46,903 bases of DNA from Acidobacteriota bacterium (GTDB lineage: Bacteria; Acidobacteriota; UBA6911; RPQK01; JADFOI01): assembly GCA_022562935.1 (NCBI GenBank), contig JADFOI010000010.1, forward strand, positions 1 to 46,903, read 5' to 3'. Positions 1 through 46,903 of this stretch are shown one piece after another. A program made the translations under genes and the position numbers. The notes beneath the pieces were generated by a model, which saw nothing but the letters and a program-made list of their open reading frames with translations, had not been told where the DNA came from and did not search any database. Positions within the stretch are counted from its first letter, which is position 1; every line of letters starts with the position of its first letter.

Positions 1-142
1 GATCAGTGATGAACACCTCGACGCATGCCTGACAACAGAAGCTGTACTGTTCACCTTCATGGCTGTAAAAGGTCGTCTCATCCTTGCTGATCCCCAGCCT
101 TACCAGGGAACAGCCACAGGTATGGCAGATAAGTGTTTGCAT
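1..142 (-). CDS. Cys-rich small metal-binding protein (YHS/TRASH-like), cut by window edge
   Basis: Translation from the ATG at 142 runs open to base 1, giving 47 residues, so the C-terminus lies outside the window. The sequence has a CHTCGC cluster at residues 6-11 and a CCQAC cluster near residue 37, followed by a VFITD stretch. This resembles YHS/TRASH-type treble-clef metal-binding modules, where a second Cys pair precedes an FxxDP-like end. AGGAG lies 7 nt before the ATG. It is the last visible gene of the leftward mercury operon, 68 bp after the reductase, so a role in handling Hg or another soft metal is inferred. The exact family is uncertain, and no function beyond metal binding is claimed. 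Confidence 0.6.
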   Translation of the reverse strand, partial: MQTLICHTCGCSLVRLGISKDETTFYSHEGEQYSFCCQACVEVFITD

Positions 143-210
143 TTTCTAATCTCCTTCTATGGGTCTCCTAAATAGTTTCTGATGTCATTCCAGAACCTCT
201 CAAGTCTCCT

Positions 211-1563
211 CTAGACCATGTAACTTATGTCGGAGGCATAGGTCGGATATCCAAAGATCATCCCTTTGATGTCTTTGGACTGCAGACCTCCGGCCATGGC
301 CATCGTCAATAGATTGATGAGCTCCTCTGCGTTGGGACCCAGTATATGGGCTCCCAGGATCCGTCCGTTTCCTTCCTCAACCAGCACCTTATAGGCAGAG
401 TATTCCTCACCGATCCGGGCCGAGGAGTACCATGAGCCAGTCCTTTCAAAGTGGGTCTCAAAATTCAGTCCCTGCTCCTGGGCCTCCGATTCCTGAAGGC
501 CTACAGAGGCCAGGGGAGGAACGGTGAAGACCAGGCTGGGAATGGGGGGATAGGACGCCTGACGTTGGTTGCCGTTGAGTAGATTAGCCGCCACGATGCC
601 CCCCTCGTGGCCGCCCACCGGAGTCAGCGGCGGACCATCGGTTGCGGCACAATCTCCCGCCGAATATACGGCAGGGTTTGAAACGCTCTGCAAGAATTCG
701 TTCACTTTCACGCCTCGCTTGTCGTGCTCAATGCCGGCCTCTGTCAGGCCGAGATCATCGATGTCTGGAACTCGGCCGGCGCCATGCACCACCAGGTCAG
801 CCTCGAAGGACCGGTTGCCATCCGAGGTGGAGGTCTGGACGGTGAGTCGTTTTCCGGACCTCTCAACCTCACAAACTTTGGCTTCAAGTTGTACATCGAC
901 GCCGAGTTTGCGCGTCCTCTCAACCAACATGCCGACTAAGTCGGGGTCAAAGCCCTTTAGCGGTTGCGCACCACGGTGAAGCAAGGTGACTTGTGCTCCG
1001 GCCCGCGCGGAGATGTGAGCGAACTCAAAAGAAATGTAACCCCCTCCTACGAATACGATCCTGGAAGGCAGCTTTTCGAGTTCAAGAAATTCGGTGCTGG
1101 TGATGACGTGCTCCTGACCCGGGATCTTGAGCTCTGCGGGTTTCGCTCCTGTAGCAATGTGGACATACTTGCTCTCCAGGATGTCGCTGCCTACTTGAAT
1201 CGCTGTTGGACCTGTGAAGCGAGCCTGGCCGTGGAACATCTCGATGCCGGCCTGGGCAAACCATTTCTCATTACTTTTGGGAACGGGATCGGTAAAGGTG
1301 CGCTTGAAGCGCATCAGTTCTGGCCAATTGATCTTGATTCGGCCGGTCTGGATGCCCTTGCCCTGCAAACGGTTCACCCAATCCAGCGCCTCCGTGGCAC
1401 CGACAAGCACTTTCTTGGGGTCACATCCGCGCAGCGCACAGGTTCCGCCATAGGGGCGAGAGTCGATGATGGCTAGGCTCCAGCCTGAATCTCGGCAGCG
1501 GCTGGCTACCCCAGCCGCTGCCGATCCCGTACCGATCACGGTGAGATCAAAACTCTTTGGCAT
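211..1563 (-). CDS. FAD-dependent pyridine nucleotide-disulfide oxidoreductase (MerA/GR-like)
   Basis: This is a 450-residue flavoprotein of the glutathione reductase / dihydrolipoamide dehydrogenase / MerA superfamily. It shows an N-terminal FAD motif (VIGTGSAAAG, residues 9-18), the redox disulfide C42-ALRG-C47 followed by DPKK, a central NAD(P) motif (FVGGGYISFE), the second FAD motif ending YSAGDCA, and a C-terminal dimerisation domain. Its place in the mer operon suggests Hg(II) reduction or thiol recycling. Against true MerA: it lacks the N-terminal HMA domain, the C-terminal vicinal Cys pair that delivers Hg(II), and the usual GTCVNVGCVPSK form of the active site. The HPT of the family's C-terminus is YPT here. 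The ATG at 1563 is chosen because GAGGA lies 7 nt upstream. A TTG at 1596, overlapping the merC stop, is an alternative adding 11 residues. Confidence 0.85.
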   Translation of the reverse strand: MPKSFDLTVIGTGSAAAGVASRCRDSGWSLAIIDSRPYGGTCALRGCDPKKVLVGATEALDWVNRLQGKGIQTGRIKINWPELMRFKRTFTDPVPKSNEKWFAQAGIEMFHGQARFTGPTAIQVGSDILESKYVHIATGAKPAELKIPGQEHVITSTEFLELEKLPSRIVFVGGGYISFEFAHISARAGAQVTLLHRGAQPLKGFDPDLVGMLVERTRKLGVDVQLEAKVCEVERSGKRLTVQTSTSDGNRSFEADLVVHGAGRVPDIDDLGLTEAGIEHDKRGVKVNEFLQSVSNPAVYSAGDCAATDGPPLTPVGGHEGGIVAANLLNGNQRQASYPPIPSLVFTVPPLASVGLQESEAQEQGLNFETHFERTGSWYSSARIGEEYSAYKVLVEEGNGRILGAHILGPNAEELINLLTMAMAGGLQSKDIKGMIFGYPTYASDISYMV

Positions 1564-1592
1564 GAGGGTTTCCTCGGTTGTGTGAGTTTGAA

Positions 1593-1937
1593 TCAAACCT
1601 GTCTTGCGGGTTTAACAGCAACTGTATTCCAGATTGTTGCAACTAAAAGCAGTGCAAGCAGGAAAGAGGAGAAGTAAGCACTTACAAAAAAAGAGGGAAT
1701 CAATAATACCGCTGAGAAAATACCGAGAAAAAAGGGTAGCTGTAGTCCATGCCGCTTCCACCCTGTATGCAGGCCCCAAAGCGTGATCAGCAAGAAAATA
1801 AGGACCAGGGGTAGGAGTATAAGATCGTTGATGATAAAGCTCAGGCCTATGGCGGTCAGTGGAGCAATAACGATGGAGACGCCAAGACAGCACAAGGAAG
1901 ACAACAGTGTTCCTAAGAAACCCAGTTTATCCCTCAT
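1593..1937 (-). CDS. merC: MerC-family mercury transport membrane protein
   Basis: This 114-residue membrane protein has four predicted hydrophobic segments (about 5-32, 37-58, 66-84, 87-105). A Cys-Cys pair at residues 16-17 lies in the first helix, in the context LLSSLCCLGVSIVIAPLTAIGL, typical of MerC, where paired cysteines pass Hg(II) across the inner membrane. The conserved stretch INDLILLPLVLIF followed by GLHTGWKRHG also fits MerC. Its ATG overlaps the stop of the upstream Fe-S gene (ATGA), so the two are translationally coupled. The operon thus carries two potential Hg(II) importers, MerT and MerC. Confidence 0.8.
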   Translation of the reverse strand: MRDKLGFLGTLLSSLCCLGVSIVIAPLTAIGLSFIINDLILLPLVLIFLLITLWGLHTGWKRHGLQLPFFLGIFSAVLLIPSFFVSAYFSSFLLALLLVATIWNTVAVKPARQV

Positions 1938-2407
1938 GGTTCTTGTGTTATCTGCGATTTCTCACGAGTTTCCTGAATAGCCCGTTTCACACCCCCGAGG
2001 CAGCATTTTCCTGTGGGATTTCGCACCTCGCAGGCGCAATTTCCGGCTTTAATTTCTGCGCTAATACGCTCAAAGATCGTTGTATCTCCACTTGCTTTCA
2101 ACTCGTCTTCTATGTCTTGGCGGCTGTAGAGAAAACAGTAACAGACCAGATCGTTTTGGCTTGGACTTCCCTTGAAACTGGGGATCACACGCACATCACG
2201 GGTACCCAGGAGGGTTCCGTCCTCGCCGAAGTACACGACATCGCAATCCGAATCCTCGCACAACCAGAAATATTGCCGTGGCGGGACACATCTCGCAGCT
2301 AAGGCCGCAACGGTTGACCACTCTACGGGTTTACTGCGAAAGTCGCTGACCGGACAGGATCGTGTAGCGGGTGGTCTATGCGAAGTAGAGCAGCACGATT
2401 CACTCAT
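1934..2407 (-). CDS. CopZ-like zinc / [2Fe-2S] protein in the mer operon
   Basis: This 157-residue soluble protein has an N-terminal Cys-rich start (ESCCSTS), a central CEDSDCDVVYFGEDG block, and a C-terminal BFD-like block VCYCF ... IKAGNCACEVRNPTGKCCLG. This matches the N-terminal Zn plus [2Fe-2S] module known from Archaeoglobus CopZ and from stand-alone proteins in mer and cop operons, where it is thought to donate electrons or hold metal. There is no HMA domain in this chain, but the neighbouring merP supplies one in trans. Both ends overlap neighbours by ATGA, which argues for a tightly coupled merP-FeS-merC unit. The family assignment is confident and the biochemical role in mercury handling is inferred. 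Confidence 0.8.
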   Translation of the reverse strand: MSESCCSTSHRPPATRSCPVSDFRSKPVEWSTVAALAARCVPPRQYFWLCEDSDCDVVYFGEDGTLLGTRDVRVIPSFKGSPSQNDLVCYCFLYSRQDIEDELKASGDTTIFERISAEIKAGNCACEVRNPTGKCCLGGVKRAIQETREKSQITQEP

Positions 2408-2751
2408 TGAGTTAGCCCTTCCTCACTTTGCAGTTCGGCCTTGAAGCCAACTTTATCAATCGCGGCCTTGATTTCCTCCAGACTTACTGTAGAGGGTTCA
2501 TACACTACGACGGCTTTGCCCTCTTTGTAGGAAGCCTCGACTTGGTGAATCCCGTCCAACTTTCTTACCGCTAGTTTCACGGCGGCAGCACATCCACTTC
2601 AGGTCATTCCAGTCACGTAAAATACGGCCTTTTCCTGATCCCCCACAGCCTCAAGTGTCATTTCCGAGGGTGCAGTCCACAAGTCCGAAGCGGCCCAAAT
2701 ACCCAGGGCAAGAGCGCCCAGTCCAACAGCCGTAAAAATTACTCTAAACAT
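2404..2751 (-). CDS. merP: MerP-like periplasmic mercury-binding protein, predicted selenoprotein (Sec51)
   Basis: The gene is hidden from standard ORF calling by an in-frame TGA at 2601-2599. From the ATG at 2751 (GGAG 7 nt upstream) it encodes 115 residues. A signal or anchor helix covers about 3-22, followed by an HMA domain with the metal loop GMT-U51-SG-C54 and the normal HMA end AAIDKVGFKAEL. The TGA sits exactly at the first Cys of GMTCxxC. The frame then stays open for 64 more codons with family-like sequence and ends in an ATGA overlap with the next gene. A hairpin with a G in its loop starts 11 nt after the TGA. These points together favour selenocysteine insertion over a dead gene. 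A selenol should bind Hg(II) very tightly (known chemistry). The Sec biosynthesis genes would have to be elsewhere in the genome. Confidence 0.85.
2566..2587 (-). promoter_or_regulatory. bSECIS-like hairpin of merP
   Basis: Counting from the base after the TGA, nt 12-17 (TGCCGC) pair with GCGGTA across a 10-nt loop, CGTGAAACTA, giving a six-pair stem with one G-U. The apical loop starts 18 nt after the TGA and has a G at its second position. Both fit the usual bacterial SECIS rules (loop roughly 16-37 nt downstream, G in the first two loop bases). The element lies inside the coding sequence, as is normal in bacteria. Confidence 0.6.
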
Positions 2752-2776
2752 TGGGAATCTCCATTCACTTCCTTTG

Positions 2777-3124
2777 TTAGATGATCCACCCCATGTAATA
2801 GGGAAAGGCCGCTACCACGACAGCCAGGATTGCCGCAATCCATACAATCATACGGTGTCGGGGCTGACCTTCGGGTACTGCACAGCTTTGTCCTGGCTCA
2901 CAGTCCTGCCTGTTTGGTTTATAAACTTGATAAAACGCGACTCCTAAGAGAAGCAGTGTCAATCCAAGGAAGAAGGGACGGATCGGCTCCAATTGTGCCC
3001 CTAGTGCAGCGGAACCCACTCCCAGTAGGACCACGGCAACTGGCACGATACAACACAACGAGGCGCCAACCGCAGCCACAACGGTGCCAACGCCAAGCCA
3101 AACCTTATTATTGATTGTTTCCAT
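2777..3124 (-). CDS. merT: MerT mercuric ion inner-membrane transporter
   Basis: This 115-residue protein has three hydrophobic segments (about 9-42, 49-67, 91-112). A Cys-Cys pair lies in the first helix (GASLCCIVPVAVVLLGVGSA), followed by a loop with a second Cys pair (DCEPGQSC). This is the MerT pattern: the outer pair receives Hg(II) from MerP and the inner loop pair passes it to the reductase. AAGGGG precedes the ATG. The merP gene follows after 25 bp, in the canonical merTP order. Both pairs are ordinary cysteines here, unlike merP. Confidence 0.9.
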   Translation of the reverse strand: METINNKVWLGVGTVVAAVGASLCCIVPVAVVLLGVGSAALGAQLEPIRPFFLGLTLLLLGVAFYQVYKPNRQDCEPGQSCAVPEGQPRHRMIVWIAAILAVVVAAFPYYMGWII

Positions 3125-3227
3125 GGACGTACCCCTTGAAAAGGTCTTTCGTTACAGTGGAAAAAACGGTACAAACCAAAGGGCCTGAGGCCTCACAGCT
3201 CTTTTTTCTCCGAATTGAAGTAAGAGT

Positions 3228-3545
3228 TTAAGATTGCTTCAGGAGCGTCGACAAAACCTTCGTGATCTTCTCCAACCGGTCATCTGCATCTCCGGTCATA
3301 CAAGTGTTCACACAGGCCTTTAACTCGTGGTCCAGGAGGACCGCTGAAAACTTGTTGATGGCAGCCTTCACAGCGGCAACCTGCAGAAGAATTTCATCGG
3401 CACAGCGATGCTGGTCCACCATACCTCGAATAAACCGTATGTGCCCCTCTAGCCTAGCTAGTCGGTTCATCAGAGCTCTCTTTGCGTCATCATCGAGATA
3501 GTCATCAACTGCCTCTGCTACCTTCTCTTTGGGTCTTCCAGCCAC
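3228..3545 (-). CDS. CsoR/RcnR-family metal-sensing repressor of the mer operon
   Basis: This 105-residue all-helical DUF156 protein has the family core MNRLARLEGHIRFIRGMV and the candidate ligand residues C48 (HRCADEIL), H73 and C78/C82 (DHELKACVNTC). CsoR-family tetramers bind GC-rich palindromes and release DNA when loaded with metal. The His-to-Cys spacing here seems one residue longer than the H-x3-C I recall for copper CsoR, so the inducing ion may differ. Hg(II) is the natural guess from context. The start is a GTG at 3545, chosen for the strong AAGGAGGT 5 nt upstream. It is the first gene of the leftward operon, so it is probably autoregulated through the operator at 3580-3596. It takes the place normally held by MerR. 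Confidence 0.9.
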   Translation of the reverse strand: MAGRPKEKVAEAVDDYLDDDAKRALMNRLARLEGHIRFIRGMVDQHRCADEILLQVAAVKAAINKFSAVLLDHELKACVNTCMTGDADDRLEKITKVLSTLLKQS

Positions 3546-3574
3546 TTGGTACCTCCTTCACTAGACACCGAGAT

Positions 3575-3603
3575 ATTATATCCCCCCAGGGGGGATCTTT
3601 CAA
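3575..3603 (-). promoter_or_regulatory. mer operon promoter with CsoR-type operator in the spacer
   Basis: Read leftward, a -35 TTGAAA (3603-3598) and a perfect -10 TATAAT (3580-3575) are separated by exactly 17 bp. The spacer, together with the first base of the -10, is the palindrome ATCCCCCC-A-GGGGGGAT (3580-3596). That is the GC-rich twofold form used by CsoR-family repressors. A repressor bound here would block RNA polymerase directly. Confidence 0.85.
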
Positions 3604-3903
3604 CGGATCGGCATCGGGGTGTCCGGCTGTGTCACCAGGTGATCTTGGCCTCTCCCATTGCGACCTTTGAATGCACAGTGAACGGCGCCCAAGGTGATCC
3701 CGTTGGGGTGGCAGATCCACCACGGTATGGCAAACGCAGGAAGACGCACAGTGGAAAGTTGTCTCGGACCCTTCCATTTAAACAGTCCGGCTCCCATGGG
3801 CGAGGGCTAATTCAAGAGTGAAGGGTGAGTCTTGTCGATGGTGAATGCTATAAAATGAGGTCAGTCAGAGTCAGAGATCGAACTCACAGATCACCATCTG
3901 CGC
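3604..3903. other. Intergenic region, no gene recognised
   Basis: About 300 bp lie between the mer promoter and the end of the SYLF gene. Short frames exist on both strands but none has a convincing start site or recognisable family. I see no tRNA or clear terminator. Confidence 0.5.
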
Positions 3904-4605
3904 TTACTGGGAGAGGTTTTCGGGTGATTTCTCTCGCAGCAGGTCAACCAGTGACTTACCCGCCGAAGGAACAGAGACTTTTTGCTCCAGCACAATCTCC
4001 CGAGCGGAAATTTTCCGGCCGTAGAGATCTTCGTTGGCCCCATTGTCCTGGCGGAGAGTCGAGCCTTTCAGGGAAACCCCGGCAAAGAGCCCTTTGGAAC
4101 GTGAGTAGCTCAGAAATTCAGCCCCCATATAGGCATCGGTGGCTGCTTCGCTGGCACGGCCTTTGGGACCGGCTGCGACTATGGCGTCCGCACCGAGCTT
4201 GACCTTGCTGCTGAGCAGGGAATCGGCACCCTTCTCATTCATGACCAGCAGCACGAAATCTGTGGCTGAACCTCCCAGTTGAAAGCCGATGCTGGCCCCC
4301 TCGAGACGGTACATCGCAGGTGGGCCCCAGGGTCCCTTGAAGTCCTCTCCCGAACGACACACCATCGCCCCTTTGCCATAGCTGCCCCCGAAACCCAGGG
4401 CGAATTTTTTGACCGAGGGGAAGACGACGAGACATTCCGCCTTATCCAATAGGTTCTGAGGGAGACCATCGGGAATGTTCAAGATCTCCTTCACCACATT
4501 GGTGCAGTTGTCGAGGCGCTCCTCTTGGTCTTTGATGTCGGCAGAGACAGGCGATATTGCCAGTACCGTACTTAGAGCAAAGAGTGAAAGATGTAAGAAT
4601 TTCAT
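3904..4605 (-). CDS. Secreted SYLF-domain (Ysc84-type) lipid-binding protein
   Basis: This 233-residue protein has a clear Sec signal peptide (about 1-22, cleavage near VSADIK) followed by a full SYLF domain. The latter shows AECLVVFPSVKKFALGFGGSYGKGAMVCR, the SIGFQLGGSATDFVLLVMN core, the LGADAIVAAGPKGR block and the YSRSKGLFAGVSLKGSTL block. SYLF proteins bind phosphoinositides in eukaryotes; bacterial secreted members are common but poorly understood. The region GEDFKGPWGPPAMYRLEG is a typical insertion. A second SYLF protein lies at 19531-20205. The gene is transcribed away from the CDGSH gene, and a short palindrome lies between them (GTGAATG-A-CATTCAC, 4679-4693). Confidence 0.9.
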   Translation of the reverse strand: MKFLHLSLFALSTVLAISPVSADIKDQEERLDNCTNVVKEILNIPDGLPQNLLDKAECLVVFPSVKKFALGFGGSYGKGAMVCRSGEDFKGPWGPPAMYRLEGASIGFQLGGSATDFVLLVMNEKGADSLLSSKVKLGADAIVAAGPKGRASEAATDAYMGAEFLSYSRSKGLFAGVSLKGSTLRQDNGANEDLYGRKISAREIVLEQKVSVPSAGKSLVDLLREKSPENLSQ

Positions 4606-4768
4606 AGCAGCCTAAGAGTCTTTTATGGCAGCAGGTTTGTCAACCCCTTAAGAAGTGGTGAAGGGTGATTTGTGACGGGTGAATGACATTCACGAATCAC
4701 GGGTCACAATTGAGATCATATCGGATAGAATGGAGAGTGCTCCGTTTCAAGAGCCAGGAGGTCGTACT

Positions 4769-5404
4769 ATGAGCTCAACCAAGCCAAGCATCACCCTTTC
4801 TCCCAACGGGCCCTACATGGTGAAGGATTTGCAGACCCTTCAAAACTCCAAGGGCGAACAGCTCGAGATTCAACCAACTTTTGCCCTTTGCCGTTGCGGG
4901 GGCTCGAAGAAGAAGCCCTTCTGTGATGGAACTCATGCCAAGATTGGCTTCTCCGACAAAAAGGAGGAAGGACGGACTGAGGACAGGAGGCACGATTACA
5001 CGGGTAAGGCCATCACCATACACGACAACCGCGGAATCTGCTCCCACGCCGGCCTGTGCAGCGACGGCCTGTCCGCGGTCTTTCAGCTGGAGCACGAGCC
5101 CTGGATTGACCCGGATGCAGCCCAGGCCGAAGAGATTATCGCCATCGTCAAGAGCTGTCCTTCGGGGGCGCTCAGCTATTCCGTCGACGGTGAAGAGCAA
5201 CGAGACCAGGCTCGCGAGCCTGTAGTTAGAGTATCCAAAAACGGTCCTTACCTGGTAACCGGTGGCCTTGAGTTGGTTGATGTGGGTAGGGGTGAAGGGG
5301 CCTCCACGGCACACTTTACGCTGTGTCGCTGCGGAGCCTCAAAAAACAAACCATTTTGCGATGGAAGTCACTGGTCCATCCGGTTCGAGGATGAGAAAAA
5401 CTAG
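4769..5404 (+). CDS. CDGSH / 4Fe-4S mono-cluster / CDGSH iron-sulfur protein
   Basis: This 211-residue soluble protein has three Fe-S modules. CDGSH domain 1 has C41-x-C43, C52 and H56 (CRCGGSKKKPFCDGTH). The middle Fer4_19-like domain has C91, C97 and C130 with the typical WIDPDAAQAEEI and CPSGAL. CDGSH domain 2 has C186-x-C188, C197 and H201. CDGSH domains hold redox-active, acid-labile [2Fe-2S] clusters with 3Cys-1His ligation, and all ligands are present in both. Function in bacteria is not settled; electron transfer or cluster storage is likely. The ATG at 4769 is chosen for the ideal AGGAGGT 6 nt upstream; the upstream in-frame ATG at 4679 has no such site. Confidence 0.88.
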   Translation: MSSTKPSITLSPNGPYMVKDLQTLQNSKGEQLEIQPTFALCRCGGSKKKPFCDGTHAKIGFSDKKEEGRTEDRRHDYTGKAITIHDNRGICSHAGLCSDGLSAVFQLEHEPWIDPDAAQAEEIIAIVKSCPSGALSYSVDGEEQRDQAREPVVRVSKNGPYLVTGGLELVDVGRGEGASTAHFTLCRCGASKNKPFCDGSHWSIRFEDEKN

Positions 5405-5406
5405 GG

Positions 5407-6516
5407 TTAAGGACTGCCGGCAATCTCGGATTCGGGGTAGCCGCTTACCCATTCGTACCATTCGGTGAAGTAGCCATCAGCAACGGCAAGATCGCGTTTT
5501 CCGCCTGTTTCATTCACGGCTTTGCCGAATTCATCCCAAAGACCACCTGAATCATCCCCGAGTCGGAAGGGATTATTGCCAACCTGCTGATAGGTTCTTT
5601 CTTCCTGATCTTGGTTTAAACGAAGGGCCACCACCCCAAACTCGCCAATTTTTTTGAGCAGGTAAGATTCGTCGGCGAATCGGTATCTGAACAGTTGATC
5701 TTGTTTCTCGAGAAGATCCAGGGGGAAGGCGATCGATTTGTCCCCCTTCAGGTTGGTCACACCAAAAACCAAAGCGTTGCGCGCCAAACGAAGGTCATCC
5801 ATGTTGGCGACGTCAGCGAAACCCTGGGGGATGTATTCCGCTCCGATGAGGTTGTTTTCTCCTCGCCCATGTTCCCGCTCCTTGAATTTGGTGCTGGCGA
5901 ACACGACGTCGGTTTCCGGGAAGCGCTTCACCCAGTCTCCCCAGGGTTCGATAATCAGAGGAATTCGATCCATGCGAGCCGGATGCAGCTTTCCTTCAAG
6001 GGTCCGCCCTGTAAAAGGCGACCAGACGGTTTGGGTTGGATAGTCGTAAACGGTGAATGTTCCTCGTGCGATCCCATGAATCTGAAAACTGAGTGATTTA
6101 TCCTCAAACCCATCCACTACGGGACGAAAGGATGAGGCTCCACTGCAGATCTCGCAAAAAGCGAGCATGACGGGAGCACCATCGAGGGTGTCATTGACCA
6201 CGTGGTAGGCCACCAGAATCCATAGGGGATATGCTCTTGCCTTGCCGTTAACGGCCACACCTGCAATGAGATCCCCCGGCTTCATATGAGAAGCCATCGA
6301 CACAGGCACCACTCCAGGGTTATTCAGGGGAAGGTAAATATATCTTCTTCGGCCGTCCAGGGCCAGGGAACCACCCCGTGGTGGAAATTGAACTTCCAGA
6401 CTCTCTACCGAGAGCCTAGCGTCTGCACCTGACGCCGAAAACGGCGAATAGATCCCGACCGAAACTCCCAAGGCAAAAAGCACCAACAAAACGAAAGATT
6501 TTCCGAGAAACGACAT
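5407..6516 (-). CDS. DUF3179-domain secreted protein
   Basis: This 369-residue protein has an N-terminal signal peptide (about 1-30, ending near FSASGADA). The rest matches DUF3179: KARAYPLWILVAYHVVND, the Cys-containing VMLAFCEICSGASSF, and the downstream SFQIHGIARGTFTVYDYPTQTVWSPFTGRTLEG. DUF3179 proteins are common secreted or periplasmic proteins of unknown function. The CEIC pair is a visible possible redox or metal site. The gene converges on the CDGSH gene with a 2-bp gap between the stop codons. Confidence 0.85.
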   Translation of the reverse strand: MSFLGKSFVLLVLFALGVSVGIYSPFSASGADARLSVESLEVQFPPRGGSLALDGRRRYIYLPLNNPGVVPVSMASHMKPGDLIAGVAVNGKARAYPLWILVAYHVVNDTLDGAPVMLAFCEICSGASSFRPVVDGFEDKSLSFQIHGIARGTFTVYDYPTQTVWSPFTGRTLEGKLHPARMDRIPLIIEPWGDWVKRFPETDVVFASTKFKEREHGRGENNLIGAEYIPQGFADVANMDDLRLARNALVFGVTNLKGDKSIAFPLDLLEKQDQLFRYRFADESYLLKKIGEFGVVALRLNQDQEERTYQQVGNNPFRLGDDSGGLWDEFGKAVNETGGKRDLAVADGYFTEWYEWVSGYPESEIAGSP

Positions 6517-6773
6517 GTGAACCCCTCCATCCGGTAAGGGTTAGAATAGTGGAGTTCTCCTGAAATGACAATTCTGACTTTCTCAAGAGTGCAGAAAAAG
6601 AATAGGGGGCAGGGAAGGCTCGAAACCGTGAAAAAACTGACCCATCGTGAGCGAAAATTCACTTGGTATAGTAGGTAAAGTATAAGTTCATATAATATTG
6701 TTTAAATATCTTTAAAATAGGAGTATTGTTAAGATCATAGGAGATGCATAAAGGTCTGCTTGCCTCCTGAGCC

Positions 6774-7466
6774 CTAGGTCTTGGTTTCCCCCTCATACTC
6801 CTTGAGCTGATCGATTAATTTGAAGATAAAGTCCCGATCCCGTTGATCCAGGTCAAAGAGATCGATAGAAAGTTCAAGCCTCAGAGTCCCACCACTTTTT
6901 AGATGGACCTCCCTGGATTCGTCTCCCTGATTGGAAGCGGGCGACGGGGAAGGGGCGGCTTCCGGGGTCTTGTGATGGGCACCTCCCTTCTTTCGGGATG
7001 CCGACCTCCTTCTTCCGTGGGGCTTGATGTAGGGAGATACTGGGATTCCACCATCTTTGGCGGCGGCTAGAAAGAAGGCGATGCACCTGCGCACCGTCTC
7101 ACCTGAAGCCCCGGTCTGCTCAAAGATTTCCTGGGCCTGGTTGGAGGTAGCTGTCTCCAGGCCAAAACTCCGAGTAAAGGCAAAATCGTAGGAGCTTTGA
7201 ATCATCTCTCGCACCACTTGTTTTCTCTCAGCGCCTTCACTCTCCACCAACCTGGACAGCCTTTCGGTGGGATGGCCAGTGGCCTTCACCAGACCCAGGT
7301 AGTGAAGGGCCAGGAGGAGCTGAGACTGCACGGTTCCCGATTTGTGAGACATGACGCTCCGGTCAATCCTGGAGGGGACACCACGGCTGCGCAAATCGGT
7401 CAGGAAGTTACTGAACGTCCGATAGGAGATATAAGGAGGTATCTGCTCAGATTGTTTCCTGCCCAT
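6774..7466 (-). CDS. DUF5343-family protein
   Basis: This 230-residue soluble protein has an N-terminal domain (about 9-140) with the DUF5343 pattern: PPYISYRTFSNFLTDL, GVPSRIDRSVM, SGTVQSQLLLALHYLGLV and HPTERLSRLV. A basic, Ser/Pro-rich linker (about 145-180) follows. The C-terminal segment predicts a beta-strand pair and a helix (GTLRLELSIDLFDLDQRDRDFIFKLIDQLKEYE). No enzymatic motif is seen. The first half looks like winged-helix modules, and members of this family are scattered in bacteria without known function. The start is ATG at 7466. Confidence 0.75.
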   Translation of the reverse strand: MGRKQSEQIPPYISYRTFSNFLTDLRSRGVPSRIDRSVMSHKSGTVQSQLLLALHYLGLVKATGHPTERLSRLVESEGAERKQVVREMIQSSYDFAFTRSFGLETATSNQAQEIFEQTGASGETVRRCIAFFLAAAKDGGIPVSPYIKPHGRRRSASRKKGGAHHKTPEAAPSPSPASNQGDESREVHLKSGGTLRLELSIDLFDLDQRDRDFIFKLIDQLKEYEGETKT

Positions 7467-7584
7467 CCCTGGGTACCGTTGTCCTTAACTAGATGATCCG
7501 AAGCTTGCCGTGCACCCCTTTAGAGTAACCATGTATATCAGTTTTATCAAGGATAAATATCACTTTTTACCGATTTTATATCAA

Positions 7585-7623
7585 TGTCCGACATTTTTTG
7601 CTTTTACCTTGTGCTGTCGGACA
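7585..7623. promoter_or_regulatory. Inverted repeat TGTCCGACA - 21 nt - TGTCGGACA upstream of a small gene
   Basis: A perfect 9-bp inverted repeat (7585-7593 and 7615-7623) has its arms 30 bp apart, close to three helical turns. It sits just before the ribosome site of the 76-residue gene at 7655. It could be a paired operator or the stem of a leader RNA. No regulator is identifiable. Confidence 0.4.
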
Positions 7624-7654
7624 CGATAGAGGGCGTAGAAGGAGGATTTTGAAG

Positions 7655-7885
7655 ATGAAACAACTTAGAAGTCAGGAAACACAGAGTGCCCCTTGGTGGA
7701 GCAGGCCCTTTCAGGTGAGAGCGACTCCCATTCCGAGTCCCACCTACCTGAGTCCTCAACAGATCGCACCGGTGTCGGCGCCAAGCCCAGAGGCCTTAAT
7801 GGACCGGGACAGCTGGCAGGTGGACGAGCACTGGGTGGCCGTCACCTCTTATCTTGCTGAGATGGACTTTCCCAACGAGGGCTAG
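7655..7885 (+). CDS. Small hypothetical protein, 76 aa
   Basis: The ATG at 7655 has a strong GAAGGAGG 9 nt upstream, the main evidence that it is expressed. The protein is Pro-rich in its first half (FQVRATPIPSPTYLSPQ) and has no signal peptide, membrane helix or cysteines. The end, WVAVTSYLAEMDFPNEG, may form a short helix. I do not recognise a family. It stands alone between the DUF5343 gene (divergent) and the cytochrome gene, behind the inverted repeat at 7585-7623. Confidence 0.5.
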   Translation: MKQLRSQETQSAPWWSRPFQVRATPIPSPTYLSPQQIAPVSAPSPEALMDRDSWQVDEHWVAVTSYLAEMDFPNEG

Positions 7886-8122
7886 TTTAGGAGATCAGCC
7901 GGTGGCTGCCCCGAACCGCATGAGTGATACACTTTAACCGTGTGACTTCGGTTCTTGCCATCCGAACGGTTCGGGCAAGCCACCGGGATCGCCCCTACGG
8001 GGGCCTCCCGCGAGCGCCTGTTCACTCTTTTAAATTGAAATTCCCTCTCCTGTGCGGTTAACATGCCTTTGCTGTCGGGAGGGGACCAGGTCACAAAACT
8101 TGGATCCAGGAGAGGCACTAAA

Positions 8123-8578
8123 GTGAATAAGAAATCAAAAGTCGGACCACTGATGGTTTGCTTTTTTCTGCTCATAGGTCTGGGTATCTCCTGTGGCGGA
8201 AATCAGGAGGCTCAGCAAAGTACGATTGAGGAAGATCGGCGACAAGGGACCGCTTTTGACAATCCTGCCACTAACCTTCAGATTTTAGAGGTGGAGAAGC
8301 CAGAGGATCTGCGTCCCATTATGCGGGCCTTCAACCGTGGGCTTGGTGTGGACTGTGAGTTTTGTCACGAGGAAGAGGATTTTGCAAAAGACACAGAACA
8401 CAAAGAGCGGGCCCGCAACATGATTGAAATCGTCCGGAATCTCAATAGTGAGGCCTTCACCTGGCCCAACGCACCCAGGGCCACCTGTTTTATGTGTCAC
8501 CGCGGCCACGAAGAGCCTGAATTTGAGCCACCGCCCGAAGAATCCGCTGACACCGACACTCGCCGGCGGTCCGGGTAA
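8123..8578 (+). CDS. Dihaem c-type cytochrome lipoprotein
   Basis: The start is GTG at 8123 (AGGAG and GAGAGG upstream). The 151 residues begin with a lipoprotein signal, lipobox LGISC with C24. The mature part has two haem c motifs, CEFCH (78-82) and CFMCH (122-126). The context MRAFNRGLGVDCEFCH ... KERARNMIEIV resembles the small cytochromes annotated as photosynthetic reaction-centre cytochrome c subunit-like, which many non-photosynthetic Acidobacteriota and Bacteroidota encode. It is probably a periplasm-facing electron carrier. The C-terminus is acidic and Pro-rich. No partner oxidoreductase is adjacent. Confidence 0.85.
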   Translation: MNKKSKVGPLMVCFFLLIGLGISCGGNQEAQQSTIEEDRRQGTAFDNPATNLQILEVEKPEDLRPIMRAFNRGLGVDCEFCHEEEDFAKDTEHKERARNMIEIVRNLNSEAFTWPNAPRATCFMCHRGHEEPEFEPPPEESADTDTRRRSG

Positions 8579-8699
8579 GAAAAGCCCTCGTCAGGGCGCG
8601 GATCCCTGGCAGGCTGTCCCCTCATTTCGCTGAAGTCCTCGAAGACTAGAGTCGGCCTTCACCGAAATGCCTGTTGGTTTGTTACACTTTTCAGGCGGC

Positions 8700-10995
8700 A
8701 TGGCGAAAGCGAACGGGAAAAATAACAACAACACCGAAGTAGCCTTCGCACGAGATCTTGGCCTGTTTGACGCAACCATGATTGGCATCGGGGCCATGAT
8801 TGGGGCCGGGATTTTTGTCCTTACTGGGATTGCGGTCGGGGTGGCGGGTCCGGCGGCACTCCTTGCCTTCATCTTAAACGGATTTGTGACCCTTCTGACG
8901 GCCTTAAGCTATGCCGAATTGGCTTCCTCTTACCCCGAATCAGGCGGAGGCTATTCTTACATCAGAAAAGCGTTCCCCGGCCCGGTGGGCTTTGTCTCCG
9001 GCTGGATGCTCTGGTTCTGCTACGTGATTGCCTGCAGTCTTTACGCCTTGGGCTTCGGGAGTTACTTCTGGGAGTTCCTCCACAGCTACTTCCCCTTTCT
9101 TTCCCAGGCGGTTTTTGGAGCCTTGGGTGATGGTATGGCTCTTATTCTGGCGACTGTTGCCGTCAGCGTGGCTGTGATCTTGATCAACATGAGGGGCACC
9201 GCTTTGACGGGGAAACTGGAAAATTTTCTCACCGTGGCCAAGATGATCATCCTGGCCATTTTCATCTTTTATGGTCTCAAACAGATCGTGGATATTCCGA
9301 CCCAGGCGGCATCAAGTTTCCGGCCCTTTCTACCCCAGGGGTTCAGTGGCGTTGTGCTGGCAATGGGACTTACCTTTATTGCCTTTGAAGGATATGACCT
9401 GATCGCTACCGTGGCTGAGGAGATCAAGGAGCCCAAGAAAACAATTCCCAGAGCCACCATGATTGCACTGTCGGTGACCGTCGTGTTCTATGTGCTCATC
9501 GTAGTGGTCTGCATTGGGGCCATCGTTCCCGAGACGGGGAGTTCCTGGGAGTTTTTGGGCAAGTATCAGGAAACCGCCATTGTGAAGGCGGCTGAGAGCT
9601 TCATGCCCTTTTTTGGTGTGCCACTAGATCATCTTCGGAGGGTTGCTCTCAACTCTCTCGGCATTGAACGCCACCATACTGGCCTCCTCCCGAGTGGCGT
9701 TTTGCATGGGCCGGGACAAGATGCTGCCCGTATCTTTTGCCTCCATTCATGAGACTCGCCGCACTCCCCACGTAGCCATAGCAGTGACCGGGGCCATCAT
9801 GTTGGTCATGGCCGTCCTCTTTCCTATCCACATCATCGGATCGGCGGCCAGCGTCATGTTTCTGCTGACCTTTGCGCTGGTGAATCTCTCTTTGATAGTA
9901 CTTCGCCGCAAGTTTCCCGAAGTCAAAGCAGGCTTTCGCGTTCCCTGGTATCCGGTGACCCCTATTGTTGCCATTGTGCTCAATGTGCTGCTGGCCCTTT
10001 ACCAGTATAATTTTAATGCCTGGTCGTGGTACATCGCCATTGCATGGCTTCTGATCGGGCTGTTTATCTATTTTATCCATTTTGAGAAGGTGGCGGCCCC
10101 GGAAATGCCTCAGGTCCTTGAAGTCGGTCAGCAAGATCGGACCGAGGAATACGACTATCGCATCCTGATACCCCTGCATAATCCCGATCACGTCATTCCC
10201 CTGATGAAACTTGCCGCCCCTGTAGCCAAAGCACATAAAGGAGAAATTATTGTTCTGGGGGTTATCGATGTACCGCAGAATCTACCCATTCACGAAGGGA
10301 TGCGCTTTGTTCATCATAAGACCCCGCTCCTGAAACAGGCCGTCCAGTATGGCAACAGCGTGCAGATACCCACGCGATCGGCTATTCGGATCGCCCACCG
10401 CGTTTACGACGGCATACTGCGCACGGCAGAAGAGGAAAAGACCTCCTTGATTCTAATGGGATGGAAAGGGTACACGACGACGAAAGATCGGATTATTGGG
10501 GAAGTGACCGACAAGGTGGTTCGCCATGCCCCCTGTGATTTGATTACCGTGAAACTGGTGGATGATTTCTCACTGGATAAGATTCTTGTTCCCACGGCCG
10601 GAGGCTTCCATGCACAACTGGCCGCCAAGCTTGTTTCCATTTATCAAGCCGAATATGGTTCGGATGTGACGAGCTGTTATGTGGTGCCCCGAGGAGCAAG
10701 CCAGGAGGAGAAGGACCGGGCTCGTGAGTGGATCGAGAAAACCATTCAAGAGACGGGGCTGGGCTCCAGCGCCAAACGAACGATCATCGAGGCCGGGAAA
10801 GTGGCATCCGGACTTGCTCGGGCGGCAGGGGAGTATGATCTCATTGTTCTGGGGGACTCCGAAGAGGGCCTCTTCTCCAATGTCATCTTTGGCGAAATCG
10901 CCGAGAAGGTGGCCCGCTATTCCCGGGCCCCGGTGATGATTGTGAAACGGTATGAGGGTAAGGTGAAGTCGATTGTGAAAAAGGTGTTGGGCTAG
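8700..10995 (+). pseudogene. APC-family amino acid permease with two C-terminal USP domains, split by a frameshift
   Basis: The N-terminal frame (to 9752) encodes the first part of an amino acid/polyamine/organocation permease: LFDATMIGIGAMIGAGIFVLTG, SYAELASSYPESGGGYSYIRKAF and FIAFEGYDLIATVAEEIKEPKK. Homology breaks at about 9628-9632 after FFGVPL and resumes in another frame (open to 10995) at IFGGLLSTLSALNATILASSRV. One surplus base (near the G of CTAGATCATC) explains the break. The second frame holds the last helices and two universal-stress-protein domains (from DYRILIPLHNP and from DKILVPTAGG), a known permease-USP layout. Both halves look otherwise intact, so this is either a recent mutation or a sequencing error. 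The start at 8700 (MAKANGK) is preferred to 8667, but neither has a strong ribosome site. Confidence 0.8.
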
Positions 10996-11023
10996 GGAGA
11001 GGGAAAAGGCCGCCGATCTTCCT

Positions 11024-12196
11024 TTGAGAACACCCGATCTTGAACCGGTAAGAACATTCGAGGACAATAGAGTACCGACGTTGCTTTACGATAAGCTTGT
11101 ACGGCCCCTGCTCTTTGGTCTGGACCCGGAGTTTGTTCATAGACAGACCGTCCGGATAGGAGACACTCTTTCCCAATCTTCCCTGGCTTGTCGCCTCCTG
11201 ACTCAGATTTACCACACCCAGAGTGAAGTCCTGGACGTCAAAGTTTGGGGATTGGACTTCAAGACCCCCCTGGGCCTGGCTGCCGGATTTGACAAACAGG
11301 GCCAACTCCACGAGGTCATAGCCGCCCTGGGCTTCGGGCATATGGAGATGGGATCCATCAGTTTGCAACCCTGGCCCGGCAATCCCTCTCCGACTCTACT
11401 CAGACTTCCCCAGGATGGGGGCCTGATCAACCGGCTAGGTCTCAACAGCGAGGGGGCCCAGATCATACACAAGCGACTCCGAGACCGACAGTTTCAGATC
11501 CCTACGGGAATCAATCTGGTCAAGACGGCAGACCCTGAGATTGCAGGAGAAGAGGCCATGGAAGATTTTCTGGAGGACTTTCGCAGGTTTTACCCGTTGG
11601 CTGACTTCATTACCCTGAATCTGAGTTGTCCCAACACCGTTGAAGGAAAGACCTTTGAGGACCCGGAAGTCTTGGAGCCCTTTTTGAAGGAGCTGAAGAA
11701 GATCAGAGCCGAACAGGCAGCTCCGCAGCGGGTGACACCCGTTTTGGTGAAGCTTTCTCCGGATCTTCAGGATCGGGAACTGGACCGTCTCCTGGGGTTG
11801 GCCGAGGAGCATGGCATCGATGGGTTCGTGATCGCGAACACGACCCTAAGACGGGAGAACCTGAAAAGCCCTACCGCCGAACTGGAAAAGTTCCCCGTCG
11901 GGGGTCTCAGCGGACGGCCTCTCAAGGAGTATGCTCAGCAGATGACCCGGAAGGTCTTCCGTAGGACTGGCGGCCGCTTGCCCATCATTGCCTGCGGAGG
12001 AATAGGCTGTGATCCCCAAAAGCATCCTGCGCAGGAAGTCTGGGAGTACTTGGAGCTGGGAGCTACCCTGGTGCAGGTCTACACGGGTCTCATTTACCGG
12101 GGGCCTTCCCTGGTTCGGCTCACCAACCGGGGATTGATGCAGATTCTCAGGGAAAAGGGGATTCCAAGACTGGCCGATTTTTTACAGACGCGGTAG
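11024..12196 (+). CDS. pyrD: Dihydroorotate dehydrogenase (quinone), class 2
   Basis: It oxidises dihydroorotate to orotate with FMN and passes electrons to membrane quinone, the fourth step of pyrimidine synthesis. Visible landmarks are LYDKLVRPLLFGLDPEFVH (the amphipathic membrane-binding N-terminus of class 2 enzymes), GLAAGFDKQG, LNRLGLNSEG-like FMN-site residues, ITLNLSCPNT, the active-site loop region, VLVKLSPDL, FVIANTTL, GGLSGRPL and the phosphate site VQVYTGLIYRGP. The start is unclear: a TTG at 11024 gives 390 residues, and a TTG at 11081 gives a length nearer the family. pyrE follows about 110 bp later, so the two probably form a pyrimidine cluster. Confidence 0.9.
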   Translation: MRTPDLEPVRTFEDNRVPTLLYDKLVRPLLFGLDPEFVHRQTVRIGDTLSQSSLACRLLTQIYHTQSEVLDVKVWGLDFKTPLGLAAGFDKQGQLHEVIAALGFGHMEMGSISLQPWPGNPSPTLLRLPQDGGLINRLGLNSEGAQIIHKRLRDRQFQIPTGINLVKTADPEIAGEEAMEDFLEDFRRFYPLADFITLNLSCPNTVEGKTFEDPEVLEPFLKELKKIRAEQAAPQRVTPVLVKLSPDLQDRELDRLLGLAEEHGIDGFVIANTTLRRENLKSPTAELEKFPVGGLSGRPLKEYAQQMTRKVFRRTGGRLPIIACGGIGCDPQKHPAQEVWEYLELGATLVQVYTGLIYRGPSLVRLTNRGLMQILREKGIPRLADFLQTR

Positions 12197-12263
12197 CATT
12201 GGAGCCGGGATTATTCACGCATTTTGTCACGAAGCAGCGAAACCATCCGACCTGACTGCGTTC

Positions 12264-12302
12264 CGCTGCTGCAGTAGAGAATTTATGAATTGTCCCGGCT
12301 AA
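12264..12302 (+). repeat. Intergenic repeat, GCTGCAGTAGAG...TCCCGGCTA type
   Basis: This shares its layout with 41731-41772: a GCTGCAGTAGAG block, then an AT-rich stretch, then TCCCGGCTAA, directly before a start codon in both places. An inverted relative lies near 25860-25890. Confidence 0.5.
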
Positions 12303-12304
12303 TC

Positions 12305-13003
12305 ATGGCAGAAAAGACGGCTGCTCAGAAAAAGCTCCTCAAGGAGATGGACAGGAAAATTGCTGAACTTGCCAGTCAGTTCTTATGGCGCCACCAAGCG
12401 GTTCAGGTGAACGAAGAAGAACCTTTTCGGCTCGCTTCCGGGGATTTCTCCCCCATTTACATCAATTGTCGCTTGTTGATCTCCTTTCCCAGCACCCGTG
12501 ATATTTTGATCGGATTGGCCCGCTACCTGTGTCAGGAGAGACAAATTGAATGTGACTGTGTCGCTGGAGGCGAGACGGCCGGAATTCCCTTCGCTGCCTG
12601 GCTGGCGGACAAGTTGAACAAACCCCTGGTCTACGTTCGAAAGAAGCGTAAGGACTATGGCGGTGGGCAACTCGTGGAAGGGATCGCCCAGGGCAAAGTA
12701 CTCTTGGTAGAAGATCTCATGACCGATGGAGGAAGCAAAGTTGGATTCATCGAAGGGATTCGAGAAGCCGGCTGCACGATTTCCGACTGTCTGGTGATCG
12801 TAGACCGCGAACAAAAGGGTGCCCAGAAGTTGGCCGAAATGGGTGTCACGGTTCATTCTCTGGTGGGGCTTTCCACCTGCTTGGAGATTGGACAGGCCAT
12901 GGGTCTGATCTCTGAAGCCTCGTTAGAGGACGTGAAGCACTACCTGGAGGACCCTTCTGCCTGGAACTTGAAGCGGGGTCTCTCTCCGGCCCAGGAGCGT
13001 TAA
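12305..13003 (+). CDS. pyrE: Orotate phosphoribosyltransferase
   Basis: This 232-residue enzyme joins orotate and PRPP to make OMP, the fifth step of pyrimidine synthesis. The PRPP-binding loop VLLVEDLMTDGGSK is clear. Upstream are FRLASGDFSPIYINCRLLISFP (orotate-site region), VAGGETAGIPFAAWLAD and the flexible loop VRKKRKDYGGGQLVEG. The C-terminal part, SLVGLSTCLEIGQAMG, is longer than in the E. coli enzyme. The ATG at 12305 is taken; a TTG at 12290 would add five residues, and neither has a strong ribosome site. The repeat at 12264-12302 forms the leader. Confidence 0.9.
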   Translation: MAEKTAAQKKLLKEMDRKIAELASQFLWRHQAVQVNEEEPFRLASGDFSPIYINCRLLISFPSTRDILIGLARYLCQERQIECDCVAGGETAGIPFAAWLADKLNKPLVYVRKKRKDYGGGQLVEGIAQGKVLLVEDLMTDGGSKVGFIEGIREAGCTISDCLVIVDREQKGAQKLAEMGVTVHSLVGLSTCLEIGQAMGLISEASLEDVKHYLEDPSAWNLKRGLSPAQER

Positions 13004-13069
13004 AGTTCCCCGTATTTCTCCCGTGAGATTATAGGTTTACAATGGAGTGAAGAGTCGTATAGGGTAAAA

Positions 13070-13138
13070 GTGTCTCGCTCCATAAATACGATGACCTCCC
13101 GCCGCCACAAAGGTCACCCTATTTATGGAACAAGGCAC
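13070..13138. mobile_element. Short MITE-like hairpin element
   Basis: Two 28-bp arms (13070-13097 and 13111-13138) are inverted copies with 23 of 28 positions matching, around a 13-bp centre. The arm reads GTGTCTCGCTCCATAAATA-, closely related to the ends of the longer element at 25959-26227. It is a non-coding, non-autonomous repeat, and no transposase is in the window. Confidence 0.6.
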
Positions 13139-13169
13139 AAATAAAACTCTACACCGATGAGGCCATAGG

Positions 13170-13766
13170 ATGAAACCCATTTCAAGACGTTCATTTCTGG
13201 AACGCAGCGGGACAGGTATGGCCGCCGCCGCAGCTATTCCGGCGCTGGAGGCGCCGACCTTCCAATCCCGCCCTCTGCCAGCCGAAGAGAGAGGCCGGGA
13301 GATCCATCTCAAGGTCAATGGTAAAGACCACCGGCTGGAGGTGGAGGATCACTGGACGCTGGCGGAAGTTTTGCGAGATCACCTGGGTCTTACCGGTACC
13401 CGAGTGGGATGCGATCGGGGTGAGTGCGGAGCCTGCACGGTTTTGCTGGATGGAAAGTCCCTTTACTCTTGTAGTTATTTAGCGGTCTGGGCTGAGGGCA
13501 AGGAGATTTCCACGGTAGAAGGGCTGGCTGAGGGAACTCAGCTGGACCCGTTGCAGGAGGCCTTCATCGAACATGACGGTCCCCAGTGTGGGTTTTGTAC
13601 TTCGGGCCAGTTGATGTCGGCCAAAGCCCTGCTCAATTCAAATCCCAATCCCACTGAGGCGGAAGCCCGTCAGGCCCTGGCTGGAAACATTTGCCGCTGT
13701 TCCAATTTCAACCGCTATCTGGAAGCTGTCCTGGCCACCTCCGGAAAGGGAGGCAGCCGTGGTTGA
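13170..13766 (+). CDS. TAT-exported [2Fe-2S] subunit of a molybdenum hydroxylase (PaoA-like)
   Basis: This 198-residue small subunit is of the xanthine dehydrogenase/aldehyde oxidase family. It opens with a twin-arginine signal (SRRSFLERSG, hydrophobic AAAAAIPAL), so the complex is expected in the periplasm. The plant-type cluster ligands are CDRGECGACTVLLDG ... CSY, and the second, alpha-helical [2Fe-2S] domain has CGFC ... CRC (PQCGFCTSGQ and GNICRCSNF). The gene order Fe-S, molybdopterin, FAD contains the same three parts as the periplasmic aldehyde oxidoreductase PaoABC. The molybdopterin gene starts inside this gene's 3' end. Confidence 0.9.
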   Translation: MKPISRRSFLERSGTGMAAAAAIPALEAPTFQSRPLPAEERGREIHLKVNGKDHRLEVEDHWTLAEVLRDHLGLTGTRVGCDRGECGACTVLLDGKSLYSCSYLAVWAEGKEISTVEGLAEGTQLDPLQEAFIEHDGPQCGFCTSGQLMSAKALLNSNPNPTEAEARQALAGNICRCSNFNRYLEAVLATSGKGGSRG

Positions 13767-15882
13767 GGAACTCAAGACAGTCGGACACTCGACTCCACGC
13801 ATCGATGGTCTGCAGCGGGTCACCGGACGGGCGACTTACAGCGCCGATGTTCAGCTCCCCAATATGCTCTATGCTCGGGTGCTGAGAAGCCCCCATCCCC
13901 ATGCCCGAATTCTGGGCATCGATGTGGCTCGAGCCTTGGCTGCACCGGGTGTGAAGGCTATTTTGACCCATGAGAATTGTCGGTTGGTCTGGTCCAGCGG
14001 CGATCGCGTCAACAAGCGCTATCTTTTCAACAATCCCGTTCGTTTCGTGGGGGATGCAGTGGCGGCCCTGGCCGCCACCAATCGCCATCTGGCTGAGGAA
14101 GCTCTCAAGTTGATCCAGGTCGAGTACGAGACTCTCGATTTCGTCCTGGACGCCGAAGAGGCCCTGCAGCCGGGTGCTGTGGAGATTCACCCGGGCGGGA
14201 ACCTTTCACCGATCATCAGTTTTCGGAGTACGGAGCCGGGTAAGCGAGAACCGTCCACCTATGTGCGCGGCGACCTCGAAAAAGGATTTGCCGCCTCAGA
14301 TTTTGTCTTTGAGGATCGTTATGTCTCCAAGCACGTGAACAATGCCCAAATGGAGCCTCGCGTGGCCCTGGCCCATTGGGAAGGAGATAAGCTGACGGTG
14401 TGGACCCCCACCCAGGGAATAGCCAACTGCCACAGGGATATTGCCAGAGATCTGAACCTGGCTCTGGAAAAGGTGCGTGTGGTGTGCCAGTACATGGGCG
14501 GGGGTTTTGGCAACAAGAACCAGTGCCAGGATACTGATCTGATGGCGGCGCAGCTGGCCAAAGAGACGGGGCGACCGGTCAAGCTGGAGTTGAGCCGCAA
14601 GGAAGATTTCGTCTGTGTGCACGGGCGCTGGCCGACCAGCCAGAACTACAAGGTGGGAGTTCTCAAGGATGGTACTCTGCAGGCCATTCAGATGCGCGGT
14701 TACAGTGGTATGGGGCCCTATCGAAAGAGCGGCGGAGGGATCTCGGGAGTCGAATATTTCCGCTGCCCGAACGTGAAAACAGAAATTTATCCCGCTTATA
14801 CCAACATGGCCGTATCTGCGAACTTTCGTGGTCCTCCCTATCCCCAGGGGGTTTTTGGAATCGCATCGATTTTGGATCACATTGCACACGAGCTGAAGAT
14901 CGATCCCGTGGACTTTTATTTGAAGAACGTCACCCGGAAATTCCGCGACAGTATCCCTTACACCAGTTCAGGACTTCTGGAGTGTATTCGCCAGGGAGCC
15001 AAGTTGTTCGAGTGGAAAAAGCGATGGCATCCTGCCGGATCTCAGCAGGGACCTATTAAGACAGGCATTGGTTTGGCCGCCGGGGGTTTTGGAGCCTCGG
15101 TGGGAAGAAGCAGTGCGGTTCTGCGCCTGGATAGCGAAGGTCGCCTGTGGCTTCATGTGGGAGTAACCGATATTGGCACGGGCGCCAAGACGACGATGGC
15201 CCTTATAGCGGCTGAGGCCATGGGAATCGATATGGACAAAGTGCGGGTCATCTCGGGGGACACCGACCGCACTCCGTACTCGGTAGGGGAGTCCGGAAGT
15301 CGGACCACCTCCTATACCGGATATGCCATTGTAGAAGCGGCCAAGGATCTCAAGCAGCAGCTTGCCGCAAGTGGTCCTCCACAGGGCGATGAGGTGCTCA
15401 TCGCAGAAGCCACTCCCTCGCCGCGCCTGGAGGGAAAGGTCCGATACAGTTTTGCGGTTCACTTTGTGGAGGTCGAGGTCGACACCGAACTCGGGGGTGT
15501 CCGAGTCTTAAAGTATCTGGCAGTTCATGACAGTGGGCGGATCATCAATCCGCTCACAGCCACTAGCCAGGTCCAAGGAGGAGTGATCCAGGGTCTGGGC
15601 ATGGCCCTGCACGAAGAGCTTCTGTATGATGAAAATACCGGCATTCCCCTGAATCCCGGCTACTACGGAGCTCGGGTCATGACCCACGTCGATGTCCCGA
15701 ATGTGGAGGTCCACTTCGTTGAGACCGAAGACGCGTATGGTCCTTTCGGTGCCAAGGCCGTAGGAGAACCTCCCATCGTTCCCGTGGTGGGAGCCGTCGC
15801 TAATGCCGTGTTTAACGCCATTGGAAAACGGATCAAGGAACTTCCCATAACCCGTGACAAGATCATTGGAGCCGTATCGTGA
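13759..15882 (+). CDS. Molybdopterin-binding catalytic subunit, xanthine dehydrogenase family
   Basis: This 707-residue large subunit binds the Mo-cytosine or Mo-pterin cofactor and hydroxylates aldehydes or N-heterocycles; the substrate cannot be read from sequence. It shows RVTGRATYSADVQLPNMLYARVLRSPHPHARI (aldehyde oxidase a/b hammerhead), MGGGFGNKNQ (cofactor loop) and GESGSRTTSYTGYAIVEA. Near the C-terminus, GAKAVGEPPIVPVVGAVANAV holds the catalytic Glu region (GEPP). It lacks its own signal and would be carried by the TAT signal of the small subunit. The start is GTG at 13759 (GGGAGG 5 nt upstream), overlapping the previous gene. Confidence 0.9.
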   Translation: MVEELKTVGHSTPRIDGLQRVTGRATYSADVQLPNMLYARVLRSPHPHARILGIDVARALAAPGVKAILTHENCRLVWSSGDRVNKRYLFNNPVRFVGDAVAALAATNRHLAEEALKLIQVEYETLDFVLDAEEALQPGAVEIHPGGNLSPIISFRSTEPGKREPSTYVRGDLEKGFAASDFVFEDRYVSKHVNNAQMEPRVALAHWEGDKLTVWTPTQGIANCHRDIARDLNLALEKVRVVCQYMGGGFGNKNQCQDTDLMAAQLAKETGRPVKLELSRKEDFVCVHGRWPTSQNYKVGVLKDGTLQAIQMRGYSGMGPYRKSGGGISGVEYFRCPNVKTEIYPAYTNMAVSANFRGPPYPQGVFGIASILDHIAHELKIDPVDFYLKNVTRKFRDSIPYTSSGLLECIRQGAKLFEWKKRWHPAGSQQGPIKTGIGLAAGGFGASVGRSSAVLRLDSEGRLWLHVGVTDIGTGAKTTMALIAAEAMGIDMDKVRVISGDTDRTPYSVGESGSRTTSYTGYAIVEAAKDLKQQLAASGPPQGDEVLIAEATPSPRLEGKVRYSFAVHFVEVEVDTELGGVRVLKYLAVHDSGRIINPLTATSQVQGGVIQGLGMALHEELLYDENTGIPLNPGYYGARVMTHVDVPNVEVHFVETEDAYGPFGAKAVGEPPIVPVVGAVANAVFNAIGKRIKELPITRDKIIGAVS

Positions 15883-16862
15883 AGAGTTTCACAAACGTTA
15901 ATCCCAAGGATCCTCAAGAGGCAGCTGCCTTGCTCAAGAAGGCCATTGAAAAGGGTCAGACAGCATCTCTGGCCGGGGGAGGAAGTGACCTGCTGGGAAT
16001 GATCAAGGATGATCTCGTCGGCCCCGATGTTGTGGTCAATCTCAAGGGCCTGAGTGCTCTCAGGGAAATCGAATCACACTCTCAGGGGGTTCGGATCGGC
16101 GGCCTGGTGACCCTGGAGGAGTTGAGCCAACATCCTCTGATTCGCTCTCAGTACACCGTTCTTGCCGAAGCTGCCGGGACGGTAGCCACTCCCCAGATCC
16201 GAAACGTGGGGACAGTGGCGGGAAACATCTGCCAGCGGCCCTGGTGCTGGTATTTTCGCCAAGGATTTCCCTGTTTCAAGCATGGTGGCGATCGATGCTA
16301 CTCGGTGGTGGGTCAAAACCAACTCCATGCCATTTTCGGAGGGGGCCCCAGTTTCATTGTCCATCCCTCCGATACGGCACCGGCATTGATGGCGTTGGAA
16401 GCGCGCTTTAGGATTGTCGGTCCCCATGGAGAGCGGGTCGTGCCTGCCTCGGAATTCTTTATTCTGCCCCGCGAAGATGTCAGCCGGGAGAACGTCCTGG
16501 AGCCTGATGAGGTCCTGGTTGAGATTGAGTTACCCCCAGCAGTGCAGAACGGGCGGAGCACCTACGTGAAAATTATGGATCGGGAGGCCTGGACTCACGC
16601 CGTTTTGAGCGTCGCCATGGCTCTGGAGATCAATGACGGAGTCTGTAGAAAGGCCAGGGTTGTCTTGGGCGCTGTAGCGCCCATTCCCTGGCGCCTCCCG
16701 AATGTGGAGCGCATACTGGTGGGGCAGCGAATCACGGCCGATCTTGCCGGCGATGCGGGTCGAGCGGCGGTTTCGCGAGCTCAGCCACTGGCTAAGAATG
16801 GGTACAAGATTCCTCTCACGGAGGCCCTGGTGCGCAGAACCTTGCTCTCACTGGCAGGTTAA
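15879..16862 (+). CDS. FAD-binding subunit of the molybdenum hydroxylase (PaoB-like, extra Cys cluster)
   Basis: This 327-residue protein has the FAD-binding motif ASLAGGGSDLLGMIKDD and the ATPQIRNVGTVAGNICQRP block, then the CO-dehydrogenase flavoprotein C-terminal domain. Inserted after GNICQRP is WCWYFRQGFPCFKHGGDRCY, giving four cysteines with the preceding C. This resembles the [4Fe-4S] loop known in E. coli PaoB and 4-hydroxybenzoyl-CoA reductase beta. Electrons would run Mo, 2Fe-2S, (4Fe-4S), FAD. The start is GTG at 15879, sharing GTGA with the previous stop. Confidence 0.88.
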   Translation: MKSFTNVNPKDPQEAAALLKKAIEKGQTASLAGGGSDLLGMIKDDLVGPDVVVNLKGLSALREIESHSQGVRIGGLVTLEELSQHPLIRSQYTVLAEAAGTVATPQIRNVGTVAGNICQRPWCWYFRQGFPCFKHGGDRCYSVVGQNQLHAIFGGGPSFIVHPSDTAPALMALEARFRIVGPHGERVVPASEFFILPREDVSRENVLEPDEVLVEIELPPAVQNGRSTYVKIMDREAWTHAVLSVAMALEINDGVCRKARVVLGAVAPIPWRLPNVERILVGQRITADLAGDAGRAAVSRAQPLAKNGYKIPLTEALVRRTLLSLAG

Positions 16863-16868
16863 ACGACC

Positions 16869-17135
16869 ATGAACAGGCGCGATTTCTTTCTACTCAGGAA
16901 GCCCGAGGAGTGGATACTGGAACTCTCCTGTGAAGAACTCTATATGCGCTACCTGGACTCTCAGTTGGATGGCACTCGGAATCAGTTTATTGAGAGGACT
17001 CGGAAGAAGTTACGGAATAGGCGCAAGATTCGGCTCTATGACGCTTTTTGGCTTGATCGGGGAGGGGTGGGGGAGGAACTGGAGCCCCTTTTGCGGGAAT
17101 TTCGTGCCCGGGGCGGATCTGTTGAGTATGTCTGA
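16869..17135 (+). CDS. Small hypothetical protein downstream of the molybdenum hydroxylase, 88 aa
   Basis: It starts 6 bp after the FAD-subunit stop, so it belongs to the same operon. The protein is charged, with no signal peptide or membrane helix. It has a motif-like stretch WILELSCEELYMRYLDSQLDG and a C-terminal acidic/basic helix (EELEPLLREFRARGG). I do not recognise a family. A helper for enzyme assembly is possible from position alone, but nothing in the sequence shows it. Confidence 0.55.
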   Translation: MNRRDFFLLRKPEEWILELSCEELYMRYLDSQLDGTRNQFIERTRKKLRNRRKIRLYDAFWLDRGGVGEELEPLLREFRARGGSVEYV

Positions 17136-17171
17136 GCCCCTGAGTTGGAAAAGCAGACAGCGTTCAATTAA

Positions 17172-17197
17172 AGCCGGGATCATGCATCATCCCGGCT
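17172..17197. repeat. Palindromic intergenic repeat AGCCGGGAT-N8-ATCCCGGCT
   Basis: A perfect 9-bp inverted repeat has the loop CATGCATC. Relatives occur at 18598-18641, 26301-26343, 44511-44540 and 44596-44624, all intergenic. There is no T-tract, so it is not a standard intrinsic terminator, although it could protect mRNA 3' ends. Confidence 0.6.
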
Positions 17198-17235
17198 AGA
17201 GGCTCGCTTTTAAGATTCAGTGAAAGGAAACACAT

Positions 17236-17784
17236 ATGCACAAAGGTTATCGCCAGATCATTGCTCTCGTTGCCTTCTTCTCACTTTTTCTGTTTGTATC
17301 TTGTCAGGAGGGGGCATCCCCAGCGGATGAAACCGGCAGGGGAGATATGGTCGACATGGAAAGTATGGAATCTCAGGGACAGGGTATGGAGGAGCACTCA
17401 GATCACGATCCTCAATATGGCGGTACCTTCTTTATGGCTCTGGATGAGGTGCATCATCTGGAAGGAACATTGACCTCTCCAGGAATGTTTCGGGTCTATC
17501 TATACGATGCCCTGACGATGCCCTTGAATGCTGAAGAAGTGAAGGAGACTGCGGGAACCATTCACTGGGGAGAATTTCCAGATCCTCCTGGCATTCCCCT
17601 GAAAGTTGGAAATGAGAAAGGAATGATGATGGCTGAGCTGGATCGGGAAATCGAGTTTCCTGTAACCCTCACCCTCTTGCTGAATTTTCCCGGTGCTCAG
17701 GATGGGGAGTCGGAACTCTTTAATTTTATTTTCGATGAATACTCCAAGCCCCCCGCGGATGAAGGAGGCATGAGCCACGAGTAA
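17236..17784 (+). CDS. Lipoprotein with HHLEG-type domain, unknown function
   Basis: This 182-residue protein has a lipoprotein signal (LFLFVSC, lipobox Cys near residue 23). A Met/His/Asp-rich linker follows (about 37-58: DMVDMESMESQGQGMEEHS, then DHDPQYGG), which could bind metal. The domain FFMALDEVHHLEGTLTSPGMFRVYLYDALTMPL resembles secreted proteins I have seen from Acidobacteriota and in metal-efflux contexts. No enzyme motif is seen. It lies alone behind the palindromic repeat, with the ATG at 17236 after AAAGGAAAC. Confidence 0.65.
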   Translation: MHKGYRQIIALVAFFSLFLFVSCQEGASPADETGRGDMVDMESMESQGQGMEEHSDHDPQYGGTFFMALDEVHHLEGTLTSPGMFRVYLYDALTMPLNAEEVKETAGTIHWGEFPDPPGIPLKVGNEKGMMMAELDREIEFPVTLTLLLNFPGAQDGESELFNFIFDEYSKPPADEGGMSHE

Positions 17785-17787
17785 AGA

Positions 17788-17829
17788 GCGCGCTTCGCGC
17801 GCAGAAACTAGAAACTAGAAACTAGAAAA
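17788..17829. repeat. Hairpin GCGCGC-TTC-GCGCGC followed by GAAACTA tandem repeats
   Basis: A short perfect stem lies 3 bp after the lipoprotein stop. About three copies of GAAACTA and an A-run follow. Read leftward, the A-run becomes a T-run before the stem, so terminator function in either direction is unclear. Confidence 0.4.
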
Positions 17830-17947
17830 AACCCACCGATTTTGTCTGTTGTCGAAGTTGTTTGGAATTTGGAATTTCCCCCGGTCAGTCCTCACTCCTC
17901 ATCACTCAGTCCTCTCCTCCAGCTGTCAGTTGTCTGTTTCTTGCCCC

Positions 17948-18418
17948 TCACATGTCTACGAGTTGTTGAAAGACAATTTTCCGGTTCTCCTGGGTCATGC
18001 CCGGGTCATAGCCTTCAAAGGTGATTCCCGTCAAGATTCTCGCCGTGGCCAAGGAATCTTCCACGACCTTCTCCACGGTGAGTTCGAAAAGTGTTTCGCT
18101 GGGTGCATCGGGCAATGGAGAAAGGGGACGAGCCTTGCAGAAGACGTAGTAGCTCATGTTGGGATTGACCAGGACGATGGAAATCTTACCCTCCCGCTGC
18201 AAGTTTGCCGAGCTGTGAGAATTGCTGTACAGGAGAAGAAGAAGCCGTTTGGAATCTTTGGCAAACACCTCGCGAGCACTGAGGAGACCGTGGCGAGGCC
18301 AACCGTCCTCATCGGTGGTGGAGAAAAGAATCACTTGCTTAAACTTTTCGCCGGGCTCCGTGCTGGAGAGAAAATCCAGTAGGTCTTCCGGTAGAGTTGC
18401 TCCCAGGTTCTTGGACAT
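17948..18418 (-). CDS. Pyridoxamine 5'-phosphate oxidase-like (FMN split-barrel) protein
   Basis: This 156-residue protein has a split-barrel fold pattern: VILFSTTDEDGWPRHGLLSAREVFAKDSKRLLLLLYSNSHSSANLQREGKISIVLVNPNMSYYVFCKARPL. This is the usual beta-rich core of PNPOx-like flavin-binding proteins, where a nucleotide or F420/FMN cofactor sits at the dimer face. It is too short and divergent to be true PdxH. The substrate is unknown. It is transcribed alone, leftward, from ATG at 18418 with AAGGAGAT upstream. Confidence 0.7.
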   Translation of the reverse strand: MSKNLGATLPEDLLDFLSSTEPGEKFKQVILFSTTDEDGWPRHGLLSAREVFAKDSKRLLLLLYSNSHSSANLQREGKISIVLVNPNMSYYVFCKARPLSPLPDAPSETLFELTVEKVVEDSLATARILTGITFEGYDPGMTQENRKIVFQQLVDM

Positions 18419-18507
18419 CGGCTACTATCTCCTTAATGCAAAAAAAGTTTCTACTACAGTAACGAAATCATCCGCCCCCCGTTGTTTACCACGAGTGGCA
18501 CGATCAT

Positions 18508-18548
18508 CCGGAATGTGGGAGGCACCTCAGGTGCCTCCCACATTCCGG
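18508..18548. repeat. 41-bp perfect palindrome (20-bp arms, 1-bp centre)
   Basis: The arms 18508-18527 and 18529-18548 are exact inverted copies (CCGGAATGTGGGAGGCACCT and its complement). A partial relative with the same TGTGGGAGGCACCTCAGG core begins at 41575. There is no T-run after it. It belongs to a dispersed intergenic repeat family rather than being a gene-specific site. Confidence 0.7.
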
Positions 18549-18597
18549 AGGTCTTTGCAATCCTGACGGTTTCGGCGAGCCACCGGCTCGCCCTTGG

Positions 18598-18641
18598 TCG
18601 CTTCGTGACAAGCACCTATTGCATCATCCGGGCTAGTGCCT
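18598..18641 (+). repeat. Intergenic repeat TCGTGACAAG...CATCCGGGCTAGTG
   Basis: It is almost identical over about 43 bp to 26301-26343. In each case a single-gene or operon start follows at some distance. It ends with the CATCCGGGCTAG motif of the palindromic repeat family. Confidence 0.55.
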
Positions 18642-18712
18642 TGGGGCCCTCATCATAGCAAATCTAGAACTTTCCGTTACAATGGCCAGGCTTTTGCGAG
18701 GACTGAAAACAC

Positions 18713-19468
18713 ATGGAACACTGGAGTAGCTATTTCTTACTTTTTGGTGTGGGTTCAGTAGCGGGTGCCCTGAATGTTGTGGCGGGTGGGGGTTCCTTCC
18801 TGACCCTTCCTGTACTGATTTTTATGGGCCTTCCGCCCACCGTGGCCAATGGGACCAACCGGGTCGCCGTCGTGCTTCAAAATGTGGGTGCGGTATGGAG
18901 TTTTCGTCGCCATGGACTGATCGATTGGAGCTACCTGCTTTGGGCAGCTTTACCGGCCTCGTTTGGTGCCATCCTGGGAACCTGGGTTGCCCTCTGGGTG
19001 GGCGATGAACTCTTTCAAAACATCCTGGCTTTTTTGATGGTTATCGTGACCCTGTGGACTCTATGGGATCCTCTAAAGAAGACCCAACTCAAGGCCTCCG
19101 GTTCTTCCCAGACGCCGGTGGTGGCTGTATTGGCAGTGGGTTTTTTTCTCTCAGGAGTTTATGGAGGCTTTGTTCAAGCGGGTGTGGGATTTGTGATTCT
19201 TGCCACGACGAGCCTAGCCGGTCTGGATCTGGTGCGGGGCAATGCGGTTAAGGTGCTCAGCGTGCTGTGCTTTACTCTGATTTCTCTGGGAATCTTTGCC
19301 TGGCAAGACAAAGTGCAGTGGTCGATCGGGCTGGCCTTAGGGACAGGCATGGTATTGGGAGGGCTTGTTGGAGTGAAACTTACAGTCCTCAAAGGACATG
19401 CCTGGATCAAGAGAGTGGTGACGGTGACCATCATTGTGTTCGCTTTGAGGCTTTGGTTCGGGGGATAA
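18713..19468 (+). CDS. TauE/SafE-family (TSUP) membrane exporter
   Basis: This 251-residue integral membrane protein has about eight hydrophobic segments in two repeats. The N-terminal FGVGSVAGALNVVAGGGSFLTLPVLIFMGLPPTVANGTNRVAVVLQN is the signature of the sulfite exporter TauE/SafE family, and the second repeat shows GVYGGFVQAGVGFVILATTSLAGLDLVRGNAVKVL. The family moves sulfite, sulfoacetate or related anions. The substrate here is unknown, and no sulfur gene is adjacent. Confidence 0.88.
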   Translation: MEHWSSYFLLFGVGSVAGALNVVAGGGSFLTLPVLIFMGLPPTVANGTNRVAVVLQNVGAVWSFRRHGLIDWSYLLWAALPASFGAILGTWVALWVGDELFQNILAFLMVIVTLWTLWDPLKKTQLKASGSSQTPVVAVLAVGFFLSGVYGGFVQAGVGFVILATTSLAGLDLVRGNAVKVLSVLCFTLISLGIFAWQDKVQWSIGLALGTGMVLGGLVGVKLTVLKGHAWIKRVVTVTIIVFALRLWFGG

Positions 19469-19530
19469 GCCCGCCAGGGCTCCTCGATTTCGTATACTGG
19501 GTGTAAGGCCATTTCAGTGAGGAGCCCAAC

Positions 19531-20205
19531 ATGAAAAACAACAAGATTTCGACCCTGGGTTTGATTTTTCCGCTTGTCGCCTGTCTTACCCTCCCTCTCC
19601 TTGGAGATAAGTTCGTAGATCGAGTGGAGGAAGCCACCAACGCATACAAGGCGCTGATCAAAGCCAAGGATGGTGGTGTTCCTGCAAGCCTTTTAGAGAA
19701 ATGCCGATGTGTGGTGGTGATTCCTCACGTCATCAAGGCTGCCTTCGGTTTCGGGGGTCGGCACGGGAAAGGAATTGCCAGTTGCAAGGGAAAGAAGGGG
19801 AAATGGAGTCCACTCTCTTTTGTCAAATTGACCGGAGGAAGCTTTGGGTTTCAAATTGGTGCCCAGTCCTCGGATATGGTGTTGTTTCTAATGACCGACA
19901 AGAGCATACAGGGTCTGTTGGGGAGTAAGTTCACCTTGGGTGCAGATGCCAGTGTGGCCGCCGGACCCGTAGGAAGAAGCGTAGCAGCGGATACAGACAT
20001 TACCTTGCGGGCGGAGATATACTCCTACGCCAGGTCCAAAGGTCTCTTTGCCGGAATTTCACTGGAAGGCGCCAGCCTGAGAGCGGATAGTACTGCCATC
20101 AAGAAGTTCTATGGCCAGGAACTCGAACCCAAAGCCATTCTCATCGACCACAAGGTGCCCAAAATCCCTTACATCGCTCGGGAATTCACGAAAGTCCTAC
20201 CCTAA
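19531..20205 (+). CDS. Second secreted SYLF-domain lipid-binding protein
   Basis: This 224-residue protein has a signal peptide (about 1-24, LIFPLVACLTLPLLGDKF) and a SYLF domain: EKCRCVVVIPHVIKAAFGFGGRHGKGIASCK, GGSFGFQIGAQSSDMVLFLMTDKSIQGLLGSKFTLGADASVAAGPVGRS, then YSYARSKGLFAGISLEGASLRAD. It is clearly paralogous to 3904-4605 but lacks that protein's GPWGPP insertion region. Function is unknown; lipid binding is inferred from the family. A GAGGAG site precedes the ATG. Confidence 0.9.
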   Translation: MKNNKISTLGLIFPLVACLTLPLLGDKFVDRVEEATNAYKALIKAKDGGVPASLLEKCRCVVVIPHVIKAAFGFGGRHGKGIASCKGKKGKWSPLSFVKLTGGSFGFQIGAQSSDMVLFLMTDKSIQGLLGSKFTLGADASVAAGPVGRSVAADTDITLRAEIYSYARSKGLFAGISLEGASLRADSTAIKKFYGQELEPKAILIDHKVPKIPYIAREFTKVLP

Positions 20206-20456
20206 GCGTCACTTCGTGACGCCGTGCGTTTGTGCTTTCGTGCTGGCGCACTTCGTGCGCAAGTGCAGTTGTGAATTCGTGCCGTGGTAAAACGATAGCC
20301 TTCCTGATTGATTCTTCTCTGAAAATAGTTCCTAAGGTGTTTCTTGGTTTGTTGTCAAGAAACCCTGCGCTTCGCGATGATCCTGTCTTTCTTCTCCCTG
20401 CTTGTCGGGCACTGATGCCCGACAGCACAACAGCACCACAGCACGACCGCACGATG
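20206..20456. other. Convergent intergenic region with hairpins
   Basis: The region between two convergent genes holds GCGTCA-CTTCG-TGACGC right after the SYLF stop, GCGCA-CTTCG-TGCGC near 20250, and a perfect TGTCGGGCA-CTGA-TGCCCGACA (20403-20424) near the end of ppdK. None has a T-run, but together they could end transcription from both sides. Confidence 0.45.
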
Positions 20457-23222
20457 TTACGAGTGCTTGTCCGCAAGCACGGCATGGGCGGCGGCTAGGC
20501 GGGCAATGGGGACTCGAAAGGGAGAGCAGGAAACGTAATCTAAGCCCAGTTGGTGGCACAGGGCAATACTTGCCGGGTCTCCCCCATGCTCACCGCAAAT
20601 GCCGATCTCCAGGTCGGGATGATCCTGACGACCCAGTTTAACGGCCATTTCCATCAATTTTCCCAGTCCAACACGATCGATGGTGGTAAAGGGGTTCTCG
20701 GGCAGGATTCCCTCCTGTAGGTAATGAATCAGGAAGCCTGACTCGGCGTCATCACGGGAGATGCCGAAAACGGTCTGAGTCAGATCATTGGTGCCAAAGG
20801 AGAAGAATTCCGCATACTCGGCCATTTCATCGGCCGTAAGGGCCGCCCGCGGCGTCTCGATCATGGTGCCGAACTTGTACTGGATCTCAATGCCCTCTTG
20901 TGCCATCACCTCTTGAGCCGTACTTTCCAGTTCCCGTTGTTGGACTTTCAACTCGTTCACGTGAGAAGTCAGAGGAATCATGACCTCCGGTTGGACGTCG
21001 ATTCCTGCCTTGGCGCATTTGCAGGCAGCTTCAAAGATGGCCCGAACCTGCATCTTGGTGAGTTCAGGGATCAGGATGCCCAGGCGAACGCCGCGCGTTC
21101 CCAGCATGGGGTTCACTTCCCGAAGGGCCTTCACTCTTTCCAGGTAGGTGGATTTTTCATCAATCTGACTTTGGATCGAGTCTTTTTCCCCGGGTGCCTT
21201 CAGAGTGTAGAGCTGGATCTTCAAATCCGCCAGGTCCTCAATCAACTCATCGTAGGAGGGCAAAAATTCGTGCAACGGCGGGTCCAACAGGCGGATCACG
21301 ACGGGTAGCCCGTCCATGGCCTTGAACAGTCCTTCAAAGTCCTCCCGTTGCAGGGGCAGGAGACTGTCGATGGCCTCCTTTTGTTCCGCTTTGTCCTTGG
21401 TCATGATCATCCGCTGGACGATGGGCAGGCGATGGGACTCAAAAAACATATGCTCGGTTCGGCACAGGCCAATCCCCTGGGCTCCGTATTTGCGGGCCCG
21501 CTCGGCGTCACGGGGGTAATCCGCATTGGTCCAGACCTGAAGTGTGCGAATTTCGTCTGCCCACTCCAAAATCTTCAGCAGATAGGGATTGCTAAAGTCG
21601 GGAATCTCCGTAGATAGCTGGTCCAGGAACACTTCACCCGAGGCCCCGTCCAGTGAAATCCAATCTCCTTCTTGAATCAAAAAATCACCGACTTGCATTT
21701 TTCGGGCTTCCAGGTCGATCTCCAGTTCGATCACGCCCACTACGGCGGGTGTGCCAAACTGACGTGCCACCAAGGCAGCGTGACTGGTCCGGCCGCCCCG
21801 GCTGGTGAGGATACCTTTGGAGGCCAGCATCCCGTGCACATCATCGGGCTTGGTTTCGGGCCGCACCATGATGACATCCTTGCCCTCCTGGGTCGCCCAA
21901 CGTTCGGCGGTATCCGCGTCGAAAGCGACGACGCCCACGGCTGCTCCTGGGGAGACATTGAGACCTGTGGCAATGAGCTGGCTCGTTTCGCGGGCAGCCG
22001 GGTCGAACTGAGGGTGCAAAAAGGTGTCGACCTGGGAGGGCTGCACCCGCTTAACCGCCTCTTCCTTACTGATCAGTCCTTCCTCGACCATGTCCACGGC
22101 AATGCGCACCTCGGCCTGGGCGGTGCGTTTACCGTCCCGGGTCTGGAGAAGCCACAGCTTGCCCTTTTCAATGGTGAACTCCATGTCCTGCATGTTGCGG
22201 TAGTGATTCTCCAGTTGCCGCGAGATGGCCTCAAACTCGGCATAAGCGTTCGGCATCAGCCTTTTTAGCTCACTCAGCGGCTCGGTCTGACGAATTCCAG
22301 CCACCACGTCCTCACCCTGGGCATTGATCAGAAAGTCTCCCTCCAGTTCCGGCTCTCCGGTAGAAGCGTTGCGAGACATGGCCACCCCCGTCGCGCAGTC
22401 GGCCCCCATGTTTCCGAAGACCATGGTTTGGATAGTCACGGCTGTCCCCAGGTCATCGGGAATGCAGGCTGCTTTGCGATAGTCGATGGCTCTTTTGCCC
22501 CTCCAGGACCGAAAGACCGCCTCGGTGGCCAGTTTCAACTGCTGATAAGGATCAACGGGGAACTCTTTACCTGTTTGAGTCTGAATAATGTCCTTGAACT
22601 CTTTCGTTGTAGCGATCCAATCTCGCGCGGAAAGTTCGGCATCGCTACGGACTCCGGCACCTTCTCGCCGTTCGGTGATAACACTTTCAAAAGACTCATC
22701 CGGCACGTCCCATACCACGCTGCCAAACATCTGAACCAACCTTCGATAGGAGTCGTAGACAAAGCGCTCGTCGCCCCCTCGCTTGACCCACGCCTGGGCC
22801 ACCTCATCGTTCAAGCCGATATTGAGAACGGTGTCCATCATGCCGGGCATGGAGAACTTGGCACCCGAGCGGCAGGAAACCAGCAGGGGATTGGCGGAAT
22901 CAGTAAATTTTTTCCCGGTGGCCTCTTCGACGTCAGCGATGGCGGCCAGTTGTTGCTTCCACACTTCATCGGGGAAAACATTCCCAGAGAGGTAGAGGTT
23001 ACAGGCCTCTGTGGTGACGGTAAAACCAGGACAGACCGGGACCCCCAGTCGGGTCATATCAGCCAGGTTGGCACCTTTACCACCCAGTAATCCCCGCACT
23101 TTGTCCCAGTCACCGCCCACCTTTTTCTCCGCCTCCTCCACTTGGTTAAAGCGATAGACGTAGCGGGTGCCCTTGTGCGAGGATTTTCGGGAGGATGCCC
23201 GCTGTTGGGTGGAAATTTTCAT
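20457..23222 (-). CDS. ppdK: Pyruvate, phosphate dikinase
   Basis: This 921-residue enzyme interconverts pyruvate + ATP + Pi with PEP + AMP + PPi. It has an N-terminal ATP-grasp domain (VRGLLGGKGANLADMTRLGVPVCPGFTVT, later GDFLINAQGEDVVAGIRQTEPL), the swivelling domain with the phosphorylated His (GGRTSHAALVARQFGTP), and the C-terminal TIM barrel with TEHMFF, TRGVRLGI and the catalytic Cys in GICGEHGGDPASI. The ATG at 23222 is chosen because it gives the expected N-terminus; the frame further up runs into the next gene. The start lies 4 bp after the stop of the upstream aldolase/phosphatase, so the two are one leftward operon. That pairing points to gluconeogenic use (pyruvate to PEP, then triose to F6P). 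Confidence 0.95.
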   Translation of the reverse strand: MKISTQQRASSRKSSHKGTRYVYRFNQVEEAEKKVGGDWDKVRGLLGGKGANLADMTRLGVPVCPGFTVTTEACNLYLSGNVFPDEVWKQQLAAIADVEEATGKKFTDSANPLLVSCRSGAKFSMPGMMDTVLNIGLNDEVAQAWVKRGGDERFVYDSYRRLVQMFGSVVWDVPDESFESVITERREGAGVRSDAELSARDWIATTKEFKDIIQTQTGKEFPVDPYQQLKLATEAVFRSWRGKRAIDYRKAACIPDDLGTAVTIQTMVFGNMGADCATGVAMSRNASTGEPELEGDFLINAQGEDVVAGIRQTEPLSELKRLMPNAYAEFEAISRQLENHYRNMQDMEFTIEKGKLWLLQTRDGKRTAQAEVRIAVDMVEEGLISKEEAVKRVQPSQVDTFLHPQFDPAARETSQLIATGLNVSPGAAVGVVAFDADTAERWATQEGKDVIMVRPETKPDDVHGMLASKGILTSRGGRTSHAALVARQFGTPAVVGVIELEIDLEARKMQVGDFLIQEGDWISLDGASGEVFLDQLSTEIPDFSNPYLLKILEWADEIRTLQVWTNADYPRDAERARKYGAQGIGLCRTEHMFFESHRLPIVQRMIMTKDKAEQKEAIDSLLPLQREDFEGLFKAMDGLPVVIRLLDPPLHEFLPSYDELIEDLADLKIQLYTLKAPGEKDSIQSQIDEKSTYLERVKALREVNPMLGTRGVRLGILIPELTKMQVRAIFEAACKCAKAGIDVQPEVMIPLTSHVNELKVQQRELESTAQEVMAQEGIEIQYKFGTMIETPRAALTADEMAEYAEFFSFGTNDLTQTVFGISRDDAESGFLIHYLQEGILPENPFTTIDRVGLGKLMEMAVKLGRQDHPDLEIGICGEHGGDPASIALCHQLGLDYVSCSPFRVPIARLAAAHAVLADKHS

Positions 23223-23226
23223 AAGA

Positions 23227-25761
23227 TTATGTTCCCACCAGTTCTTCAGGTGCGACACGAGAAACGGTTCGCTTGGAAACGAATTCAGAGTCGGTGGCCG
23301 TGATCCGGGCCAGAGTCTGAGCCAGAGGATAGGATTGCTCGACTTTTGAACTGCCCACTCCCACCGGGATAAAGTTGCCTCCCTGCGCATCCCAGATGGC
23401 TTTGTTGAGCTCATAAGCACGATCTCGTGCTGTTTCATAGATGGGATCGGCGAACTCGTCGTGGAATCCTCTGATTTCGCCGGAAGTATCCATCGTGATC
23501 CAGGCGGCTACCGCCACGGCACGGCTATTAATGGTGGCAATGGCATCCTGGAAGCCTAACGGTGTCGGGAACATGAAGTGTGAACCCCGGCCGTCGCCTT
23601 GAGTCAGATAGAAACGGTCGCGCATGAAAAGGTTCAAGGCTTGCGCCAGCGGCTCCACGGCCAGCAAGACCGGATCATCCTTGCCCCGGTACTCTCCGCC
23701 CGTAATAACGGACAGCTTCTCTGTTGAGGCGGCCAGCAAGATCTCTTCCAAAGATTCTTGAGTACGTGCAGGGTCCCATTTTTCGGAGGTTCTACTCCAA
23801 ATGCGTTTGACGTTGAACCTTTCAATAGCTCCCAGGAGATTTTGAATACTCAGTGTCTCGGATTCCAGATCCAGAAAACCTCGTTTATGGTGCTCCACAT
23901 CCCAGATTTCTATGACGACTCCCTTGCCGCCTGTTTTCTCAATATGTCTCCTCAGACTTCCGTCCTTGTGCGCGTGGTTAAGGCTCCACCAGATGGGCAG
24001 ATTGAAGGCGGATGGACCGGTTTTGTCCATCGCCAGCAGCCCGATTCGACCGGCTCCCATCAGGGGTAGCTCTGCGAAACCTGGACCCTGTCCGGAGACG
24101 TTTCCGGAAAAAACCTCAAGGGGCTTGTGCCCTTTTCCTTTGCCGCCCTTCCATTCTCGATAGGCTTCTTTCAATCGATCGACCTGACGGCGCTCCGCCT
24201 CTGGGAGAGCTCCTTCCAGGAGTTCCATGAATTCATCGGTGAGATTGGCGAGTTCTTCGGTCGTACTTCCGGCCGATGCCTCTCCTACCAGATCCTGCCC
24301 CAGCCCGTACCACTTGTAACCCAGGATCTCAGCCACCCAGACCTGGCGGAAGAAAGTACGATAGGCAAAAAGATGGATCTCGTTGTTGTCGACTCCTTTG
24401 GAGTGACTCATGAGGAGGTGACCATCATCCCCCACCTCGATGAGTTCTGAGGTGCCATGGATCAACTTCAGGGCCTTGGCCTCCTGAAGGCTGGCTTCAG
24501 CAACGGAACGAAAGTGGTTGGGCGGGCTGGTGTGGCCGACTTTGCCGCCACTGTCCGCTTTAATATCAGAAAGGGTAAAGGAGGCGCGTTGGTTGGTTGC
24601 TTCCAGCAGTCCATCCGGCTCCGGGATGGTTTCAAAGCGTCCCTTCAGCCGTTCCATCTCCCCTACCGCGCATTCTCCAGCCGCTCCGGGATTCAAGTAA
24701 GGTTCGAATCGCTCATGGCTCACCATGTGTTTGATGAGTCTTGTGGCCTCCCGCTGTACGCGGGAGGTTTCCGCTCTGTTTTGGGCAAAAACGTCCACCA
24801 CGTCTTTTTCACTCGGAATACGACCGTGGTCATAGGATTGATAGGCATAGGCCACAACTCGTGCGGCCCCGGGCGAGGAGGAGAGGGTGCGGGCTTCCTG
24901 GAAGGAAGCGGGCATCAACCCCACTCGGTAGTGTCCGTTCTCGCCACCTGGTGCGAAGAAAAACTCTCCGGTTGCCTGAGTGAATTCGCCAATAGCTGGC
25001 AGCCCCGATTGAGATCGTCCAATCAGCACCGGGTCCACACTGCCCGACACGGCGGCGGCCGGTTCCTCGGAGAGCTTACCCTCTCCGAATTTGCCCCGGA
25101 CCGCGAAAACGCGACTCAAACGCCACTCATCAGCATCGGCGATCAGAGCGATCATTTCATTCACGTAGCCCGGTGCGAATTCAAAGGTCCGCACCTCGGG
25201 CTTGTTGGTTTTCAGGTCTTCAATGGATTCAACGATGGCCAGGAAGTCATTTCCTTCGATACGGCGTCCGGAACCCTTATCAGGATTAAAAAATAGGTTA
25301 AAGAGTCCCCGATTAAAAAATCCCCAACTGGCATTGATGGCCTTGGCCACGAAGATGGGTTCTGCTCCTCGTTCCGTGTACGGGAAGTTCAAGCTGCGAA
25401 GATTCAGGGCCGTGGCCTGGTTGTGGGGAGGAAGGCTGGAGATTTTCTCCGCCTCGGCAGAGCCCAGCCCCATGGCCTGAGCTTCTTCCAGAGCCTTGAG
25501 TCCCGCCGCCAGGGCCGCCTGGCCTGACAGGGTGAGGGAATCGGTTTGCTGAAGATCTCCGTTGTAGGTGGACAGGTGCATATGAAGATCTCGACCAAAC
25601 CCCTGAACGAAAGCTCCCCGCAGTAGCCCTTCCTCAATTTTCTGGTCCAGCACCTCACGAGCTACATCGATAATCTGAGCCGGCAACTCTCCGGCCAGGA
25701 AACTTCCCAAATCAAGAGAAATTATATCGATGTTGGATTGCTCCAAAGAACGGTCTTTCAT
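23227..25761 (-). CDS. Double-length archaeal-type fructose-1,6-bisphosphate aldolase/phosphatase
   Basis: This 844-residue protein is two FBPA/P-like domains in tandem. The C-terminal half (about 392-844) carries SDIKADSGGKVGH (D399, D403), VGDDGHLLMSHSKGVDNNEIH (D445, D446), FSGNVSGQGPGFAELP, AMDKTGPSAFNLP and EYRGKDDPV. In the last, Y691 and K694 fit the Tyr/Lys pair that forms the Schiff base in archaeal enzymes. A helical insertion of about 50 residues (497-547) interrupts YGLGQDL...FSGN. The N-terminal half (about 10-375) still shows DPVLIGRSQSGLPAIGEF and GLMPASFQEA but reads SGSVDPV where Y-x-x-K-DDP is expected and GRD where GDD is expected. It is therefore probably catalytically dead and structural or regulatory. 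The single-domain enzyme is about 370-400 residues. It is first in the operon with ppdK. Confidence 0.85.
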   Translation of the reverse strand: MKDRSLEQSNIDIISLDLGSFLAGELPAQIIDVAREVLDQKIEEGLLRGAFVQGFGRDLHMHLSTYNGDLQQTDSLTLSGQAALAAGLKALEEAQAMGLGSAEAEKISSLPPHNQATALNLRSLNFPYTERGAEPIFVAKAINASWGFFNRGLFNLFFNPDKGSGRRIEGNDFLAIVESIEDLKTNKPEVRTFEFAPGYVNEMIALIADADEWRLSRVFAVRGKFGEGKLSEEPAAAVSGSVDPVLIGRSQSGLPAIGEFTQATGEFFFAPGGENGHYRVGLMPASFQEARTLSSSPGAARVVAYAYQSYDHGRIPSEKDVVDVFAQNRAETSRVQREATRLIKHMVSHERFEPYLNPGAAGECAVGEMERLKGRFETIPEPDGLLEATNQRASFTLSDIKADSGGKVGHTSPPNHFRSVAEASLQEAKALKLIHGTSELIEVGDDGHLLMSHSKGVDNNEIHLFAYRTFFRQVWVAEILGYKWYGLGQDLVGEASAGSTTEELANLTDEFMELLEGALPEAERRQVDRLKEAYREWKGGKGKGHKPLEVFSGNVSGQGPGFAELPLMGAGRIGLLAMDKTGPSAFNLPIWWSLNHAHKDGSLRRHIEKTGGKGVVIEIWDVEHHKRGFLDLESETLSIQNLLGAIERFNVKRIWSRTSEKWDPARTQESLEEILLAASTEKLSVITGGEYRGKDDPVLLAVEPLAQALNLFMRDRFYLTQGDGRGSHFMFPTPLGFQDAIATINSRAVAVAAWITMDTSGEIRGFHDEFADPIYETARDRAYELNKAIWDAQGGNFIPVGVGSSKVEQSYPLAQTLARITATDSEFVSKRTVSRVAPEELVGT

Positions 25762-25958
25762 TCTATAGCCTCCCTGGGAAAGTCAAATCATAACATGGTG
25801 CTATAGTTCGTCTTCATTGTAAATGTGGAGCGCTCAATTTTGTGCATTCCTGGTCTTCCCGGACTATGCATGAGTTCTCTACTGCAGCGACGAGATCATT
25901 CGCGCCGGCGTGCGGCACCCGCCCGTGTGAGCCGCAGCGGGTGCTCCCGGCCTCCTTA

Positions 25959-26227
25959 GTGCCTCGTTTCATAGATAGGATGGTGTTTGTGGCGAGCGCG
26001 ACGGCGTCGAGTTCGCGAAGCGATGACGACGCGATGCCAATGTGTATCGCGGAGGAGGAGCGACAAAGAAATTGATGCCGTCCCGCCGCCACCCTTCGGG
26101 CTGATGAGGGTTGCGGGCGACCTCTGTGTCGCTGGTCGTTGTCGATGTCCCTGCATCGCCTTCTCCTTGCTCCTTGATTTCCCTTCGCAAGCCCCGCGAA
26201 CGTCACCCTATCTATGAAGCGAGACAC
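25959..26227. mobile_element. MITE-like element with 27-bp terminal inverted repeats
   Basis: The ends GTGCCTCGTTTCATAGATAGG- (25959-25985) and its imperfect complement (26201-26227) enclose about 215 bp of non-coding sequence with internal inverted stretches. The ends match the arms of the small hairpin at 13070-13138, so both derive from one family. No transposase is present in the window. Confidence 0.6.
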
Positions 26228-26300
26228 TGAACGTACCGTACAGTAGGTTTGCGGCGGTTTTTGTCGCGCGTCGCGGAACGCAGTCAGGCCGGCGCTTTCG

Positions 26301-26343
26301 TCGTTTCGTGACAAGAACCTATGCATAATCCGGGCTAGTGTCG
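26301..26343 (+). repeat. Intergenic repeat, copy of 18598-18641
   Basis: It is a near-identical copy of the 18598-18641 repeat, ending in ATCCGGGCTAGTG. It lies 140 bp upstream of oleA. Confidence 0.55.
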
Positions 26344-26406
26344 TGACCTCGTGCTAGGATTCTGTCTAGGGAACAGGTAAGATAGCTTGGACAGGGCAAC
26401 CTCCCA

Positions 26407-26435
26407 TTGACAAAACTGGGCTTTACGGGTAGGTT
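26407..26435 (+). promoter_or_regulatory. Possible promoter of the ole operon
   Basis: A perfect TTGACA (26407-26412) is followed 17 bp later by TAGGTT (26430-26435). The -10 is poor, so the call is tentative. Confidence 0.3.
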
Positions 26436-26483
26436 TGTACCGAGGCAGATGGCCCTAAGGAGCGGCCCGAAGAGGGACTAAAG

Positions 26484-27521
26484 ATGAGAATTCTGAGTAT
26501 TTCCTACGCTCTCCCCAGTCGGAAAGTTTCCAATGAGAGCCTGATTGAGGAGATCATCGAGAAGAATCGAGGAAATCTCTCTCCTAAAGAACTGGACAGG
26601 GTCGAAAACCAAATGAGGAAGTTCTTCAAGATGTCGGGAACCGTGACCCGCTTCCACAGGGGGATTGGAGAACGGGCGCTGGACTTCGCGGTGAAGGCTG
26701 GAAAGGCCGCTCTCAAGAAGGCGGGAGTCAAGCCGGAGGAGGTCGATCTGCTCATCTACGCCGGAGTGGCCAGAGGATGGATGGAACCCGCCACCGCTAA
26801 CCTGTTTCAAAGTGAACTAGGACTGACATCCGCCACCTGCTTTGATGTGATGGATGCCTGCGCCAGCTGGATTCGAAGTTTGGCCATCGCCAAGAGCTTT
26901 CTGGCCCAGAAGGCCTATAAGTTGGTCATGATCTTGAACTGCGAGTTTATTTTCCGAGAATACGCGAACTTCGAATTCAAGAGCAGCGACGAAGTGGAGA
27001 ACGCTTTTTCGGCCTTTACCATCGGCGAGGCCGCAACGGCTACCCTCCTGGCCTCAAACGGCGCTGAGGACGATTCCTTCTTCTCCTTCAAGACCTGGGG
27101 AGAAAAGCACGGGTTGTGCAAGATCCCTCTCCCCAATGCGGATGACTTTTCACCTCAAAATGTCTCTGATGGCCTTAAACCCATGTCTTTTTTTACCATG
27201 CCTGGAGAATTGCTTTCTTTCACCGTCAGAAAGCTGGTGAGTCATTTCAGAGAAAGTCAGGCCATCGCCAGTAAAGTACATCAAATTGTCATTGGTCATG
27301 CCGTCAGTGTGGCCTCCACCTCCAGAGTGATTAAACTGCTGGGTCTCGATCCGAGCAGTGTTTTTGAAACCCATTCCCGATTTGGCAACACCGTAGCGGC
27401 ATCTCTTCCGCTGGCACTGGCCGTGGCCGAGGCGGAAGGCAAGCTTGTGCGAGGCATGAGGGTATTGCTGCTCATGGGAAGTGCAGGTGTGAGCACGGCT
27501 GTAGGTTCCTTTACCTATTAG
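26484..27521 (+). CDS. oleA: OleA-type thiolase, head-to-head acyl-CoA condensation
   Basis: This 345-residue thiolase-superfamily enzyme resembles ketosynthase III. The catalytic Cys lies in FDVMDACASWIRS (C126), the His in VIGHAVSVAS and the Asn in RFGNTVAASLP. In OleA these join two fatty acyl-CoAs head to head, giving a 2-alkyl-3-ketoacyl acid. On its own it could pass as a FabH-like protein. The three downstream genes, in the exact order and types of oleBCD with two ATGA overlaps among them, decide the assignment. The ATG is preceded by GAGGGA. Confidence 0.88.
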   Translation: MRILSISYALPSRKVSNESLIEEIIEKNRGNLSPKELDRVENQMRKFFKMSGTVTRFHRGIGERALDFAVKAGKAALKKAGVKPEEVDLLIYAGVARGWMEPATANLFQSELGLTSATCFDVMDACASWIRSLAIAKSFLAQKAYKLVMILNCEFIFREYANFEFKSSDEVENAFSAFTIGEAATATLLASNGAEDDSFFSFKTWGEKHGLCKIPLPNADDFSPQNVSDGLKPMSFFTMPGELLSFTVRKLVSHFRESQAIASKVHQIVIGHAVSVASTSRVIKLLGLDPSSVFETHSRFGNTVAASLPLALAVAEAEGKLVRGMRVLLLMGSAGVSTAVGSFTY

Positions 27522-27548
27522 ATTTCTCCCACCACTCATGACTCACAG

Positions 27549-28442
27549 ATGAGCTTTTCTGTGGATCAAGTCAAGCACCTCTACGATTTTCAATCCCACT
27601 ACCTCAACCGCCGGGGGTATCAATATCATTACCTGGATGAAGGGCAGGGTGCGCCTCTGGTGATGCTTCACGGAAATCCCAGTTGGTCCTTCATGTATCG
27701 GGAGCTGGTTCGAGCTTTTCGAGATACCCACCGTACCGTGGTGCCCGATCACATGGGTTGCGGACTTTCCGACAAGCCTCCCAGTGGGGCATATCACTAT
27801 ACGCTGGAGGAGCGGGTCGCTGATCTGGAAGCACTGATGGATGAAAGGGGCATCCACTCCAACATCACCCTGATCATGCACGATTGGGGCGGTGCCATCG
27901 GAATGACCTATGCCGCCCGTCACCCCTCCAGGATTGGAAGGCTTATCGTCCTCAACACAGCGGCCTTTCTTCTGCCTCCGGGAAAGTCTCTTCATTGGTC
28001 CCTTTCCCTGTGTAGAAACTCCCGGGTGGTCCAGTTCTTCATCCTTAGATTCAACGCCTTTGCGCGAATGGCCGGGTATTGGGGTTGCCGGCAGCCGATG
28101 CCCAGAGAGATTCGCCGTGCCTATCGGGCTCCTTATGACTCCTGGCAGAACAGGATCGCCACGCTGCGCTTTGTCCAGGACATTCCCCTTACTTCTACGG
28201 ATCATTCCTATGGGCTGCTGCAGCAAACCCAGGAAAATCTCTATCGGTTCCGGCAAACACCGATGCTGATTTGCTGGGGAGAACGGGATTTCATCTTCGA
28301 CGGTGACTTTCTCAGGGAGTGGATCAGGCGTTTTCCCAAGGCCCAGGTCCATCGGTTTCCAGGGGCGGGACACTATGTTTTGGAAGAACTGCCCGCGACT
28401 ATCGTCCCGTTGATCCGCGATTTTCTGGCAACTCACTCATGA
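27549..28442 (+). CDS. oleB: OleB-type alpha/beta hydrolase (beta-lactone decarboxylase)
   Basis: This 297-residue alpha/beta hydrolase is of the haloalkane dehalogenase type. It has the oxyanion region MLHGNPSWSFMYREL, the nucleophile Asp112 in MHDWGGAIGM, the lid region with WPF-like aromatic residues, and the catalytic His in GAGHYVLEE near the C-terminus. In Ole pathways OleB decarboxylates the beta-lactone made by OleC to a cis-alkene. The alternative is a plain dehalogenase, but the operon context makes that unlikely. Its stop overlaps the oleC start (ATGA). Confidence 0.87.
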   Translation: MSFSVDQVKHLYDFQSHYLNRRGYQYHYLDEGQGAPLVMLHGNPSWSFMYRELVRAFRDTHRTVVPDHMGCGLSDKPPSGAYHYTLEERVADLEALMDERGIHSNITLIMHDWGGAIGMTYAARHPSRIGRLIVLNTAAFLLPPGKSLHWSLSLCRNSRVVQFFILRFNAFARMAGYWGCRQPMPREIRRAYRAPYDSWQNRIATLRFVQDIPLTSTDHSYGLLQQTQENLYRFRQTPMLICWGERDFIFDGDFLREWIRRFPKAQVHRFPGAGHYVLEELPATIVPLIRDFLATHS

Positions 28443-30064
28443 GCAGCCCCACCAATTTCGCCGCCCATCTTTCTATCCTGTCCATCCAGCGGCCCTCCCA
28501 GCCGGCTCTTCTCTCCCGGCACGGCGTTCTCACCTTTCGTGAACTGGAGGAAAGGAGCAACTGTTGTGCGCAAGGGCTCAAAGAGATCGGAATTCAACGG
28601 GGTACGCGCACCGTGTTGATGGTCACTCCAGGTGTCGAGTTTCTGGTTTTGAGCTTTGCCCTCATCAAAATCAATGCGGTGCTTGTTTTGGTGGATCCCG
28701 GCATGGGATGGCAGAACCTCAAGAAGAGTTTGGAACAGGCAAAGCCTGAAGCGTTTGTGGGTACCCCTTTGGCCCAGATGGCCCGCATCTTTTTTGGGTG
28801 GGGCCGAGGCAGCGTGAAGACTTTTCTTACCGTGGGGAGATTCCGACCCTGCAGCGGGTATTCCTTCACTCAGGTGATGCATTTGGGTGCTGGTGGCGGG
28901 GAATTTGCTGCTGAGCCTTCAGAAAGTGATGATCTGGCTGCCATTGTGTTTACCTCAGGCAGCACCGGCAGACCGAAAGGAGTCGTTTATACCCATGGGA
29001 TGTTCTCCTCCCAGGCGGCCCTTATGCGAGATTCCTTCCAGATCGAAGCCGGTGAGGTGGACCTGGCTACTTTTCCGCTCTTTGCCCTTTTCGATCCGGC
29101 GCTACAGATGACCACGGTGTTCCCCGAGATGGATTTTACCCGGCCAGGTCAAGTCGATCCCTTGAAGATCATTTCTCCTATCCAGGAATATAAAGTCACC
29201 CATATGTTTGGGTCCCCGGCTCTACTGGACCGAGTTTCTCGTTACGGAAAAGGTCGGGGAATCAAGCTCCCCACACTGCGGCGCGTTCTCTCGGCCGGGG
29301 CGCCGGTGCCGGCCAAGGTTCTTGAGCGCTTCGCCACTTTGCTGGATCCGGATGCGGAGATTCACACTCCCTATGGAGCTACGGAAGCGTTGCCGGTGTG
29401 CTCGATCACGAGTCGTGAGTTATCCAGCCAGGTCGACAACCGACCCGGCCGGGGGGTTTGTGTCGGGCCTCCCCTTGCGGGAATCCATTTGGCTGTCATT
29501 AGAATCGATGACGGACCCATCCCTCTCTGGTCCGAGGACCTTCGGGTGCCGGCGGGTGAAATCGGGGAACTGGTGGTGTGGGGCCCGAATGTTTCCACCG
29601 AGTATTTCGGCATACCGGAGGCCAATGACCTGGCCAAAATTCAGAGCCCCGAAGGAATTCGCCACCGGATGGGTGACCTGGGCTATAGGGACGAGGAGGG
29701 CCGAGTCTGGTTCTGTGGCCGCAAGTCCCAGCGGGTGATTACTCCACAGGGAACGCTGTTTACGGTAGCCTGTGAAGGCATTTTCAATGAGCACCCAAAG
29801 GTTTATCGAAGCGCGCTAGTGGGGGTGGGAGAGCCGCCCCAACAGAAACCCGTGCTGTGTGTGGAATTGGAAAATGATGGGAAGAAAAAAGACAAAGGAT
29901 CACCACAGCTCAGGAAGGAGATTTTGGAACTGGGGGCCCACGATGCCCAGACCAAGCAAATCCGGACACTCCTGTTTCATCCCTCCTTCCCGGTTGATGT
30001 GAGGCACAACGCCAAGATTTTTCGCGAGCAACTGGCTCGTTGGGCTAGCAAGAAGGTTTCATGA
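28439..30064 (+). CDS. oleC: OleC-type AMP-dependent beta-lactone synthetase
   Basis: This 541-residue ANL-superfamily adenylating enzyme has the P-loop-like IVFTSGSTGRPKGVVYTHGMF, IHTPYGATEALPV, MGDLGYRDEEGRVWFCGRKSQRV and a short C-terminal domain with the lysine-bearing HNAKIFREQL. OleC activates the beta-hydroxy acid from OleD with ATP and closes the beta-lactone ring. The start at 28439 overlaps oleB by ATGA; an earlier in-frame start would intrude on oleB. The end overlaps oleD by ATGA. Confidence 0.88.
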   Translation: MSSPTNFAAHLSILSIQRPSQPALLSRHGVLTFRELEERSNCCAQGLKEIGIQRGTRTVLMVTPGVEFLVLSFALIKINAVLVLVDPGMGWQNLKKSLEQAKPEAFVGTPLAQMARIFFGWGRGSVKTFLTVGRFRPCSGYSFTQVMHLGAGGGEFAAEPSESDDLAAIVFTSGSTGRPKGVVYTHGMFSSQAALMRDSFQIEAGEVDLATFPLFALFDPALQMTTVFPEMDFTRPGQVDPLKIISPIQEYKVTHMFGSPALLDRVSRYGKGRGIKLPTLRRVLSAGAPVPAKVLERFATLLDPDAEIHTPYGATEALPVCSITSRELSSQVDNRPGRGVCVGPPLAGIHLAVIRIDDGPIPLWSEDLRVPAGEIGELVVWGPNVSTEYFGIPEANDLAKIQSPEGIRHRMGDLGYRDEEGRVWFCGRKSQRVITPQGTLFTVACEGIFNEHPKVYRSALVGVGEPPQQKPVLCVELENDGKKKDKGSPQLRKEILELGAHDAQTKQIRTLLFHPSFPVDVRHNAKIFREQLARWASKKVS

Positions 30065-31059
30065 AAGCACTGGTGACGGGTGGAGGTGGCTTTCTGGGGG
30101 GAGTCATCGTGCAGCAATTGCTCGAGCAGGGCTACGCAGTGCGGAGTTTCTCCCGGGGAAGCTACCCTCTGCTTGAGGCCCTGGGTGTGGAGATCTCTCG
30201 AGGAAATCTGGCTGAGGCGGAAGCCGTCCAGGAAGCCTGCCAGGATTGTCAGATTGTTTTTCATGTCGCGGCCAAAGCGGGAATCTGGGGGAATAAGGAT
30301 GCCTACTATCGGACGAACGTCACCGGTACGGATAACGTCATCTCCGCCTGCAGGGCTTTGGGGATTTCACGGTTGGTCTATACCAGTACGCCGAGTGTGG
30401 TCTTTGACGGACGGAACCTGGACGGAGTGGATGAGCGGGTACCCTATGCTTCCGACTACAAGTCGGCTTACCCGGCCACCAAGGCTACTGCCGAACGGAT
30501 GATTCTGGCTGCCAATGATGAACGGCTGGCCACCGTAGCACTGCGGCCCCATCTCATCTGGGGGCCTGGGGATACCCATCTGGTTCCCGGCATCCTGGCG
30601 CGAGGACGGGCCGGCAGGCTGCGCAGAATCGGGAAGGTCTCCAATCTGGTCGACTTTACCTATGTTGAGGATGCAGCCCAGGCCCATCTTTTAGCGGCTG
30701 CTCGCCTTTCACCCGGTTCACCGATTGCGGGAAGGGTATTTTTCATTTCACAGGATGAGCCGGTTCCTCTTTGGGACTTTGTCAATCGTATCCTGGAGGC
30801 AGCCGGCCTTCCCCCTGTGACCGGGACGGTCTCTCCCCGTTTGGCCTATGCGGTCGGCTGGCTGTGCGAGGTCCTCTATGGGAGACTGGGACTCAAGGGC
30901 GAGCCTCCCATGACACGCTTTCTGGCCGAGGAACTGGCCACCAGCCACTGGTTTGACATCAGTGCTGCCCGGCAGGAACTGAGTTACCAACCCAAGGTCA
31001 GCGTCGAAGAGGGGCTCGAACGGCTCAAAGCCTGGCTGGATGCCGAGGGTCAGTCCTAA
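30061..31059 (+). CDS. oleD: OleD-type NADPH-dependent 2-alkyl-3-ketoacid reductase
   Basis: This 332-residue extended SDR / 3-beta-HSD family enzyme has the nucleotide motif VTGGGGFLGGVIVQQL, the very characteristic OleD stretch VYTSTPSVVFDGRNLDGVDERVPYASDY, and the catalytic YPATKATAE. It reduces the OleA product to the beta-hydroxy acid for OleC. It is the last gene of the operon, and its 3' end overlaps the convergent amidohydrolase gene by 4 bp. Confidence 0.9.
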   Translation: MKALVTGGGGFLGGVIVQQLLEQGYAVRSFSRGSYPLLEALGVEISRGNLAEAEAVQEACQDCQIVFHVAAKAGIWGNKDAYYRTNVTGTDNVISACRALGISRLVYTSTPSVVFDGRNLDGVDERVPYASDYKSAYPATKATAERMILAANDERLATVALRPHLIWGPGDTHLVPGILARGRAGRLRRIGKVSNLVDFTYVEDAAQAHLLAAARLSPGSPIAGRVFFISQDEPVPLWDFVNRILEAAGLPPVTGTVSPRLAYAVGWLCEVLYGRLGLKGEPPMTRFLAEELATSHWFDISAARQELSYQPKVSVEEGLERLKAWLDAEGQS

Positions 31060-32822
31060 TCCAAATAGGAAGTACGGGCCGGATATCGATAATATTCTAC
31101 TTTTTGATCGGGATCCTGATTGGGATTAACGTAGACCAGCTTGCCGCCCGTGATGGTCATGAGCACCGGAATGTCTTTGATCTCCATGGGATCAACGGTC
31201 AAAAGATTTTTGCCCAGGACGACCAGGTCAGCAAACTTCCCAGCCTCAATGGAACCCTTCACATCATCTTCAAAGAAGGTCCAGGCTGAGGTGATGGTCA
31301 CAGCTCGAATGGCCTCCTCCAGAGTCAACCTCTCCTTCGGCTGATACACCTTCTTTGATTTACGTACCCGGTTGACCGCCTCCCAGATGGTAAAGAGCGG
31401 ACCGACCGGGGCCTGGTCGCTGCTTAAGATCACCGGGATGCCGGCATCTCGATAGGTGGCCACCGGCCTGGAACCCAGATGGGGCCGGCTGGGATCGACA
31501 CTCTCCCTCTCCTCAGCGTCATCGGGCAGGTGGTAGATGCGGTTCACCTGCAGATCAGCAATAATGCCCAACCGTTTCATGGTATCGATATTCTCCTGGG
31601 TTGGGTAAGGGATATGGGTGAAGACATGCCGGGCATCTTCTCGAGGATAGAGCCGGTAGGCTTCTTCCAGAGCCGCGCTCACATAGTCGAAAGTCTCTGG
31701 AGTGGTGATGTGCACATAGAGTTGCCATCCCGCTTTGTGGCCCTCGATGAGGACCTTTGTTCCTTTTTCCTCCGGTACGATGTAGTGCTTGGCGCCGGGG
31801 TAAAACTTATCCATGCTCAGCTTGAAGGTACCCACCCGGAAGAAATCGTTTTTAAAGGGTGGTTCAAAGAGAAGACCTCGGATCAGTTCAAGACACGCTT
31901 CAGTGGAGAGGGCCCGAACAGGAATTCGGATCATTAAATTGACCCGAGCAGGCAAGCCTTCCTTGCGATTGGCCACCCGTTGAAAGGCGTGTTGAATGGG
32001 TTGATTGTTGCTGGCCATGGCCGGATCCGAAAAGCTGGTGATCCCATAGGGGATAACATCGGCCTCAAGGGATCGAGCAATATTCTCCTCTAGAATGTCT
32101 GTCGACCAGACTCCTAACGGCTCCCGCAGCAAATGGGCAGCAGAACGTCCCTTCATGACTCCCGTGGGGTTTCCCCTTCCATCAATCTCAAACTCACCCA
32201 TCAACCCACTTTTGTAAGGCTGGGGAGTCCGCCGATTGATGTTGGCCTGGGCCAGGCCAAGGCTGTTGGTGACGTACACGCCATCGGCCGCGAAGGTCAC
32301 AATGACCGGGTTGTCGGGAGAAACCGGGTCCAAGTCATTCTTGTTGGGCCAGCGCTTTTCCTTAATTTGAATGGTCATGCCCGGGCCAAAGGGAATCCAC
32401 ACCAGCTCGCCGGGCGAGGCTGCTTCCACCTCTCGACGGACAATGTCCACAATCTCACCAATGGAACCAGCCTCACCCAGTTCCCGGATGGCAGGATTGG
32501 GAGCCTCCCCAACCGGCCAGGCCAGGTGAAGATGAGAGTCATTGAAGCCGGGTAAAACGGTTTTCCCTTCAAGATCCATTCTCTCGGTACTGGAACCGGC
32601 CAGGGCCAGAACCTCACTATTTGATCCCACCGCAACGATGAGCCCATCTTTGATGGCCACCGCCTCAGCAATGGAAAAGTCCTCATCCACGGTGACGATC
32701 GTTCCGTTGTGCAGTACCCTATCGGGCGCCAAAACATCGGGCACATTCGATGAACAGCTGCTCAATACGAAAAGGCCCAGAAGGACGAATAAACGGCTGA
32801 CCGTTACTTGTGCAAATTTCAT
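31056..32822 (-). CDS. Secreted amidohydrolase lipoprotein (YtcJ / Amidohydro_3 type)
   Basis: This 588-residue protein has a lipoprotein signal (LFVLSSCSSN, lipobox Cys23). The N-terminal composite beta domain holds DRVLHNGTIVTVDEDFSIAEAVAIKDGLIVAVG, and the TIM barrel starts VLPGFNDSHLHL, giving the HxH metal ligands. Further metal-site regions are KLSMDKFYPGA (Lys or equivalent), YVHITTPETF, FTHIPYP and SSDQAPVGP. The C-terminal return to the beta domain is KGSIEAGKFADLVVLG. Substrates of this subgroup are unknown; hydrolysis of a C-N bond outside the cytoplasm is inferred. The neighbouring ole operon is convergent, so no functional link is implied. Confidence 0.88.
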   Translation of the reverse strand: MKFAQVTVSRLFVLLGLFVLSSCSSNVPDVLAPDRVLHNGTIVTVDEDFSIAEAVAIKDGLIVAVGSNSEVLALAGSSTERMDLEGKTVLPGFNDSHLHLAWPVGEAPNPAIRELGEAGSIGEIVDIVRREVEAASPGELVWIPFGPGMTIQIKEKRWPNKNDLDPVSPDNPVIVTFAADGVYVTNSLGLAQANINRRTPQPYKSGLMGEFEIDGRGNPTGVMKGRSAAHLLREPLGVWSTDILEENIARSLEADVIPYGITSFSDPAMASNNQPIQHAFQRVANRKEGLPARVNLMIRIPVRALSTEACLELIRGLLFEPPFKNDFFRVGTFKLSMDKFYPGAKHYIVPEEKGTKVLIEGHKAGWQLYVHITTPETFDYVSAALEEAYRLYPREDARHVFTHIPYPTQENIDTMKRLGIIADLQVNRIYHLPDDAEERESVDPSRPHLGSRPVATYRDAGIPVILSSDQAPVGPLFTIWEAVNRVRKSKKVYQPKERLTLEEAIRAVTITSAWTFFEDDVKGSIEAGKFADLVVLGKNLLTVDPMEIKDIPVLMTITGGKLVYVNPNQDPDQKVEYYRYPARTSYLD

Positions 32823-32887
32823 GACTCCTCCCCCACAATCAATAACTCACCCGGCACCAGAGCGACCTACCAACCCTCTGAGACTCT

Positions 32888-32990
32888 TCAAAACAGAATC
32901 TTGAGAGCCAGCTGAATCTGCCGCGAGGTTGTGGTGGTTTGGGTGATGATGCCTGAGCTGGGATACTCACTCTCACGTTCAGCAAAGCAT
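32888..32990 (-). pseudogene. Remnant of a TonB-dependent receptor C-terminus
   Basis: The leftward frame ending in the TGA at 32890-32888 reads ...GIITQTTTTSRQIQLALKILF-stop. That is the typical last beta-strand of Acidobacterial OAR-like TonB receptors (RQIQ(L/F)xLKxxF-end). It begins only about 30 residues upstream without a start codon or further barrel sequence. It is therefore most likely the 3' scrap of a deleted receptor gene. The call rests on a short motif. Confidence 0.45.
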
Positions 32991-33165
32991 AGCACAACCC
33001 CAAAAGTGAAAAAACCACTTTTCGTGACAAGGAATATGGAATTTTCCACAACGGAAGTCGGTCTGCTGGGTTCTCGTTAAGGGAGCAAGTTATTCTTGAA
33101 ACAAAGGGTTATGAGCCGCGTAGGTGAAAAAGGGATAGGTTCCCATAGATCCAGGGAGGTTCAAC

Positions 33166-33726
33166 ATGTTAGTCATCGTGAAAAAAATGCTTCTGTTTTT
33201 GACTGTGGCAGTCTTTGTGAATCTGGCTTTAGCTATTCCGGCCCAGGAAGCTGAGCCAACAGACTTTTCCGGTACCTGGAAATTGAACCCGGAGAACAGT
33301 GATGCCATGCCTGGGATGGGCCGCGGCGGCATGGGCGGAGGCCGTAGAGGCGGAGGCGGCAGAGGAGGAGGCGAGGGCAGCCAGAGGCGAGAGATGACCA
33401 TGGTCGTTTCTCAGGAGGGCAATGTGGTCAAAATTGCTCGAGAAGGGGGACCGCAGGGTGGGCAGATGGAAATGGCCCTCATACCGGGCGAAGGTCCTCA
33501 GGAAGTCTCTATAGGAGGCGGAACCGCCACCGTTCAAGCATGGTGGGAAGGAAGGGAACTAGTGGTTCAGCAAATCCAGGAACGCCAAACCCCCCGTGGC
33601 AGCATGACCATCGAACAACAGCAAATCTGGTCACTCTCTGAAGATGGGAATACTCTCACTCAGCGGGTCAAACTGAAAACGCCCAGAGGCGATTTTGATA
33701 TGAATCTAGTCTTTGACCGGCAATAA
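33166..33726 (+). CDS. Secreted Gly/Arg-rich protein with a beta-barrel-like C-terminus
   Basis: This 186-residue protein has a signal peptide (about 1-25, ending LALAIPAQEA). The start DFSGTWKLNPENSD is followed by a low-complexity Gly/Met/Arg stretch (about 47-71, GMGRGGMGGGRRGGGG). A lipocalin-like run of strands comes next, with EMTMVVSQEGNVVKIARE, TATVQAWWEGRELVVQQIQE and WSLSEDGNTLTQRVKLKTPRG. Such SGTWKLN proteins are frequent in Acidobacteriota and planctomycetes, without known function. The ATG at 33166 is preceded by GGGAGG. Confidence 0.7.
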   Translation: MLVIVKKMLLFLTVAVFVNLALAIPAQEAEPTDFSGTWKLNPENSDAMPGMGRGGMGGGRRGGGGRGGGEGSQRREMTMVVSQEGNVVKIAREGGPQGGQMEMALIPGEGPQEVSIGGGTATVQAWWEGRELVVQQIQERQTPRGSMTIEQQQIWSLSEDGNTLTQRVKLKTPRGDFDMNLVFDRQ

Positions 33727-33755
33727 CCTGTAACGGCTGCCCGCAGGTATCTTGT

Positions 33756-33783
33756 GTAGGGGCGCACAGCCGTGCGCCCCTAC
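33756..33783. repeat. Perfect 12-bp inverted repeat GTAGGGGCGCAC-AGCC-GTGCGCCCCTAC
   Basis: It lies between two convergent genes (33726 and 33794). An A-run follows on the plus strand, so no U-tract arises in either reading direction beyond the stem. This GTAGGGGCGCAC... palindrome is a widespread repeat type in many bacterial genomes. It may serve as a convergent barrier, but it is best called a repeat. Confidence 0.6.
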
Positions 33784-33793
33784 GAAAAAAGAT

Positions 33794-35218
33794 TCAGATA
33801 ATTCTTTCTTCAGGAATGGTCATTTCCTCGTCACACTCCGGGCCGCGTCGCAGCGAGGGTCTTTCCTTTGTCTTCCAGCTGTCCTTCTCCTGGGCCTTGC
33901 TGAGCCGCTCTTTGATTTGACGAAAAGCCGTGGAGTCGATAATGAGATCTCTCTTGGGAGGCAGATACTCGATTTCGCTAAAGGTACTCACGATGCGCTC
34001 GAAGAAGGGGGGATGTGTTCTAAAGAAGCTGGCTGATTGGACATAGCCCTTTTCGCTGGCCATCTTATCGAAAAAACTGACAAATCCTTTCGGATCGTAG
34101 CCGGCGTTCCAGGCGTATTGGGCCCCCAGCTGATCCGCTTCCTCCTCATAGTCGCGGCTCACTCCCAGCAGGGTCAGATTCAAGACCATACCCAGACCGA
34201 AAAAGCCGTACTGCAAGGCGTAATAGGCCCCAACTCCAACCACACCTCCGGTAAAAATCATGGCCGCTACCTGTGCAGCCTGGAAGAAGATGTTGGCGAT
34301 GGTGGCCTTTTTCATCAGCCGGGCTCCATGGCGCGCTGTCACATGAGCAATCTCATGGGCAATGACGCCTGCCAACTCGGATTCCGTCTCCGCTTTGGCA
34401 ATCAGGCCGGTATTCACGAACAGGAAGCCGCCGGGCATGGCGAATGCATTGATCTCGTCACTGTCCAGTACCGTCAGACGCAGAGGAACCTGCAGATCGG
34501 AATGGTCGGCAATTCTCTTAGCCAACTGGCTGACGTAAGCAGTCAACTCCTCATCCTCCAGCTCGGGGGGCATCATCCTGGACGCTCGCATCTCGCGAAT
34601 TGCTTCTTCGCCTGTTTTGATGTCCTTTTCCTGTCCCTCCTTCAGCACTCGGATGCCGATGTCCTCCACATCCCCAAACCGGCGTTGGCGAGCCTCTCCT
34701 GACTCCAAAGCCAATAGGATCTCTGCCTTTTGGGCGGGCCACTTCTCGATAAGATCCACCTTGGCTTGTTTGTTGTCATAGATAACGGGAAGCCCGTGTT
34801 CACGCTCTGCCTTTTTGGCGTTCTGGGCTTGTTCAAGGGGGAGGATCTGGCAATGGAGCTCACTCCTTTTCAGCGTCATTTCCGAGGTGTCCCGGGACCT
34901 GTTCTTGTTGAGCTCATCCAGCTGCTTTCGCAATTCCTTGACCTGCTGCTTCAACTTCTTTTCTTCCCGCTCCAGCCTCTTCTTTTCCGCTTTTTCTTCC
35001 TTTTTGAGGTCCTTCCGGAACGCATCCAGTTCTTTTTTGGAGAATTGCAACTCCTCTGCCTGTTCGAGAAGGACCAGATAAGGCTCCTGGACCAGATCCG
35101 TCAAGGGCGGAACAGTCGCCGTATTGGCGGGCCAGGAGGCCCAAAGGTTGGTCCAAACGAGAAGCCCAGAGAGTCCTACAGCGAAAATTTTCCTTCGATT
35201 AGAGTTTGTCTCTCGCAT
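33794..35218 (-). CDS. M48-family metalloprotease with N-terminal coiled coil
   Basis: This 474-residue protein has a signal peptide or anchor (about 10-29). A long charged coiled coil follows (about 60-140: [32 protein letters not shown]). The M48 peptidase domain has the zinc motif HEIAH (288-292) in [21 protein letters not shown] and the third-ligand region [20 protein letters not shown]. BepA-like and HtpX-like M48 proteases degrade misfolded envelope proteins. The gene lies 30 bp downstream of the CpxP-like gene, in the same operon and next to the two-component system, so a role in envelope quality control is likely. Confidence 0.87.
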
Positions 35219-35248
35219 CGTCCAATTTCCTCTCTACACTTGAAGGAA

Positions 35249-35746
35249 CTAACATTCGCCCGTTCGAGAAGAACCGTTCCGACTCCTACGGAAACCTCGC
35301 CGAAAGCCTCGGCGCGAATGCCGGTTGGATTTGAACTCCTCCAGTGCTGTCAACTGTTCGGGTGTCAGGATTAATTGAAATTGTTGGCGGAAACTCTGCC
35401 GAGTGGTGCGGATATCCTCGCCCACACTGTGGCCCGAGAGGACGGCGTTTCCAACATCTGTCGGGTCAGGAGCCTGCAATTCCAACAGGGTCCTGAGCTG
35501 TTTACGGTATTCTCTTTGTTCCTCCTGAAGGAAGCCAAGGGTTGTCTTCGCTTCTTCTCTCAGCTGGTTAATCTGCTCCAGCTGCCCAGGATCGGTGATT
35601 CCCAGATGTTCCAAAACCCTCTTTGGCGGGACCAGGAAACCGCCTGCGCGACCGCCAAAGTCTTGGGCTGCTGCCAGACCAGAACTCAGAAACGCTGCTG
35701 CCAGCAGCAGGATAACGTTCATGGGCCTTGCTGTTCTTCTTTTCAT
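35249..35746 (-). CDS. CpxP/Spy-like periplasmic protein
   Basis: This 165-residue protein has a signal peptide (about 1-27, ending LAAAQDF). The helical body resembles LTxxQ-family periplasmic chaperones: ITDPGQLEQINQLREEAKTTLGFLQEEQREYRKQLRTLLEL ... QSFRQQFQLILTPEQLTALEEFKSNR, with LTPEQ as the family motif. The C-terminus is basic (RRGFRRGFRRSRNG). In enterobacteria CpxP restrains the CpxA kinase and aids proteolysis. Here it is divergent from a CpxRA-like pair, with a CpxR-type box between, and is followed by a protease. GGAGG lies 7 nt before the ATG. Confidence 0.78.
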   Translation of the reverse strand: MKRRTARPMNVILLLAAAFLSSGLAAAQDFGGRAGGFLVPPKRVLEHLGITDPGQLEQINQLREEAKTTLGFLQEEQREYRKQLRTLLELQAPDPTDVGNAVLSGHSVGEDIRTTRQSFRQQFQLILTPEQLTALEEFKSNRHSRRGFRRGFRRSRNGSSRTGEC

Positions 35747-35850
35747 GTTGAGTCCTCCATTTCCAGTTTACTTCTTCGCTCGCATCTTGTGTTGTCGCCC
35801 GATGCGCTCACATCGAACATTTACTAAGACGAACAACTGACAGAAATGTG

Positions 35851-35856
35851 TGTCAA
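35851..35856 (-). promoter_or_regulatory. Possible -35 element for the CpxP-like operon
   Basis: Read leftward this is a perfect TTGACA, 18 bp from the CpxR-type box on the side facing the CpxP-like gene. I cannot find a good -10 at the right distance, so the promoter is only partly supported. Confidence 0.35.
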
Positions 35857-35873
35857 GAGTTGGTAATCCTTTC

Positions 35874-35888
35874 GTAAAGGTTTGTAAA
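35874..35888 (+). promoter_or_regulatory. CpxR-type binding box GTAAA-N5-GTAAA
   Basis: The sequence is exactly GTAAA-GGTTT-GTAAA, the consensus reported for E. coli CpxR. It lies in the divergent region between the CpxP-like gene (start 35746) and the response regulator gene (start 35954), just upstream of a possible rightward promoter. Autoregulation of both divergent units is inferred. Confidence 0.7.
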
Positions 35889-35889
35889 G

Positions 35890-35918
35890 TTGAAGTCCTC
35901 TGAATTGACACTTTTATA
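35890..35918 (+). promoter_or_regulatory. Possible promoter of the response-regulator operon
   Basis: TTGAAG (35890-35895), a 17-bp spacer and TTTATA (35913-35918) together resemble a sigma-70 promoter. It abuts the CpxR-type box, as expected for an activator contacting RNA polymerase. Confidence 0.45.
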
Positions 35919-35953
35919 CGTAAGGTGCAAAAGGTTGGCGTAAAATAAGGCGG

Positions 35954-36697
35954 ATGACGGCAAAACCGATGAACTCAAGAGAACCCGAGGAATCCGTCCT
36001 GATTATCGATGACGATGTCGAATTGTGCGAGTTGGTCACCGAATACCTGGAAACGGAGGGCTTCGGTGTGGAGGTGATCCACGATGGTACAGATGCTGTA
36101 GAGAGAGCGGTCTCCGGATCCTACAGGCTGATCATCCTGGATGTCATGTTGCCGGGAGTAAACGGGTTTGAGGTTTTGCGCCGAATTCGCTCCCAATCCC
36201 AGATTCCTGTGCTCATGTTGACGGCTCGCGGTGAGGAGGTGGATCGAATCGTCGGTCTGGAAGTGGGGGCCGATGATTACCTGCCCAAGCCCTTTAATCC
36301 ACGCGAACTGGTGGCGCGGATTCGTGCCATATTACGACGCACCCATTCGGATGGCTCCCAAGCGACGCCTCCTCAACCGAAAAGCCTTTCTCTAGGGGAC
36401 ATCGACCTGGATACCGGCACCCGGATGGTCCACCGAGCAGGGCAGGCTTTGGAATTAACCACGGTGGAGTTCGAACTTCTGGAGGTATTCTTGCGGGCGC
36501 CTGGATCGGTCATGAAGCGAGAGGAACTGGTGGAGCGGGTTTTGGGCCGCAGCTTCTCTCCCTTTGACCGCAGCATCGACATGCACGTGAGCAACTTGCG
36601 CAAGAAATTGGGCCCGAACAAGGACGGAAGTGAACGCATCAAGTCGATCCGAAGTGTCGGCTACCTGTATTCTTTTGACCCGTCAGATAAGGGTTAA
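35954..36697 (+). CDS. OmpR-family response regulator (CpxR-like)
   Basis: This 247-residue regulator has a receiver domain (about 14-128) with the acidic pair VLIIDDDVELCELV, the phosphorylated Asp in LIILDVMLPGVNG, the switch Thr/Ser in PVLMLTARG and the Lys in DYLPKPFNPREL. A short linker (HSDGSQATPPQPKS) leads to a winged-helix DNA-binding domain (LTTVEFELLEVFLRAPGSVMKREELVERVLGRSFSPFDRSIDMHVSNLRKKLG ... IKSIRSVGYLY). The SPFDRSIDMHVSNLRKKLG stretch resembles CpxR closely. The kinase gene follows after 8 bp. It probably binds the box at 35874. Confidence 0.92.
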   Translation: MTAKPMNSREPEESVLIIDDDVELCELVTEYLETEGFGVEVIHDGTDAVERAVSGSYRLIILDVMLPGVNGFEVLRRIRSQSQIPVLMLTARGEEVDRIVGLEVGADDYLPKPFNPRELVARIRAILRRTHSDGSQATPPQPKSLSLGDIDLDTGTRMVHRAGQALELTTVEFELLEVFLRAPGSVMKREELVERVLGRSFSPFDRSIDMHVSNLRKKLGPNKDGSERIKSIRSVGYLYSFDPSDKG

Positions 36698-36705
36698 ATC
36701 CTGGA

Positions 36706-38097
36706 ATGCAAAGCAGTCTTTTTCTCAAGATCTTCCTCTGGTTTTGGTTGGCCATGACTATGGTAGCAGGGGTGCTGGTGATCTCGGGTGAAATGACCCG
36801 TTCCTTCCCTCAAATTCCTACCTTTCGCGAATTCACCAGGAGAGCCATGTCCTTTGCCCGAAGGAGTACCCAAGTCCTTGAGCGCGGCGGCCTACCCGCG
36901 CTGGAGGAATACCTGGAGCAGTTGGAGCGAAGTTCCCGAATTCGCGTTGTTGTTTTTGATTCTCAAGGCCGGGAGATTTCCGGGCGCGCCGCTTCAGCCG
37001 GTGCCGGAGCTCTGGCAGCTCGCGCTCTGCGCAGCAGTCGAGTGGAGGTTCAACCCGAAGGAAGAATGCTGCTGGTGGCGCAAAGCGCTAGAGCTCCGGG
37101 AGGAGAAGGTTATACCGTGGTGGGCCAGATTCCTGGTCCTCGCATCGGTGGTGGTGCTCAACCTTTGGCACTGGCACTGAGGCTGCTGTTGGTGGTGATG
37201 ACGGGTGGAGTGGTTTGTTATGGGCTTGCCCGTTACCTGACCTCTCCCGTGGCTAGGTTGCAGAAGGCAACCCAGCAGTTGGCGGGAGGTGACCTTACCA
37301 CGCGGGTGGGGTCGGTTTTGGAAAAGCGGGGAGACGAATTTTCCGATCTGGGACACGACTTTGATCTCATGGCCGAGCGAATCGAAGGGTTGATCAACTC
37401 CCAGCGTCGTTTATTGAGTGACATTTCTCACGAATTACGTTCACCCCTGGCACGGCTGAATGTAGCCCTGGAGCTGGCCCGTCAGCGAGCGGGAGCAGAG
37501 GCCGGTGCCTCTCTGGATCGGATCGAACGTGAGGCGGGGCGAATGAACGAGTTGATCTCTCAGCTGCTGGGACTTGCTCGATTGGACGGCGACGCTGAAT
37601 CGAGACAAGAGGAAAGCATTCCCCTGGCAGACCTGGTGCAGGAGGTGGCAGCCGATGCTGATTATGAGGCCACCAGTCAGAATCGACGAGTGTCAGTCAT
37701 GGAAAGCGAAAATTGTATCGTCTCAGGCTCACCGGAACTTCTGCGCAGCGCTATCGAGAACATCGTCCGTAATGGTCTGCATTACACGGCTAAAGATACC
37801 CGGGTGGAAGTTCGCCTCTCCTGTTCACAGATCGATGATCAGGGGTATGCCGTGGTTGTGGTCCGAGACCACGGTCCAGGTGTTCCAGAGGGCTCTCTGA
37901 AGGAGCTCTTCCGCCCCTTCTACAGAGTGGAGGAAGCGCGTGACCGACTCTCGGGAGGAAGCGGTTTGGGGCTGGCTATTGCCGAGAGAATTATTCGTCT
38001 CCATGGAGGTACGGTGACGGCAACCAACGCTTCAGAGAAGGGCTTGCAGGTGGAAATCAGAATTCCCCTTAGGAAAGTACCCAATCCCAAATCTTAA
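36706..38097 (+). CDS. Sensor histidine kinase (CpxA-like)
   Basis: This 463-residue kinase has a first transmembrane helix (about 5-27), a periplasmic sensor region of about 125 residues (28-152) and a second helix (about 155-175). A HAMP domain follows (RYLTSPVARLQKATQQLAGGDLTTRV). The HisKA domain has DISHELRSPLARLNVALELARQ (phosphorylated His in SHELRSPL), and the ATPase domain has NIVRNGLHYTAK, VRDHGPGVPEG and GGSGLGLAIAERI. The layout matches CpxA. The sensor domain would be the place where a CpxP-like protein acts. It ends the rightward operon. Confidence 0.9.
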   Translation: MQSSLFLKIFLWFWLAMTMVAGVLVISGEMTRSFPQIPTFREFTRRAMSFARRSTQVLERGGLPALEEYLEQLERSSRIRVVVFDSQGREISGRAASAGAGALAARALRSSRVEVQPEGRMLLVAQSARAPGGEGYTVVGQIPGPRIGGGAQPLALALRLLLVVMTGGVVCYGLARYLTSPVARLQKATQQLAGGDLTTRVGSVLEKRGDEFSDLGHDFDLMAERIEGLINSQRRLLSDISHELRSPLARLNVALELARQRAGAEAGASLDRIEREAGRMNELISQLLGLARLDGDAESRQEESIPLADLVQEVAADADYEATSQNRRVSVMESENCIVSGSPELLRSAIENIVRNGLHYTAKDTRVEVRLSCSQIDDQGYAVVVVRDHGPGVPEGSLKELFRPFYRVEEARDRLSGGSGLGLAIAERIIRLHGGTVTATNASEKGLQVEIRIPLRKVPNPKS

Positions 38098-38152
38098 GTT
38101 CCAAACATATTCAAATCCTAAGTTTCTAATGCTATAGTCCGAAGGGAAGACT

Positions 38153-38722
38153 TCATTTCTTCGATGAGGATGTCACTTCCGGTTCCAGTTCCAAGTCGAA
38201 AACATCGGCCAAACGCACCAGATAGTTAAAAATGCCGATGATGTGGGTGGCTAGAAAAATATCCTCGTCGTTCAAACCGGTCTGGCGCAGTTGGTTTAAA
38301 TCTTCATCCACGACTTTATAAGGCGTTAGCGACACCTTTTCGGCAAACTCCAACAGGGCGCGGGTTTGGGAATCCAAGTCGGCTCTACGGAAGTCGGTCT
38401 GCACCTGCTTGACCAACTCGGGAGCAGCGCCCTCAAAGCGGAGAAACTCTCCGTGAAGTTGAGTTCAGTAATGGCATCGGTTGGCTCCGGAGGCCACGAT
38501 GGCAATCATTTCCCGTTGAGTTCGGGTCAGTCCACCCGGTTCCACCATCAGAACGCCGAACAATTCCCCGAAAGGAACACCGATTTCGGGCCGGATCGAG
38601 AGTAAACGGCCCATGTTGGGGACAAACTGAGTGTAGGCATCGGCTCTGCTCACCCCACGCTCAGCCATCCTGGAATTTCTGACCGCGCATTCCTCATCTG
38701 AAGCTAAACGAATTCTTGCCAT
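38153..38722 (-). CDS. AhpD-like peroxidase-related protein, predicted selenoprotein (CHY-Sec)
   Basis: Two adjacent leftward frames join through the in-frame TGA at 38467-38465 to make one 189-residue carboxymuconolactone decarboxylase / AhpD-type protein. The first part ends SGANRCHY and the second continues TQLHGEFLRFEG. The active site is therefore C83-H-Y-U86 with a following His, where homologues have CxxC...H. A strong hairpin follows the TGA (see 38432-38464). The ATG at 38722 has TAAGGAG upstream. AhpD proteins are thiol-dependent peroxidase reductants, and this one probably acts on peroxide or other oxidants. AhpD-like selenoproteins have been described from metagenomes (recalled). 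The alternative, a nonsense mutation, is less likely given the exact position and the hairpin. Confidence 0.88.
38432..38464 (-). promoter_or_regulatory. bSECIS-like stem-loop of the AhpD-like selenoprotein gene
   Basis: Starting 11 nt after the TGA, CGGAGA pairs perfectly with TCTCCG around a GTT loop. The outer CTCAA (38463-38459) pairs with TTGAG (38436-38432) across an asymmetric internal loop. The apical loop begins with G and lies 18 nt after the TGA. This is a textbook bacterial SECIS geometry, stronger than the one in merP. Confidence 0.8.
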
Positions 38723-38907
38723 TCCGACTCCTTACCCTTGTGTTTGAGAAACCGGGAAGAGGTGAGTCTACCATAGAGCGACTCTAGGGCCTTTGTGTCA
38801 CTTGCTCTGAGCCAGGAAAATTGCCTAATATGAAGATGTAGAGTCCATGAAAAGGCGGTATAACGCCCTGTCGGGATTGAGTTTCCCAAGTTGGGGAAAG
38901 GTCGCTT

Positions 38908-40461
38908 ATGAAGACGCCGACCCACGATCGAACCTATGCTCTGGTCAACCCTATCTGCGCTATCGTGGAGAAACCTCGCACCGAGCTCAGCCGAGCCGAT
39001 CTGGTTCGAGTGATCGAAGAAAAACAGATCGAGAAGATCACCTTTCACTACACCGGCCTGGATGGAAAGTTCAAAGAGTTAAGACTGCCGGTGACCAATC
39101 GCTATCAGACGGAACTGATTTTGGGAGAAGGGGAGCGAGTGGATGGATCCTCCCTCTTCAAAGGGCTGGTGGATGTGGCTCTCTCGGATCTTTATGTAGT
39201 CCCTGTTTATCGTACCGCTTTTCTGAATCCGTTTGACAAAGGCAGCCTGGACTTCATCTGCCGCTATTTGACCCATGAAGGGGAACTCGCACCCTTTGGA
39301 CCGGATAATATTCTCCACAACGCCTACGAGCTATTTAAGAAGAACACCAACCTGGAACTCTATGCATTAGGAGAATTGGAGTTTTTCTTGCTGCACGAAC
39401 CGAATGGATCGAGTTATCCAGCAGTGAAACAAAAGGGCTATCAGGCTTCGGCGCCGTACGTCAAATGCGGCGAGATACTCAACGAAATGGTGCATCACAT
39501 CGCGCAGATTACGGGAGCCGTGAAGTATGCCCACAGCGAGGTAGGCAGTGTCAAAAGTGTGCGCAGCAACCTGGAGGAAATTAAGGGTAAACAGGCGGAA
39601 CAATTCGAAGTGGAATTTCTTCCCACTCCCATCGAGGAGGCGGGGGACAATCTCATCCTGGCACGCTGGTTGATACGGAACATCGCCTATAAGTATGGCT
39701 GTGTGGCCACTTTCGCACCTAAACTGGAAGAGGGAATTGCCGGCAATGGGCTTCATGTCCATTTGAAACTGATGCAAAATGGCCAGAATGTCATGACGGA
39801 TAAGACTGGGGAGCTTTCGAAGCAGGCCAAAAAACTGATCGGTGGCTTGTGCACCTATGCGGATTCCCTGACCGCTTTCGGGAATACCGTATCTTCCGCT
39901 TACCTCAGACTGGTACCGAATCAAGAAGCACCTACCCGCATCTGCTGGAGTGACTTGAACCGCAGTGCCATGATCCGCGTGCCTCTGGGATGGTCCAAGA
40001 CGAGTAATCTGGCCAGCAAGCTCAACGGTCAGGAAGACTCAGGTTTGAAAGAACCGGTAGATCGACAAACCATTGAATTCCGCAGTCCAGACGGCAGTGC
40101 CATTATTCACTTGTTGATGGCAGGCATCACCCTAGCGGCGGAATGGGGACTGACCCATCCCGAGTCGTTGAAGATTGCAAGGGAGCGCTACGTTTCGGGA
40201 AACATTTTCAAGAACGACAAACTCTTGCAAAAGTTGGCCGCTTTGCCGGGGAGTTGCGTCGAATCCGCCCGAATCCTGCTGGAAAAAAGGGGGCTCTACG
40301 AAAGAAAGCATATCTTTCCGAAAAGCATCATTGAGCACGTCGCCGAATCGCTTCGAGCCGAGAATGATGAGCACATGAACGAGTTTCTGGTGGATTTACC
40401 GGCCGATGATCGCTTGCAGGAAACCCGCAGAATCATGCACAAGGATTTGCACCGGAACTAA
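38908..40461 (+). CDS. Glutamine synthetase family protein
   Basis: This 517-residue protein has a beta-grasp domain (KITFHYTGLDGKFKELRLP, GERVDGSSLFKG) and a catalytic domain with ALGELEFFLL (Glu metal ligands), NGLHVHLKL (metal-binding His), VPNQEAPTRICWSDLNRSAMIRVP (ATP and Glu site) and EFRSPDGSA. The catalytic His loop reads GNGLHVHL where ordinary GSI has GSGMHVHQ. EFRSPDGSA also departs from the usual RFPDPS form, so a relative acting on another amine is possible. It does not carry the usual GSI adenylylation tail in clear form. It stands upstream of the LysR gene. No nitrogen-regulatory site is recognised. Confidence 0.85.
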   Translation: MKTPTHDRTYALVNPICAIVEKPRTELSRADLVRVIEEKQIEKITFHYTGLDGKFKELRLPVTNRYQTELILGEGERVDGSSLFKGLVDVALSDLYVVPVYRTAFLNPFDKGSLDFICRYLTHEGELAPFGPDNILHNAYELFKKNTNLELYALGELEFFLLHEPNGSSYPAVKQKGYQASAPYVKCGEILNEMVHHIAQITGAVKYAHSEVGSVKSVRSNLEEIKGKQAEQFEVEFLPTPIEEAGDNLILARWLIRNIAYKYGCVATFAPKLEEGIAGNGLHVHLKLMQNGQNVMTDKTGELSKQAKKLIGGLCTYADSLTAFGNTVSSAYLRLVPNQEAPTRICWSDLNRSAMIRVPLGWSKTSNLASKLNGQEDSGLKEPVDRQTIEFRSPDGSAIIHLLMAGITLAAEWGLTHPESLKIARERYVSGNIFKNDKLLQKLAALPGSCVESARILLEKRGLYERKHIFPKSIIEHVAESLRAENDEHMNEFLVDLPADDRLQETRRIMHKDLHRN

Positions 40462-40546
40462 GTCGCTAACCTCACCTGCCTCTCCCAGAAGGCCTCTATA
40501 GCTCAGATTCGCTTAGAAGGACTGCCTGTCATACAATGAGAGCGAC

Positions 40547-41458
40547 ATGCAGCTGGATTTGAGGCTTTTGGAAATATTTTGCCGAGTCTACGAGGAAAGA
40601 AGTTTTTCCCGAGCAGGCGAGAAACTATGGATCTCACAGCCCACGGTCAGTGGGCATATCAAAAATCTTGAAGAAGCACTGGAAGTTAAGCTCTTTGAGC
40701 GGCTTCCTCGTGAAGTGGTGCCCACTCAGGCAGCACGGATTATCTACCGGCACGGGGAAATCATCCTGAAACAACGGCAAATCGCCTTGCAGGACCTCAT
40801 GGCGTTTTTAAATCGGCTGGAAGGGTCCCTCAGTCTGGCGGCCAGTACCATACCGGGAGAGTATCTGCTGCCTCAGGTCCTGGTGGCTTTTAGGGCCCAA
40901 TTCCCTAAGGTCGATGTGAGGTTGACGATCTCGGATTCTAAAGAGGTCTGTGATCAGGTGGTCAAGCGTCAGGTTGAATTGGGTTGTGCCGGCGCTCAGT
41001 TGGATATAGTGGGTTTGCAGTACCACCACTTCGCCTCGGACAGCCTGGTCCTGGTTGTGCCCCAGAACTCAAGGTGGCGAAGCGTGACCACAATTTCCGT
41101 AGAGGATCTGCGCCGTGAACCCTTCCTGGCCAGAGAGAGTGGCTCGGGAACCCGCCTCAGCTTTGAAAAACAAATTGGCCGCAGCCTTGATGAATTTAAT
41201 GTCCAAGCCGTGCTCAGCTCAACCAACGCGGTAAAGGAAGGCGTCAAGGCGGGCCTTGGAGTTTCGGTACTCTCCCTTCTGGCTGTTCAGACCGAACTGG
41301 CCCATGGGGTGCTCAAAACGGTAAGAATCGAAAATTGCGAAACACTTCGCCGAGACTTTTTCGCGGTCTTCAACAAGAGACTCACACTCTCCCCCATTGC
41401 AAAAAGTTTCCTCGACGCTTTGGAAAGCCAGGCCGAAGAGCTGGGCTTAACTGCCTAA
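40547..41458 (+). CDS. LysR-family regulator resembling the selenium-metabolism-associated group
   Basis: This 303-residue protein has an N-terminal winged helix-turn-helix (LEIFCRVYEERSFSRAGEKLWISQPTVSGHIKNLEEALEVKLFER). The effector domain contains LAASTIPGEYLLPQVLVAFRAQFP, the EPFLARESGSGTRLSFE loop and STNAVKEGVKAGLGVSVLS. The TIPGEYLLP and REXGSGTR features match LysR proteins often annotated as selenium metabolism-associated (recalled from family annotation). This agrees with two predicted selenoproteins in the window, one 1.8 kb away. The transporter downstream is a candidate target. The ligand is unknown. Confidence 0.82.
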   Translation: MQLDLRLLEIFCRVYEERSFSRAGEKLWISQPTVSGHIKNLEEALEVKLFERLPREVVPTQAARIIYRHGEIILKQRQIALQDLMAFLNRLEGSLSLAASTIPGEYLLPQVLVAFRAQFPKVDVRLTISDSKEVCDQVVKRQVELGCAGAQLDIVGLQYHHFASDSLVLVVPQNSRWRSVTTISVEDLRREPFLARESGSGTRLSFEKQIGRSLDEFNVQAVLSSTNAVKEGVKAGLGVSVLSLLAVQTELAHGVLKTVRIENCETLRRDFFAVFNKRLTLSPIAKSFLDALESQAEELGLTA

Positions 41459-41574
41459 GCCCCTTAAGCTCCCAGGTTTTCCGATGACTCGAGGCGCTCA
41501 CCATCGGAATTACCTATTGGCCCAATCTTCCCCCGATCCGGTAGGCTTCTAACCAGGATGATTCGCAGGTTCTT

Positions 41575-41720
41575 CCGGTATGTGGGAGGCACCTCAGGGT
41601 GCCGAATCCGAAAAGAATGGGGAAAGAATAGGCGAGAGTTATCTGGTGTTCCACGGTGGGAGCTATTTTAGGGCTCGAGCTGTTCGGCCTGAGGTGCCTC
41701 AGTCCGGAGGGTCTCTGCCG
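41575..41720. repeat. Long version of the GGGAGGCACCTCAGG inverted-repeat element
   Basis: The ends are imperfect inverted copies sharing AGGCACCTCAGG / CCTGAGGTGCCT. The interior (about 90 bp) is non-coding. It is related to the compact palindrome at 18508-18548. Confidence 0.5.
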
Positions 41721-41730
41721 TATTTCTGAA

Positions 41731-41772
41731 GCTCCTGCTGCAGTAGAGGAATTATTAATGATCCCGGCTAAA
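41731..41772 (+). repeat. Intergenic repeat, GCTGCAGTAGAG...TCCCGGCTAA type
   Basis: This second copy of the 12264-12302 repeat again lies directly before a start codon (41775). It supplies the leader of the ABC gene, which has no evident ribosome site. Confidence 0.5.
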
Positions 41773-41774
41773 GC

Positions 41775-42587
41775 ATGATGTGGTCTGTTAATGAGGGCAA
41801 CAGGAAGAGTCAGGGAAGGACGTCTTCGTCCCGAGGCGCGAGCTTTACGCTTCGGAAGTCATCGGTTGTATTTGGATCGACAGTAGCTCTGGACTCTGTC
41901 GATCTGCATATTGGCTCAGGTGAAGCGGTGGGATTTGTCGGGCTCAGCGGAGCGGGGAAGACCACCCTGCTTTGCCTTCTCAATGGGACGGTAAGACCTA
42001 CGGGGGGGACGGTCCAGGTGGATGGACGCGACCTGGCCACGCTCTCCTTTGAAGAACTTCGGAAAGTTCGCTCCGGCATAGGATTTGTCCACCAGGATCT
42101 GAGCCTGATTCCCAACCTACGGGTTCTTCACAATGTGCTGGCCGGCCGGCTGGGAAAGCTTTCCTTCTGGGGTGGAATGCGAGCCTTCCTGTTTCCCCAA
42201 CGCCGGTATGTGCACCAGATCCACGAGATCCTGGAGCGAGTGGGAATACCGGAGAAGATCTACGAACGAACCGATAGACTATCGGGCGGTCAACGGCAGA
42301 GGGTGGCTATTGCGCGGGCCCTTTTCCAAGAACCTGTGGGGCTGTTAGCGGACGAACCGGTTTCCAGTGTCGACCCGGCTCGTGCTCGATCTGCGGTATC
42401 CCTTCTCACCGAGATCTCCCGAGAACAGGGACTGACCCTCTGTGTAAGTTTGCATAATCTGCACCTGGCACGAGAGTTTTTCCCCCGTCTGGTGGGCCTG
42501 AGAGCTGGGCGCGTCGTTTTCGATCGGGCCACTGAACAGGTCACAGAGGATGAATTTGAGGCTCTTTACGACTTAAACGGCGTGTAA
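41775..42587 (+). CDS. ABC transporter ATP-binding protein, PhnC-like
   Basis: This 270-residue ATPase has Walker A GLSGAGKTTL, a Q-loop (FVHQDLSLIPNLRVLHNVLAGRLG, close to the PhnC pattern of an LxVLxNVLxGRLG stretch), signature LSGGQRQRVAIARAL, Walker B (GLLADEPVSSVDPA) and the H-loop CVSLHNLHLAREF. It resembles the ATPases of phosphonate/phosphite (Phn/Ptx-type) importers. Two permease genes follow immediately. No substrate-binding protein is nearby. The start at 41775 is provisional, and the N-terminal 25 residues are not conserved-looking. Confidence 0.85.
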   Translation: MMWSVNEGNRKSQGRTSSSRGASFTLRKSSVVFGSTVALDSVDLHIGSGEAVGFVGLSGAGKTTLLCLLNGTVRPTGGTVQVDGRDLATLSFEELRKVRSGIGFVHQDLSLIPNLRVLHNVLAGRLGKLSFWGGMRAFLFPQRRYVHQIHEILERVGIPEKIYERTDRLSGGQRQRVAIARALFQEPVGLLADEPVSSVDPARARSAVSLLTEISREQGLTLCVSLHNLHLAREFFPRLVGLRAGRVVFDRATEQVTEDEFEALYDLNGV

Positions 42588-42588
42588 A

Positions 42589-43485
42589 ATGAAAATGACC
42601 CGATCCTGGGATAGGGCCTTTCTTCACAAAGGCCTGGGAGTGCGCAGAATTCTCATTCTAGCCATCCTGTCCGGAGGAATCTGGGCCTTTGTTCAGCTCG
42701 ATCTCAATCCAGCCGATCTGGTTCCCACTTCCGGGGGAGTGCAGGTGGCCTGGGCCTTTTTCAGTCGTGCCCTGAGTCCGGCAATCGTCTACGAGGCGGA
42801 ATTCGTTCCCAGCGATACTCCTCCTTTGTTGTGGAAGGCTCTCCAAGCGGCCGGCACCACCGTCGTCTTCGCCTCAGCGGCCATGAGCCTGGCCCTGATC
42901 TGGGGACTCCTTTTAGGTTTCCTGGCTTCGAGTTCCTGGTGGGTCGGTGATCCTGCCGGTGGAGCAGGTAATGTGACAGCATTCGTACGCCGCAGCATCG
43001 CGCCTGTCGTCTATGGAAGTACGCGAGTCTTGATCGCCTTCATGCGTTCGATTCATGAGCTGATTTGGGCTGTGCTCTTCCTGGCCGCCTTTGGCCTCAG
43101 CCATCTCAGCGCCGTGATTGCTATCGCCATTCCTTTTGGGGGGACACTCGCTAAAATCTTCTCCGAGATGATTGACGAAGCCCCGCGGGATGTGGCCCAT
43201 GCTTTTCGTGGCAGCGGTGCTTCGGCGACTCACGTCTACTTATTTGGCTTGGTACCCCGGGCTCTGCCCGACATGACTGCCTATTCCTTCTACCGCTTCG
43301 AGTGCGCTTTACGTTCTTCAGCAATCCTGGGCTTCTTCGGCTATCCCACCCTAGGCTTTTATATCGCTGCCTCCTTCGAGAATCTTCACTACGGCGAGGT
43401 CTGGACCTACCTTTATACACTGTTGGTGCTGGTGATCCTGGTGGACTGGTGGAGCGGTGCTCTTCGAAAGAGGTTTGTGGTATGA
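42589..43485 (+). CDS. ABC transporter permease, PhnE-like (first)
   Basis: This 298-residue membrane protein has about six hydrophobic segments. The coupling helix region MRSIHELIWAVLFLAAFGLSHLSAVIAIAIPFGGTLAKIFSEMIDE is the PhnE family signature, followed by GSGASATHVYLFGLVPRALPDMTAYSFYRFECALRSSAILGFFG. It starts 1 bp after the ATPase stop, and its end overlaps the second permease (ATGA). Together these likely form a heterodimeric channel. Confidence 0.85.
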   Translation: MKMTRSWDRAFLHKGLGVRRILILAILSGGIWAFVQLDLNPADLVPTSGGVQVAWAFFSRALSPAIVYEAEFVPSDTPPLLWKALQAAGTTVVFASAAMSLALIWGLLLGFLASSSWWVGDPAGGAGNVTAFVRRSIAPVVYGSTRVLIAFMRSIHELIWAVLFLAAFGLSHLSAVIAIAIPFGGTLAKIFSEMIDEAPRDVAHAFRGSGASATHVYLFGLVPRALPDMTAYSFYRFECALRSSAILGFFGYPTLGFYIAASFENLHYGEVWTYLYTLLVLVILVDWWSGALRKRFVV

Positions 43486-44399
43486 GTGATCGGGAGCTTA
43501 AGCTTCGGTACCTGCGCAGCCAACGTCCGCGCAGCCGGTTTGCCTACTGGAGTGCTCTTTTACTGCTGGTCGTGATGATCGGTTCGTGGTTCGTGGGAGA
43601 TTTTCAAGTGGAGGATTTTCTTTCTGAACGACGACTGCAGAACTTGACTCGGTTCCTCCATGAACTCATCCCCTATCCCCTTCAAGAAAGAGATTTTAAC
43701 CTCGGGATCGCTCTGAAGTGGGCAGGGGAGATTCTTGCTGAAAAAGGCTGGTCGGCAATGGTGGTGACGCTGGCCATCTCTGTGGCCGCGATTGTCCTGG
43801 CCGGGTTTGGAGGAGCCTTTTTCTCCCTTCCTGCTGCCCGCAACTTCACTTCTCCCGAGCCTTTTCTCCCTTCGCTGCGAAATCCCCATTGGGCCTGGCG
43901 CTTTCTCTGGCGGGCACTGGTGTGGATGACGCGTTTATTCCTCATCTTCGTGCGTTCCATACCCGAATATATGTGGGCTTTCCTCCTCCTGGCCGTCTTG
44001 GGTCCCACTGCATGGCCTGCTGTGCTTGCTCTGGCCTTGCACAATCTAGGAACCCTGGGGAAACTGGGGGCGGAGGTGGTGGAGAACACCGAACCTTCTC
44101 CCCTCTCCGCGCTTCGCGGCCTGGGGGCTTCTCACCTACAGATCGCTTTCACAGGGCTTTTCCCATTGACCTTTTCCCGTTTCCTACTCTTTCTGTTTTA
44201 CCGTTGGGAGACCTGCGTGCGGGAAGCCACTGTCCTGGGAATGCTGGGGATTGTCTCTCTCGGTTACTGGATTCAGGACTCCCGAGCCCGTAATCATTAC
44301 GATGAAATGTTCTTCCTAGTGCTCTTGGGAGCGGCTTTGGTGCTCATCGGGGATCTGCTTTCATCCCTGGCGCGTGAGACTATTCGCCGCTTCTCCTGA
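43482..44399 (+). CDS. ABC transporter permease, PhnE-like (second)
   Basis: This 305-residue paralogue of the first permease has FVRSIPEYMWAFLLLAVLGPTAWPAVLALALHNLGTLGKLGAEVVEN and GLGASHLQIAFTGLFPLTFSRFLLFLFYRWETCVREATVLGMLG, the same coupling region. The start at 43482 is chosen because it overlaps the upstream stop (ATGA); the longer frame from 43302 would run inside the first permease. Phosphonate-type importers often use two PhnE copies. The substrate could be phosphonate, phosphite or, by context, an oxyanion such as selenite; this is not shown by sequence. Confidence 0.85.
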   Translation: MSDRELKLRYLRSQRPRSRFAYWSALLLLVVMIGSWFVGDFQVEDFLSERRLQNLTRFLHELIPYPLQERDFNLGIALKWAGEILAEKGWSAMVVTLAISVAAIVLAGFGGAFFSLPAARNFTSPEPFLPSLRNPHWAWRFLWRALVWMTRLFLIFVRSIPEYMWAFLLLAVLGPTAWPAVLALALHNLGTLGKLGAEVVENTEPSPLSALRGLGASHLQIAFTGLFPLTFSRFLLFLFYRWETCVREATVLGMLGIVSLGYWIQDSRARNHYDEMFFLVLLGAALVLIGDLLSSLARETIRRFS

Positions 44400-44548
44400 G
44401 GCGCTGAGCCAGGAGGCACAGTACTTAATCTGTTTGATAAGATGAATCATTTTAAACATTGTTAATAAGTAGTATTCATATGGATAGTCCGAATCGTTTC
44501 ACCCTTGTTTCTAGCCCGTATTATGAATCATCCGGGTCAGTATATGGT

Positions 44549-44577
44549 TTGACAAAAATTAAGAAGGCGTGTATTGA
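44549..44577 (+). promoter_or_regulatory. Possible promoter of the propeller/cupredoxin operon
   Basis: A perfect -35 TTGACA has correct 17-bp spacing to TATTGA, a weak -10. It is the only such site in the AT-rich region before the gene at 44716. Confidence 0.4.
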
Positions 44578-44595
44578 TCCAGCGAGGGATCAGTG

Positions 44596-44624
44596 ATAGC
44601 CGGATGATGCATCGTCCAGGCTAG
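44596..44624. repeat. Palindromic intergenic repeat AGCCGGATGATGCATCGTCCAGGCT-type
   Basis: This imperfect inverted repeat belongs to the same family as 17172-17197. A second relative lies at 44511-44540 (AGCCCGTATTATGAATCATCCGGG). Confidence 0.5.
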
Positions 44625-44715
44625 ATTCTAAGCAGAGTTCAACGAGGCTGGATTGGGCACCTCACCGGTCGTCTGAACCACCTGACAGGAAGATCGGTCG
44701 CGCGGAGGGGTGGAT

Positions 44716-46176
44716 ATGGAGCGCAAGTACAGTTTGTTACCGACGCTTGATCGCCGGAAGTTTTTCTTAGCTCTTTACGCAGCAGGTGGAATCCTGGCCA
44801 GTACAGGTTTGGCGCGGGCTGCATCTCCTCTGCAGCGTCAGGATCTCCCGACAGGGGCCAAACCAGGAGATTGGCCTCTGACGGGCTGTGATCTGCGCGG
44901 CACCCGGTCCAATGTCCACGAGACGATTATTGGTCCTTCCAATGTGGGAGGCTTGAAGGTGAAGTGGACGTTTGAGGGGGCTGGAAACTTCAACCAGGCC
45001 ACCCCTGTGGTGGTGGGCGACACCCTCTACTTTACCGCTTGGGATGGCTATGTCTATGCCCTAAACGCTGGCTCGGGGGCCTTGAAGTGGAAATTCAATG
45101 CCTGGGAAGGCATCCAACCCAACCCGCCTGGAGAAACGCGACCCGATATCAACATTGACCCTCTCGGGGAGATGCGGGGCGGAGTGGCCTATGGGGACGG
45201 ACGGATCTTTTTCGGTGCCGGGACAGGCCGGGTCCACTGCTTGAATGCCGATACAGGCAGAGAAATCTGGCACACTCTCATCGATCCTCAATCGGGCACC
45301 ACCCGGACCCGAGTGAACTCAGATCCCATCTACTATGACGGAAAGGTCTTTGTGGGGCTCTCGACCTCAGCGGGCGATGGCCAGGCCGTTTGTCTAGATG
45401 CCGGAACAGGTGCCATACGGTGGAGTTTTGATACCGTTCCCGATCCCAAGGCCCTGGCCGGTGGCTCGATTTGGTCCGCAGCGGCCATAGATGTGGAATA
45501 CGGTGTTGTTTACAACGCCACGGGCAGCCTCAAGGGACACGTAGCGGGGCCGATGCTCTTTAGCGAAAGCATGATCGCCAACGACATGGAATCAGGCGAG
45601 TTATTGTGGTACAACCAGCTCAGGGCCAATGATCCCTTTGATCTGGATTATAGCTGCCACCCTATGCTATTTGAAGCGACTCATCCCACCCGCAGTGGAG
45701 GCCGCCGCAGCTGTGTGGGTGCTGGCAGCAAGACCGGCTTTCACACCTTTGACCGCTATACGGGAGAGCACCTGTGGACGGCTGGAGTAACCAACGGGGG
45801 CCCGGTTCTCAACAGTACTGCCTATGGCCACGATAAAATCTATATGGTTTCCACCTCCTCAGCCAACCACCGTCGCATCGCTGAAACCGCCACCGTGGCA
45901 CTCCACGCCTACACCGGAGAAGTCCTGTGGTGGACACCCAATGCGTCCAGGATCCAGGGAGCAACGGCAGTGGCCAATAACCTTTTCTACCAGGGTTTCA
46001 ACGACGGTACTCTGCAGGCACTTCATGTGGAAACGGGAGAACCCCTGTGGACCTATCAGCTGCCTGCGGCCCGGAGAGGAGGAATCACCATCTCCAATGG
46101 AACGCTATACACATCCTGCGGCGTCCAAAGGTCGCCGCCTTATTCACTCTACGCATTCAGTATCGAGGGTCGTTAA
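44716..46176 (+). CDS. TAT-exported PQQ-type beta-propeller protein
   Basis: This 486-residue protein has a twin-arginine signal (LDRRKFFLALYAAGGILAS). A repeated-blade beta-propeller follows, of the PQQ-dependent dehydrogenase or polyvinyl-alcohol dehydrogenase kind: DWPLTGCDLRGTRSNVHE, YVYALNAGSGALKWKFNAWE, GRVHCLNADTGREIW, AVCLDAGTGAIRWSF, HTFDRYTGEHLW, ALHAYTGEVLWW, LHVETGEPLWTY. Blade motifs of the type A-x-D/N-x-x-T/S-G-x-x-x-W recur. There is no cytochrome c domain. Catalysis is not certain, as some propellers of this type bind no PQQ. The ATG at 44716 has GGAGG 7 nt before it; the GTG at 44710 is too close. A cupredoxin-like gene follows immediately. Confidence 0.85.
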   Translation: MERKYSLLPTLDRRKFFLALYAAGGILASTGLARAASPLQRQDLPTGAKPGDWPLTGCDLRGTRSNVHETIIGPSNVGGLKVKWTFEGAGNFNQATPVVVGDTLYFTAWDGYVYALNAGSGALKWKFNAWEGIQPNPPGETRPDINIDPLGEMRGGVAYGDGRIFFGAGTGRVHCLNADTGREIWHTLIDPQSGTTRTRVNSDPIYYDGKVFVGLSTSAGDGQAVCLDAGTGAIRWSFDTVPDPKALAGGSIWSAAAIDVEYGVVYNATGSLKGHVAGPMLFSESMIANDMESGELLWYNQLRANDPFDLDYSCHPMLFEATHPTRSGGRRSCVGAGSKTGFHTFDRYTGEHLWTAGVTNGGPVLNSTAYGHDKIYMVSTSSANHRRIAETATVALHAYTGEVLWWTPNASRIQGATAVANNLFYQGFNDGTLQALHVETGEPLWTYQLPAARRGGITISNGTLYTSCGVQRSPPYSLYAFSIEGR

Positions 46177-46764
46177 ATGATGAGGACGGCACAATACAAA
46201 ATCAATCGAAGGAATTTCCTGGGCACGACCGCTGGAGTCTGCCTGGCAGGCATCAGCCAAGCTTGGGCCCAGAAACCCGATGCCGAAGTTCGAATTGTTC
46301 TGAGCTACGATCGAGGACTTTGGTATTACGATCCGGTGGGGCTCTACATCCAACCGGGAGAAACAGTGCAGTGGACTGCCCTCCGCTGGACACCCACCGT
46401 GACCGCTTTTCACCCGGACAACGACAACCATGAACTGCGCATCCCTGAGGGAGCGGAGCCTTTCGACTCGGGGATATTAGCCACCATGCAGACCTTTCGA
46501 TGGACCTTTAAGGTAGCAGGGACCTACGATTACTACAGCAAGTATCATGAAGGAGCTGGACTGATCGGTCGAATTGTGGTGGGGACGCCGGGAGGTCCCG
46601 CTGAGAAACCTCCACGCTATGGAGGTGCAGAAGGAAGAACCCCCATCTATGCCAAGGGGATACGCGTCTTTGAGGTTCTCGACTCCCGGGAGATTGTGGA
46701 GAAAAAGAGCGTCCCCTTTCCGGTGGAGCAACTGGCTTACGGACGCTTCAGACGCAGACGTTAG
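46177..46764 (+). CDS. TAT-exported cupredoxin-like protein missing copper ligands
   Basis: This 195-residue protein has a TAT signal (INRRNFLGTTAGVCLAG) and a plastocyanin-type fold: VGLYIQPGETVQWTALRWTPTVTAFHPDNDNHE, FRWTFKVAGTYDYYSKYHEGAGLIGRIVVG. In copper-binding relatives the C-terminal loop reads like Y-C-x-x-H-E-x-x-G-M. Here the Cys is Ser and the Met is Leu, while the AFHP His and the YHE His remain. A type 1 blue-copper site is therefore not expected; a different metal site or a structural role is possible. It starts directly after the propeller stop (TAA-ATG), so the two are coupled. Confidence 0.82.
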   Translation: MMRTAQYKINRRNFLGTTAGVCLAGISQAWAQKPDAEVRIVLSYDRGLWYYDPVGLYIQPGETVQWTALRWTPTVTAFHPDNDNHELRIPEGAEPFDSGILATMQTFRWTFKVAGTYDYYSKYHEGAGLIGRIVVGTPGGPAEKPPRYGGAEGRTPIYAKGIRVFEVLDSREIVEKKSVPFPVEQLAYGRFRRRR

Positions 46765-46903
46765 GATAGAGAAGTCTGACCCGAACATTTTAGCCCGACC
46801 TTTTTCAAGGAAGAAGTGTGAGCACTCGCTACCCTTGACGAGACATCCTTGTTACGAAACACGGCTTTGAAGGATTGCTCAGCACGGAGTCTCGACTCGT
46901 TGA
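46765..46903. other. Window end, no gene recognised
   Basis: The last 139 bp hold only short frames; nothing could be assigned. Confidence 0.4.

Follow-up and report, generated by a model that had tools for sequence, protein, structure and literature searches.

A double-domain protein of the fructose-bisphosphate aldolase/phosphatase superfamily in Acidobacteriota with a degenerate yet conserved N-terminal half

RESULTS

The window analyzed here, i.e., the whole stretch of 46,903 nucleotides of contig JADFOI010000010.1 (Acidobacteriota bacterium, assembly GCA_022562935.1), carries at positions 23227 to 25761 of the reverse strand a single frame of 844 codons, free of stop codons and frameshifts and with AGGGAGG directly upstream of its ATG. 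The encoded protein consists of two FBPase_3 (FBP aldolase/phosphatase, FBPA/P) domains in tandem. In a Pfam search, the whole protein matched FBPase_3 alone (4.5e-76, 256.8 bits, in three stretches; gathering cut-off, 25), and the two halves did so when searched separately, with 6.3e-20 and 72.1 bits for residues 1 to 385 and 7.7e-56 and 190.2 bits for residues 386 to 844. As single-domain relatives comprise 362 to 386 residues, the first-pass annotation of this gene as an FBPA/P of double length was correct. The convincing matches of a PDB sequence search with the 844-residue protein were FBPA/P chains only. Against the NCBIfam equivalog NF041126, the protein scored 245.4 bits in three stretches, below the cut-off of 520 bits; given this shortfall against the curated FBPA/P cut-off, plain fructose-1,6-bisphosphatase is the likely standard annotation.

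The tandem gene lies directly upstream of a gene for pyruvate phosphate dikinase (PPDK; positions 20457 to 23222, reverse strand; domains PPDK_N, PEP-utilizers, and PEP-utilizers_C), whose ATG is located 4 nt past the tandem stop codon in an operon-like arrangement. The same gene order, with PPDK after the tandem gene, is seen in both congeneric genomes; PPDK was absent from the flanking genes at the examined loci of other families. On the other side, the tandem gene is preceded by roughly 700 bp (positions 25780 to 26480) that contain no convincing gene, a 170-residue ORF at 25814 to 26326 being doubtful, and an Rfam scan of the window returned zero matches. Further upstream and divergent from the tandem gene, a set of OleA/OleB/OleC/OleD-like genes occupies positions 26484 to 31059 of the forward strand, with thiolase-fold, alpha/beta hydrolase, AMP-binding, and 3-beta-HSD domains; ORFs matching this set in size and order are present at both congeneric loci, and it probably serves long-chain olefin synthesis.

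The C-terminal half (residues 390 to 844; positions 23230 to 24594, reverse strand) is the domain in which the metal-ligand and Schiff-base positions are kept. In the alignment it retains D403, H410, the invariant GDD motif at residues 444 to 446 (24424 to 24432, reverse strand; equivalent to G51-D52-D53), Q489, D579, K580, Y691, K694, D695, and D696, which includes the Y691/K694 pair, the GDD motif, and the early aspartates that had been noted at first reading. The segment Y691-x-G-K694-D695-D696 (23674 to 23691, reverse strand) corresponds to Y229, K232, D233, and D234 and is invariant in all tandem C-halves. In Thermoproteus numbering, D11, H18, D52, D53, Y91, Q95, D132, K133, Y229, K232, D233, D234, and R266 are kept in nine of nine C-halves; D11, H18, D52, D53, Q95, D132, D233, and D234 are the positions that we take to be metal ligands. 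Between the GQDL and FSGN motifs the C-half carries an insertion of about 53 residues (residues ~496 to 548; 24118 to 24276, reverse strand), for which helices are predicted at 501 to 505, 509 to 518, 521 to 524, and 527 to 538, in agreement with the helical insertion of about 50 residues described earlier. According to the alignment, this insertion is present in every tandem C-half and in none of the single-domain enzymes.

The N-terminal half (residues 1 to 389; 24595 to 25761, reverse strand) is a degenerate FBPase_3 domain. Ser241 (codon at 25039 to 25041, reverse strand) occupies the position of the Schiff-base lysine (Lys232 of Thermoproteus), as the first-pass annotation had observed; at this position, 10 tandem N-halves display Ser (eight cases), Ala (one), or Gly (one) and never Lys, the residue found in all single-domain enzymes compared. 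One alignment places Val at the tyrosine position of all 10 N-halves, and another leaves a gap there. Overall, the N-half has lost the catalytic set of the C-half except D11 and D53, and in 2 of 10 cases D234. Predicted alone, with 10 N-halves aligned to 24 single-domain enzymes as input, it yielded a model with a mean pLDDT of 76 and a pTM of 0.79, whose significant PDB matches were FBPA/P entries only (3r1m, E value of 1.5e-23, TM-score of 0.78 by target). The single-domain rows may have aided this model, and the Pfam score is accordingly the independent support for the fold. In the full-length model the pLDDT was 65.6 and poor at N-half residues 140 to 282; the convincing matches were still to FBPA/P only. 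Profile search and predicted fold together rule out that the N-half adopts an unrelated fold.

This half is ancient and under strong purifying selection. Nei-Gojobori dN/dS values for pairs of tandem genes were 0.08 to 0.21 for the N-half and 0.05 to 0.12 for the C-half, and 149 of the 389 N-half residues, loop motifs included, do not vary among nine full-length tandem proteins. Low dN/dS and invariant residues indicate that the N-half is not in decay and does not evolve as a scaffold free of constraint. Conservation is densest in a tandem-specific block at residues 127 to 183 (PYTERGAEPI...WGFFNRxLFNLFFNPDKGSGRRIExND...; 25213 to 25383, reverse strand), in which 40 of 57 residues are invariant and which takes the place of D132/K133 and the following loop of active enzymes. 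The mean identity between N- and C-halves is 16.7%, compared with 19.8% between N-halves and single-domain enzymes and about 30% between C-halves and single-domain enzymes; a recent self-duplication is ruled out by the N-C value. In a tree of the halves, each half is monophyletic, with long stems on both sides that raised long-branch warnings. The earlier description of a protein fused to its own dead copy thus stands in part: the N-half is catalytically degenerate, but it is no recent copy and not plainly dead weight.

Losses in the two halves were compared at positions whose conservation reaches at least 95% among 32 single-domain enzymes. Twelve such positions are conserved in both halves, 18 in the N-half only, 44 in the C-half only, and 24 in neither. 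The C-only set includes H18, D52, Y91, Q95, D96, F102-S-G-N105, D132, K133, Y229, K232, D233, D234, R266, S268, and H269 (Thermoproteus numbering). Conversely, all 10 N-halves keep E120, R121, and E124 exactly where the C-half has lost them, and all 10 keep R240, Q242, P246, A247, G249, and E250, of which the C-halves retain none except, in part, E250. Specifically, the family motif R-x-Q-S-G-L-P-A-x-G-E is present in the N-half as RSQSGLPAIGE (residues 249 to 259; 24985 to 25017, reverse strand) and deleted from the C-half, where every complete sequence (nine of nine) has a five-residue gap at A701-V702-E703 (23653 to 23661, reverse strand), changing PVLLVRAQSGLPAVGE of Thermoproteus to PVLLAVEPLAQ. 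Across the protein as a whole the test for complementary loss is weak, with a Fisher p of 0.028 in this comparison, 0.03 to 0.05 at the 95%/80% thresholds, and 0.06 to 0.4 at others, and a threshold-dependent circular-shift fraction of 0.014 to 0.23; since this association is modest, the case rests on the specific R-x-Q-S-G-L-P motif and not on the overall test. Lost in both halves are the Asp of FDGPP, which is Asn or Ser in all complete C-halves, and the Tyr of the C-terminal MEY motif, although the alignment of this Tyr is uncertain, Tyr811 lying three residues from the matching Glu. The QSGLP loop with Q242 presumably binds substrate across the FBPA/P dimer interface. D234 and Q242 are situated at opposite ends of one short strand (predicted at residues 245 to 249 in the N-half), so that Q242, if it touches substrate, would reach the site of the neighbor more easily than its own; this rough, model-based geometry favors a role of Q242 in trans.

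A search of related genomes for the same fusion revealed nine more that carry the tandem in an open frame, with 59 to 95% identity and one frame truncated by a contig end; the frames comprise 826 to 849 residues across independent assemblies and several genera. Two congeneric genomes carry it with 95% and 83% identity and four genomes from a different family within the order with 64 to 65%, and a second genus of the family has a C-terminal fragment at a contig end. A species-genome collection added an Acidobacteria MAG (59%), a Poribacteria-labeled MAG (68%), and a Nitrospinota-labeled MAG (65%, in a frame that the contig end truncates). FBPase_3 was found in 48 of 396 Acidobacteriota genomes, with 47 genomes above the Pfam cut-off, and intact proteins from beyond the two tandem families have one domain only. 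A profile of the N-half, run on the phyla or class to which these three MAGs belong (L030, L032, and L031, in the order of the counts), matched one genome in each set of 85, 5, and 149, always within a tandem frame. Unfused genes of the N- or C-type were found neither among the 396 Acidobacteriota genomes by Pfam nor in those 85, 5, and 149 genomes by the N-half profile. The tandem is patchily distributed over the phyla, which suggests horizontal transfer, with binning error being possible for single MAGs. Two further observations concern these genomes. In the bin of the window, the first 173 residues of the protein occur once more at a contig end, with 93% identity (L002; G000:C187:2-520, reverse strand); this copy may be a paralogue, come from a variant strain, or be contamination. 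In the L075 region, a 746-residue open frame with two PFK domain matches (G398:C746:815-2728) represents a tandem PFK in a genome that carries the tandem FBPA/P as well.

Among the 11 tandem-carrying genomes, all draft MAGs in which an absence is less than full proof, eight lack both GlpX and class I FBPase. GlpX is present in one and class I FBPase in two, namely the window's own genome (G000) and, as a fragment, G005; class II and class I FBP aldolase (FBA) occur in one of the 11 each. As G000 has a class I FBPase as well, the tandem enzyme need not be essential there. In four drafts of family f3 (G008, G012, G015, and G017; 90 to 98% complete), class I (PF00274) and class II FBA, PFK, and classical FBPase were not found. 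DeoC-family matches in G000, G002, G008, G012, and the Poribacteria-labeled G396 are LsrF-type thiolases and not FBA, whereas one in the Nitrospinota-labeled genome is an FbaB-type aldolase; of the four f3 drafts, this classification covered G008 and G012, the DeoC-family matches in G015 and G017 score like theirs, and G005 and G397 have such matches as well. In the four f3 drafts, the tandem protein is the only recognized candidate for the FBP aldolase and FBPase steps.

DISCUSSION

The protein is a double-domain variant in the FBPA/P superfamily that most likely works like FBPA/P. Because the two halves look complementary, we favor an obligate pseudo-dimer in which both contribute to a single composite active site, and the internal pseudo-dimer already proposed at first reading is the most natural interpretation. 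An ancestral symmetric FBPA/P dimer would have turned into one asymmetric chain acting as a gluconeogenic FBP aldolase/phosphatase, in which a single composite site per chain replaces the two equivalent sites per dimer. The C-half would carry the chemistry with its Mg2+ ligands, the Schiff-base Lys694, and Tyr691, while the N-half would keep the fold, act as a permanent dimer partner, probably contribute its R-x-Q-S-G-L-P loop in trans to the active site of the C-half, and stabilize or gate the assembly via its new conserved surfaces. We give this asymmetric gluconeogenic pseudo-dimer, with an N-half probably lending its loop in trans, a probability of roughly one half; that the tandem protein is catalytically active, serves gluconeogenesis, and forms the trans contact is what we infer within it. 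A more speculative form, which we hold only tentatively, would combine the composite site of such a subfunctionalized fusion and its N-half loop with the vacated catalytic pocket of the N-half, the NPDKGSGRRIE block, serving as an effector site, so that one-way gluconeogenesis would be regulated.

The strongest alternative, possible though again tentative, is that the N-half is an allosteric module sensing a sugar phosphate, a nucleotide, or PEP via the WGFFNR...NPDKGSGRRIE segment, the C-half site being independent. The nearly invariant, tandem-specific block at the place of D132/Lys133 and the adjoining loop and the purifying selection on the N-half are in line with such a module, and eukaryotic phosphofructokinase, in which duplicated catalytic sites became effector sites, offers a parallel; it leaves unexplained, however, why the C-half has lost R240-Q242-P246-A247 and the N-half retains exactly these residues. 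A changed substrate, with the protein acting as phosphatase and/or aldolase on a related compound such as another ketose bisphosphate instead of FBP, appears unlikely. It would account for the replaced FDGPP Asp, the deleted R-x-Q motif, the score of 245 bits against an equivalog cut-off of 520, and the identity of only about 30% between C-half and single-domain enzymes, but four tandem genomes have no other recognized FBPase, class I/II FBP aldolase, or PFK, such that something must supply F6P, and PPDK, which shares the operon-like unit with the tandem gene in the genus of the window, is a gluconeogenic enzyme. That the N-half is mere filler, a fold-stabilizing remnant without a role in catalysis or regulation, would fit the disappearance of most of its catalytic residues, but is improbable in view of its invariant residues and loop motifs and its low dN/dS. 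An assembly or annotation artefact is hardly credible: although all contigs come from MAGs and the Poribacteria and Nitrospinota labels could be binning errors, the intact frame recurs in independent assemblies of several genera, and its presence in nine further genomes refutes artefact, frameshift, and chance.

The asymmetric pseudo-dimer relates to known systems as follows. Both tandem halves share the fold of the bifunctional FBPA/P of archaea and bacteria (FBPase class V; PF01950; 3t2b to 3t2g of Thermoproteus neutrophilus, 3r1m and 1umg of Sulfolobus tokodaii), and the C-half additionally shares the Schiff-base Lys/Tyr pair, the GDD motif, and the other metal-ligand positions. In contrast to these enzymes of about 370 residues, the tandem protein has two fused domains, an N-half without the catalytic set, and a C-half that has the insertion but neither R-x-Q-S-G-L-P nor the FDGPP Asp; the motif R-x-Q-x-x-x-P-A-x-G-E, which belongs within the Schiff-base domain, is found in the N-half only. 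Since several defining features are thus not united in one domain, we do not assign the protein to the FBPA/P equivalog. Single-domain FBPA/P of other Acidobacteriota (e.g., L010 and L035) is homologous to both tandem halves over about 365 residues and has the complete motif set. Eukaryotic phosphofructokinase, likewise a fused tandem with one catalytic and one regulatory half, differs in its unrelated fold and opposite metabolic direction, and an effector is known for PFK only.

In FBPA/P, one site performs two chemistries by moving loops. A variant with these loops split onto nonequivalent halves would allow the halves to be mutated singly and within-subunit contacts to be told from those across the interface. 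The occurrence of FBPA/P in bacteria was already known (PMC3267732), and FBPA/P has been put forward as the ancestral enzyme of gluconeogenesis (Say and Fuchs 2010, as cited in PMC3267732). As the only recognized candidate for both FBP aldolase and FBPase in several uncultivated Acidobacteriota, the tandem protein bears on the way in which these organisms may synthesize sugars.
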